A stretch of 64,000 nt of DNA from Spinacia oleracea (taxonomy: Eukaryota > Streptophyta > Magnoliopsida > Caryophyllales > Amaranthaceae). The stretch lies in assembly GCF_020520425.1 (NCBI RefSeq), contig NC_079490.1, positions 6,262,001 through 6,326,000 on the forward strand, written 5' to 3'. Position numbers and translations under genes: made by a program. How positions within the stretch are numbered: position 1 is the stretch's first letter; every line of letters starts with the position of its first letter. The notes under the pieces were generated by a model that did no database searches, was not told the DNA's origin, and saw nothing but the letters and a program-made list of their open reading frames with translations. Below are positions 1 to 64,000 of the stretch, in pieces.

Positions 1-34
1 ATCTTTTGTTCATCACTCTGTTGTTTTTCTATAG

Positions 35-258
35 GCTCCCGCAGGTGTTGGTATGTATCACTCAACAAGTGGTGAACATATATTAAATGTAAGATTCATA
101 TCCTTTGCGACCATTGATTTGAATTGCATTCATATAAATTTCTAACTATTTTTTTCTGGCAGCCAAGGAACTTTTCCAGCAATTTCCAAGGAAAAATTCT
201 AAATCACAATATTTCCTGGTGGACAACAGAGGACCAGGCGCAACTCGATAATCTGTGA
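35..258 (+). CDS. C-terminal end of an unrecognised gene (two exons, 5' part off the window)
   Basis: Two short exons, 35-88 (18 codons) and 163-258 (32 codons with TGA at 256-258), join in phase 0. A tatag acceptor ends at 34, a gtaag donor starts at 89, and a ttctggcag acceptor ends at 162. The joined reading frame has no stop before the end and closes with a tail ending SWWTTEDQAQLDNL. I do not recognise the family. The clean splice signals and polar, stop-free tail support a real gene end; 50 residues are too few to name a function. The DNA from 259 to about 420 would be its 3' UTR. Confidence 0.45.
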
Positions 259-424
259 ACGTTCTCCAACATTGTCATCTTTTTGTTTGAAAAGTTCGTA
301 AAAGTAGTGAATTGGAAAGCAAGTGTTTGATTAGTAATTCATGAGTAATGCTAGAAGGTGTACTTGGAAAGTTTTATTTTACTATTATTCTGGAATGTTA
401 TTATTGTTTTCAATTGTGTTTTTG

Positions 425-700
425 AAGTAAACGTTAGGCGGGCAATTTTATTAAATCAAATCAAGTTTTCCCGGAGTTGTGAAGTTTTGGGGAAATTTGT
501 CTAGCCATACAAACATCGACTCATTGGTATTCCATCTTGCAATAAGATGAGCCAACATATTACCTGCTCTACGTACATGAAAACACCTAAAAGACTCAAA
601 ACCGGACATCATCCTATCAATATCCTCACAGAAAAGCATTACAGGAGAGTTGTAATGGAATAACATGAGTTTTTCTTGTTTGTAGTGACTAGGTAGAGGA
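425..700 (-). mobile_element. LINE 3' scrap: RNase H-like C-terminus
   Basis: The minus strand reads an open stretch (451-666) containing FHVRRAGNMLAHLIARW followed by a WLDKFPQ tail. This matches the H-x-x-R-x-x-N-x-x-A-H-x-x-A-R core of the RVT_3-type RNase H domain at the end of plant L1-type LINE ORF2 proteins. Reverse transcriptase and the rest of the element are absent. A short AT-rich tail after the stop (425-450) fits a LINE 3' end. It is a dead fragment between two host genes. Confidence 0.55.
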
Positions 701-945
701 GTAATTAAGATTTACTAAAAGCAAATGGGAAAAAATAAAAAACGTAAGTGAGTGAATTACTCTCTCTCATACTGCACATGTAACCTCGAACTTCTGTTCT
801 GAGTGAGAAGCGAGAACTGTTCGAGGGAAATAGGGATTCTGCACGCAGGAAGAGAAGGTAATTCCTATTTTCATACTTGGACAGGAGGCCCTATGGAATA
901 AAGGGAAGCGTGTACGTTGTCACACTCCCTGCCTTCCAAAGATGT

Positions 946-1002
946 CCGTACTCCCCAGGCGGAGTGTTTCACGCGTTAGCTGGGCCCCTGATCCGTGTAG
1001 AC
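946..1002 (-). pseudogene. Nuclear copy of a mitochondrial 18S rRNA fragment (NUMT)
   Basis: The complement of this stretch is the plant mitochondrial small-subunit rRNA segment around the conserved GCTAACGCGTGAAACACTCC and the CGCCTGGGGAGTACGG motif, recalled from plant mitochondrial rrn18. About 57 bases fit with roughly one change; the match stops abruptly on both sides. The upstream 780-945 stretch is less AT-rich than its surroundings and may be more organellar DNA, but I cannot place it. It is too short to be an rRNA gene and is best read as transferred organelle DNA. Confidence 0.7.
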
Positions 1003-1429
1003 TGTGGAGGAAGATTAAAGGGAACTGGGAACATTTTTTTTGTTTTCTTACATAATTTCTAAATTAAATTTGGCAATTTAAAATGTTAAATAAATTTTAG
1101 ACTGGAATATTCTTCTAAGATTCCAACGCCAGTAGCTGATATTTTATTTTTTGCAAAATAGCCTTAAAGTTCGTGATGTAGGTAGCAATTACCTTAGTTT
1201 GTATGTAGTACTCCGTATTATATTCCACACATTTTAGACACTTCGTATTATTTTAAGCCAATTTTCCAATTCTAAAAGTCTGAACGAGTTTCTTGCAACG
1301 ATGCATACATCTAGACCTTCATAACATTGATTTAACAACAATTCTAAACCAAGAAGACTAATCTCTAAACTAATATACCTTCAAATTGAAATAACATAAG
1401 TTAGGTTGAGATTAAGATCAATATCATAC

Positions 1430-1840
1430 CTTCTTCCACTTAGCAATTAGGTTTCTGTCAGCATAGCCCTGGTCCAAGCAAAACTCATACAGCTCTTTGG
1501 AAATCTCATTCCTTCTATAATAAAGATCATATATGTAGCGGCTCTTCTGGTGAGCAATTTTGAAAATTGGCCACAAAGTTTCACACTTTCTCTTCCCATC
1601 ATGTGTTTCCATTTGAGCTGTCAAAACCAAATAAAATATAAATTGTTCTTGCAACTAATAAATAATTCCAAGATTGAAACGATTACAAACAAAGCGATAA
1701 ATTTAACTTGTCGGGGATTAAAGAGACTAATTGAAATCAAGCAAACCTTCTCTCATCTTAGATTCTAGCTCCTGAAGTGTTGGATCAATCAATTCCCATC
1801 CTTCAGGGTATTTCACTCGATTCGTCTTCACTTTCGGCAT
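1430..1840 (-). CDS. BUD31: BUD31/G10-family splicing factor, first two coding exons only
   Basis: BUD31 (G10) is a small nuclear protein of the spliceosome. Exon 1 (1840-1747) begins [18 protein letters not shown] and exon 2 (1617-1430) runs from [19 protein letters not shown] to AKWKK. Exon 1 ends one base into a codon that exon 2 completes as Ala; donors are GAAG|gtttgc and AAG|gtatga. These residues cover the N-terminal two-thirds of the roughly 145-aa family. The C-terminal Cys-rich part (beginning PGYERLCCLRC in relatives), which carries the zinc-binding residues, is not found on the minus strand between 1430 and position 1. Either the last intron runs past the window edge, around the opposite-strand gene end at 35-258, or the 3' part is lost. 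A tttgcag just before the ATG suggests a 5' UTR intron, with a leader exon near 2170-2300. Confidence 0.85.
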
Positions 1841-3443
1841 CTTTCAACTGCAAATTTAATGACCCTACAGTGTAATTTTACTGGTAAATTTGAACAAACC
1901 GTTCCTGAGCTAATATGATTTTCAAGTACAATTATAAACTGGGTTTATGCTAATTAGACATAAAACAACACCAAAACAAAGCCGACGATAAACCCTAACA
2001 GAATATATTTAACAACTTGAAACATCCTATCAAGCAAAATTTCATCAATTGAAATATCATTTAATCCCAATATGAGACTAAAAATTTACTGAATCTTTAA
2101 ATTACTAATAAAATCAACAAGAAAAATCCAAAAAAATCGATAAAAAGTAAAAAGGTGGAGAAAAAAGATGAGGAAAAGAAGTCATACACTGTCGTGAACA
2201 CCGAGACTAACAACGGCGGAGAAGGAGGTTGATTGGCAGAGGCGCCGCCGACTAGAGGCGGTGGTTTTGCGATTTTGTCGAAGATTTTGAGAGGAGGAGG
2301 CGTGGTCCTCCGAGTTGGAGTTTGATGAGAGAAAAAAATTCTTTTGTTCTTTTCTTTTCTTCTCTTTTTACTTTTTTGCTGAATTTTTTTTTTTTTTCTT
2401 GTAGGATTTTTACTTTTATTAAACCTTTTTTTAAAAGTAAAATAATTCATTAATACGGAGTAAAAGTTATTCTTGTAAAACTTAAATTGATGTCAAAATT
2501 TAAAAAAGAAAAATAAGGATACATTTATTTGAAATTTCAGTAGTAATCCTTTATTTTGTTTCTTTACCTTGGTAACCTTAAAAATATTTATTATTATGAG
2601 GTATAAGACGGTGACGAATGTCCTGCAAATACCAGCTCTTCATGTTTGACAATAAACTTGACAATTCACATTGTGTCATTGTACATCGTAGTAAATAGTC
2701 AAACTTGTCATACTGCAATAGTAACACATTTCCCCTCTAAATACTTACCTCAGCTTGTAGTTTTACACAACAACGCATACGAGTAATATATCTGCGCTTT
2801 GCCAACTTCCTTTCTGATAGTAAATTCTCGATTTTTTTCTATTACCTTAAAAGATTTGTGTTTTTGTAATGTGTTATTACAAATACTTTTAGTTATACCT
2901 AAATATGTATCGATATGTATATATCCGGTGGCATTTTGAATAAAACAACACAAAAAGGGTTATTTAGTAATTTTGAGATGGCGGAGCTAAGCCGCGAGTG
3001 TCAAGTCTGACAGCCATCAAGAGAAGGTAGGTGCAAAGTGAACCCGGATGCAGCGAGGCTGGATAAGGTCATAAGGAGGTGTGCTCATTTCAGCTGGGAA
3101 ATCAAATCCAAAAGAGAAGTGGAAGGAAAAAGAATCAAAGACAGCATCACATAAACTGCAGAAAAAAAAACAGCTAGAACTAATATTATCATAAATTCTA
3201 TAATCATAAGGGAATCAACAAGGAACAAAATAAGATCAGTGCAAAATTATTTCATGAGACTGAACCACCCCACATCAAGATTCACAAATGAAATCAAAAA
3301 CTCGATCCATATAATTCGGAACAGGTCGAGGTTAATGGCAGTCCCAAATCCAGAGGACGTCCAGGTACAATTTTGATTCAGATAGGTGAAGCGTAATCTT
3401 CAATTTTCAGCACCACTTTAAAAAACAGCTGATCAACAAGGAG
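1841..3443. other. BUD31 5' region and spacer to the mS41 gene
   Basis: From 1841 to about 2400 lies the likely BUD31 leader and promoter: a GC-richer patch at 2195-2320 (probable first untranslated exon) followed by T-rich DNA. From 2450 to 3000 the DNA is AT-rich with tacggagt-type MITE remnants and no credible coding. From about 2990 to 3443 the DNA is less AT-rich, non-coding, and probably 3' UTR or flank of the leftward mS41 gene, which stops at 3444. Confidence 0.4.
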
Positions 3444-6400
3444 CTAAACTTTCACCATGTCAGATCGTGGCCTCCAAAGTCCAACTCTGTATTTGTGGGC
3501 AAACTTCAGTATCAGCTTTCTCTGACAAGCAAAATGAAAATTTTATCAGAAGCTCATACAAGTATCTTTATGTGAGAAATTCATGGTAAAAGAAAGTTAC
3601 TCCTTTAATCTGGAAACAATAGTCATGCATTTGGAAAATAGTTCTAACATTTCCTAACAGACCGGAATAAATTGGCTTATTGAGTGTGTAGAAGGAAAGG
3701 ACACGGCTAGCCTATTACAACAGGTACTTTGGTACAAGTTTGACGTGATAACTTTTTTTGCACTGAGGGAAGTAAACTATAATAAAATATGGAAGTGAAA
3801 CAAATTCATGTATAAACGAATATCAAATCAAAATAGTTTAACGCATTTGAAATCACCATCAAGGCATCAATCATATAGGACCATTAGAGCGTCTTGACCC
3901 TGAACCATTGGAGTAATAGGCCCTTTTAAAATGCTAGGAATTCTTTAAGAGACCATTAGAGCATCCCAATAAGAATTTGATATAATTTCCCCTTGAATTA
4001 ACATAAGGGCGGGATCATCGGAAACTCAAACTTGTGTTTGTCTCTCTACATACCCATAGTTGATTATAGCCTGATGAATTTATAAGAGAATTAGATACGT
4101 TTAATCACAATCCTTAACTTATCCGAGCATCGTTTGATAACATTTGAAATTCTATCTTATTTTTAAAACCGGATAATTAAATCTTTTTTCTCTTATTATC
4201 TTTTACTTAACACTAATTTATCTTTTTAATAATAAGAGATAAATTTTGTTAGAAGTAATTAAAAAGATAAATTAGTGTTAAGTAAAAGATAATAAGAGAA
4301 AAAAGATTTAATTATCCGGTTTTAAAAATAAGATAGAATTTCAAATGTTATCAAACGATGCTCGGATAAGTTAAGGATTGTGATTAAACGTATCTAATTC
4401 TCTTATAAATTCATCAGGCTATAATCAACTATGGGTATGTAGAGAGACAAACACAAGTTTGAGTTTCCGATGATCCCGCCCTTATGTTAATTCAAGGGGA
4501 AATTATATCAAATTCTTATTGGGATGCTATGGCTGAAGAAATCAATGAAAGACTTCATGAATGCAGTCAGATAGATTGCCGTGGCTGAGCTAGCTTGCTG
4601 CACAGTTACAAGTGGGTTCCGAGGTAATGCTTTCTTAAAAGATGGCAGTCAACAAACAATCCCCTTCCTTAATACTTGGTTGAACATCAAATTTGATGTG
4701 GGTTTTTGTGGATTTGCATCCATGTGTGGTGTCATGGCATGTAAATCAAAGGTATACTTGAAGGTGGACAATTGTATACTCTTGCTTGATTATGTTGCGC
4801 GTGTAAATGCAATGGTTCGTGGTGCTTCAAGGGGTATAATAGTTCCTACGAATTTGTCTGCCTTGTGCAGCGAATTGTTTTGCTTGTAACACGTAATTCA
4901 TACGGAGTATATGACAATATGTTGTGTCATAATAAAAATATCCCTATATTTAATTTCTATTCATAATTATGTACATTTTTTTAATACTATTTAATTGTGT
5001 ATTATAAATTTCTAATTATGTTAAATCATGTTGATATTAGTGTGTGACTGTGGGATGTAGAAAATGTATTGCAATAGAGTTTTAAGAAGAATTTCCCCTA
5101 CGCTATTAACTATTGTTCTTGAACTTTTGAAATTATCTTAGTTGGTTTGTAGTAATATTCTTTATCATAGGACTGTAGATTATTTTTTTGGTGCGTACTT
5201 TTTTTAAGGTTCGAATGAATTAGGGGAATTTGAATATGTGACCTACCATCGTATGAATTAAGGGCGTCAATATTAATACATCCATACAGGTGAAGATCTT
5301 AGCATATGACCATATTCTATTTTTCTAACAAATATTTTTAGAAAAAACTCTAGCTAATCATAAACATCTAATTAATACGGAGTACTCTGTAATTATTAGC
5401 ATTACTTTACCTTATTGGAAGGGGTAATCTTGATTGGACTATTGTCAAACTAAAGCCAAACACGTTATAGGAAGCAAACACCAAATTACAACAAAATAAG
5501 ATTAAATGGAGATCAACAAAAATGATTAAATGGAGCCCAGTACGTAGGACCTAACTTTGAAGGTGATAAACTATCATCGTCATTTTTCATTAAGATAACG
5601 GAGTTGCTTAATAAATTAACTTAAAATATAGACTTCTATAATAATAAAAACTATGATACATTTATATCCTATGCGGTGCATGTTTGTTAAGTAAAATTAT
5701 TGATAACCTACTCTATCTTTCCCTCTAAAAAGATTTACAATTATTGATAGTTTAATAATATTAATCCGTGCATCGCACGAACAGCCAAAATTTTAACGTG
5801 TTAAAGATCTGAAATGACTTATCAAAAAAACAAAAAACTGGAACCATATTTAAAGGCAATTAAAGTTCCAAAGAGCAGAAGTGCTCCCCAATCAGAACTC
5901 TTTCCATTGCCTCAACTCTACAAGCCAACAATATAAACAACACCTAATGTGAATCCCTCTACAAGAGTATAAAATGGCTCATAACGTTTACACTTCTGGT
6001 TTGTCGAGAACAATCAGTGTGCAGCTAAAACCCTCAATCGGTATGATTCAATACATCTATCGCAAACAATGCTTTTGGCTTATTTCTCCAACACTCACCC
6101 TTCCCTTCTCTTTTTCTTTTTGTTTTGCTAACCTACATCCAATTTTCCTAGAGTAGTATTTTACACATGAATAACTGTCTACTGCCTGTTGCAGAAAACA
6201 TTATGAATACTATGAATAACAATATTCAGCACATCAATAGATGTGTCCAAGTACAATATGATCCAATTTTCTACACTCTCCAATAGTCTGGCATCAATTC
6301 AAAGTTTGTTTTGTACTTCCAGCACCACAGATATGGAACTTAAGTTTCTACATTCACAATGCCGCAATCGGTTAGAGCCACATTGACAACACAGACACAG

Positions 6401-7610
6401 AGCCACATTAGTTAGAGCCACATTGACAACACAGACACAGAGCCACATTAGTTAGAGCCACATTGACAACGCAGCCACAGAGCCACATTAACAACACAGC
6501 CACGGATATGGAGCTCAAAGTTAGAGCCTCATCTAATTTACTTGTTCCTCTGAAACACAGTCGTGATAGTCCAGAATCCAAACATGTTAAAGTTGGTTCC
6601 ATTTTTACTGAATCTCAAACAAAATCTACTACCAAGAAATTGTAACATGACAGCTTTACTAAACCATCACTACCTATAAATGAGGAAAAGTTGGACCAGA
6701 AATGAAGTTTTGAGATAGATAAATTAGATACAAAACCAAAGCACGACAATCTCTCAGCAACAAACTACAAAGGTATCAAGAGAAATACTTACATGTTTAC
6801 ACGGAATTTCGAGCTTCTTGAGTTTGAGAGTGCGAACAACAAGCAACCTTTGAAGGTCCCCAAACTCAGACTCAAGCTTCTCCACATGAGCCTCCACTCC
6901 GTTCCCTATCCCCCTCAAGAATTCTGGTATACCGACCTTCACTGCCATATCAAATCACACATCAATACATCATTAAAATGTTAACCCAAAAAACTGAAAA
7001 GGGAAATCTCTAACGGGTTCTGCACAAATTCTAATTGCATTTCTCATCATAATAAAGGAAAGTCCACAAATTAGAATCTGAATGCGGAAACTTAACCTCA
7101 TAACAAAGGTAAAGGAGAACATTTTCTTGCTTTTCTCTAATAAATAAATAAACGCAATCATCTTTGCAAATAATCAGGGAAAAAGAAGCAAACACGACTG
7201 AAAACTAGTAGATTTTTCATCCCACAAAAATGAAAATCACGTCATTTTCAGATGTCAGCACCGCAAAGGTTAATGATTAATAAGAAATCTGAAGCTTAAA
7301 CGAAAAAGCTCATCTTACAGGGAGACGAGTAAACCCTAAATGTCTTAAACCCTAAACCCTAACCCCAAAACTCGTAGAAAGCGGAAAAAAATTCTGGGTA
7401 TTTCTTTGATCAATTCAAATTGCAAATTCATCGCAATATTCAATTAAATACAAACAAATTAAGAAAAAATAGAAACTAATTTGAAAAAATCGTACCTAAG
7501 TACGGAGATGAAGTGGAGGAGAATCTAGAAGACGGAGGTGCAAATGCTGGAATTGAAGCTGTCGATGGAGAAGTGAAAGTTCTGGAGATCTGCCGCCAAA
7601 TTGAAATCAT
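3444..7610 (-). CDS. Mitochondrial small-ribosomal-subunit protein mS41 (IGR motif), three exons
   Basis: Exons are 7610-7496, 6941-6793 and 3521-3444 (342 bp, 113 aa, stop TAG 3446-3444). All junctions are GT-AG and the phases agree (1, then 0). Exon 1 encodes an Arg/Ser/Thr-rich, acid-poor leader starting MISIWRQISRTFTSPSTAS, fit for mitochondrial import. Exon 2 carries GIPEFLRGIGNGVEAHVEKL and ends LKKLEIPCKH; exon 3 continues RKLILKFAHKYRVGLWRPR. Together they form the IGR motif (FLxxIGxG ... LGIPxxxRKxILxxxxKYRxGL) of mS41/Fyv4 proteins of the mitoribosome small subunit. The small size fits the family. Intron 2 is 3.27 kb, filled with repeats including a perfect palindrome, and separates off a 78-bp last exon. 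No missing residue is evident. Confidence 0.85.
3960..4528. repeat. Perfect 271-bp inverted repeat (foldback element) inside an mS41 intron
   Basis: The left arm 3960-4230 and right arm 4258-4528 are exact reverse complements in every block I compared, separated by a 27-base spacer (4231-4257). Outer ends read agcatcccaataagaattt and its complement. Pairing stops at both outer ends without a clear target-site duplication. The DNA left of it (about 3878-3959) repeats the accattagagc motif and looks like the end of a related MITE. No coding is present. A transcript of either strand would fold into a long hairpin. Confidence 0.93.
4581..4889 (+). other. Open reading frame of unknown meaning in the mS41 intron
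   Basis: A 102-codon open frame lies opposite to the mS41 gene, right after the palindrome. It has Cys-rich, mildly hydrophobic stretches (for example GFCGFASMCGVMACKSKVYL) but no domain I recognise. The base composition is richer in GC than the flanks, and another short frame (MAEEINERL...) ends just upstream. It could be debris of a captured gene or transposon. I see no splice signals or promoter that make it a gene. Confidence 0.15.
4890..6370. other. AT-rich intron filler with transposon-end remnants
   Basis: Part of mS41 intron 2. It contains tacggagt remnants (near 4903 and 5378) and a ccgtgcatcgcacga motif near 5766 that recurs in degraded plant elements. No coding or RNA gene is visible. 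Confidence 0.4.
6371..6505. repeat. 40-bp tandem repeat, three full copies
   Basis: The unit starts gttagagccacattgacaac and ends agccacatta. Copies lie at 6371-6410, 6411-6450 and 6451-6490, and a shortened fourth runs to about 6505. Copies 1 and 2 are identical; copy 3 has two changes. It sits in mS41 intron 2. Confidence 0.9.
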
Positions 7611-7904
7611 TTTTGCACTTAAAGCTCAAGCCCAGAAATCAAGCTCACTACAATTTTGCGTGCTTCAAATTCGAGTACCTTAATTGGGGTTTTCCCCTTT
7701 TCTCTCGTGTTAACGATGACTGATGAGTGTTAAGTTGCATACGATGTCGCCTCTATCTCTATTTCATTTATTTTTTCTTCACTAATCTAGTTTTTTTTAA
7801 TGATGAGGGTTAAACTACATATGACTTGTTGTATAAGACCAAATTCTTAACAAATAGTTACGGAGTTTATTATTATTAAATAGTTATCTTAACTTAATTA
7901 TTTT
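7611..7904. promoter_or_regulatory. Upstream region of mS41
   Basis: Sequence 5' to the mS41 start codon (gene on minus strand). It should hold the leader and promoter; a pyrimidine-rich leader is plausible, but I see no certain TATA box. Confidence 0.3.
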
Positions 7905-9815
7905 CTACACTCAAATGGTTATACTTTATCAGTGTGTAATTGTATGTTTTTAATGATGACATCAGCATTTTTATTCATATGGTAGTCTCGTGTGAGACAC
8001 ACTCTTTAGTCTTTCCTACAAATCGTACATTATCAAGTTCATATATACAACCCCTATAAAAATCATTCATATATATGTTGTATACATGAGCAATTGAACA
8101 TTTCACCGGGACTCCCTCTCCCCCTTCATCCAACCGTTGATACCCCAATTTGGGGGCCCACGTCAGGTACCTTCTCTGTAAAGTCAACAACTTGGCTAGC
8201 TTATGATATCCCCTTAAAGGCCCTAAGTAGGATTTCCACTGGATCTGGAAAATGGATATCCCGCCTAAAATCAAAATCTTTCTCTGGCAAATTGGTCACA
8301 AAAGTATTGCGGTTCGTGACACGCTTTTTAAACGACACATCATACCCACTGATGTATGCCCCCTTTGTGATACTTATGTTGAAACCATTGATCACCATTT
8401 TATCCACTGTCGCCGTTGTTCGCAACTCTTGGAACATTGGTCTGTTAAAAAAATGGATCGACTTTATGTCCCCAATCACCCCACCTGATAGATCTTCTAT
8501 AAGCTCTCTGGAAGTTCCCAAAAACGTTGATCAAGATAATTTTTACTATTTGGGCCATCTGAAAAGAAAGAAATAATTGCTTTTTCAATAATGCTACTTT
8601 CAACTATATCAAAATCTACTTCACGGCTCATTCAACCAATTCAGAATGGGCCTTTAGGAATCATTTAGATGACCTACAACAAGCAGGTGCCCCATCCACT
8701 TCATTCACCGCCACCACCGCACCACTGCACCACCTCCATCTTAGTTCGCTGGACGCGGCCCCCAATTAACCACCTTAAGCTCAATTTTGACGACTCATTA
8801 AAAACTCGTCAGCAGCATCATGCTTCATCATCAGAAATCACAGGGGACAACAGTTGTATGCCTTTGCTTTTAATCTCGGATCCTCTGAAGTCTTCATGGT
8901 TGAATTGAAGCTACTGCCCTCCACAAATGAATTCAAGAAACAATCAAGTTACAAGTTCAATGCATCTACATCGAAGGAGACAATCTCTTAGTCATCAATA
9001 CATTCAAAGGTGTTTGGTCTACCCCTTGGAGACTACACGTACACAATCATCACAAATATTAAAAAACTGCTCCAACATTTTGAATTATGGAATATCTCGC
9101 ACATCTACAGAGAAGCAAATCAAACAGCTCATTGGATCGCGAATGTCGGCCATCTAGTCCCCAATAGCATAAACATTGACCCAGGGTCAAGCCCTGGTTT
9201 ACTTTCTATTATTACAAACGATTACTTAGGGGTTACCCACGCAAGAAGGGCCTCCTAATGTACTTTCTTCACCATTAAAAAAAATTGAACATTTCACTCA
9301 TAAAAATATTGATTGCACCAATTCTTTTTTACATGAACTTGTATCCATATTATACTTTTTTTTCCACATGAACAAGTATCTATATTATACATTTTTTTTT
9401 TACCAATGTGACATCAAGATTTTTTGTGACTTTGTGAGTGAGTAGATAAGGGGATATATATCCCCTTAAATTAGCTTAGTAGAATATAAATTCATCGACC
9501 ACATTTGTGGAAGTTTTGAGAATTGATTAATTAACGTAATTCCTTGCAAAGCATAGGAAAGACAAAAAGACGACCACAATCACAAGTAATTGTCTTTATG
9601 TATTTAATGATAGTTATGATACGATAAGTACCCTTCACAAGAAGACCCCAACTCCTTTTGGTACCACATTTTTTTCCTTATCACAACTTATTGCAACCAA
9701 ACAACGTGTTTCTAATTAACAAATCCGTTGGTACCAGCCAACATCATATACTGATATACTTATCTTTCCTTGTCAAGCTGGTACACGTATATCCTAATGC
9801 TTTACGCCTTTAATT
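7905..9815. repeat. Partial duplicate of the region downstream of the acyltransferase gene
   Basis: Blocks here reappear in order at 9940-10955: the taatgatgacatca/taatgatgacacca block, the acatgaac...tatccatat block, the gtagataaggggatatata block, and the stretch ending cagccaacatcatatac. The last block reaches into the final coding bases of the acyltransferase gene, so this is a decayed tandem copy of its 3' end and flank (minus-strand sense). A LINE (8107-9282) is inserted in this copy. Confidence 0.75.
8107..9282 (+). mobile_element. 5'-truncated L1-type LINE: zinc-binding and RNase H end
   Basis: Broken frames encode a reverse-transcriptase zinc-binding domain (MDIPPKIKIFLWQIGHKSI, then CPLCDTYVETIDHHFIHC, a C-x2-C...H-x4-H-x-C pattern) and then an RNase H-like domain (WTRPPINHLKLNFDDS; HIYREANQTAHWIA). 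The element ends in an A-rich tail. A 15-bp target-site duplication, aattgaacatttcac, flanks it at 8092-8106 and 9283-9297. Endonuclease and reverse transcriptase are missing, as expected from 5' truncation. Several frameshifts and stops make it inactive. Confidence 0.85.
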
Positions 9816-10258
9816 TAACTATATGTTTTCGAGCTCGATCTCGGCTTATTTATAAATGAATCGAATTCGAACTTAACTTTAACCGAGCTGATTCTGATTT
9901 TCAAAATATTCACGAGCAGTTCTGTTCGTGTCCACCCATAGTTACACCTTATCACTATATAATTATGTTTTAAAGTTTTCTTTAATGATGACACCATTGT
10001 TCTTATGCGTATAAACGTCTTGTATTGTATGAAATAATTTTTTTCCTACAAATCATACGTAATTAAGTTCATAACTTCATATATACATCTCGTTAAAAAA
10101 AAAACAAAAAGAAAAACAAATCATGCATGTATACATGAACATTGCACCCCCAAAAAAATATTTCTTGATTTTTTTACATGAACCACAGAACGAGTATCCA
10201 TATTCTACATTTTCTTTTCCCAATGTAATTAACACGAAGATTTTTGTGACTGTAAGTA

Positions 10259-10497
10259 AGGTTCTGTTCTGTTCACCTTATTTTCACTTATTTCATGAAA
10301 AATAAGTTCAGATAAGATACGTTCAGGAAAAATAAGGGTTGACCAAATACAACTTATAACTAAAATAAGTTTTGATAAGTTCGGATAAGTTTAGATAAGT
10401 TCAGATAAGTTCAGTTAAGTTTAGATAAGTTCAGATAAGTTCAGATAAGATAAGTTCAGAAAAAATAAGTGAAAATCAGGTGAATAGAACGCACCCT
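10259..10497. mobile_element. MITE with internal gataagttca tandem repeats
   Basis: Imperfect inverted ends pair aggttctgttctgttcacc with the complement of ggtgaatagaacgcaccct, and both continue into ttttcactta. taagta lies on both flanks. The middle is a run of about ten gataagttca/gataagttta units. The other copy of the duplication lacks it, so it inserted after the duplication. Confidence 0.75.
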
Positions 10498-10683
10498 TAA
10501 GTAGATAAGGGGATATATATTCCCCTTAAAATAGGTTAGGTAGAATATTAAATCATCAACCATATTTCTTTAAGTTTTGAGAATAGATCAATAAACATAA
10601 TTCCTTGCAAAGCATACGTGTTAAAAGACAAAAAAAACGACCATAATCACAAGTATTGTCTTTGCGTATTTAATGATACGATT

Positions 10684-10787
10684 ACCGACTACTTTCAGTC
10701 GCAAACGTTTTTAGCGACTATTTTCAGCTTTTTTCCGACTAATTTTAGCGGTCGGAAAATTGGTGATTTCTTATAGTGAGTACCCTT
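10684..10787. mobile_element. CACTA-type element fragment
   Basis: The right end reads atttcttatagtg, the complement of a cactataagaaat terminus, and the inside has the cgactaatttta/gcgacta subterminal repeats usual for CACTA MITEs. The left end lacks a matching terminus. It is absent from the duplicate at about 9615. Confidence 0.55.
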
Positions 10788-10872
10788 TACAAGAAGACCT
10801 CAACTCTTTTTGGCACCACATTTTTCCATATCACAACTTACTAGTTACTACAACCAAACAACGTAACGTGTT

Positions 10873-13207
10873 CTAATTAACAAATCCATTAGTACCAGCC
10901 AACATCATATACTTATCTTTCCTTGTCAAACTAGTACACGTATAACCTAATGCGTTACCTATCTCATTTTGAACATAATTAGCCACTTCAAATTTTGTTT
11001 TTCCACCAATACCACAACTCCATTCCTTAGGCAATTTCTCAAGGAATTTCCCATAATAGGAAGGCGATGGATTCATCAAGAAGAAGAAAGGATCAAAGGC
11101 TTTAATCCCACTTGCGGTTGTCCCATAAAACATGCTAACATTTGGTTCAATAGCAACCGGAATGACGTCATCACTTAGCTCAGCAAATAAGGGGCTAAAC
11201 CGTAATATATAAGGCTCCCTACACGTAGTCCCTTCAGGGGACAAAATAACGTTTCTCCCTTGGCTTAATACCTTGTACAAGATCGTAGCATCTTTCTCCC
11301 TGTCTCTTGTTAAGGCAATTGTATCGGTTGGACATAGGAATTTGGACAATTTGCTTATCCCGTAGGAAAGTGTTGTTAGATTCGTCCTACAAATGTATGA
11401 GACGTATACTGCATCCAGTAACGTTTTATGATTGCATACGTAGATCACCCCTTTTGAATTTTTAGGTTTACTAATAATATGCATATGGTTGTTTTTAGAA
11501 GGAGAATAAGATAATTTTAGTCCTATGAACGCTAAGGCGGGTGTGGATATTTGGTAAGGTAAGAGAATTACAAAGAGTACTCTTGTGATGCTAAGGATAA
11601 TCCCAAATGGTAGCCACAAAAACATGGTTAGGGTGTTTAGTGGTGTGGGCATAAATGTTAGTCTACCATCGTGGAATATCAAGGGTTTTGGGTACTTTTC
11701 TCTTGGAAGATTGTTCCAACTCTTCTTATCATCCTTGAATACCAAATAGATATCCTGCACATATATGTGAAGCAATAAAATATTATTTAATTTGAAATTC
11801 TGAATCAGTAGCGCATCCAAGATTTACATATGTAAAGCAATAGATTATGGGTGATGTTAAAGGTCGCAAGATTTTACGTGTCAATGTTTAATTGGTATAT
11901 ATATAGGTGTCACGTAGGCTATGCGCCAACAATTTTTTTTACTATCAATGCAATATTTTTACTATGAAAATATGTAAATAAGGTAGTTCATATAAAGAAG
12001 GAAACAAATTAGAATATTAAGATTTTCCTAACTTTTTTTGAAACATGTATAATAGGTTATATAAGTTAAATATTTTAGTTTGCAATTTAAATCATGACAC
12101 ATAATCATGTCATGTCATCATTGTGACACGGCTTAAAGGTGACATGTTGCGACCTTTATCATTTTCGATAAATTATTTAATCCGGAGGGTAATTTTGTCA
12201 AAAACTACCTTAATAAATTGTGTTTTTGCGAAAAACTACCTTATAAGAAAAATGTTAACTACCTTATAAAAATTTTATGTTGTAAGATACTACATTTTTC
12301 CGAATTATGAACATTGACTCAAGTTCCGGGATTGACTTTACCATATGCATCTTACGTGCCTCTTAATTATCATTTTCTCCGTTAGATACGACGACCATGT
12401 GAGATACACATAGTAAAGTCAATCCCGTAATCTTGAATCAAAGTTCATAATCCAACGTAAGGTAGTATATATTACAACAATACTTTTTTTATAAGATAGT
12501 TTTTCGCAAAAACTCAAATTTATTAAGGTACTAGTTTTTAACAAATTTACCTAATCCGAATTCATATTTTAAACATGCTTGTACATATATAGATGCTTGT
12601 TGGAAGGGTGAAATACCTTGATATAGGTGAAGGGGCAAGTCTTGAAAGAGTTGTTGATGCTACAAATCCCTACATATTGACTTTGTTGAGACATCATATG
12701 AGCAAAGATAATTTCTTTTCCCGAATTATCCAACAAACCAATGTAATAACCACCAAAAACTCGAATTTCTGGCCCATAAATATCTTCAACACCCAAATAA
12801 TTCATGAGAAAATCTTCAACCATAATCTTAGGCAAATTGGTCACTCCCATTTTCTTACTAAACCTCATCACCACTTCAAGGCTTTCACAACCAACATTTT
12901 CCAAGAAGAACTTTGGCAAAACACTTCTTCCTATTCGAAAATTTTGTTTTTTTACACCAAAAAAGCTAATAAAAATCATGATTTTTAATCTCATTTTTTC
13001 TCCCAAGATGCACAAAAATGGGTACATGAAGAGCAAGATTAGGGCTCTTAATGGCCCTCCTCCTTCGAAAGCCACCAACATGAAGTAAGGGAACAATGAA
13101 GATGATTTTAGTAAAGTGTCTTCCACATTGAAAACCAAGGTGTTTTTGTGAAACAATCCTTCATCTATTTTGGTTAGAGAAGTGAATTTGTGATAACTTT
13201 GTTGCAT
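10873..13207 (-). CDS. Glycerol-3-phosphate sn-2 acyltransferase (land-plant GPAT family)
   Basis: Exons 13207-12617 and 11754-10873 join in phase 0 (AAG|gtatttc donor, tgtgcag|GAT acceptor) into a 490-aa protein, normal for the family. These membrane enzymes of the ER add acyl groups to glycerol-3-phosphate for cutin, suberin and related lipids. The N-terminal half is the HAD-phosphatase-like domain: FNVEDTLLKSSSLFPYFMLV stands where active members have DxDGT, so the first Asp is Asn and phosphatase activity is doubtful. The C-terminal half has acyltransferase block I NHKTLLD (H-x4-D), then LSPEGTTCREP and DDVIPVAIEP, and ends LTRKDKYMMLAG. Hydrophobic segments lie near residues 45-75 and at the start of exon 2. 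It resembles the GPAT1-3 types, but I cannot fix the clade. Partial copies lie on both sides. Confidence 0.9.
12181..12559. mobile_element. MITE in the acyltransferase intron
   Basis: Inverted ends: left gtaattttgtcaaaaacta and cgaaaaactacctta; right the complement of tagtttttaacaaatttac and taagatagtttttcgcaaaa. The whole folds on itself around 12370. It lies in the single intron of the GPAT gene and has no coding. Confidence 0.7.
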
Positions 13208-13444
13208 TTTGGTGGTTGAAAATACTTGCCTTAATGTCTAGATACAAATATAAATAGTGTTGAAATTAAACAATAGCGAAACATGGAAAACAACTTAAGG
13301 ACAGTTAAGGTATACTTTTATCTACACTTATACACTGTACATCTCATATAGGGATGACATGTGGGTACAATTTTATGGATTTTGTGTCATATCCGTCTCA
13401 ATTAATTCACTTCAAGAAAGTTTACCATACTAAAGGCCAATAGT

Positions 13445-13655
13445 ACGTGGTGAGATTCTTGTCGCGAACCCGTCATAAAAGGAGGTCGTCATTGATAGAA
13501 AATCCCGTCGTTATCCTGTCGTAAAAGGCGTTTGTGACGGTTGTTCCAGTCTTTATTTAGTTGTTAGCCCAGTCTCTAAAACCTTTTACGACGAGATTTT
13601 TGACCCGTTATTATTGAGTTGTCATGAATAAATACAAATTCTTGTAGTGATTGGA
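13445..13655. mobile_element. Degraded CACTA MITE upstream of the acyltransferase gene
   Basis: Ends in aaattcttgtagtg (complement of cactacaagaattt) and carries the cccgtcgtta / ttttacgacg subterminal repeats also seen in the intact CACTA element at 20387-20633. The left end (tacgtggtgagattcttgtcg) is decayed. It lies about 240 bases upstream of the GPAT start codon. Confidence 0.65.
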
Positions 13656-14309
13656 GCGAGTATATATATGACTTTGGCGGGTAGTGAGAGGGTATGGATA
13701 TCAAAAATTATACCCGTCATGCATGATCGAGTAGTAGGTAGGTGGTGGTCTGGTGTATACGAAGTATAAAGTAATACTCATCCCATATCCGCCTACCCAC
13801 TCCATATTCACCCGTCCGCCAAATCCTTACTTTATACCTACAACAATTTTGTAATTTTTAAACAAAACTACTCAAATGTTTCCTTAAAAAAAACTCTCGT
13901 GCGGATATAGGAGAGTGTATGTGATAGTAGATGGGTATAAGTGGGTAATATGCGGATAATGGATATCTACTTGGGTGGTGGATCGAGTGGATGTGATTTG
14001 AATCCACATTGGCGGGTAATTGGCCACTTGGTAGGTGGTAGATATGAAAAACTTAGATATGTATGATAGCGGATTTCAAAAACACACTCGGATCGAAAAT
14101 AGACTGGAAAGGACCTGACCAAAGACAATCAGTCTGGTCTCCAAGTCAATAATTTCCAGCTCTTCGACCCTGTCTAAAACCCTTTAAGAAACAGTTTAAG
14201 ACCGAACCAATTTTAGTTACAGTTAAATTGAATGCAAACTATTAAAAAGATCAATTTTCTCCTTCAATAGGTCGGAAAAACTACCATATTAAGAAATATT
14301 TGATATAAT
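13656..14309. other. Non-coding spacer with ggtggatatggg-like short repeats
   Basis: Repeated gggta/ggtgg/tacccg words in both orientations (13670-14050) suggest a decayed minisatellite or element end. No gene is visible. Confidence 0.35.
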
Positions 14310-15005
14310 GATCAGCCCTATATCTTAAGACTTGAGTTATGCCGACATGGCATATGACTCACATAGTCTTAAGATTAAACAGAGTAATTTGTAGCATTGA
14401 AGTGGATGAGTTTTGCCAAAGTCTTAAACCGAGTCTTGAAAAACTAAGACTCCACTTAAGACTCCTTGTGTGAGTTGAGTAAAATAATAAAATAATAAAT
14501 AGTGCATAAATATACAAGTATTAAACAAGTTAATTTGAAGGGTGAAGAGCTAAATTTGATTGAATTTTAAGGAGTTTTAATTATAATTTAATTATTTAAT
14601 AATAGCAAAATGCTGACATAAGAGCAACGTCAAGGGGGTCTTATCTTAAGACTTTTTTCATATGTCATGTCAGCTTTCCACTAATATTTAATTAATTAAA
14701 TTTTGTTAAGACTTCTTCAGACTCATCCAAATTTAGCTCTTCACCCCTCAAACTCATTTAAAACATCTCAAATAATATAACATCTTTAAATTTTTATTTT
14801 ATTTAACTCACACATTGAGTCTTAAGTTGAGTCTTAGTTTTTCAAGACTCCAGTTAAAACTATCTCACTTCAATGCTACAAATTGATATATGTAATCTTA
14901 AGACTAGATGAGTCATATGACATGTCAGCAAAATTCAAATCTTAAAGACTTAGCGTTGATGTTGCTCTAATATGTGAAAAAATCTTAAGACAAGACCCCT
15001 TAATC
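14310..15005. mobile_element. Harbinger-like MITE (outer copy) split by a reverse copy of itself
   Basis: The outer copy starts gatcagccctatatcttaag and ends cttaagacaagaccccttaatc. It matches a third copy at 29756-30090 over its whole length once the insert at 14622-14967 is removed. Shared internal words include tgtagcattgaagt, gggtgaagagctaaatttga and aaaatgctgacat. Non-coding. Confidence 0.75.
14622..14967. mobile_element. Harbinger-like MITE (inner, reverse copy)
   Basis: Starts gagcaacgtcaaggggg and ends gcgttgatgttgctc, flanked by taa on both sides (14619-14621, 14968-14970), the 3-bp duplication expected of PIF/Harbinger Tourist-type elements. It is the reverse orientation of the surrounding copy, so the pair folds into one large hairpin. 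Confidence 0.8.
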
Positions 15006-15479
15006 TTTCTCAAATATAAAAAAATTGTCAAACAATTAGTTTCGGTTTGTTTTTGTTTGTATCTTACCGTATTTTGTAGCTACAATGTCTACAACATAAT
15101 AGTTGTCGCATTAAATTTCCATCATTCATGGGTGAGATTTAAAGTGGGATAAAAAGTATAGTATCGTGTTTCGTCGGCTATGAAAGATCCCCATCTCCTG
15201 TTGCCCTGTTGGTTAAGATTTAGTTAGTGGACTATATCAAAACTCAAGCCATTTTCAAGTAAAAGCTTAATTGAATGGACAATTCTCTCTCCTATCCCTA
15301 TTGTTTACACATGGCTATCGCTTAGGGACGAATTGAAGCCTTGAAGGGACCGATCCACCCGTAGAATTAGCAAATACTACTATTAGTCTTCTAGTTAGTT
15401 AGTGAGAAAATTAAATATTAGTGGCCCCTTATAATTAGTTTGTTGTTTGGTGACCAAATACTAAGTATGGAGTAACACG
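15006..15479. other. Spacer without recognisable features
   Basis: AT-rich DNA between two MITE clusters; I see no coding, inverted ends or tandem repeats. Confidence 0.4.
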
Positions 15480-15481
15480 TA

Positions 15482-17086
15482 CTCCTTCCGTCTCTTTTTG
15501 TTTTTTACGTTTTTCTTTTTGGGTATTTTAAAATGTTTTTTATATTTCCTTTTATATTGCGGATTTTTCATGAAATACCCCCGAATTTTAGCTTAATTCA
15601 CCAAATGCCCTCGACTTTCAGAAATTCATAAAATACCCCTATTCCAATGCTTAATGTACCAAATATCCCTAGTGACGTCATCAACCTCATAATCTACCAA
15701 TTAACGTCTAATTAACCCCCAAATCAGCCCACCCATTAACAAATCTAATTAACTTATCCCCATTAACCCATTAACCCACCCATTTCTTTTTCTATTTCTC
15801 TCTCCCCTTCCTCCTTCCATTAACCCACTACCTTATTGCAACCACCACCCTGCAACCACCACCCTTTCATTCACCTTCAGCGTCGTCTTCTTCCTCTTTC
15901 TCTCTCCCTAATCCTAAATTCAAACCCCAATTACACAATTCCTCTACACAAACCCCCCCCCCCCCTAATTGATTCTTTTTCCCCAAATTATACCCTCCAA
16001 TTTACTCATCCCTTTCTCTCTCCTACGAATCACCATCTTCAACCTTCTCTTGGGGTGCCAACTCGCACAAACTGTCTCCATCAGTTCATTTCTTAACTAA
16101 AACCAGCAACCTCAATAATCAAATCCTCATTTGTAATTTAGGGTTTTGAAACCCCAAAAATTGTTGATGTCAAAAATGGTGGTTAAAAAGAAGCAATTGA
16201 AGCCGGAAAGACAACCCCTCAAAACCCTTAATCATATTTTTGGAAAGAATAGGAAAAATTCTTCAATTTAACTCTTCGTTCTTTTCTGGGTTCCATTTAA
16301 TTTAATGGGTGTTCTTCAATTCATGTTTCTAATGTAGCTTATTGCTTATTGTCCTTTGTTTGAATTTTTTTTTTCTGGAAATAATTTAGTTTTTGTTATC
16401 TGGATTTTTTTGAATGGAAGAGCAGTTGAAGGAGACTAGGAGAGTTGTTAGTTTTAGTTTCGTTGTTGAAGAAGAAGAGTACAACGGTAATGGTGGTTGT
16501 TGATAATGGGTTTCAATGACAGCAGTAAGATGGGGAGGAAAGGAAGGGAAGGAAGGAAAAAATTGGTGGGTTGGTGGGTTATTGAAATGGTGAGTTAGGG
16601 GTTAATGGGTGGGTTGATTAAGGGGTTAATTAGGGGTTATTTTGTTTATTAAGTGTTAATCGGGTTAATTAGGGATGATGACGTCATCACGGGGTATTTG
16701 GTACATTAAGTATTGAAATAGGGGTATTTTATGAATTTCTGAAAGTCGAGGGGCATTTGATGAATTACGCCAAAATTCGGGGGTATTTCATGAAAAATCC
16801 GTTTATATTATCACATAAATAACTTAGTATTCTATCAAAATTTGTGTCCAATTATTATTTTAACCAATCAAATTCATTGGGTCATTTAATCTCTCACACT
16901 TTTCCATTGGGACATTAAATTTTTCTCATTTCCCAATATCAGAATTTTGATAAAGGTGAAAACATTATAAATAAACGTAATTTATCTCGTTTAAATAATA
17001 AAAATTGAGGGATTTCAATGCAAATTAATTATTCGTTAAAACGCGTGAAAAATACCAAACGTAAAAAAAAAAAAAGACGGAGGGAG
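15482..17086. mobile_element. Stowaway MITE containing a nested Mutator-like element
   Basis: Ends ctccttccgtctctttttg and its counterpart aaaaagacggagggag are flanked by TA (15480-15481, 17087-17088). Without the insert it matches the 328-bp Stowaway at 24090-24417 in reverse orientation (shared gataatataaag / accaatcaaat blocks). The MULE at 15560-16801 sits inside it. Confidence 0.85.
15560..16801. mobile_element. Mutator-like element with long terminal inverted repeats (copy A)
   Basis: The termini begin cggatttttcatgaaata on both strands, and the inverted repeats stay similar for about 130 bp (aaatgcccctcgactttcag, gatgacgtcatca). tttatattg/tttatatta (9 bp, one mismatch) flank it, and the empty site is seen in the Stowaway at 24090-24417. 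The inside has low-complexity CT-rich DNA and a short frame MVVKKKQLKPERQPLKTLNH (about 16171) that could be a captured exon, not identified. No transposase, so it moves, if at all, by help from elsewhere. Confidence 0.85.
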
Positions 17087-17088
17087 TA

Positions 17089-17961
17089 GTAAATAATACA
17101 TGTGACTATGTGGGTATTGTATTTATTATCCTGCATTGAAGAAATAGAGTGACATTCGCTAACATACTCGACCATAGAGTCTTAGAAGCAAAGGCGGGAC
17201 CATGATGTTAATTGGAGTGTCGTACGCAAAATTATACTCGGCCTCGTAGTGTAAAGCGAAGGGAAACTGACAAGAATAACATGTTTCCATAGTTTTGTTT
17301 TGATTCGGGGTGTATGTTGGATCACCCATGATACAATGTAGATTCGTCACTGCTTAAAAGTGTAGCGTGTGTGAGTTTTACAAACTTGTATAGGTGTAAG
17401 ATCATCCACAAATCCACAATGGTATGTAAATTGGGCTATATCTCAACTTTGCATCTAGCTTGTCAATGCAAAGTGGTTAGGGAAAGATACAAGTTTGTGG
17501 CAAGCAACTTAAGCAAGCTAGACAGGTTGTTCTTGTCCATGCATTGTAGATCCTCTAATTAAGGTACACAAACAACCAACTCCCGAACATCTCACAAGTC
17601 ACAACTCACATGTTTATACAACGTAATTGATTTTAGACATTGAGTACACGACAAATCCTCTAATCAAGGTATACAACCAACACTTTGTAGTTTGTAAACA
17701 TGAACAACTCAAAAGATAAAGAAGTATCGTTAATTTCTTCATGCTCGTTCCAAGTTCGAGGTACCATTTGCACAAATAAGAATCCCCTTCGTTACATGAT
17801 TTCTTCTTCATATAGTTAGATATATGATCTATCGGGCAATTACTTAGAAGTAAATTTTGTGCAACAACCCTTCCTATCTGATAGAAAAGGATCCCATGAT
17901 CCTGAACCGATCTTCCCTGAGATCGCAAATCCAAGTTTGCCTATGAAGAGCAACTTCGTTA
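17089..17961. other. Spacer next to the acyltransferase relic
   Basis: Short open stretches only (for example minus strand 17934-17614), none with a recognisable domain. tcctctaatcaaggta-like words occur twice (17552, 17657), hinting at a small duplication. Confidence 0.3.
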
Positions 17962-18300
17962 CTATCGATCAACCAACATCATATGTTTATCGTTCCTTGT
18001 CAAGCCAGTACATGTATACCTTAATGCTTTACCTATAGCATTTTGAACATAATTAGCCACTTCAAATTTTGTTCTCCCACCAATCCCACAACTCCATTCC
18101 TTAGGTAATTTCTCAAAGGAATTCCCCATATGGTAGGAAGGCAATGGATTCATCATGAAGATGCTAACATTTATCTCAATAGCAACTTGAATAATATCGT
18201 CACTTAGCTCTGCAAATAAGGGACTAAACCTTAGTATATAAGGCTCCCTACACGTAGTCCCTTCATGGGACAAGATAATCTTCCTCCCTTGGTTCAATGT
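17962..18300 (-). pseudogene. Truncated glycerol-3-phosphate acyltransferase copy
   Basis: Minus strand reads NQGRKIILSHEGTTCREP, RFSPLFAELSDDIIQVAIE, EKLPKEWSCGIGGRTKFE and a YTCTGLTRNDKHMMLVD end, close to the last third of the complete gene at 10873-13207. The phosphatase-like domain, the H-x4-D block and the first exon are absent, and about 30 residues after the VAIE block are deleted. The conserved PEG is HEG. It is the third remnant of this gene in the window and shows the locus once held tandem copies. Confidence 0.9.
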
Positions 18301-18560
18301 ACATTTTGTATTATTTATATCTCTAATTATACATTAGTAAAAAATATAAAATTTGATTTTATTAAAGTACCCATTAAACGAATCAAACAAGATCTAAACT
18401 AGAACATTATCTTCAATTATGAATAGTATCAAAATTATAAACTGAAACATCATCATAGAACGGAGGGAGTACGTAGTAGTACTTTTTCTCACCTTATGTT
18501 CACTAATGTCATAACTAATAAGTTCAAATGAGGTTTGATAAGTTGGATAAGGGTTACATA

Positions 18561-19513
18561 TAGGGATGCTAATGAGCCGAGTCGAGCTCGAGTTTGGCTA
18601 AGCTCGACTCGAACTCGAAAACTCATAGTCAAACCCGACTCGACTCGAAAACTCGCGAGCTTAAAATTTTCAAACTCGACTCGAACTCGAAAACTAAACC
18701 CGAGCTCGAACTCGACTCAAAATCGGCTCGAAATCAGCTCGAAAACTCAAAGCCGAGCTCAAAAACTAAACTCAAGCTCGAAGTCGGCTTGAACTCGACT
18801 CGAAGTCGGCTCGAAAACACAAGCACTCGAGCTAAAACTCGACTCGTAATCGACTTGAAAACCTAAAATTGAGTTTAAATTCGACTTAAATCAAATTTAA
18901 ATCTTATAAAAAGTAAGTTTATACCCCAAATTAATATATCCATTAGCCCAAATGAAAGTCCAATGGAAGTGATTTGTACACTTTCATACTCAAAGAGTAA
19001 TACTTATAACCCTTTTAGCCTTTCCTCCCTCACTTATTTACCAATGTGGGACAAAGTTAATATAACATTTTCTTCTTTCCTCCCTCACTTATTTGCCCAT
19101 GTGGGACAAAATGAATATACTTACTTCCTTCTTTCCTCCCTTATTTATGTACCAACGTTGAGTAACGGTAGAAGACATTTTGACTGCCAAATGTGTAATC
19201 CATATGGACGAATTAGATTATTTTTTTTTGTCCTTAATAACTTATTCATCCATTTTAGGAAGAAAAAAAATATTTTTATTAAAGAATTAAAAAACATAAA
19301 ATGATGAATAAAAATGATAAAATAAAACATTTATATTTTTATAACAGTTTTTATTATGTATATATAATTCGAGCTTTTCGAGTCGAGTATCAAGTTGCTC
19401 GACTCGACTCGTTAAATTTTCGAGTCGAGCTGATTCGAATCGAGTTTTGACCGAGCTTTGACCGAGTCGGGTTCGAGTAGCTCGTGAGTTCGGGGAGCTC
19501 ATAAGCACCCCTA
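18561..19513. mobile_element. Non-autonomous hAT element (953 bp)
   Basis: Ends tagggatgctaatgagc and the complement of taggggtgcttatgagct, flanked by an exact 8-bp duplication gttacata (18553-18560, 19514-19521). Both subterminal regions are dense arrays of ctcgactcgaactcgaaa words. The same ends and arrays flank the transposase-bearing hAT at 45848-50007, so this is a deletion derivative. The middle is AT-rich and non-coding. Confidence 0.9.
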
Positions 19514-20386
19514 GTTACATAAATGCAATTTGCATTTTGCATTTAAAATAAGTTGTAATCCGTCTTAATAAGTCAAGATGATAAAAATGAGATAAATAAA
19601 ACATACATTTTTTTTAAAAGTTAATAAAATTAATTCATTAATAAAATAGTCATACGACGACTACAATAGAAATCAAAACATACCTTACAACTATTTCAAA
19701 TAACTAGTCTTCATTGCTAATCCACATTTTCCGGTCAACGATTGAAACTAGACTTTCCTTGTAAGCAGAAATAACTCTACAACAATAACCATGTGGAAAT
19801 ATCAAACGCCATATTTCTTGAGTTTCAAGGTCATATAAAATAAGATCGCCGCAATTAAATAAGAGTTTGTTATCCTTCCATTGACCAAGTGGTGGACAAT
19901 AATAGTCTTCAATATCAAGCTTAAAGGTGTGTTTCTTGGTCCAAACCCCTTCATTCAACGTCCACATCACGTAACAATTCGACGTTTCTAATTGTCGAAA
20001 ATCGTAACCAATAAGTAACACAATAGTGTCGTAACATACCGCAAGGCGCACGTAATCCGTCGGTTTCTCGTAGTTTGGAAGTTGCCACTCTCGACACTTA
20101 TCGGTACCCAAGTTGAAACTAATCATCAAATCAAAACCGTCGCTATCCTCCGACGCTAGCCAAAAGACACTATCATTCACAAAGATGTAACATTTGTTAA
20201 AATGTACGTAGTATGTAATAATATTTTGTAAGGTCACCCAAATATCTCCAAGAATCATTTCGTAAGGAGTAGATGAAGATCGAGTTTGGGATGCGAGTAT
20301 CTTCTTCCCTTTCATGATCCTTAAAATTCTTGATAACAACAACCTTGTAATCTTTGGTGTATGGATCGTATCCAAATCCGTATACG

Positions 20387-20633
20387 CACTACAAGAATTT
20401 GTATCTTTAACGACAACCTAATTACGACGGGTCAAGAATCCCGTTGCAAAAGCCTTTTGCGACAGGGCTAACAACCAAACAATGACGGGAATAACCGTCG
20501 CAAATGTCTTTTACGACGGATTTACGACGGGATTTCTATTAACGACGGCCCCAGGAAATCTCGTCGTTAATGAACGATTATTGACCTTTCGCGGCGGGAT
20601 TTCCCGTCGTTGATAGTACAATTTCTTGTAGTG
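20387..20633. mobile_element. CACTA MITE (247 bp) inside the F-box gene
   Basis: Both termini are complete: cactacaagaatttg and caatttcttgtagtg. The inside is made of cgacgg/ccgtcg subterminal words (acgacgggat, cccgtcgttg). It interrupts the FBA domain between AYESY and YGFGYD. A 3-bp duplication is not obvious. Confidence 0.9.
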
Positions 20634-20773
20634 GTAAGACTCGTACGCACGAAAAGCTACATGGGGTGGAAGATTAGGATTTTTAATTAATGGAGGCAAG
20701 GTTTTTAATTCGTTGAGTGCAGGGTTCCAGAGAAAACGTCGTTCACGACAATCAAAACTCCATAGATAAAATA

Positions 20774-21849
20774 GGGGATTTTTATTCGACGTCCTATTTC
20801 GCTAAAAACGCCCTCGTTTTAATGACAAAAGTACGTTATTACCCTTATAAAAATGAACCCCCTCTCCTTCCTCTCTCACCCCAGCCCACCATTCAAGTCT
20901 GAAAAACTCCTCCCAATTTCACATACCCTATTCACGCCCACCACTCCATTCATCCCCCACCACCCCATTCAGCCCCCACCACCTCCAACCACCCCCACCA
21001 TTCCCGCCCAACACCTCCACCAATCAAGTTCACCACCAAAAAAATTAAAATTATTCATTTTTCCTTAAGACATTATATAAATTATAAAGGCATTATATAA
21101 AAAATTATTAAATAAATTCACATTATTTTCTAATCTACATTAATAAATAAACAAATAATTATAACAATTTCATTTTTTTTAATTAGCCAACAATTCCGAA
21201 AAGAATAATAAAAAAAAAATTAGATTATTTGGACCGCCCAGAGATGGCGGCCCAAACCATGTACGGGCCGCCCAGAGATGGCGGCCCAAACCATGTCGCG
21301 GCCGCCATCTCTGGGCTGCCCGTACATGGTTTGGGCCGCCATCTCTGGGCGGCCAAGACATGGTTTGGGCCGCCATCTCTGGGCGGCCCGTACATGGTTT
21401 GGGCCGCCATCTCTGGGTGGCCAAGACATGGTTCCGGCCGCCATCTCTTGGCGGCCGGAAAATTCAAAAAAAAAAAAAAATTCATACCTTCGGCGACGAT
21501 GCGTCCATCATGGACGACGACTAAGACGTTGAAGGAGCGAAGTCGTCCATGAGGTGGTCAGCTCAAGCCGGTGGTAGGTGGCGGTGGATCGGTGGAGGGT
21601 GGCGGTGGTCAAGATGGTGGTTGGAGCTAAGTTGTGGTCAGCCCGCAAAGTAGAATTGGGGATGCCGGAAAAAATAAGTGGGGCTGCCGGAAATCGAACC
21701 GGGGTGAGAGGGGCTGCCGGAAAGTTGAGAGTGAAAAGTTGAGGTGAAAAGTGAAGAATTGAGGTTCTTTTTTATAAGGGTAACATCGTCATTTCACATT
21801 AAATTTTGCAGGCGATTTTAGCGTATGCGGACGTCGAATAGCGATACAC
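20774..21849. mobile_element. Mutator-type non-autonomous element (1,076 bp) inside the F-box gene
   Basis: Imperfect inverted ends share tattcgacgtcc, then ...cgctaaaa.cgcc and ...ttacccttataaaaa (about 80 bp). An 8-bp duplication ataaaata flanks it exactly (20766-20773, 21850-21857). Dropping the element and one duplication gives an unbroken F-box reading frame CNGIFYLWSFDCRERRFLWN. The inside holds a GC-rich 34-bp repeat array and G-rich, ggtggcggtgg-type DNA. An 8-bp duplication would also suit hAT; the long inverted ends favour Mutator type. Confidence 0.85.
21232..21459. repeat. 34-bp GC-rich repeat array with an orientation switch
   Basis: Seven units built on gcccagagatggcggccca with strict 34-bp spacing: two units in one orientation (gagatg at 21241, 21275) and five in the opposite (ccatct at 21305, 21339, 21373, 21407, 21441). 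The linker alternates between catgtacggg and catgtcttgg. All six frames are open because the array lacks stop words, so the long open frames here are not genes. Confidence 0.9.
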
Positions 21850-22431
21850 ATAAAATATCCCGTTACATGGCCCACATATATATGTATTATTATAAACGGG
21901 TGTATATAGTCGTTCATATGCCTTGACTCTTTTTTTGTTTATCATCTATCAATAATTCACAAACGTTGATTTCACGCGCCTGAGTAACCGTATATTGAGC
22001 AATGAGACAACCGCGACGATCATCATCGTTGTTGGTATAGTAATTTTTCAGATGCTTTGAGATGAAATGATGGCTTTTAATCATAGCTAACCATGATTTG
22101 CAAACAACCCTAAATTGCAATAGGGTTTTCACCGGCAACCAAGATAAAATTTCTATTATCAAATCTTCAGAAAATGAATGTCTACTTGTTGTTAATTTTA
22201 CGGTATTATCCTGAAGCCATTTCTTGTGTTCGCTTTGCATTCTGCAAAATTGCAAATAAACAATATAATTAGAATGAGAAATTGTGACACTTTTTGTCTA
22301 AAATTACAAATACCGGAAATGATAACAAGAATCTACCTTTTCTTCAATATGGTTGTAACTTTGCCCATATCATGCCTACAATATTGCTCCAAAGAAAGAG
22401 CCATCCCTAAAAAAGAAATGTTAATATGGTA

Positions 22432-22788
22432 CTCCCTCCGTTTCTAAATAAGTGTCACATTTAGGCTCCGGCACGGTAATTAATAAAATTGTAAAGTGTG
22501 TAAGAGTTAATGATTGGGAATGTTTTTTTTTTTTGGGAAAGGATAAAGTGATAATTGTTTAATTGAATAAAGTACAAATAAAAGTGTATGTGAGGATTGA
22601 AAAGTGGAAAAGTGTAAAATGTGTAAGTAAAAAGTAATTATGATTTATAGAAAAGTGGGAAAAGTGTATGAAAAAGTGTGAAAAGTGTATGGAAAAGTGG
22701 GAAAAGTACATGTTCAAAAATAGAAATGTGACACTTATAAGGGAGCGCCAAAAATGAAAATGTGACACTTATTTAGGAACAGAGGGAG
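22432..22788. mobile_element. Stowaway-type MITE (357 bp)
   Basis: ctccctccgtttctaaataa at the left and the matching ttatttaggaacagagggag at the right are flanked by TA (22430-22431, 22789-22790). The inside has a run of gaaaagtgtatg units. It lies about 190 bases upstream of the F-box start. Confidence 0.9.
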
Positions 22789-22790
22789 TA

Positions 22791-24087
22791 ATACAAAACA
22801 TTATTAATGACTGGAAGTTTAAAATATATAGTGCGTGAGGTAGAAAATAATTTAATAATAAAAAGATAACATGAAATTAAATATCTAGCAAATACGTTGC
22901 ACAACAAAATAAGATGGAGAGATTATTATTTGTGGCGAAATAAGATGAAGAGATTATTATTATTTGTGGCAATGGTAGAAGTTTTCCATACAACGGTAAT
23001 GACAATGAGCACAATACTAAGTTTCCCTTTATAGTTACTGCTCGCATTAATGATGTTCCAATTTTGAATTTTGACAAATATTAATGTGAATTCTCGTTTA
23101 ATTCGTCTCACTTAGTACTTTAAGAATTTAAAACATTATACTTTTTAGGCAATTAGAGATAAAAATGAAATAAAATATGAATTGACAAATTAAAACATCA
23201 TTATAAAAAGGGGTAAATAGGTGTTAATATTAAACTTTTAATGATAGAATCTATCATTTGTATAAAACTAAGCATTAACAACACCAAATTAACTTCTTGT
23301 GATAATCTCCTAAAAATAAAAAATAAAAAACTTCTTGTGATGTTATACCCTAATTTTGCGTTCTTTTAGGCTTTTTTTCTCTCCTCTTTTCACCCCAAGT
23401 TTTAAATTAGGGGCAAAATCAAAACTAATTAAAAAAAAAAATTAAAAAAAAGAGAAAACTAAAAAAATCCTCTAAAATCAGGCGACCGAAATGAATTAAA
23501 CAACGAAAAGCATAAATATTAGGCGGAAAATAACATAAAAACGACCCATGTGGTTATGAGCTAGCAACTTTGAATTAATGTATATATCGATGGTTCGAAC
23601 ACTGTTACACAACCTTATTCTTTTTTCTTTTTTGACATGGGATAAAAAAAAACCTTATTCAAAGGAAGATATTCCCTGCCTATTATTATTAAGAATTTAA
23701 GATCAGTATTTATACCATTTACAAAGTAGGCTAAACTAGGCAAATATAATGAGAGAATATATTTACATAATCAATTACAGAGATTATGTAATCAATCACG
23801 TAATCAATCACGGAGATTACCCAATCAATCACAAGGATTTTGCACATAATAAAAATAGTATATACATAATCTATCACTAATATATGACGTTAGAAATAAA
23901 TAAATGTTGTTACACAACGATATTGGATTTGTACCAAACTATAAATAATGGAGTAACAAATTTAATGAGGAATTCATAAAATTTAAATAGGATTTTAGAT
24001 ATAAGAGAAACCATCACAGAAGAAAAAGACTTCTGTATTAAACAAAAAAGTGAACTCAAATCACTTATCTAGGTATCTATAATCAAA
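22791..24087. other. AT-rich spacer
   Basis: No coding stretch of note. A short atcaatcacggagattac tandem motif lies around 23770-23835. Otherwise simple AT-rich DNA. Confidence 0.4.
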
Positions 24088-24089
24088 TA

Positions 24090-24417
24090 CTTCCTCCGTC
24101 TCTTTTTTGTTTTTTACGTTTGATGTTTTTCACGCGATTTAACGACTATTTAATGTACATTGAGATTCATCTACTTTTTTTATTTAAACAAGAAAAATTA
24201 CGTTTATTTATAATGTTTTCACTTTTATCAAAAATCTTACATTGGGAAAATGAGAAATATTTAATGTCCTCCAATGGATTTAATTGGTTAAAATAATATT
24301 TGGGCACAAATTTTGATAGAATATTAATGCTTTATGTGATAATATAAAGGGAAATGTAAAGAACAAAATGAAACACCCAAAATAGAATACGTAAAAAACA
24401 AAAAGAGACGGAGGGAG
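24090..24417. mobile_element. Stowaway MITE (328 bp)
   Basis: Ends cttcctccgtctctttttt and aaaaagagacggagggag with TA on both sides (24088-24089, 24418-24419). Uninterrupted copy of the family that hosts the nested element at 15482-17086. Confidence 0.92.
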
Positions 24418-25118
24418 TACTAGTTTGTATCCGTACTATTGCATAAAATATTTATTTTTTTTCCAAATGCTCTTGATAGAAAATATAAAGATAAATTTTG
24501 TGACTTTTTCTATTATACCGCACAATATCAATTGAGTTTTTCAAAAAGTCATTGAAGAAATTATTGTTTTTTTCCAATCGAAATTAATCTACCGTATAAA
24601 TAATTCAAGCAATTGTAAACGGACAACATGGTTGATTTTATACGTTCCAAAAGAAATAATTAAATCAAGATTATGTTATTGTTACGTTATTGAAATCTGG
24701 TACAATTTCAATTATAGTATTCGATAAAACTACCAAACCAGAAAAACAATAAAATTAAAAACGGATATTTCATGAAATACCCCCGAGTTTTGAAGTAATT
24801 CACCAAATGCTCATCAAGTTCCAATAATTCACCAAATACCCCTGACAATTGACTTAATGTCCCAAATACCCTTACTTTTAACGGTCCGTTAGTCCGCCGT
24901 TAGCCAAGTTTCATAATTCACCAAATACCCCTATTATTAAACTTATTTCACCAAATGCCCCAAACTTAAAAATAGTTATTCTGATGTTCCAACGACTAGT
25001 TTTTTCGTTTGAAAAGTAGCTGTTGATCTTGCTTGGCTATAAAAACCCACTTTCTGAATGTTTCTTGTAATTTAGATATTGTTTTTCTTTGCTTTGCTAA
25101 TTGCATTAGATTTGTGTC

Positions 25119-25320
25119 ATGAGTTTTGTTTCCAAATCATCATCCTCACACAATGAGTCCACATATATTAGAGTACCTAACCAATTTTGCTATTGTGATA
25201 GGAAATTTGTCATCTGAAGCTCCGATACAACACTCAATCCACAAAGGTTGTACTACAAGTGTGATCCTTGCAACAATCTGAGATGGTGCAAGGGAGTAGT
25301 TGAGCAAGAAAACAGGGGGC
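25119..25320 (+). pseudogene. GRF-type zinc-finger-like fragment inside the Pack-MULE
   Basis: The plus strand reads MSFVSKSSSSHNESTYIRVP then FCYCDRKFVI, one in-frame stop, and NPQRLYYKCDPCNNLRW. The C-x-C ... NP-x-R-x-(Y/F) ... C-x2-C ... (F/L)RW layout is that of plant GRF zinc fingers, which are often carried in transposon-amplified genes. The usual Gly after C-x-C is Asp. A promoter-like tataaaa lies at about 25038, just inside the terminal repeat. Confidence 0.5.
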
Positions 25321-25544
25321 AACAGCATGAAGGACAATACAGGGGAAGCTTAGACGAAGGAGAAAGTACTGAAAATAGGGGAAATAGTAAGATGCAATAG
25401 GACTTGAAGCAAATGAAGAAAAGGCTGGTACTGTAATGTCAATACAAGGCATCTTACTTTGATTTTGAAATGAAGAAAGGCTAATCCTATTTATGTCATG
25501 GTTTGGGATGGACAGGCAGAACTTAGGACTCAGGAGAGCAAGCA

Positions 25545-25860
25545 AGTACTTTTAGCAAAGAAAAGTTAAGACTTCAGAGAACTCTTAGCAAAGCAATTGG
25601 GAGGCAAACAACATGTGAAAGAAGTCCGAGGGCAGGGTCTTATTATTGGTATAGAGTTGGATGTACAAGTTGGCCCGCTAGTTGATGCTTATCGAAATGC
25701 AGGAATGTTAAATTGTTAATATTAACTGCTGGAAAAGGAAAATAGTGAAATTGGTTCCTCCACTGACCATATTAGAACAGGAGCTCGAAACAGGTTCTGA
25801 GATTCTCCTCGAGTGTTTCCCGTCCCTAGGTTGAAGCAGTGGAGTTGAATTTGTGTACGA
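25545..25860 (+). pseudogene. Captured C-terminus of acetylornithine aminotransferase
   Basis: The reading frame gives [12 protein letters not shown] then [18 protein letters not shown] and [13 protein letters not shown]. After a one-base shift near 25720-25740 it continues IVKLVPPLTILEQELETGSE and LLECFPSLG, then stops. This is the C-terminal small domain of plastid acetylornithine aminotransferase (ArgD/WIN1 type, arginine synthesis), recognisable by VRGxGLIIGxELD, LTAGKGNxVRxVPPL and the terminal SEILLECLP. The PLP-binding lysine and the large domain are not present. It is a frameshifted fragment taken up by the transposon; the parent gene must be elsewhere. Confidence 0.85.
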
Positions 25861-26699
25861 TGAGTCGATGCTTGTCAAATTTCCTTGTGACATCAATAGA
25901 TCCAAAGCTCATAATTGGCATCGTAGCTGTAAATCAGGAATAAGTTTCCTACTAGCTTCTCTTTGGATTATGCCTTGAGTTTAATGTACAAATTGTCATT
26001 TCAAGATATCCCACTCGTTAATCAGAACATTGATCTTCTTTGTTGCTTGGATTCATTTCATAAGTATCTTTCTTCCTTATTATAAGGCTTAGTTTGTTAT
26101 TTTGATACCTATAAATTGTGTAGCTTTGTATTGAATGGAACACACAATCAACATTATTATTTTCTCTTCGTACTACAATGTTTGTTCAAAATTAGCCTTT
26201 AGATATTATCACTGGCATAAGCCAACAATAAGCAACGACTAATTTTCAAACGAAAAAACTAGACGTTGGAACATCAGAATAACTATTTTTAAGGTTGGGG
26301 CATTTGGTGAAATAAGTTTAATAATAGGGGTATTTGGTGAAATAAATTTTTAAAAAAGGGGCATTTGGTGAATTATGAAACTAGGCTAACGGCGGACTAA
26401 CGGACCGTTATCAGTAAGGGTATTTGGGGCATTAAGTCAATTGTCAGGGGTATTTGGTGAATTATTGGAACTTGATGGGCATTTGGTGAATTACTTCAAA
26501 ACTCGGGGGTATTTCATGAAATATCCGAATTAAAAAGGGAGAAATTAATAATCAGTTAGATGTATGTTAATTCAATTTAAAACGACGAATATTTCACAAA
26601 AACTTTGAAAACTTACCGATTAATCGACGGAAGAATATTGGAATTTGGAGTTTTTTTTTGGGACTAGGAATTGGAGTTTGGAATTGGGGGAACACAAAT

Positions 26700-27015
26700 T
26701 CTTATTTACAATGGTTGTACAATAAATATTGTACACCGGAGTAAAAGTTGACTCAAAATGCTTAAAAGTTACATTTATATATGTAAAAGTTATCTATTTT
26801 TTAATGATAAATTTTTTCATTTGAATCAAAATTATTTCTTCAAAATCACTAATAATGTATAAATTAATCATTTAACCCTTTAAAATGTTTATCTATCTAC
26901 TTTTTATTTTTATAATATAAAAGTTACAGAAAAATAGGTTAAAGTTACACAAAACTGTATAAAAGTTATCTTGGTGTACAATAAATTTACTGTACACCTT
27001 GTGCGCGCAAGACCT
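26700..27015. mobile_element. Probable MITE
   Basis: gtacaataaatattgtacacc near the left and ggtgtacaataaatttactg near the right, with aaaagttac words repeated between. It is AT-rich and non-coding. Ends are approximate and I see no clear duplication. Confidence 0.4.
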
Positions 27016-27436
27016 TTTGATTGGAGGAATATATTGTGTGTGGTTTAGTTTATTTATAGGTGAACGATTACTTCAAATAAATACCTTTAGCAAGCTTGGG
27101 CTACAAAGTCTTGTAAAATCATCGTAAAACTAATATCGATTTTATAAGTCAATTCGACTCTTATCTCATATAGATTTTTTTTTTAGTGTTTAAATGATAA
27201 GAAAGAAAACTTAAAACTCTATCATATATACTGAATATAGAATTCTATGATATACACCTGCAAGGAGTATACCATAGAATTTGATAATTTGCAACATATT
27301 TTGCACGTAAATTATGGCCCATTTTTTTTTTTTTTTACATGAAAATTATGGCCGATTATGGTATATTAAAGTGATTAAATAAATAAGTAAATATTAAATA
27401 CCTATGTTTGCAATTGCGGCTCTGCTTTTAACCAGT

Positions 27437-27960
27437 GAGAGGGATGTGAGCAAAAAGTCAGGGTATCCTGAATCGGAATCGGAATCTGTTAGGAACCTGC
27501 GGTTCCGGAACCGGAACCTGTTGTGCAGGTTCCGGTTCCGGGTAACAAATTTTTTGAACGGGTACCCTATTGGGTACCCTGTACACACTAATTTTAACTT
27601 GGGGTACCCAAAATAAGGAACCGGGCCATATGAAAATGCTTCATATGCCTAAAATATAAAATAATCCAAGCTAATTTTTGGAAAATATAAATATAGAATT
27701 GCAACTTAAGCCCAAACTATAAAACAATCAAAGCCCAAACCATAAAGTAGATAGTTTTTCAATAAAATATAAATATTTTACTTAAATTTTTAACATGACA
27801 GGGTACCCTGAATCGGAACCTGTTGCAACAGGTTCCGATTCCGGTTCTCATTTTCAGGAACCTGTTACAACAGGTTCCGGTTCCGGTTCTCATTTTAAGG
27901 AACAGGTTCCGGTTCCGGTTCCTGAAATTTCAACAGGGTACCCTGTTTTGCTCACCCCTA
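27437..27960. mobile_element. Non-autonomous hAT-like element with cggaacctg repeats
   Basis: Ends gggatgtgagcaaaa and the complement of taggggtgagcaaaa. Both subterminal regions are full of gggtaccctg, ggttccggttccg and cggaacctg words in both orientations. No transposase, and no clear 8-bp duplication. A different family from the ctcgaactcg hATs here. Confidence 0.65.
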
Positions 27961-28292
27961 GATGTGTGGGTAAGCAGTGTGCTAAAACAAGTTATCAATC
28001 GTGGTTCTCATTAATCTCCCCGACGTATATGCACGATAGTTTCCTAATCCCACTCCAAACATATAGTGTGATGTGAACATAACATAAATATAACTCAAAC
28101 TCTAGACACAAATCTTTGCACCTTTTGTTAAGTAAAAATTTTATAGTTTATTAGTGATAGGTTGCACGTGGAATTTAAGGGGAAAAAAAAGCTAATCTTC
28201 CGGAGTAAGAATCAAGATGTGTCTAATCTCCCGGAGTGTTTAAAACGTGCTTTTCAAAATACAACCTGCACGAACCAATCTTACACGAAGGC

Positions 28293-29699
28293 ATGTTGAA
28301 GTTTCACCCCTTCAAAACATCACAACCTATCACCAAACTACAATTTCAAACCATATCATCTACTTCTACGGCGTCGCATAGTCAAAAGTACAAACCATCT
28401 TCAAAGCGTCGCAAACCCAAACCCATACCATTTCTCGCCGATCTCAAGCAACTGCATGACCCAGACGAAGCCTTATCTCTCTTCACACAGTACGCCCAAA
28501 AGGGCGTCAAACATGACTATCCTTCATACGCCTCTCTCCTCTATAAGCTTGCTCGCTCCCGAAAGTTTGAACTCGTCGACCCACTTCTTGATTTCATAAA
28601 AAATCGCGGTATTCGTTGCCGGGAATCACTGTTTATTGCATTGATTCAGCATTATGGTAAATGTCAATTAGTTGAGAAAGCAATTGAATTGTTTAATCAA
28701 ATGCCCAACTTTAATTGTGAACGAAATTTGCAGTCTTTGAATGTTTTGCTTAATGTGCTTATTGATAATGATCGATTTGCTGATGCAAATGATTTGTTTT
28801 TGACGTGTAAAGAACTGGGTTTTCAGCCGAATTCGGTTTCGTTTAACATAATGATCAAGGGTTGGTTGGTGAAGGGAGAGTTAGAGAATGCGTGTAAGGT
28901 GTTTGATGAAATGCTTGAGAGAGTGGTGCAGCCTACTATTGTGACTTATAATAGTTTGATAGGGTTTTTGTGTAAGAAGGGTGAAGTGGGTAAGGGTATG
29001 AAGTTGCTTGATGATATGATTGGTAAAGGAACACACCCAAATGCAGTAAATTTTGTGCTTCTGATGGAAGGTTTCTGTTCCTTGGGGAAGTATGATGAGG
29101 CCAAGAAAGTGATGTTTGATATGGAGTACAGAGGGTGCAAACCCCAGCTTAATAATTTTGGGGTTTTGATTACTGATCTTGCACAAAGAGGGAAGCTTAA
29201 TGAAGCTAAATCTTTGTTCAATGAGATGAAGAAGAAGAAGCTAAATCCAGATGTGATAATATATAACATATTGGTGAACTTTTTGTGTAAAGAAGGGAAA
29301 GTCGAGGAGGCTTATAAAGTTCTTGTTGATATGCAAATTAAAGGATGTAAGCCTAATGCAGCTACTTATAGGATGTTGGTTGATGGGTTTTGTCGAGTTG
29401 GTGAGTATGAGAGGAGCTTGAGTATCCTACATGCTATGCTGATGAGCCACCACTGTCCTCGGTTGGAAAGTTTTCATAATATAGTTTCAGGCTTGCTAAA
29501 GGGTGGAAAGATGGATGATGCTTGCTTTGTGTTGGATGTAATGGAGAAGAAGAATATGAGATTTCAAACTGCAAAATGGGAATCTCTTGTTGTGGAGCTC
29601 TGTGGTGATGGTGATGGTGATGGTGATGGTGATGGTGATGGTGATGGTGATGATACTACTGTTGAACTTGTGAGTGAACTTAGCTCAATAAATTCATAG
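28293..29699 (+). CDS. P-class pentatricopeptide repeat protein (At1g07740-like)
   Basis: Single exon, 468 aa from ATG 28293 (MLKFHPFKTSQPITKLQF). The frame extends upstream to 28236 but has no earlier ATG. PPR proteins bind organelle RNA and guide its processing or translation. A basic, Ser/Thr-rich leader fits organelle targeting. About ten 35-residue repeats follow from residue ~75 (YPSYASLLYKLARSRKFELV) to ~435; good examples are VTYNSLIGFLCKKGEVGKG and VIIYNILVNFLCKEGKVEEA. Order and wording resemble Arabidopsis At1g07740, described as mitochondrial. No DYW or E domain. Near the C-terminus a GGTGAT microsatellite encodes eight Gly-Asp pairs. I see no defect. Confidence 0.93.
   Translation: MLKFHPFKTSQPITKLQFQTISSTSTASHSQKYKPSSKRRKPKPIPFLADLKQLHDPDEALSLFTQYAQKGVKHDYPSYASLLYKLARSRKFELVDPLLDFIKNRGIRCRESLFIALIQHYGKCQLVEKAIELFNQMPNFNCERNLQSLNVLLNVLIDNDRFADANDLFLTCKELGFQPNSVSFNIMIKGWLVKGELENACKVFDEMLERVVQPTIVTYNSLIGFLCKKGEVGKGMKLLDDMIGKGTHPNAVNFVLLMEGFCSLGKYDEAKKVMFDMEYRGCKPQLNNFGVLITDLAQRGKLNEAKSLFNEMKKKKLNPDVIIYNILVNFLCKEGKVEEAYKVLVDMQIKGCKPNAATYRMLVDGFCRVGEYERSLSILHAMLMSHHCPRLESFHNIVSGLLKGGKMDDACFVLDVMEKKNMRFQTAKWESLVVELCGDGDGDGDGDGDGDGDDTTVELVSELSSINS
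29604..29651 (+). repeat. In-frame (GGTGAT)8 microsatellite in the PPR gene
   Basis: Eight uninterrupted hexamers encode (Gly-Asp)8 between VELCGD... and DDTTVELVSEL, just after the last PPR repeat. Hexamer length keeps frame when it expands or shrinks. Confidence 0.97.
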
Positions 29700-29755
29700 G
29701 CTTAAAGTAATAGTTAAAGTATTTTCAAGTTGTGACATTTTTTGTGTGCTTAGAG

Positions 29756-30090
29756 CATGATCAGCCCCAAGTCTTAAGATATGAGTTGTGCTGACATGGC
29801 ATATGATTCATCAGTCTTAAGATCAGACATATAGAAATTGTAGCATTGAAGTAGACAAGTTTTATCAAAGTCTTAAAGTGAGTCTTGAAAAATTAAGACT
29901 CAACTTTGGTAGGTGAGTTAAATTAAATAATAAATTGATATTTTACATAAATTTGCAAGTCTTAAATGATTTAATGGGTGAAGAGCTAAATTTGATTGAA
30001 TCTTAAAGAGTCTTAACAATCATTTAATTATTTAATATTAATGAAATGCTGACATGGCAAATGAAGAAAATCTTAAGATAAGACCTCCTT
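29756..30090. mobile_element. Harbinger-like MITE (third copy)
   Basis: Begins gatcagccccaagtcttaag and ends atcttaagataagacctcc. Internal words match the nested pair at 14310-15005. It lies about 60 bases after the PPR stop codon, so it may fall within the PPR 3' UTR. Confidence 0.75.
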
Positions 30091-30106
30091 TGATCTGAGG
30101 AAGTCA

Positions 30107-30303
30107 TTTCGGCATGCTGTGATGTGTTTCAAAACACATCACAGGGGCATTTCTGTAAATAAATTGAATTTCAATGGTACATGTTTTTATCGTAATGGTA
30201 CATGTTTTTATCGTAATGGTACTCCGTTTAATGAAATGGTACTTTCTTTTTAATGAATGGTACACAAAATGCCCTGTGATGTACATCACAGCATGCCGAA
30301 ATT
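30107..30303. mobile_element. Short MITE (about 197 bp)
   Basis: Ends tttcggcatgctgtgatgtg and the complement (cacatca...gcatgccgaaa) form a strong hairpin, with an inner aggggcattt/aaaatgccct pair. The middle has a gtacatgttttatcgtaatg unit in tandem. Target-site duplication not clear. Confidence 0.75.
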
Positions 30304-31033
30304 CCGCTCCCGATCTGCTCTTGCTCTTAGATGCCATAAACACATGGTTAACTGGTTTACATACCGGTAATTTAACCTGGAAGAAATAGTTTCATCACAA
30401 GTCATTATTTCTTGAAAAACAATATTAGTGTGAACCAATTAATGTTACCTAATTCATAGATTTCTTTATTACACAAAACACAGTTCCGTACCTACTTACA
30501 TTAACCCGAAATTACTCAAACGTATCAGTACGCACGTTCCCAATACGTAATTCATGGGGATATTGGGTAACACTTGTGAAACCTGAAATGAATTATAATT
30601 GTATCCCAAAAGATGAACAAATACAGCAATGTAACTACTACTTGGTATTATATAAGAGTAGTTGCCAAACGCATAACCACAAAACAGCAAGAAACTTCTC
30701 CTTACTCAGACACCAATAATAACCAACCTGAAACTGAAAATCCCAAAAGAACTTAAAAGAGCCAAACATGGCAATAAACTTTTTGACTACACTTGTGCAA
30801 CTAAATACAAATTCCGAGTATACCGTAATTTTTTTTCCTGTGAGACGCAGAAACACAACAAAATAGACTCATAATTCATAATAGACCAATGACCCGTAAG
30901 AGCAAGACCAAAACACTGGCTCTAACGGGGTGTAACTAAAATAGCAAACACGGCTTCCAAAATTCAGTAGCGGGGGTTTGGGGTAGGGTATGGGCCTAAA
31001 AACACGGACTAAAATCACCAAAAGCCCGTACGT
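30304..31033. other. 3' flank and likely 3' UTR of importin alpha
   Basis: Non-coding DNA downstream of the leftward importin alpha stop codon at 31034. No other gene is seen; the nearest part is probably the 3' UTR. Confidence 0.4.
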
Positions 31034-34000
31034 TCACCCAAACTTGAACCCGCCAGCTGGGATGTTGGGTTGTGTAGCACCGAAGTTGAAGCCCTGTTGA
31101 TTCATAGCTGTTAGAGCATCTTGAACATTCTGCTCTTCTTCTTCCTCAGCCCAGTATTTCTCCAAGACTTTCACGGCCTTCTCGTAAATCTCGTTATTAT
31201 CATGAGTTTGCAAGTTCTCAATCTTGTCCAATCCTTCACATTCATCAATCATTTGAGCGTACACGTTTACTCCGCCATTCATTCCCATTTCTTTGTCAGC
31301 CTCTCCCACTTTCAGTATATTCTCAAGCCCCTCGAGGCAAACCGTAACAATTCGTGGGTCAGGGCATATTAGCAGATCACAGAGAGGTTTGATACAACCT
31401 TGGCTCACCAAGAATCTGCAGAAACAAAAAGTTCAGAAAAGTATGAAACTTCGTAACAATAATACGGAGTAGATATATAGATGTCTTGCAAGTATAACAA
31501 GTTCACAAAATGGTAATCGCATTGCACCTAATATAGGGCCAAGCAGATCAGGATTTACAAAACGGGGAATGCAAATTGACATCAAGTTGACAATTTTACT
31601 ACAGAATTTACCTTATATCCTTTGAATTATTTTACTACAGTATGATTTTAGGGGTGCATAACACATAATTGAAAGTTGTTAATATTTTTCCATTCAAAAT
31701 TACTCGAGGGTTTGAAGCTAGGCAATGTAGGTCCTATATTAGTTGGGCCATGTAGGTCCACCCATGAAACAGCACATGGTTGCAATTCAGGACTACAATA
31801 CAACTACACAAGTATCCACATGAAGAATTTTGGAATTTGGATTGCATCTAATCAGATCTGAGATAGAGTCAAGAAGCACATGGTATTCAGTATTTCAGTC
31901 CCACAGCATACGTATCCACATGAGGGGCTCTGGCTACTGTAGCAAATCAATCAACCAACCTTTTTTAGTTTTACTTTTATGAGGAAAGAACGGGGCAGTG
32001 CCTACACAAGAAACACGAGCCTAAATTATATTGTCCAATAGGATGAAATACAAGCTCCGGGAAACCTAAGAGGAGAAAATAGAGCACCAAAAAGACCTAG
32101 CCTCCTTTATTGGGGGGGTGGGGGGGAGAGACCAATTTCACTACAAGAAGAATAGCTCTCAGATGTATGAAAGAAAAACCAATAACCTGTAGCCAAGACA
32201 ACTGCAAATAAACAAAACTAACACTAATAAACTAACTTTAAAATCCTAATTTAATTGGCAGGTTCAGACAGTGAAATCTTATTTCTGTAACAGGGTAAAT
32301 TTTTTTCCAAACCCTAGGGACGTGCAACTTTTTGGACTTCTCAACCATTGTCCAATACATGCTATGAGCCTATGACCAGTGACCACCAAGAGCATTAACC
32401 ATAACCCAGCGAGTTAAAACCAAATCAGCCAAGTTCCTGAAGAAGATATATATGAATTTTATCCCAAGTAAAGAGATCGGTTGCAAAAGCTTAATAGCAG
32501 AAGAATGCTCCCTGCTGCTCCATTCCCTAAATTACATGAGTGAATTGAGAAGTTCTATTAACGATATACAGGGTCGCAATTGATTTAAAATTTGAGATTG
32601 AGATAAAGCAGGAGAGAGAACAGGTGAGGAGGAGAGATTGGGAGGGGGGAGGGGGTATCCTTTTAAACAATTAGTTCCTACGTGTTACCAGATTTCAAAT
32701 GCCACAATTTCCATCCCACAATAAGTTTAAGTAAATGAAGTTTCTAAAGGAGTGATAGGTTAAAACCAAACGCGAAAAGAATAATTTTGGAAACTTTTAA
32801 AGACGCGAGAAAGATAAGGGTGACTAAGTGCAGATAAGCTAGCAGTATACTTGTATAAGTTGTATTACTCTATTTTCTAAAGGCTGTTTGGGCTTCTTTC
32901 ATGATTCAAGGAAGCTGGATTTTAAGTATCGATTGGTCCTCAGTCATTTTCCACTAGAAACTAAGAAAATGGCCACATTGGTTGCAAGTAAGGCAGACAG
33001 CAATTTATATGATGAGCAAATATCACATTGATTCAAGGTACTCAAGATCTGACAACTGCAAACAAATTTAACACAAGGAATACCCAACATCTATATCACT
33101 ATTAACACAACTCTGGGGTTATAGAAGGGAAGATGGTATTTTAGTTCACAGAAGAGAGCAGGAACTCACAAACAGTAATTACAGTTAAGCTGCTGAGTTC
33201 AGATCCTATATGATGAGCAAATATACAATGTATCAAAGATCACAAATGTTATCAACTCCTACAATCCACAGAGAGGTGGCAACTAGGGAAACGGCTAAGT
33301 GCCATCTATTCATAATTAAAGGTGTTAAATAGGGTATTACCCCCCGACCATCCCTACTGCAAGGCTGCAAGGCCATTACTGGACAGACAAACTGGCAAAG
33401 TTGACCTCCTTTCCTAACATCTTAGAAATTGGTCTTTCATCATTTCATGAGGTCTAAAAGGAACAGAGAGCAGTGCAGAACCCATCATCAATATGAAAAT
33501 AAAACAAAGACACGAGAAACTATAGATCATGTATGGCATACCGTATCTGTTCATGAGATCCCCCAGATGTGGCATTAGAGATTGCCCATGCAGCCTCTTT
33601 CTTGATGTCGAATTCCGCATTCTGGAGTAATTCCACAAGAGGCTGAACAAGACCAGCCTCAATAACAAGCTAATGACAAGAACAACAAACGTCAGGAACT
33701 TAGCACAAATGTGGTTTATTCATTCTAGCACAATCCCTCAATATCGGTAGCAGAAAATGAAGAACCTGACAATCATATCATAACAGACGCAACAAAAGCA
33801 AAGTAGGAACAAAAGAAATAACACTGGAACATCCGTGGTCTACTATAGCATTATCAATTTTAGGCATTAACATGTAAGTTAACTCAGCATATACTCTATA
33901 TCAATAAGACAAGCAAGAATAAAGGGAAGTAGCATTGGTTGATTCAGGAGGAACAAAAGAAATAACGACTCCAGCATGAAATCAGTTACTCCAGGAACAC

Positions 34001-37000
34001 ATCAACCAATAAGATTTTAAATTTTTAATACACCTAACTCTTTGAAACATTAAACATAAAGTAAAAGAAAAAGTCCTCACAAAAGAAAGCGAACATATAA
34101 GCAAAATGAAATCATCACCTGAATTTGAATCTTGTTTCCAGCGGTTATATTCGATATTGTCCAACATGCTTCCTTCTTGATGCTTTTTTTGTGATTTTGA
34201 GTGAGAAGTTGGTTAAGACAAGGAAGGACGTTGTTGTCTAATACAAACTGCAAAGTCCACAAAACATGTCAGGTAAAGTAAAAAGTGGGAGAAAAATATT
34301 TGACATGAAAATATAGAAGGAAATGAAATATTATCCCTAGTTCCCTAAAGTGATAGCTACTGGTAAGAATAGGCTTGACCATTTTGGACCACTTTTCCCC
34401 CATTAATCTTTATATTTCAAACTTATTCCCTGGGGAGATGATCTAACATTATCCTTGCACAATGTCATAGCCTAAAACAAATGTCCCAACCTTATAATCC
34501 AAAAATTAAATTTTAAATTACTCCTAGCCTTTCTTAATTCCTTCGGCTAAAGCAACCTCCAGAAGTTGGCTGGATTTCTACCACGCAAGCTACATTATAT
34601 TCCAATTTGACCGTTGTAGAAAAGTAATGATGCATTTCTCTTTTAGGATGACTAAAATTTGGGGGAAACTGGAAAGTTAATTTTTAATTGGTGTAATTCA
34701 TGACAATAATCAAGTTTTTTCATCTTTCGGCTAATTAAACTAGTCATTGTGTATTTAATTCCCCAATAATGTATTGAATTAAATTTAAAATTTAATTATT
34801 TGGCAACAAAGTTTTTTTTTTACTGTACGCAATTAAAAAGAGCATACAACAGTATTGCATGGGAAAGTTGAAGAGTCAATTGTTCAATTCGAGGACAAAT
34901 TGATTATGTCAAGGATTATCGTCTGCAAATGTGTCCTCGAATTGAACCATTAGCTCTTCAACTTTTCCAGCAAGGTTGTTGCATGCTCTTTTTAATTGCA
35001 CACAACAACAACAAAATTTCTTTATTGCCAAAATAATTAAATATAAATTTTGTCGACAAAAAAATATTTAATTCAATACATAAGTGGGGCATCAAATACA
35101 AGATGGCTAGTCTAATCCTCCGGAAGATAAAAGAACTTGATTATTGTCATGAATTACACCAATAATTAATTAACCTTCACACATTAGTCCCAAAGGAGAA
35201 ATGCGTCATTACTTTTCCTACAACAGTCAAGTTGACATAGGCAACGAAAGCATAAAGATTACCAAACATAAGCACACCAAGATCAGTACCTGGGTCTGAT
35301 TATCATCTCCTGTGACAATATTCCCAACTGTTCGAAGAGCAGGAATGAGAACTGTTGGCGAAGGATGGCTAGACGAAGAAAAAAATACATGAGTCACAAC
35401 GTCAACAATATAATGTGTTCCAATAAATTAATCCCCAAACTAAAACATCATAAATGAAAACACGTATATCTAGAAGAAATCAAAGTAGCACATAAGTAAA
35501 ACATACAGAAGGAGCTGCATGAGCCGTGGGCATACACCAGATTCTATGACAGCCTGAATTTTGTCGTTAGGGCCATCAGATAAATAAGAAAGGGCCCAGC
35601 AGGCATCTGTCAAAACCTCTTCATCATTTAGGTGGATAAGGTGTCGAAGGACTGGTAACGCAGGTTTAACCTGAGAAAACCAAGCAAAATGTATTCAATG
35701 GCATGGCCTCTCACTCAAAACTTTCGATCTAATTAATGCCATCTCAGCTAATATAAAACCTGTTCAAATGGTGCTGGTGGTTTGCCACGACAAAAGTTGG
35801 ACAACGTCCAAGTAGCATTCCTTAGCATTGACAGTTTGGAGTTTTCATTCAGCTGAGATAACAATGGCACAAGCGCACCATGACCCAGTACAAGATCTCT
35901 ACAGGTGGGAGAATCACCAGCAACATTTCCCAAAGCCCACACTGCCTGCGCGTTAAATGGCAATGATAGAATTTGTGAAGTCTTACATCTTATAACACCA
36001 TCATTGAGAAAGATTAACATGACCATGGCACAAAGGAGATAAACAGAATTTAAATATAAAAAGTTAAAAAATAAAAACTGAAATTGACATAAAGAGAACT
36101 AATTCACCTAACAAGTACCTATGTAACCACTTTGAAACATCTCTTTTACTCCAAAAGAAAATTGAAGAAAAGGCGTATCAGAGGTGGAGGGGAGGGTTGG
36201 GGACATGAGCATAAAGGCATCAATGCAAACTTTGAGACAATGTGAATTTTTGTAAGAACAAAGATACAATGGATTTAAAACATGTTTACAATCGAGTTAA
36301 CTAAAAATATGTACAACATGAAGTGACAAAAAAAAATCAAGAAAAATCACCTGTTCCCGGACATCATCACTAGCAGATGCAAGGAGTTGAACAAACTTTG
36401 GGACAGCACCATGGTCAATTACAACTCTTGTATGCTCCGAAGTCCCAGATGCCACATTGGTCAGAGCCCACGCTGCCTCGAACTGTAGATAAGATAAATA
36501 AATGAATTTTTAAATGGTGACCTCTAAGGGATATCAAAACTGAGACAAATCAATTGACTAGGATCCCACCTGAAGTTGAGGTAGATCATGCCTGTCAAGA
36601 AATTCCACAAATTTCGGGACAACACCAGCTTTAATAACTTCATCAATTGGAGGACATCGTTCTACACAGGAATGCAATAAATATAAAAATTGTGTTTCAT
36701 GATAGAAGACATCGTTCTACACAGGAATGCAATAAATATAAAAATTGTGTTTCATGACAGAAGAGTACACCAAAGTGGCGAGTTCATACTAACCAATAGA
36801 CAAAAGCTTCCTGAATTGAGTAGTTGCCTCTAACTGAATATTGGGATCAGCAGAAGCCACTCCTTGAACCATTACAGGGATGCTTTCCAACTGTTACAAA
36901 ACAGAATGAGGAGACAGTTTAATAGTGATATGGTACCACTGGAGTAGTTGCCTACATGTCTCGTTGCCATTCGAAACTAACAACATTTTCCCACTCATGG

Positions 37001-38913
37001 ATGTTGAAAAAACCAAACACGCCCATATTAAAACAAGAACCACTATTAAAAGTTTAAATCAGATTAAAGGAAGTTTAAACCATATTAAAGCAAAATTCTA
37101 GTGACTGAGTTAAGACTTAAGACCCTCTAAACATTTCTCAAAGTATAAATGATTCACAACCTAGTTGCTTCATTGTTTATATTACCTGTAATGACATTTA
37201 TCTAAATACTCTGACACTACTCATACTAAAAGAATTAGTGTTGAAGTCTTTTTTAAATACTAGGTATATATTGTATCGCAATAAAAAAGCATGCTAGACA
37301 GGAGACACACTTCTATTGACAACAAACTTATATAAACCCTTAATTGAAATTCCAGGCTAGCTTAAAGCCAATATTTGGCTTTAGATTATGATGGAATTAA
37401 AAAAACAACTAAATACGCAAGGCTTCTCATTGGATTGTAAAAAAATAGCTAAAGGTCAATGCATAAGATTTAGAGTCAACTGGAAACATCTTCTCTATAT
37501 CTCTCATGACGGCTCAAGCCATTTTAGAGGACAATATATTATTTAAGACATCTGATAAATCACCTGATCTAGTGATCACAGATATTTTTCTTTTTTCTAA
37601 AGTCACATAACTATATAAACTCATAGACATATTCACTAGAGACCAGAAAAAATAACTAATGGACAAATCACTACACGATTAACAGTGTATAATAGTGTAA
37701 GATGTCCATATCAGTAACCTTGCACTCCTTTGGTTTCTAGCAGTAGGATGCATGGAGAAGCCAACAAGGCAGCAGATTCCATGAAAGTAAAGATAACTTA
37801 GTGTTGTACAGGTTGCAATGTTGCATCTACAAGAATACAAGCCCAAGTAGAATAAATTCTTCCGATCCCACCCTATACCCCTCAAAAAAAAATAAACATA
37901 TCCACTCAGCATAGAGTATTACGAACTCCCTTTAGCTCACAGCTCTAGAAAGACAACGCAAGCAGTGTCACAGAGTCTCCGTCAAACTCCATTATTAATT
38001 ATACTAAGGTTTATGAACATTCAGCAGCCCACACGTAACTAACTTGGTAGCAATCATATTTAGTCTCCTAAACACGGCATGACGGCAATAGTCTTCCTAC
38101 TAGAATGCCTAAATCCCAAAGTTTCACATTTAGTAAAAGGTACATGGTGTTAGAGTGGAAACATCTAAATAATCACAATCTCCATCCCTTCAAAGAAAGA
38201 ACTTAGCAAACTAACTTGGCAAAGATCTATGTCCTTGAGAATTTCATTCTAACCCAAAATACTCGATAGGCAACAATGATCTCACCCCCAAACAGTACGA
38301 ACAAAATTGATGATCACGCCTGATATCCGATCCAGACCCCAAAATCCAAGTAACATAACTCTCTGGATTCAAAATTCCGCTGCCAGAAAACCCAAAACTC
38401 CATTCATCGCAGTTATCAATTCATTGTTATCCCTCTATAGGCAATCTCGGTCAAAACCCATCAAATCTGAGCTCTAGCATCAACTAAACTTCGGGGAACA
38501 AACACAACACAGTAAATCAAGCATATAACTACACTTTCCAAGTAAACCCAAAACCTAAACCTAATTAAAAAGTTGAAAAAACATAGATTAAAGGAAACAA
38601 ATCAAAAGATCGGCACAAAATCGAAACACTACGAACTTCAAAAAAACCGAATTGAGAGGAAAAATGAATGTGTGATTTACGAAATTATCACCTTCTTCTC
38701 CATATTCTGAGAAACATCGTGATTAAGGGGCTGTTGAGGGTGAGATGGAAGAGCGAAACCTTCACGACGCTTCTTCAACAGGTTATCTTCCCTCTTATTC
38801 TTCCTGATCTCCACCAAATTGTCCTCCCTACGACGGCGAGCTTCGTCGGCATCCACCCCAATTTTGTAGGACTTCTTCCTCACCTCGGTCCTCGAATTAG
38901 GTCGCAGCGACAT
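31034..38913 (-). CDS. IMPA: Importin subunit alpha (nuclear import receptor), ten exons
   Basis: Exons: 38913-38692, 36890-36794, 36661-36570, 36482-36351, 35945-35760, 35670-35507, 35368-35290, 34247-34119, 33669-33542, 31415-31034. They total 1,611 bp (536 aa), all in phase with GT-AG junctions. Importin alpha binds nuclear localisation signals and hands cargo to importin beta. Exon 1 ([20 protein letters not shown]...) is the importin-beta-binding domain with basic runs EARRRRED and KKRREG. Exons 2-10 carry about ten armadillo repeats, with the Trp/Asn ladder ([72 protein letters not shown]). The tail has an acidic EEEEEQ patch and Gly/Phe-rich end PAGGFKFG, typical of plant IMPA1/2/4 types. 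It appears complete. Intron 1 is 1.8 kb and intron 9 is 2.1 kb, with no nested gene. Confidence 0.96.
34678..35173. repeat. Imperfect foldback MITE in importin alpha intron 7
   Basis: Outer ends attggtgtaattcatgacaa and the complement ttgtcatgaattacaccaat pair. Further inward gaagagtcaattgttcaatt pairs with aattgaaccattagctcttc, around a centre near 34930. Arms are about 220 bp with many mismatches, so the insertion is older than the 3960-4528 palindrome. Non-coding. Confidence 0.8.
36654..36763. repeat. 55-bp tandem duplication spanning an importin alpha splice acceptor
   Basis: Two copies (36654-36708, 36709-36763) differ by about one base. Each contains acatcgttctacacaggaat. The left copy includes the acceptor and first bases of exon 3 (TAG|AACGATGT on the minus strand), so the same acceptor is repeated 55 bases upstream in intron 2. 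Confidence 0.85.
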
Positions 38914-39358
38914 TGTTGATTATCTTCTTCGGTAATTTTTTCTGGGAAGATTGATTTCAAGGTGTTCGACGAAATGCCGCAATGAGCAGTTTTTGCAGAA
39001 GGAGGAGAGAGAAAAGCGAGAAGTTGAGAAATGGGGAAGACGGGAGAAGAGGAGAGGTTGTGAATGGGGGGAAGTGGGAAGGGAGTGAGTTGGATGGTTC
39101 TATTTTTAATTAATAAAAATTAAAGAAAAAGAAATGGGCGGGTTTGGGTTTCGAAATGGGCGGGTTTGGAATGAGAAATGGAGGAATTCTTCGGGTTTTA
39201 ATTTTGGTTTTGGAATGTGCCAGCTCAAATGATATTGCAACGACTTATTTCTATTTGGGGCCCAATCCAGATATGTTACTTGTTCGTGTGTTCGAAAATG
39301 GAAACTAACTACTCCGTAGTGTTTATTTCGGCGACGCTCCGAATAAAACGTAGAATCC
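38914..39358. promoter_or_regulatory. Leader and promoter region of importin alpha
   Basis: Upstream of the minus-strand start codon: a stretch rich in gga/gag (plus strand), CT-rich in the sense of the gene to about 39090, as common in plant leaders, then ordinary DNA up to a Stowaway at 39361. No certain TATA box. Confidence 0.35.
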
Positions 39359-39360
39359 TA

Positions 39361-41380
39361 CTCCCTTCGTCCCACAATATAGTGTCTGTTTTCTTAATTC
39401 GGTGTCCCTTAATGATGTGTCTATTTCTATTTTAAACTATTAATTTTTTCTCATAATACCCTCATAAAGAATTTGTAATGCCAATATTATCCGTAAAAAG
39501 TCAGACATTTGTACTTTGAAAATCGTACTATCTGATTTTTATTCAACCCATGTATTTGTTTTTCGAGCGGATGTTGGCCTCACCCAACCCCGCGAAGAAC
39601 GATGAAACTTATGAGCTGGAACTGCAATGGGCTTGGCAACCCATTGACAGTTAAGGCTCTCCAAGATTAGTGTTGGAGAGATATTCCAAATGTGGTGTTT
39701 GTTATGGAGACGAAGATTGATGCTAGGAGGTTGGAGGTAATTCGAAATAGATGTGGTTTTATGAACGGTGTTTGCTTCGATAGTAATGGAAGATCGGGAG
39801 GATTGGGTTTGTGGTGGCGGGATGCAAATATTACTGTCCAATGGTATTCTATTATCATATTGAAGTTGTGGTTTGTAACAGTGATAACAACCCTTGTTGG
39901 AAGGCGGTGGGTATATATGGATGGCCGGAGGCGGCAAATAAGCATTATATGTGGGGGTTAATGAGGAGAATTAACAGCTTTAATTCACTCCCACTACTAA
40001 CGTTTGGGGACTTTATTGAGATTTTTGGAATGCAAGAAAAAATATGGGGGAGCTATACAGTGGCGGACCCAGGAATTTGATAATGGTAGGGCACTAATGC
40101 GCTATTTATCTGTTTAACCACATATTTTTTTGAAGTAAGAAATATCTTGATAGCCGTAATAAAACGGTATGTACAAAGGTGAATACCAAAAAAGGCCCAC
40201 TTCTAAGTTCACACCTTCTCTCTGTTCATCTCACAATTCTCTCTCTTCCTCTACACCATTATCCTAATTTTTGAGCTCTTTGGTTCTTCGTTTCTAGGTT
40301 CTGTTTCTCTCTGTTCTGGTTTTTAGTTTCTGGGTTCTGTTTCTTCGTTTCTAGGTTCTTAAATCTGGGTTCGTATTTTCTTTGTTCTAGGTACTTAAAT
40401 TTGGGTTTGTGTTTTTTTCGTTTCTAGTTTTTGTTTCTTCGTTTCTGGGTTCTTAAATCGTTGAAGGAAGAAACTTTATTCACAGCGAAACAAATCAGCT
40501 GATGACTTATTATTGACCCTTATGGCCCCAAGACATTTCTTTAGTAACCAAGAATCATCTGAATAGGAGATGTGTTCTCAAATCTGGGTTCATTCGTGGT
40601 TTCAAGATGATGACTCGTACAAACATAATTAAAATGTTTAATTGCTGTTTTTTTATCAAAAAAATAAAATTAAAATCCTAACACTTATAAAGTCTCATAC
40701 TTTATTTACTATTCACGCAATAGTGTTTTCCCATCATGTCCCCATTTTGTACTTTATTTTCTATTTTGTCTTATTCTTAATAATAGTGTAAATCCCATAT
40801 TACCCTCAGAGTTTGGGTCATCTTGCACTGCCAGGCGCTAGCCACCAGCCACGCTTTTGTCTTATTCTTATCAATAGTGTTGAGACATTCATACACTTGG
40901 TCATATTGCTACCTTCTGTCTTTTTTTCTTTTTTTTTTTTCTCATTTGCCTTTTCTTTTTCCTTTTACGGCCAACCCAATAACTCATTTCACCAAATTTC
41001 TTCCGTCACTCTTACTAGCCTAGCTTTCCTCTGCCCACTCGTCTCACCTATCAATGTTGTTGCTTGTGGAATGCTACAATATCAATGACACAAATATTGT
41101 AAACGTATGTATAATTTCATATTATTACTTACATGCAAATCGAACTTTAGCATTGCTTTCTAGCATATAACGTAAATTTATAAATGTTAGTATTTTATGT
41201 AACATTTTTGCAAACTAAATTTGTATACCTTGGGGATCGTGCGCGCTAGCACACGGTCCAACAACTAATTAAATAAAACATGTACTTTATCTTGAAAGTA
41301 CAAACAATGATTTATGTTATCCTTTACCTTAATAACTGTGATTTTGGTCAAAAGGACACTATATTATGGGACGAAGGGAG
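39361..41380. mobile_element. Stowaway-type MITE enlarged by nested insertions
   Basis: Left end ctcccttcgtcccacaatat and right end atattatgggacgaagggag are complementary and flanked by TA (39359-39360, 41381-41382). About 170 bp at each side belong to the MITE. The middle (about 39540-41275) is foreign: a LINE 5' fragment, then a segment starting cagtggcggacccagg (about 40070) and CT-rich DNA. The right inner border reads gatcgtgcgcgctagcacacg, a motif similar to ccgtgcatcgcacga at about 5766. Confidence 0.75.
39603..40060 (+). mobile_element. LINE ORF2 endonuclease fragment
   Basis: Reads MKLMSWNCNGLGNPLTVKAL, then VVFVMETKIDARRLEVIRN and GRSGGLGLWWRDANITVQWY. This is the start of the L1-type apurinic endonuclease (MSWNCRGLG ... 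METK ... GGLGLWW). It covers only the first third of the endonuclease, with stops and a frame change; reverse transcriptase is absent. It lies inside the Stowaway at 39361-41380. Confidence 0.85.
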
Positions 41381-41499
41381 TATATGTTAATATTTTTTAC
41401 ACATTGTTCACGTTTTATGTACGCAGTATCATGTTTTAGTAATAGTGTTCTTCATTCTTTTCGGGTTGTTAGTATTTGTAAATCATACAAATATCTAAT

Positions 41500-44070
41500 T
41501 AATGTCTTTTGTTCGGGCCCCTATGTGACCCACTTTTACAAAAATTACCAAAATACCCCCCATCAAGGGAAATTACTCAAATACCCTCAAACACAAACCC
41601 CCTGATGGGCTCAGACCATAATCTCAGGGCCAAAATAACAGCCTCCTGCAGGCCCATAATTTCATACCCCTACAATTGCTCATATTTACTAATAATGCCC
41701 TCCGGTATTACTATATATATGACCCACCTAATCATTACTCTGGTATGCAATTATTCTCACACTGACTCTCTCACTACTTTCTCTCTCTAACTATACCTGA
41801 CTTGAGCGTTGGAGAGGGTTTTCTCGGGAACCCCCCCGAGCCAGTTTACGTTTGCCCTTTTGTAGGAAAACGACAGCCAGATTGGAGGAAAATAACAGCC
41901 CTGGTTGACGAGACTTCCCTTATTTTCACACTTAGCATTTTCTTCGCAGAAACAGTTGGCGTCGTATGTGGGGAAGTCAACTATAAGCCATGGTTAATAC
42001 TCGACGAACCAGGACACACTCCTCCTCTCATCGATCAGAATCTCATCCCAATTACGTGTTAATGCCTACTCCGCGGAACGGAGATGATCACGATGGTGAT
42101 CAGGACCATGAGAACCAACAACCCCATGTCGAGGGTCACCCCGAGAACTTGGTCACCAAAAAGGACCTGGGGCATATGGTTGCTCAAGTCAATGAGGCTA
42201 TCCGCAACCTCCAAGGAATGGGAGAGGGACCTTCAAGGAAACAGCCAAACCGCCCTATCAGCTCAAGGGTGAGCACATCATCTCATACCATCCACGGGGC
42301 ACAGCCTCGAAGTGTGATGGACATGCTAGGTGATAGGGGTGGGGCACAGCCTCGCCCTCACCAACCAAGGGCCAGTCAAGATGCACGTCGGGTAATTGAA
42401 GAACGACAGCTGCACAGAGGAGACCTTGATGCTCGAGACCTCTTGCACAGGAGGCGCCTCGAACAATCCAAAAGGCCATCAGGAATGATAGGATCACCCG
42501 AGGTCTACCCCCCTCTAGTGCTAAGACTACTGCCTCCGCACGAGACCACCCCACTCCTTCAAGGCAAGTCGAATCGATCGATGTCAGCTCCCGTAGGACA
42601 TCTCCTAGGAGGCACTTACCTTCTCCTATAAGGAGACGTCACTCACCCCCCAGCCGAGTTAGACGTCACTCACCCCCTACCCGGGTTAGAGGCCATTCCC
42701 CGAGGATAAGGGTTTCACCCCCCGATCAACAGCCAGGAGCTCATTCACCTTCTCATCATCCAAGGCATCGTTCACCCTCAAGAATAGGAAGGAGCCCTCC
42801 ACGCCGTGAGCGAACATACTCGCTTCTCCCAAAGAGCAGAGGTAGACATACCTCCCTAAGAGGAAGATGGGGCTCCCCTCCACCAAGAGATGATAGGCGT
42901 ATGCATACTTCATCATTACAAGAGGCTCTCACTCCCTTCTCCCAAGAAATAATGAACACCCCCCGCCGAGACAAAGTGAAGGTCCCTACCATCGAGCCTT
43001 TCGATGGAACTACTAATCCAGAAGAGCACATGGCTGCCTATGCGGCTCAGATGAACTTCCAGACTAGGTGTGGAGCTGCTTGGTTCAGGTACTTCCCCAC
43101 ATCCTTGAAGGGTCTTGCACTTATCTAGTTCAACAAGAACGTGCCAAATGGGAGTATCAAGCGCTACAGTGAGCTTGAAAAGGTATTCATCAGCCAATTT
43201 GTTGCAGGTCGAAGACATCAAAAGACAAGTGTTAACTTAATGGCGGTCAGACAGGGAGAGACGGAGAACCTTCGCAACTATATCCATAGGTTCAATGAAG
43301 AAGTCCTAAAGATACACAATCTCAAGGACGAAACCAAGTTCGCAGCCCTCTTGGCGGGGCTTCAGCCAGATGACTTCAAATTCGAGTTGATCAAGTCCGG
43401 GGTGTCCAACCTCGAGTAAGCAATGGAGAAGGCCCAAATGCACATTCAAGCCACAAATATTTGTAAGATCAATTGGGATGGTGAGAGTGGAACAAGGCAA
43501 AAAAAAGCCCAATTGGGGAGAGACCTCAAAATCTGACAATAAGAAGAAAGAAAACGGCAGCCACGACCAAACTCAACCCTCCCTCAAAAAGTCAGTTATG
43601 GTTGACAACCATGGTGAGGATCCGAGGTATAACCGCAATAGGCGAGAGATTTACCTTGATCTCAAAGGAAAAGACATCATCCCTAAGCCACCTGCAATCC
43701 GTACGCCCGAAGCAAAGCGAGACAAGTCACTTTGGTGAGAGTTTCACCACGAGTGCGGGCACACCACACAGAACTGTAGGGAGCTGAAAAGGGCACTGTA
43801 TCACTTGGCCGGCAAGGGCAACCTGAATAATTACTTAAGGAAGAATCCTCCCCCAAAAGAAAAAGCCAAAGAAAAGGAGTCCCCTAGTGATGATACGGGA
43901 GACTACATTGGAGTGATAGCCGGAGGCTTGGCAACAGGCGGGTCTATGAGCAAGGCGAAGGATAGCTTATGGAGTTATGGGAACTTGAACATCAAGTCCT
44001 AAAAGTGACATCGGCTTCTCAAACATCCCCGGTGATGACATTTGGTGGGAGCAATGGCCACCCAATTCAA
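41500..44070 (+). mobile_element. Ty3/Gypsy LTR retrotransposon relic, Tat/Athila-like, LTR end plus gag
   Basis: A fossil. Parts in order: a probable 5' LTR (about 41500-41955, with a tatatatatga box near 41710), a tggcgtcgtatgtggggaa stretch that fits the primer-binding region of Tat-type elements, then a gag region (about 41990-44000). The gag shows an N-terminal Arg/Ser-rich part, the Retrotrans_gag core (PTIEPFDGTTNPEEHMAAY; FISQFVAGRRHQKTSVNLMA) and a basic tail. Protease, reverse transcriptase, integrase and a second LTR are not in the window. It is broken, with several breaks, and 3'-truncated. Age: moderate. Both outer ends are approximate. Confidence 0.75.
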
Positions 44071-45379
44071 GAGTCCCATGATTCAGGGGTGAGTAGTTAA
44101 TTCAAAAATCCATAAGCTTGGTTTTTCTCGATTTCGATTTTTCTTGAGTAGTTGATTGTTCCCTTCTTTTTAGCATCAGTTTGTTTAGTTAAATGCATGA
44201 TTTATAATTTTGCTTCGTCATGTCCAATTTAAGGGGTTTTTTTGATAATTTTTGTTCATAGTAATAGGCATAACGTAATAGCATGCTTCTTCTGCGCATG
44301 AGTAGTTGAATACTCCGTATTGCAGTTGTATAGTTTATTGAATTACAGTTTTTTTCGTTGTGTGACCCTGGTTGTTGTATTTGTGGCTTTGGTTGTTTAT
44401 TTCCTCTTGTCTGTTGATATTGTGAGGGCTTTGGTTGTACGAGGTTTGATTTTTATGCTTTTTGATTAATAAAATTTACTTACCAACAAAAAACAATAAA
44501 ACATTTTCATAATTCTTAGATGTTCCTGTAATGTTGTACTATGAAATTTATGTCATGATAAAAATTGTATATTTTGCCTAACCATTTGCAGATGGAAGGT
44601 CACTAGCTAGAGTTATTGGCCTCGCAAAATCTAACTTAAAGGTATAACCCATGAGTTAGTATTCAATGTCATTTTTCTCATGTATTAGTATTCCATGTCC
44701 TTTTTGCATTTGACCTGAATTATGTGAAAATTTGTGTTGTTTTGTGGGTTTGAGTTTAATTTATATGTGGAGATTGTTTATCTTCAAAAAATGAATATAG
44801 ACAGTGTTTATGTTATTCGATTTTTGTGTTTCAGTCGCACAATGCATTTAGATGAGGATATTTGGTCGTATAGGAAGAGGAGGGAAAGACTAACCTTGTA
44901 TTTGGTCATATAGGGAGAGGAGTATATAACACAATGTATTTCATTCTCTTTATCTTACTCTTGAAATTGTTACAATAATGTTTTCTGAATCTTGAACATG
45001 CTTTATCTTCTAGACGCATCCTATGTTTCAGTAGTTTCATACCTTGATTTTTCTTTGTTCGATATAAATAAAGGACTTAGTGATAGGTGCAAATGAGCTA
45101 AGTTTTGGAGATTGGCAATTTTGAGAAGTTAGGAATAAAACTCTTGATTGACGAATGTAAGTCTTATGGTCTTTAAAATCTCCCAAATCAATCTTGATGC
45201 CTTCATTGACTCGAAATGTCATAGACCCAAAATGTCATAGATCGGGGAAGCACTACATGAAAAACTTATCATATATATTTTTGTTGTGTATTTTGTATAG
45301 CTCTCACTAAATCTTTATACCTATTAGAGAAATCAAGCTAAGTGAGACTAGCAATTTAGCAGCTTTACAAGCTATCCTA
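44071..45379. other. Spacer of unknown origin
   Basis: AT-rich DNA with no credible coding. A short stretch bounded by splice-like signals (tttgcag at about 44590, aaaggtata at about 44640) has no open frame I can name. It lies downstream of the dirigent pseudogene and may hold its 3' UTR. Confidence 0.35.
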
Positions 45380-45847
45380 TTAATTTTTTTTTGTACATAT
45401 AACCGAGAACTCGAGTACGGTCTCAAGGCCATCACTCTCTTGCTGATCGACAGGAGGGAGTGTTTTTACGACAGCAAATCCCTTGGCATTGACATACTTT
45501 TCGGTTCCACCCATGACAACAACAACAGATTCAGAGACAACAGTCTGATGAACCCCAAAGAAGTTGATACTGTTATGATAACCACCTTCTTGGAACATAG
45601 CAGTAATGGTCATGGTTTGGGTCTTTCCATATACCGAGTTATATACATAAAACCCTGAGCCCGACCTACCATACCTAAGTTGAGTGCATGACCTTCAGTG
45701 AGTTCATCACAACTGCTATCATAGTTCCAAACATTAGCTGCTGCAGACTTGTTCCTAAAGAGAGTTGTGCTCCATTAACAACTGGGAATCCATTCCCTCC
45801 AACGTAGTTGTTACCACTGTTCTGTATCGCATTAGAGTTGACACCAC

Positions 45848-48800
45848 TAGGCATGCTTATGAGCAAGTCGAGTTCGAGTTTTGCTAAACTCGACTCGAAC
45901 TCGAATGCTGGAGGTGCAACTCGACTCGAACTCGAAAACTCGAAAAACTCGAAAATTCGAGCTCGACTCGAACTCGAAAACCAAAATTCAAACTCGACTC
46001 GGACTCGAACTCGAATTCAAGCTCGAATTCAAGCTCGGACTCGAACTCGAATTCAAGCTCGAATTCAAGTTCGAATTCAAACTCGAATTCAAGCTTGTAT
46101 TATTATGGAGCTCGATTTTCAAAATCAAACCTGTGTTTACATTAAATAGATGCCATTTGCGTTTCTTAGCATCTTATTATTATAAAAGTGCTATTTTAAG
46201 ATATAATACATAATTCATAATAAAAAATCAACAACTTAATTGAATTAAACACATGAAAATATCCCAATAAAAATATTAAAGAAAAATTATTCCACAACAT
46301 TATTTTTTCAATACAACAAATGCAAATAGTACTCAATTTTGACATCAGCTTGCGGATTCCTTCGAAGGTACCGGAATGAAAATTTCTTTAGGTTGATCTT
46401 CATCTTTGTTCTGCAATAGTATCAAATTTTAAGATATAAATGTTCAGGGAAAACAACAAAGACATAAATTACGATAAAAAAGTAATTCATACCTTGTTCT
46501 TTCTTTTCACTCCATGGAGGGATCTGCACCAGTCACCTGTGCATATTAACATTTGCACTGTTTCTGGTGAAAGCCTTGCTCTGTAAGGATCTATTACACG
46601 ACCCCCAGCACTAAAAGTTGCCTCAGAAGCCACAGTGGTGATGGGAACTGCTAAAATTTGTACCGCTAACTTAGACAAAATTCGGTACTTCATTGATTTT
46701 TCTTTCCACCAAGACAAGACATCAAATTTAGAATCTTGAGTAATGAAAAGCCCTTCATCAAAATACAAATCGACTTCGGATTTATTAGGCTCCACTACTT
46801 GCCCACATCTAACCGATTGCAAAATTTCTGACAAACCACTTACGGAACTACCTCCTTCCACAACACTTGAAGCAACTTCACATTCTGAACTTTCTTCATC
46901 AGTAAAGGAAGAATGCATTCTCACATATTCGTCATACAATTGATATATTAGTTCTCTAACTTTACTAATGTTTTCCCGAGCTACATGTGAAGGAAACAGT
47001 TTGGGGAATGTAATCTCTAGAACCCTCAATTTTAATCTTGGGTCCAATACAGCTCCTATTGACATAAGCATATTGCATTCACCCCAATACTTGTCGAACC
47101 TTTGTTTCATGTTTTGAACCATACTCTTAACAAAATCATCAGGAGACTCAGCTTTTTGATCCAACAAGACTTTAACTCTATGCACCTCAGTAAGAAACAA
47201 GTTAGAAGTTGGATATTCTGAACCTGATATGATGTTAGTAGTGTCTTTAAAAACTTTTAAGACTTGAAGCAATTTTTCAATCTTTTCCCACTCATCATCA
47301 TTAGGACAACAATCATAACTATTATCATGTAAAGCATATCTAGGAAATACCTTTCTAAACTTGATAGCACAATCCAACATATCATAAGTTGAATTCCAGC
47401 GAGTCTTGCATTCAAGGACTAATTTCCGTGATTGCAAGTTGTATTGGCTAACAAGCTCACCAAACCGTTTAAGTCGTGCTTCACTTGAGTTCAAAAAGTC
47501 CACGCTGTCATGTACTCTTTCAATGATGCTCTTCACTTGTTGAAGCCCATGTTGAACCATTATATTGAGGATATGTGCACAACAACGCACATGAAATAAC
47601 CTTCCATTGCATAACAACCTTCCATTAGATGCAAAATTATCCTTCAAAATCTGAATACAATAATCATTTGCAGTTGCATTGTCCACCGAGATTGTGAAAA
47701 TCTAAGAGATTCAAAAAAACATTTCATTAGTTTAAGACTCCAATCACAACTAATACATACTGAGTAGTAGGAAAAAAAATACAAGCACACTTACTTTGTC
47801 TTCAATTTCCCACTCTCTTAAGCATGTTAAGATGCAATCTCCTATATTAGGACCTTTACGTGGAGGAGGCAAGTGGAAAAAATTGAGCACCCGCTTCTGA
47901 AGCTTCCATTGCGGATCTACAAAATGAGCTGTTAAAACCATGTATTCGATCTTTTGAGGCCTTGATCGCCACAAATCTGTAGTCAAGCTAATTCGATCTA
48001 CTGTTTTCAACAATGCTTTCAGTTTCTTCTTCTCAATGTCGTACACTTTGAAGGAGTCTGTCCTTATAGTGTGACGAGACACACTTGTCCATTGTGGTAT
48101 TCCCCGTTTTAGCATCAAATTGAAGCCCTCCTCTTCTACAGTAGTGAAAGGATGCTCATGCATGGTGATCCAATGTGCTATCCCCTCTCTCGTCTTTATC
48201 ATGTCAAACTTACCATTATGCAAAGCACTAACAAATTCAGAATGGTTTGCACCAGCACTTTTATCAGATGGCATAAAGTTAATCAATTGTTGTTGTTTCA
48301 TATGCAACGTCTTATTCGGACAAACATGTCGACTCAAATGACTAGTACTTTTAGATACCAAGATCGAAAGAGGACTGTTGAAATACTTACACCTTACTTT
48401 CCATTTCCCTTTGATTAATTCAGGTTCAAGAAAATCATTCCAGACTTTTGATCTTCTTGGTCTCTTGTAAGCTTGGAATGAGTTTTCTACCTCTGTTTCT
48501 TTCGATGTAGTGCTGGGAGTGTGCTCACCACCTGTTGCATTCACATCTTCACCTTCATCTTCATTTGGTTCCATAGGAAACAAATCCTCAGGATTCACAT
48601 TAAACTCCTCTACTCTTGAAGAGCCTACAGGCGTTGACGATGCTTGTGGTCCACTTGAAGAATTGGTCATCCTGAAATACATATGAACGATATTATACGT
48701 CACTAAATACATTAAGAATGCTATTACAGTAGTACATACAAGCTAATAAACAACCAAATTAATGACACTGATAAATGATATAGATTTAGGCTGCTTGTAA

Positions 48801-50007
48801 GCTAGTATAGGATGAATCTGTCATCTCAAAAACAAATTTGTCATCTAAAAGATGCAATTTTAAAACACTAACTGACTGACTGTATAAGGGTGTGCTTTGT
48901 TTGGTATTAGAAATTTAGAACTAGTAAAATTAAGCTGGTCTACACTTAGTATGGCATATGTAGCACTTACTTTTCTTGAATTCTCGTAAAAAAAATGTTA
49001 AAAAGAACTAGGCCTAATTGGGTTCCAAAAAATTGAATAGTTTACCTCCACATACGAAGTACATGAATATATACAATACTCTTTAATAATGTAATCTACC
49101 ATGATAATAATGGTTATTTCAATTAGTAAAGCAAGAAGAAGGCAAAGTAGCTTAATAAGCTAAAATGGATGTAATCACTTAACTCATCCACGAATGTTTT
49201 TGTGGAACATTCTATAATTAAATAAATTAAAATCAATCTAATAAACAAGTCAAAAACCATAGAAACACAGAGACTATTCGCTGCTACGAGTGCTCCATGA
49301 TTTCTTTAATTAGAATCACCCAACAATCACCATTCACCCACTAATAAATCTACAAAAAAATAACAGGCCATTCAACTTTTCCAATAAATCATCACATAAT
49401 TCACATAAATTACAAATAAGTAAAGAACTAAACAACGATGAAAAACAAAGAGATGATGGTAAAAACTAACCTTGAGAAATGCAGATGATCGGTCGAAAGA
49501 GTGATAGAAAGAGATGAGACTATGAGAACGAGTCAAGAGTGCTTTGCTTTGAAGAATATGGAGCTCGGGTAGGACTGAGGAGGAAACGACGGTAGTCTGT
49601 AGTTCGAGATTGACTAGGGTTTGAGAGTGAAATATTGGAGAGTGGAGACTGGAGACTTGGAGAGACTAAAGAAGACTCTAGATCTCCTAGAGGACCTAGA
49701 TGAACGGTTTAGATTAGTTCTTTGATTATTTTATCTCCCTTTATATATATTTTTTTTCTTTATTTTTGTAGGAAAAACATTTAAATATATGAGTAAAAGT
49801 GTTGAAATAAAACATTCATATTTTCAGAAAAATTATATATGTTTAAATAATTCGAGTCTCACGAGCTTCTCGAGTCGAGTATCGAGTAACTCAACTCGAC
49901 TCGTTAGATTTTCGAGTCGATCTCGAGCTCGAGTCGAGCTTTGACCGAGTTTTGACCGAGTCGAGTTCGAGTAACTCGCGAGTTCTGTAAGCTCATAAGC
50001 ACCCCTA
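45848..50007. mobile_element. Near-complete hAT transposon (4,160 bp)
   Basis: Left end taggcatgcttatgagca and right end, read inwards, taggggtgcttatgagctt. An exact 8-bp duplication gacaccac flanks it (45840-45847, 50008-50015). Subterminal arrays of ctcgaactcgaa/attcaagctcga words occupy about 45870-46090 and 49850-49990. A two-exon transposase gene on the minus strand has full-length open frames, with an untranslated leader exon near 49470-49560. Dropping the element and one duplication joins the host reading frame FLTGLGGVNSNAIQNSG. All parts needed for movement seem present, apart from one altered zinc-finger residue, so insertion was recent. Confidence 0.93.
46487..48670 (-). CDS. hAT transposase with BED zinc finger and dimerisation domain
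   Basis: Exons 48670-47795 and 47701-46487 join in phase 0 (GACAAA|gtaagt; tcttag|ATTTTC) into 696 aa with no internal stop, the usual size for plant hAT transposases (RICESLEEPER/DAYSLEEPER-like). Start ATG 48670 follows a tttcag acceptor, implying a leader intron. Order: acidic N-terminus; BED finger at residues ~80-125 (KVWNDFLEPELIKGKWKVRC ... HLSRHVCP); catalytic motif SLTTDLW; second Asp in ISVDNATANDYC; RCCAHILN; CKTRWNSTYDML; and the C-terminal dimerisation block LAVQILAVPITTVASEATFS...ARLSPETVQMLICTGDW. In the BED finger the second Cys of C-x2-C is Phe (RCKYFNS), which may weaken zinc binding. It cuts and rejoins DNA at the element ends. Confidence 0.93.
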
Positions 50008-50585
50008 GACACCACCAAGTCCGGTGAGGAAGGGGACATTGTTGTTGTTGATGATGGCGGAGTTACCATTATTATGAGGGACACCATTCTTGTTAGGGAG
50101 GATTGCACCATTGGGCTTAGAAAATGGGACTTGCCCACTAACAGTAGGGTTGGCTACAACACCAGTGATTGCTTTTGCGGTAGGGTTAGATCCTCCTAGG
50201 ATGTCATGCATGAAAAAAAATTAAATCAGGGTGAGCTCTATGTGCCACCAACAGCTCCACCTCCTGTAGCAGCGTCTCCACCAACAGCTCCACCTCATGT
50301 GGAAGTGACTCCACTGGCAGCCCCACCTCCTATGGTAGAGGCTCCACTGGCATCCCCACCTCTTGTGGTAGAGGCTCCACTGGTAGCCCCTCCTCCAGGG
50401 GCAGAGACTCCGTCGGCGCCTGAAACCCCAACTCTTGGGGCAATTTCTAGAGCTTCATCAGCAACTGGGGCATTATCCTCGGGGACGGATGCAATCACTT
50501 CATCGAGGATTCGAGCTGAGGTGACAAATGCAATAAGAAAGAGGAGTGTGAGTGGGAAAATTTGGCTCTTGAATGAGAAAGCCAT

Positions 50586-52295
50586 TGGTAATTTTCAAAA
50601 AGCAGTGTGTTTTTAGTAGGAGCTAGCTGATTGGCTTTGTCTTGATTGATTGATGAATATGGAGTCTATCATTTGAGTTTATATATGCAGGCGAAGTGAT
50701 TTCAAGAATAATAACAAGATGGAGTTGATGGGGGTGGAGTAGTTGTTCTTAGCCCATTCAATCGTCTTGTGGTGTGTTGGTTAGAAAAAGGGAACCTAGC
50801 TAAACCTCAAAATCTCCATTTGGAAAATAATTAAATGGAACTTTCAGGTGCTAAGTTGCTATTGTAACAGCTCACACTACCACACTACAAAAGTTGCATC
50901 TTGGATCTCAGCCACGGTTGCATCTGGGTAACCACTAACCACTACTATATTTTTCAATCAGGGATAAGTGACAAAGTCCATCAAACATAATTCCATTGGC
51001 AAGGCCCGTCTTTTATTATACTTGTAAACCGACCTCGGATCCAGTGTGGATCTTTGATTAATTGATGGACTAACATCACAATCTGTCAATTCGCCCAGAA
51101 AAATTTACCGGAATCTAAAAGAACTGACAAAGATGGTTGCATTTTGAAGATACGGCGTAAGATATAGTTTTAGAAAAATATAATAGTTGCATTTTTCTAA
51201 TTCCCTTCCAGGAAACATAAACGTATTAGAGAGATCCAAACATAAACCACTACCATATCCGGAGAGGTGACAACTTCATTCGGACACCCTAAGCATACCA
51301 TATGCTCCTAGAAGAGGCTTTAGAAAGTAGGTGATAAACTAATTTGGCTATCCCACTTGAAGCATGGCAGGAGTCGTGATGGGATATTCCCATCAAAAAC
51401 TTAAGTGACTCAAAAGCCTCAGTTAACCGTATACAAATTTGATATTTTGAGAATACAAATCACCTGAAACTAGAGGATGTGAATAATGCAAAAATGAATA
51501 CGCTAGGACGAGATTTCTGTCCCACATCTATTGGAAAGAAAAAAAAAGTGAGACGGAGAAGGTTTGAGGGAGAAGTAGAAAGGGAGAACTAATTGAAGTA
51601 GGAATTTGGAAATTTCGGAGGAAATTTGTTGGTCTCTATAGCTAGAGGGTAGAGAAAGAGAGGGTATTGGCCATTGGGAGTGGCCTAGAAGTTGGAGATA
51701 AAATGAATTAGGGCTCCGTTTGGTATGGTGTAAAACGTTTTCATTGTAAAATGATTTTTCATGGAAAATATTTTTCAAGGTAAAACTAGTTTTCCTTTGT
51801 TTGGCATCTTAAAGGAAAATGGGAGAAGATGGTGAAGATTGAGGGGAATAAAGGAGAGGGAGGTAAGGAGGAAAGAAGGAAAGTTGGTTTCCCTCCCTTT
51901 CAAATGGAAAAGGGTTTTCCACCTTTGAGAGAGTCATGGAAAATTGTTTTTCATCCCTTACCCAACCAAACAACGTAAAATGATTAAAAAGGGGAAAATT
52001 GTTTTACATGAAAACGTTTTACACCCTACCAAACAAAGCCTAGGTGCAAGTGACTTTTCAAATGAAAATGAAAATTTTACCAAATTGTACATTGGAAGCG
52101 GCGAGACTAAATTGAAATTTTCACCTTTAGCGCCCTAAATTAGAATTGGAAGTTTAAAACTAAACAAGAGTTTTATATTCATATACTTCATGTCTTCAGT
52201 GTTTATGTAGACGATCCGAAGCCTATCACAACCACCTCTAGTGACCATTTTGCATATATAGTGACCCATTTGTTCCTTAATGATTACTACGGAGT
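50586..52295. other. Upstream region of the dirigent gene and spacer
   Basis: 50586-50700 is the likely dirigent leader (atatatgcag and agtttatatatg words upstream). From 50700 to 51700 there is no coding or clear repeat. A MITE follows at 51711-52041, then AT-rich DNA with a tacggagt remnant up to the solo LTR. Confidence 0.4.
51711..52041. mobile_element. MITE with gtttggtagggtgtaaaacg ends
   Basis: Left ggctccgtttggtatggtgt / aaaacgttttcat and right the complement of aaaacgttttacaccctacc / aaacaaagcc form inverted ends of about 50 bp, and both sides carry ttttacat/gaaaatgg words. Non-coding. The duplication is unclear. Confidence 0.8.
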
Positions 52296-52300
52296 ACAAT

Positions 52301-54637
52301 TGTAACACCCCGCATTTTCAAAACACATTTTTATTAATACTAATGATTATCATCTTCTTAAAAACACCTAATTCAATTGTTATTTTTATTTTTGAAACGT
52401 ATTATTAGAAGAACAATTATATAATTATCATTTTTATTAATTAGATATTTTGATTTTTATAAGCTATGTTTGATTTTATTTTGATGACATACGATTAACC
52501 AAATCCCAAAGTATAAGCCTCATTTTTTTTTATTAAGCCAAAAATCAGGAATTTTGCCTAATTGACTGAAATTACTGTTTTGTCCTTATAAATCCAAGAA
52601 GACAAATTACCTTTCTTCTTCTTCCATACTCTTCCATACGTGTTTAACCAAGCTAAGAAAGTCAATATTGCTTTCCAAGTGTCACTCATTCTTTTTATTC
52701 TGGCTTACTCATCAGTTATGGAACCCCCGGTTTCATTCTTTTTCTCACAAAAGTTTCATGGTATTGAAATTCCATGTTTTTGCAAAACCATTAGCTTGAT
52801 CTCATTGCTTACGTCATTTAGTTTCTTCAACTCCATATAAATACTGATGGAAGTTAGCCATCAAACTCATTCAACCAAGTAACATTCCGTAGCAAATTAA
52901 GCTAAAGAAAATTTAATTAGCCTTTAAAGTCCCTAAAAGCTCCCATGTTTCCTAACCACCGCCGCCACCAAGGCTCCGCCACCACTGCAACTATTTCCAC
53001 CACCATCTTCACCATGATACCCCAGACAAAAAGCACTGACCAATATTAACCAATACCCGCAAATATCGTGTCTAAGTTATAGTATTCCATTACTGAAACC
53101 GCACCCGAACTCGGGTAACACCTCTTTCTCTCTCCTAATCCATACAAACAGCCACCACAAAAGCTACCCAGACCGCCGGCTATAAAATCGGGTGACTGTT
53201 CCGACCACCCTAGACGCCACCCTTGTTCTGCCGTTTGCTCACACAACTCCACCTCCCTCTCCTCTGTTAATCTGTTGTCTTGTGGTTTGCTAGTTAGGAC
53301 AAAACTAAAGGTTGATATTTTGTCCTCATATTCCAAAAAGTCAACCATATTTCCTTTTACTTTGGGTAAGATGATTTCCACAAAGCATATTACGTAGCTA
53401 TGCGTGTGTTCGTATATGTTTAATGTTTTGAAATGTTTTTTTTAAAAAAAATCTAGTACTATTAATTAAATAAAGACTATTTATAAAAGAAGTAATTCTA
53501 ATAATTTTTGGATAGTTACTAATCGGGTAATTTATAAATTACAAGAATATTCGGTACTTGGAGCTCAGGAAGAACGGTCCATCGAACAGGAAGTATAAAC
53601 TACGGTTGAGGTAACATCTATTGCTAACACCCACAATCCCCTTATGAACTGTGTTTTATGAATTTATGAAATATGTTTATAATGATATGTTTTAATGGAT
53701 TGTGGGATATGAATTGTGTTTACAAAGTGTGTTTTATGCATGATGATATTCAAATGTGTTTATGAATGATTTTATAAGAATGATGAGTTACGAATAAGAT
53801 ACGAAACATGATAAATAAAAGTGTAACCGGTTCTGGCAGTTAGTGGGGTTACTATTTCTAGGTCGTGCACGTACCGCCGTACCGTGGGACACCCAACAAG
53901 GGAGAGTGCTCCTTGAGGGTTACCGCAAGCTAAAAGAGAAACTACTTAGGTACGGGCGTATGTCCAACAAGGGAGAGTGCTCCTTGAGGACTATCGCAAG
54001 GTGGGAGACGTCCCGCAAGGCTAACTTGTCAGTTACCAAGTAAAATGAAGGTTTTATGAAAGATAATGGGAACTATCAAAGTTTCAAGTTATAAATAATG
54101 TTTTATTGCATTTATGAAAATGTTTTACTATGTTCTATTCTCCCTGATTGCAAAGTAAATAAAATAAATTGAAATGAGGTTACGCTGTTAGGGTAGTATG
54201 TTATTGGGCCTCGGCTCACGATATTGCTTTTGTTTTAGGTACGAAGAAGATCGTGGGATGCCTTAGAGTGAGGATGCAACCATCAAATTCACGATCGATG
54301 TTTAATAAAGATAACTATGTCATTAGTAATGAAGGGATATATTAATTAAACTCTAAGTTTGATTTCACGATTTGAGTTAGATTTTTAAATTAACGTTAAA
54401 CATGTTAGAAATATTTATTAAGGTTTACTTAGATTTCAATGAAATTTTTTAAAGAATTAATCGAAGTGAAGTATAGTTACTGTTACTCAACAGTAGTCAG
54501 TAAATGTAAAAGGTTATGTCGCCTTGTATTTCCCACGAGGGAGATACGGCAAGTGACGCTCCGACTAAATTAGGGTTTCCGCTGCTAATTAAAGATAATT
54601 AACCTAATTAATGGTGTTTGGAAGTCGGGGCGTTACA
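52301..54637. mobile_element. Solo LTR of an LTR retrotransposon
   Basis: A fossil. It starts tgtaacaccccgc and ends gtcggggcgttaca (TG...CA with short inverted ends), flanked by an exact 5-bp duplication acaat (52296-52300, 54638-54642). At 2,337 bp it holds no gag or pol. The inside has a repeated caagggagagtgctccttga phrase (53897, 53968). The long LTR with tgtaacacccc ends is usual for plant Ty3/Gypsy elements. It most likely arose by recombination between the two LTRs of one insertion. The intact duplication suggests a young to moderate age. Confidence 0.85.
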
Positions 54638-54642
54638 ACAAT

Positions 54643-54810
54643 CTTTTAAAAAGATACTCCGTAGTTTCCATTTGTGAATCAAAGTAGCCCTACATATTAA
54701 AGTGAGCATTTGACTAAATAAAATCACATTATTTAAGCATAAAACACCGAAAATAAAGGAAAATGTTTGGTTAACCCTAAGGGTCAGCAACCCCTAAGAT
54801 ACATATAACA
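54643..54810. other. Short spacer between solo LTR and Pack-MULE
   Basis: Non-coding host DNA; a tactccgta remnant lies at about 54656. Confidence 0.3.
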
Positions 54811-54819
54811 TAAAATAAT

Positions 54820-56226
54820 CGAATTTTTCATGAAATACCCCTGAATTTTTGCAAAATTCACCAAATGCCCCTCGACTTTCAGAAATTCACCAAATGCCCT
54901 TCACTTTTTTAACAAATACACCAGATACCCTTATTTATGAACTTAATGCACAAGATGCCCTCAATGACAATTTTCCGTTAGCTCCGTTAACTTTTCCGTT
55001 AAGTTTCTCCTTAACTAAACTAATTAACTCCTAATTAACCTAATTAACTATTTAAAAAAAAAAAAAATTTCCAACCCAAAGTAGGAGGATTGTCTTGAAA
55101 GTCAAAACTGTAAACATAGTTCAAGCTTGAAGCTTTCACCTTTGTCTTCCCCAGCACCACAAACCAGTTAGATTAGACTAACCCCCTCACTCATTCTCTT
55201 TCTCTCTCCTTTTTCCTCTTTTCTTTGCCTCCATTTTCTTGAACCCTTTAACTATGAATCTATGATCAACCCCTTGAATTTAATTCAACACTTATTCCAG
55301 AAGAAAAAATGTTCTTCAAACCCCACCTTACCATACTCTTCTTCCTTTTCTCTTTATCTCACCTCCTCACCTCGGTTTCATCATGGAAAAAAGACGAGTT
55401 TCACAATTGTAATCAAACCCAATTTTGCAATCGACCTCACTCTCGAAAACCCAATTCATGCTTGTTAATCTCCACCGATATTGGAATCTCTGACAGCAAT
55501 CTTGTTGCGAAGTTGATCTCCAAAACCCCACCTCAAACTAATCAAGTTTCTACGAATTCTTTGAATTCTTCGAATCAGGAAGATGGGGTTGAAGATCTTG
55601 TTCAAAAACCCTTGATTTTCTTTATCAATTGGTTACTGGTTAGATTAAAAATTAGGGATTGATCGAAGAATGGAATACCCAAGTAGGCAATTAATTGATC
55701 TTCAGATTTCAATGGTGAGGAGAAGAGGAAGAATGAAGGGGGGAGGAGAGAGATTGAGCGGCGACGAATGGAAGGGCGCGCCAGCGGGTGGTGGTAAAGG
55801 CAGTTGGCAGGGGCTCGTAGAGGTGGTGGTGGTGAAGATAAGAGGAGAGAGGAATAAGGGGTAGTGAAGGGGAGGAAGAGAGAGAAAGGGGATGACCATG
55901 ATGGTGAGCTACCATGGCTGCCATGGTTTCATCTGGGAGTAAGAATGGAAGATGGTGAGAACAAAACATAAGGGGAAAAAATAAAGGAAAATAAGTTTTT
56001 TTTTGACTTTTTATTTTTAAATTTAATTAGGTTAATTAGATAAATATGGATTAATAGAGTTTAATTAGGGTAAAGTTGACGAAAATCTAACGGAATTGAC
56101 AGAAAATACTCATTAAGGGTATCCGGTGTATTTATTAAAAAGTGGAGGGCATTTGGTGAATTTCTGAAAGTCGAGGGGCATTTGGTGAATTTTTTTAAAA
56201 TTCAAGAGTATTTCATGAAAAATCCG
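54820..56226. mobile_element. Pack-MULE (copy C, 1,407 bp) carrying the start of ER glucosidase II alpha
   Basis: Ends cgaatttttcatgaaatacc and, read inwards from the right, cggatttttcatgaaatact. The inverted repeats share aaatgcccctcgactttcag and about 180 bp more. A perfect 9-bp duplication taaaataat flanks it (54811-54819, 56227-56235). Same family as copies A (15560) and B (24762). The inside contains CT-rich leader DNA, an open frame for a secreted-protein N-terminus (55309-55662), and G-rich DNA of unknown source (55670-55960). No transposase. Confidence 0.92.
55309..55662 (+). CDS. Captured N-terminus of glucosidase II alpha subunit (117 aa)
   Basis: The frame opens MFFKPHLTILFFLFSLSHLL, a signal peptide (hydrophobic core ~8-25), then SSWKKDEFHNCNQTQFCNRP, HSRKPNSCLLIS, ISDSNLVAKLISK and VQKPLI...VRLKIRD. 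Plant ER glucosidase II alpha (RSW3 type, N-glycan trimming) starts with the same pattern: signal peptide, SWKKxEFRxCxQTPFCKRAR, SRxPGxCSLI, ISDGxLxAKL and KPLILxLSxYxxGxVRLKIDE. The copy stops where the parent protein goes on for about 800 more residues, so the catalytic domain is absent. The frame is intact from ATG to stop, with a CT-rich leader upstream. It could encode a short secreted or ER peptide; expression is unknown. Confidence 0.75.
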   Translation: MFFKPHLTILFFLFSLSHLLTSVSSWKKDEFHNCNQTQFCNRPHSRKPNSCLLISTDIGISDSNLVAKLISKTPPQTNQVSTNSLNSSNQEDGVEDLVQKPLIFFINWLLVRLKIRD

Positions 56227-56235
56227 TAAAATAAT

Positions 56236-56588
56236 ATATAAGCATAATTAATTGGAGAGAGAAAGTGTTCTATGTAAACTTTCAATGCATTTGTAACCAA
56301 TCAAAATTCAATATTGAAATGGTTACCAACCCTTAGGGTCACTCTATTATTGTCCGAAAATAAATTAGAAGCAACTTTTACTTTGTTTTAGGCGTGATCT
56401 ACAATAAATATATTATACCCACCTACAAAAGATGGGTAGCTATTTCAACTCCAAAGAAAAAAAAACAATAAATATATTATGGGCCCGGTTCATTTTAAAA
56501 TTAGGCTTCTATCTAGCATGGCCTTAACATATCTGGGCTACGCGGCCCATTTCCCATCCTCTCCATTTTCAGCAATTCTTCTCCATCA
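56236..56588. promoter_or_regulatory. Promoter and leader of the STR6-type gene
   Basis: Spacer from the Pack-MULE duplication to ATG 56589. The last 60 bases (ctctccattttcagcaattc) are a pyrimidine-rich leader. Tataaatatatta-like words lie near 56406 and 56467. Confidence 0.35.
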
Positions 56589-63976
<7,388 letters not shown>

Positions 63977-64000
63977 TACGCTGAATTTATTTGATATTTA

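Follow-up and report, generated by a model that had tools for sequence, protein, structure and literature searches.

How does the start of an endoplasmic reticulum (ER) glucosidase gene come to lie, still open to translation, inside a small mobile element of spinach, and is the resulting frame of any use to the plant? The question is raised by one element in the window, the whole 64,000-nucleotide stretch that was analysed (C4:6262001-6326000), and it was pursued through searches of the genome (894.2 Mb in 242 contigs). The account that follows, which very probably holds as a whole, is that of a multi-gene Pack-MULE that captured part of the glucosidase II alpha gene, was spread by a transposase, and carries an unselected, drifting frame.

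The Element and Its Boundaries

The span marked out by an earlier sequence-only reading, 54811-56235, is exactly the element (54820-56226) together with both 9-bp copies of its target site. The features of the window that matter here are as follows:

15560-16801, unstranded: sister element with the same ends and other cargo; flanks agree at 8/9 positions
24762-26527, unstranded: sister element with the same ends, present at 40 or more genomic sites; flanks agree at 9/9 positions
54811-54819, unstranded: left target-site duplication, TAAAATAAT, 9/9 identical to the right copy
54820-56226, plus strand: non-autonomous Mutator-like element (Pack-MULE), 1407 bp, defined by its ends and target-site copies
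54820-54933, plus strand: left terminal inverted repeat, ~114 bp, 91% identical to the right end when inverted
55078-55619, plus strand: captured glucosidase II alpha piece, ~215 bp from before the ATG and the first ~101 codons (~305 coding bases)
55262-55468, plus strand: 68-aa upstream frame overlapping the start of the 117-aa frame; its donor counterpart has 8 aa and stops before the ATG
55309-55662, plus strand: open 117-aa frame with a signal-peptide-like start, a glucosidase II alpha N-terminal segment, and 14 foreign residues
55641-55745, minus strand: captured antisense piece, 90% identical to the 3' part of an NDUF_B12 (NDUFB3-type) gene at C3:53.625 Mb
56114-56226, minus strand: right terminal inverted repeat, ~113 bp, pairing with the left end
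56227-56235, unstranded: right target-site duplication, TAAAATAAT, directly outside the element

The element begins CGAATTTTTCATGAAATAC, and its terminus is the near-inverse of that sequence. The inverted repeats (~113 bp) have 91-92% identity, and further inward the two ends still match, more weakly and with the register shifted (74% over 192 columns). The longest frame is the one of 117 aa, and the element is without a transposase frame of its own. Parts of the same cargo are found in six other elements elsewhere in the genome. As the sequence-only reading had proposed, this is a Pack-MULE carrying fragments of host genes: its ends, its 9-bp target duplication, host fragments with known donors, its copies, and transposase-bearing relatives with the same ends all show it. 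The insertion lies in the 5' flank of a frame with a UPF0176_N domain (56589-57158), which has the same orientation as the element and whose ATG is 363 bp further downstream.

The Glucosidase II Alpha Donor

A GH31 family search and a search of the genome with the 117-aa frame converge on a single locus, at C4 ~10.150-10.158 Mb on the minus strand. One 570-codon open frame there runs from a signal-peptide-like start into a GH31 barrel. The first exon, 541 codons long if the GT that follows it is taken as its end, has Pfam matches to PF13802 and PF01055 that start at residues 102 and 374. Of its best 10 PDB matches, eight carry the name neutral alpha-glucosidase AB and two the name "alpha glucosidase-like protein." On its GH31 domains and closest solved relatives, the donor is identified as a glucosidase II alpha gene; this enzyme goes by the names RSW3/PSL5 in Arabidopsis and neutral alpha-glucosidase AB in animals.

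Direct alignment with the species' own glucosidase II alpha gene, the test by which the sequence-only reading was prepared to fall, found the homology: 55078-55619 matches C4:10157857-10157333 on the minus strand at 86.4% over 545 columns (E 8e-166, among 14 fetched loci). In the frame search, the 117-aa frame matches the same gene at 81% (E 5.7e-48). Of the claim that the first exon had been taken up, the glucosidase II alpha origin stands, but the whole exon was not captured, only the ~215 bp before the ATG and the ~305 coding bases. The frame itself, 55309-55662, is open as described, and its hydrophobic stretch resembles the donor's, making a signal-peptide-like start plausible. Its final 14 residues, FFINWLLVRLKIRD, do not come from the glucosidase gene and arise from fusion. 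Neither PDB nor Pfam gave a match with the 117-aa frame as query; the link to glucosidase rests on the DNA and the donor.

Copies of the Element and the Rest of the Cargo

The frame search of the genome, with 13/13 candidates scored, led to eight places: the donor and seven elements.

E1: the window element
E2: C4:16.83 Mb, target duplication 9/9
E3: C3:36.77 Mb, target duplication 9/9
E4: C1:119.80 Mb, target duplication 9/9
E5: C5:90.90 Mb, target duplication 10/10; deletions and stops break the frame
E6 (L035): C4:129.00 Mb, target duplication 9/9; much of the captured coding part inverted
E7: C1:58.23 Mb, target duplication 8/9; most of the glucosidase piece lost

The target sites differ among E1-E7. 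The four young copies, E1-E4, differ pairwise by 0.36-1.56% (98.4-99.6% alike), and their presence at four sites with different target duplications indicates that the element has transposed with its cargo. A search of the genome with the whole span found, besides the window element, three near-full-length copies, at 98.6-99%, and many partial relatives. The inverted coding part of E6 is an unusual internal rearrangement. An eighth element (L038) retains only 57-62 bp of the pre-ATG DNA, and its flanks agree at 6/9 positions, which is no clear duplication. A locus at C3:95.548 Mb (L042/L052), which has in common the stretch behind the glucosidase piece (81-84%), was considered as a further carrier and rejected: it has no glucosidase match, and a high-copy repeat takes its place.

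The cargo has more than one source. The NDUFB3-type donor of the antisense piece has a frame that matches PF08122 (E 4.4e-11), and the older copy E5 holds the same NDUF_B12 3' part, also antisense, over 101 bp at 92%. Behind the glucosidase piece E5 is longer than E1. Its extra stretch matches C4:153.92 Mb in two segments, of 83 bp (87%) and 24 bp (96%), and the NDUF_B12 piece then follows. The match at C4:153.92 Mb lies ~0.9 kb upstream of the first recognisable Peptidase_M17 (leucine aminopeptidase) stretch. An internal deletion common to E1-E4 removed this aminopeptidase-side piece. Since the NDUF_B12 stretch is in part, together with the DNA that follows it, also present in L053-L057, it may predate the glucosidase capture. 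No element ends were found in the 9.5 kb fetched around the glucosidase II alpha donor, nor in the stretches fetched around the NDUF_B12 and aminopeptidase-side donors.

Transposase-Bearing Relatives and Sister Elements

The end pattern of the family occurs 3,370 times in the genome with up to 2 mismatches (1703 + 1667), and the reversed-pattern control occurs 0 times. Long loci for fetching were chosen among the end matches listed (100 places) and comprised six ~5-kb pairs (L043-L048) and one 3.2-kb pair (L049). The six, at C1:20.79, C1:118.20, C2:8.87, C3:30.11, C3:140.79, and C3:143.56 Mb, have 9/9 target duplications and long frames and are 97.5-99.2% alike to L044. The sole one scanned for domains, L048, has the MuDR DNA-binding (PF03108), MULE (PF10551), and SWIM domains, and its outer 86 bp are 93% identical to the ends of the window element. 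Because these ends are common to both, we infer that the transposase of a ~5-kb relative of this type would move the window element. The six are likely a young, transposase-bearing MULE lineage. The 3.2-kb locus (C3:4.325 Mb) has nested ends, two in each direction, with no long frame and no 9/9 target duplication. A search of the genome for MULE transposase domains covered the best 150 of 1960 candidates.

The idea that this family regularly captures genes, drawn by the sequence-only reading from elements that differ inside their ends, is upheld for three of the five cargo types (glucosidase/NDUFB3-type, TYW3, and C5:4.34 Mb), for which a donor was found, and not for L050 and 24762-26527, for which none was. 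Donors may have been missed, because only the best 40 candidates were scored in each donor search. For example, the sister element at 15560-16801 has two stretches 88-90% alike to C5:4.341 Mb (L066; best 40 of 341 candidates), and no frame that can be named was found over the matching stretch of that donor. The subfamily of L051 has ten full-length matches at 99-100%, itself included (best 40 of 50 candidates), and carries a piece of a TYW3 (wybutosine synthesis) gene from C6:3.93 Mb. The matching stretches are 401 bp (88%) and 51 bp (92%), and the 289 bp that separate them in the donor frame are missing. One copy of the L051 subfamily stands 11.5 kb before the window. Some sequence of the sister element at 24762-26527 recurs in the right-hand portion of the autonomous relative; all 40/40 places scored were copies, and no donor was found among them (best 40 of 962 candidates). 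The subfamily of L050 has 11 matches at 99-100%, itself included, and no donor among the best 40 of 44 candidates; L068 was rejected as one, as it bears an element end itself.

Decay of the Copies and Small RNAs

Of 520 aligned bases, 52 differ between the donor and E1. From the donor to E1 there are 30 C>T/G>A changes compared to 8 in reverse, and C>T changes hit CG sites (11/42) more often than CHH sites (16/162; P = 0.0096). The same comparison gives 34 to 8 in E5, 12 to 4 and 15 to 3 in parts of E6, 5 to 0 in E7, and 5 to 1 in the NDUF_B12 piece. The excess is absent from the 15560-16801 element (7 to 6) and from the aminopeptidase-side piece (4 to 3). The decay, strongest at CG, hints that the copies were methylated in the past; methylated copies free of selection would be expected to look like this. 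Internal methylation of rice MULEs is reported to rise with age in one study (PMC4858842).

Small RNAs from such copies could tune the glucosidase II alpha gene or, as the sequence-only reading had also suggested, silence it. The cargo of the window copy has a 33-bp stretch before the ATG identical to the donor, with 13 identical 21-mers in all, and the CG-weighted decay suggests methylated copies. In maize, elements including Pack-MULEs are described as giving siRNA from captured sequences in a 2026 review (PMC13317346). However, at 86% identity the cargo offers few perfect matches, and the plain decay of unselected DNA can also give a C>T excess. Silencing of the parent through these copies is very improbable.

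Is the Frame Under Selection?

The sequence-only reading took the open frame to be meaningful and looked to the alignment with the parent gene for signs of selection. Over 98 codons, E1 differs from the donor by 11 silent and 15 replacement changes (n=26). The dN/dS is 0.37 (bootstrap 0.16-0.93), a value drawn from 26 changes only, with low power, and one that may mislead here because the changes are mostly C>T and G>A. In a neutral test matched to this spectrum, the same types of change were dropped randomly on matching donor sites, with all 26 assigned to the element branch. It expected 17.9 replacements (sd 2.1) compared to the 15 seen (P = 0.13, again with the low power of 26 changes), and in the GC>AT subset 11.0 compared to the 10 seen (P = 0.39). 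The frame remained open in 29% of the neutral trials.

The copies tell of the frame's later course. Positions that vary among E1-E4 make up 5/354 sites in the frame and 24/1057 columns outside it (P = 0.39), and all 5 of those within the frame alter a residue or the ATG. The ATG is kept in three of the four young copies and is TTG in E2, and the frame is broken in all three of the older copies, E5-E7. Between E1 and E5 there are 2 silent and 5 replacement changes (the alignment is off at the start codon). The young copies have two indels within their captured coding stretch, and both preserve the frame; together with a dN/dS below 1, they make weak or past selection possible.

The region ahead of the frame is also altered. 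Within 250 bp upstream of C4:10157637 (minus strand), the donor (L029) has three short frames, of 4, 3, and 8 aa, all of which terminate ahead of its ATG. In E1-E4 the stop of the third is lost, and this frame, now 68 codons long and in a different register from the 117-aa frame, reads through the latter's start; its length in E5 is 37 codons. Such an overlapping upstream frame would hinder translation of the 117-aa frame. Its start context presumably is weak and that of the main frame fair, so that by leaky scanning some ribosomes could still arrive at the main ATG.

One could consider the frame a young gene, in which the captured pre-ATG DNA drives a transcript for a short peptide, secreted or retained in the ER. 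The open frame with its hydrophobic start like the donor's, the start codon retained in 3/4 young copies, the ~215 bp taken from ahead of the donor ATG, and the dN/dS point estimate would all suit this. It is set against a spectrum-matched test at P = 0.13, an ATG already lost in one young copy, three older copies disrupted in one way or another (deletions and stops, an inversion, a large deletion), an upstream frame of 68 aa over the ATG, and neutral trials of which 29% leave the frame open. The captured codons also stop where the donor's first Pfam match starts (residue 102). A young gene is very unlikely on these grounds. Likewise very unlikely is the reading in which the family spreads a portable secretion leader, a mobile cassette of donor upstream DNA, start codon, and signal peptide. 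If that were true, transcripts of the cassette could make new ER-targeted chimeric proteins, and so could insertions ahead of a gene, for example of the one here whose ATG is 363 bp downstream. That the glucosidase piece is instead a pseudogene into which a MULE was inserted has next to no chance of being right: no point in its favour was found, parts of the piece lie between inverted ends in 7/7 elements at different places, all seven have target-site duplications 8-10 bases long at their flanks, and the pieces include DNA from before the ATG.

The changes in the frame fit neutrality, and the 117-aa frame is best regarded as a probably unselected, drifting passenger, with the failed start in one young copy, the broken older copies, the overlapping upstream frame, and the neutral test all counting against a meaning for it. 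We infer that no useful peptide is made from it.

A Proposed History

In the history that these data suggest, an ancestral element would have copied the 5' end of the host glucosidase II alpha gene between its ends. DNA from two or more further loci would have lain beside that copy. Then, through the transposase supplied by an autonomous relative of ~5 kb that has the same ends, the element would have moved and multiplied, reaching at least seven places. E1-E4 would descend from one element that had lost an internal stretch, so that its glucosidase codons ran on into foreign DNA. From that internally deleted ancestor the 117-aa frame would have been inherited, and it would now be drifting.

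Gene capture in a plant can be followed cleanly at this locus: a single assembly holds the donors, copies graded from older to younger, and a relative that bears the transposase. The locus also shows that a striking open frame, signal peptide included, can be no more than a passenger; here the internal deletion, foreign tail, overlapping upstream frame, and C>T decay can all be read directly. With its 3,370 ends, the family would suit the study of gene capture by MULEs.

Comparison with Known Systems

In the open-access literature, no study of Pack-MULEs or Mutator-like elements in spinach was found, and no related study that pairs glucosidase II with Mutator-like elements. The element's link to glucosidase II alpha consists of the donor gene and the first part of the 117-aa frame. 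It differs in that its share of the gene is confined to the pre-ATG DNA, the start resembling a signal peptide, and one N-terminal segment; the captured codons end short of the enzyme's PF13802 and PF01055 matches (from residues 102 and 374). Autonomous MuDR/MULE elements have ends and a target duplication like those of the window element, which is 1.4 kb rather than 5 kb long and without a MuDR/MULE/SWIM frame.

The closest likeness is to the Pack-MULEs of rice, maize, Arabidopsis, and tomato, which are likewise non-autonomous Mutator-like elements with long inverted ends and fragments of host genes. In both the known Pack-MULEs and the window element, the target duplications are AT-rich and of 9-10 bp. 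For example, a report on a tomato Pack-MULE family (PMC3310237) describes 13 copies with tandem ends and one with single ends, with one gene fragment carried. What differs from the known cases is the donors, which here are glucosidase II alpha and an NDUFB3-type gene, with aminopeptidase-adjacent DNA in older copies as well. The features match those of published Pack-MULEs, and this is an ordinary, typical case of gene-fragment capture.
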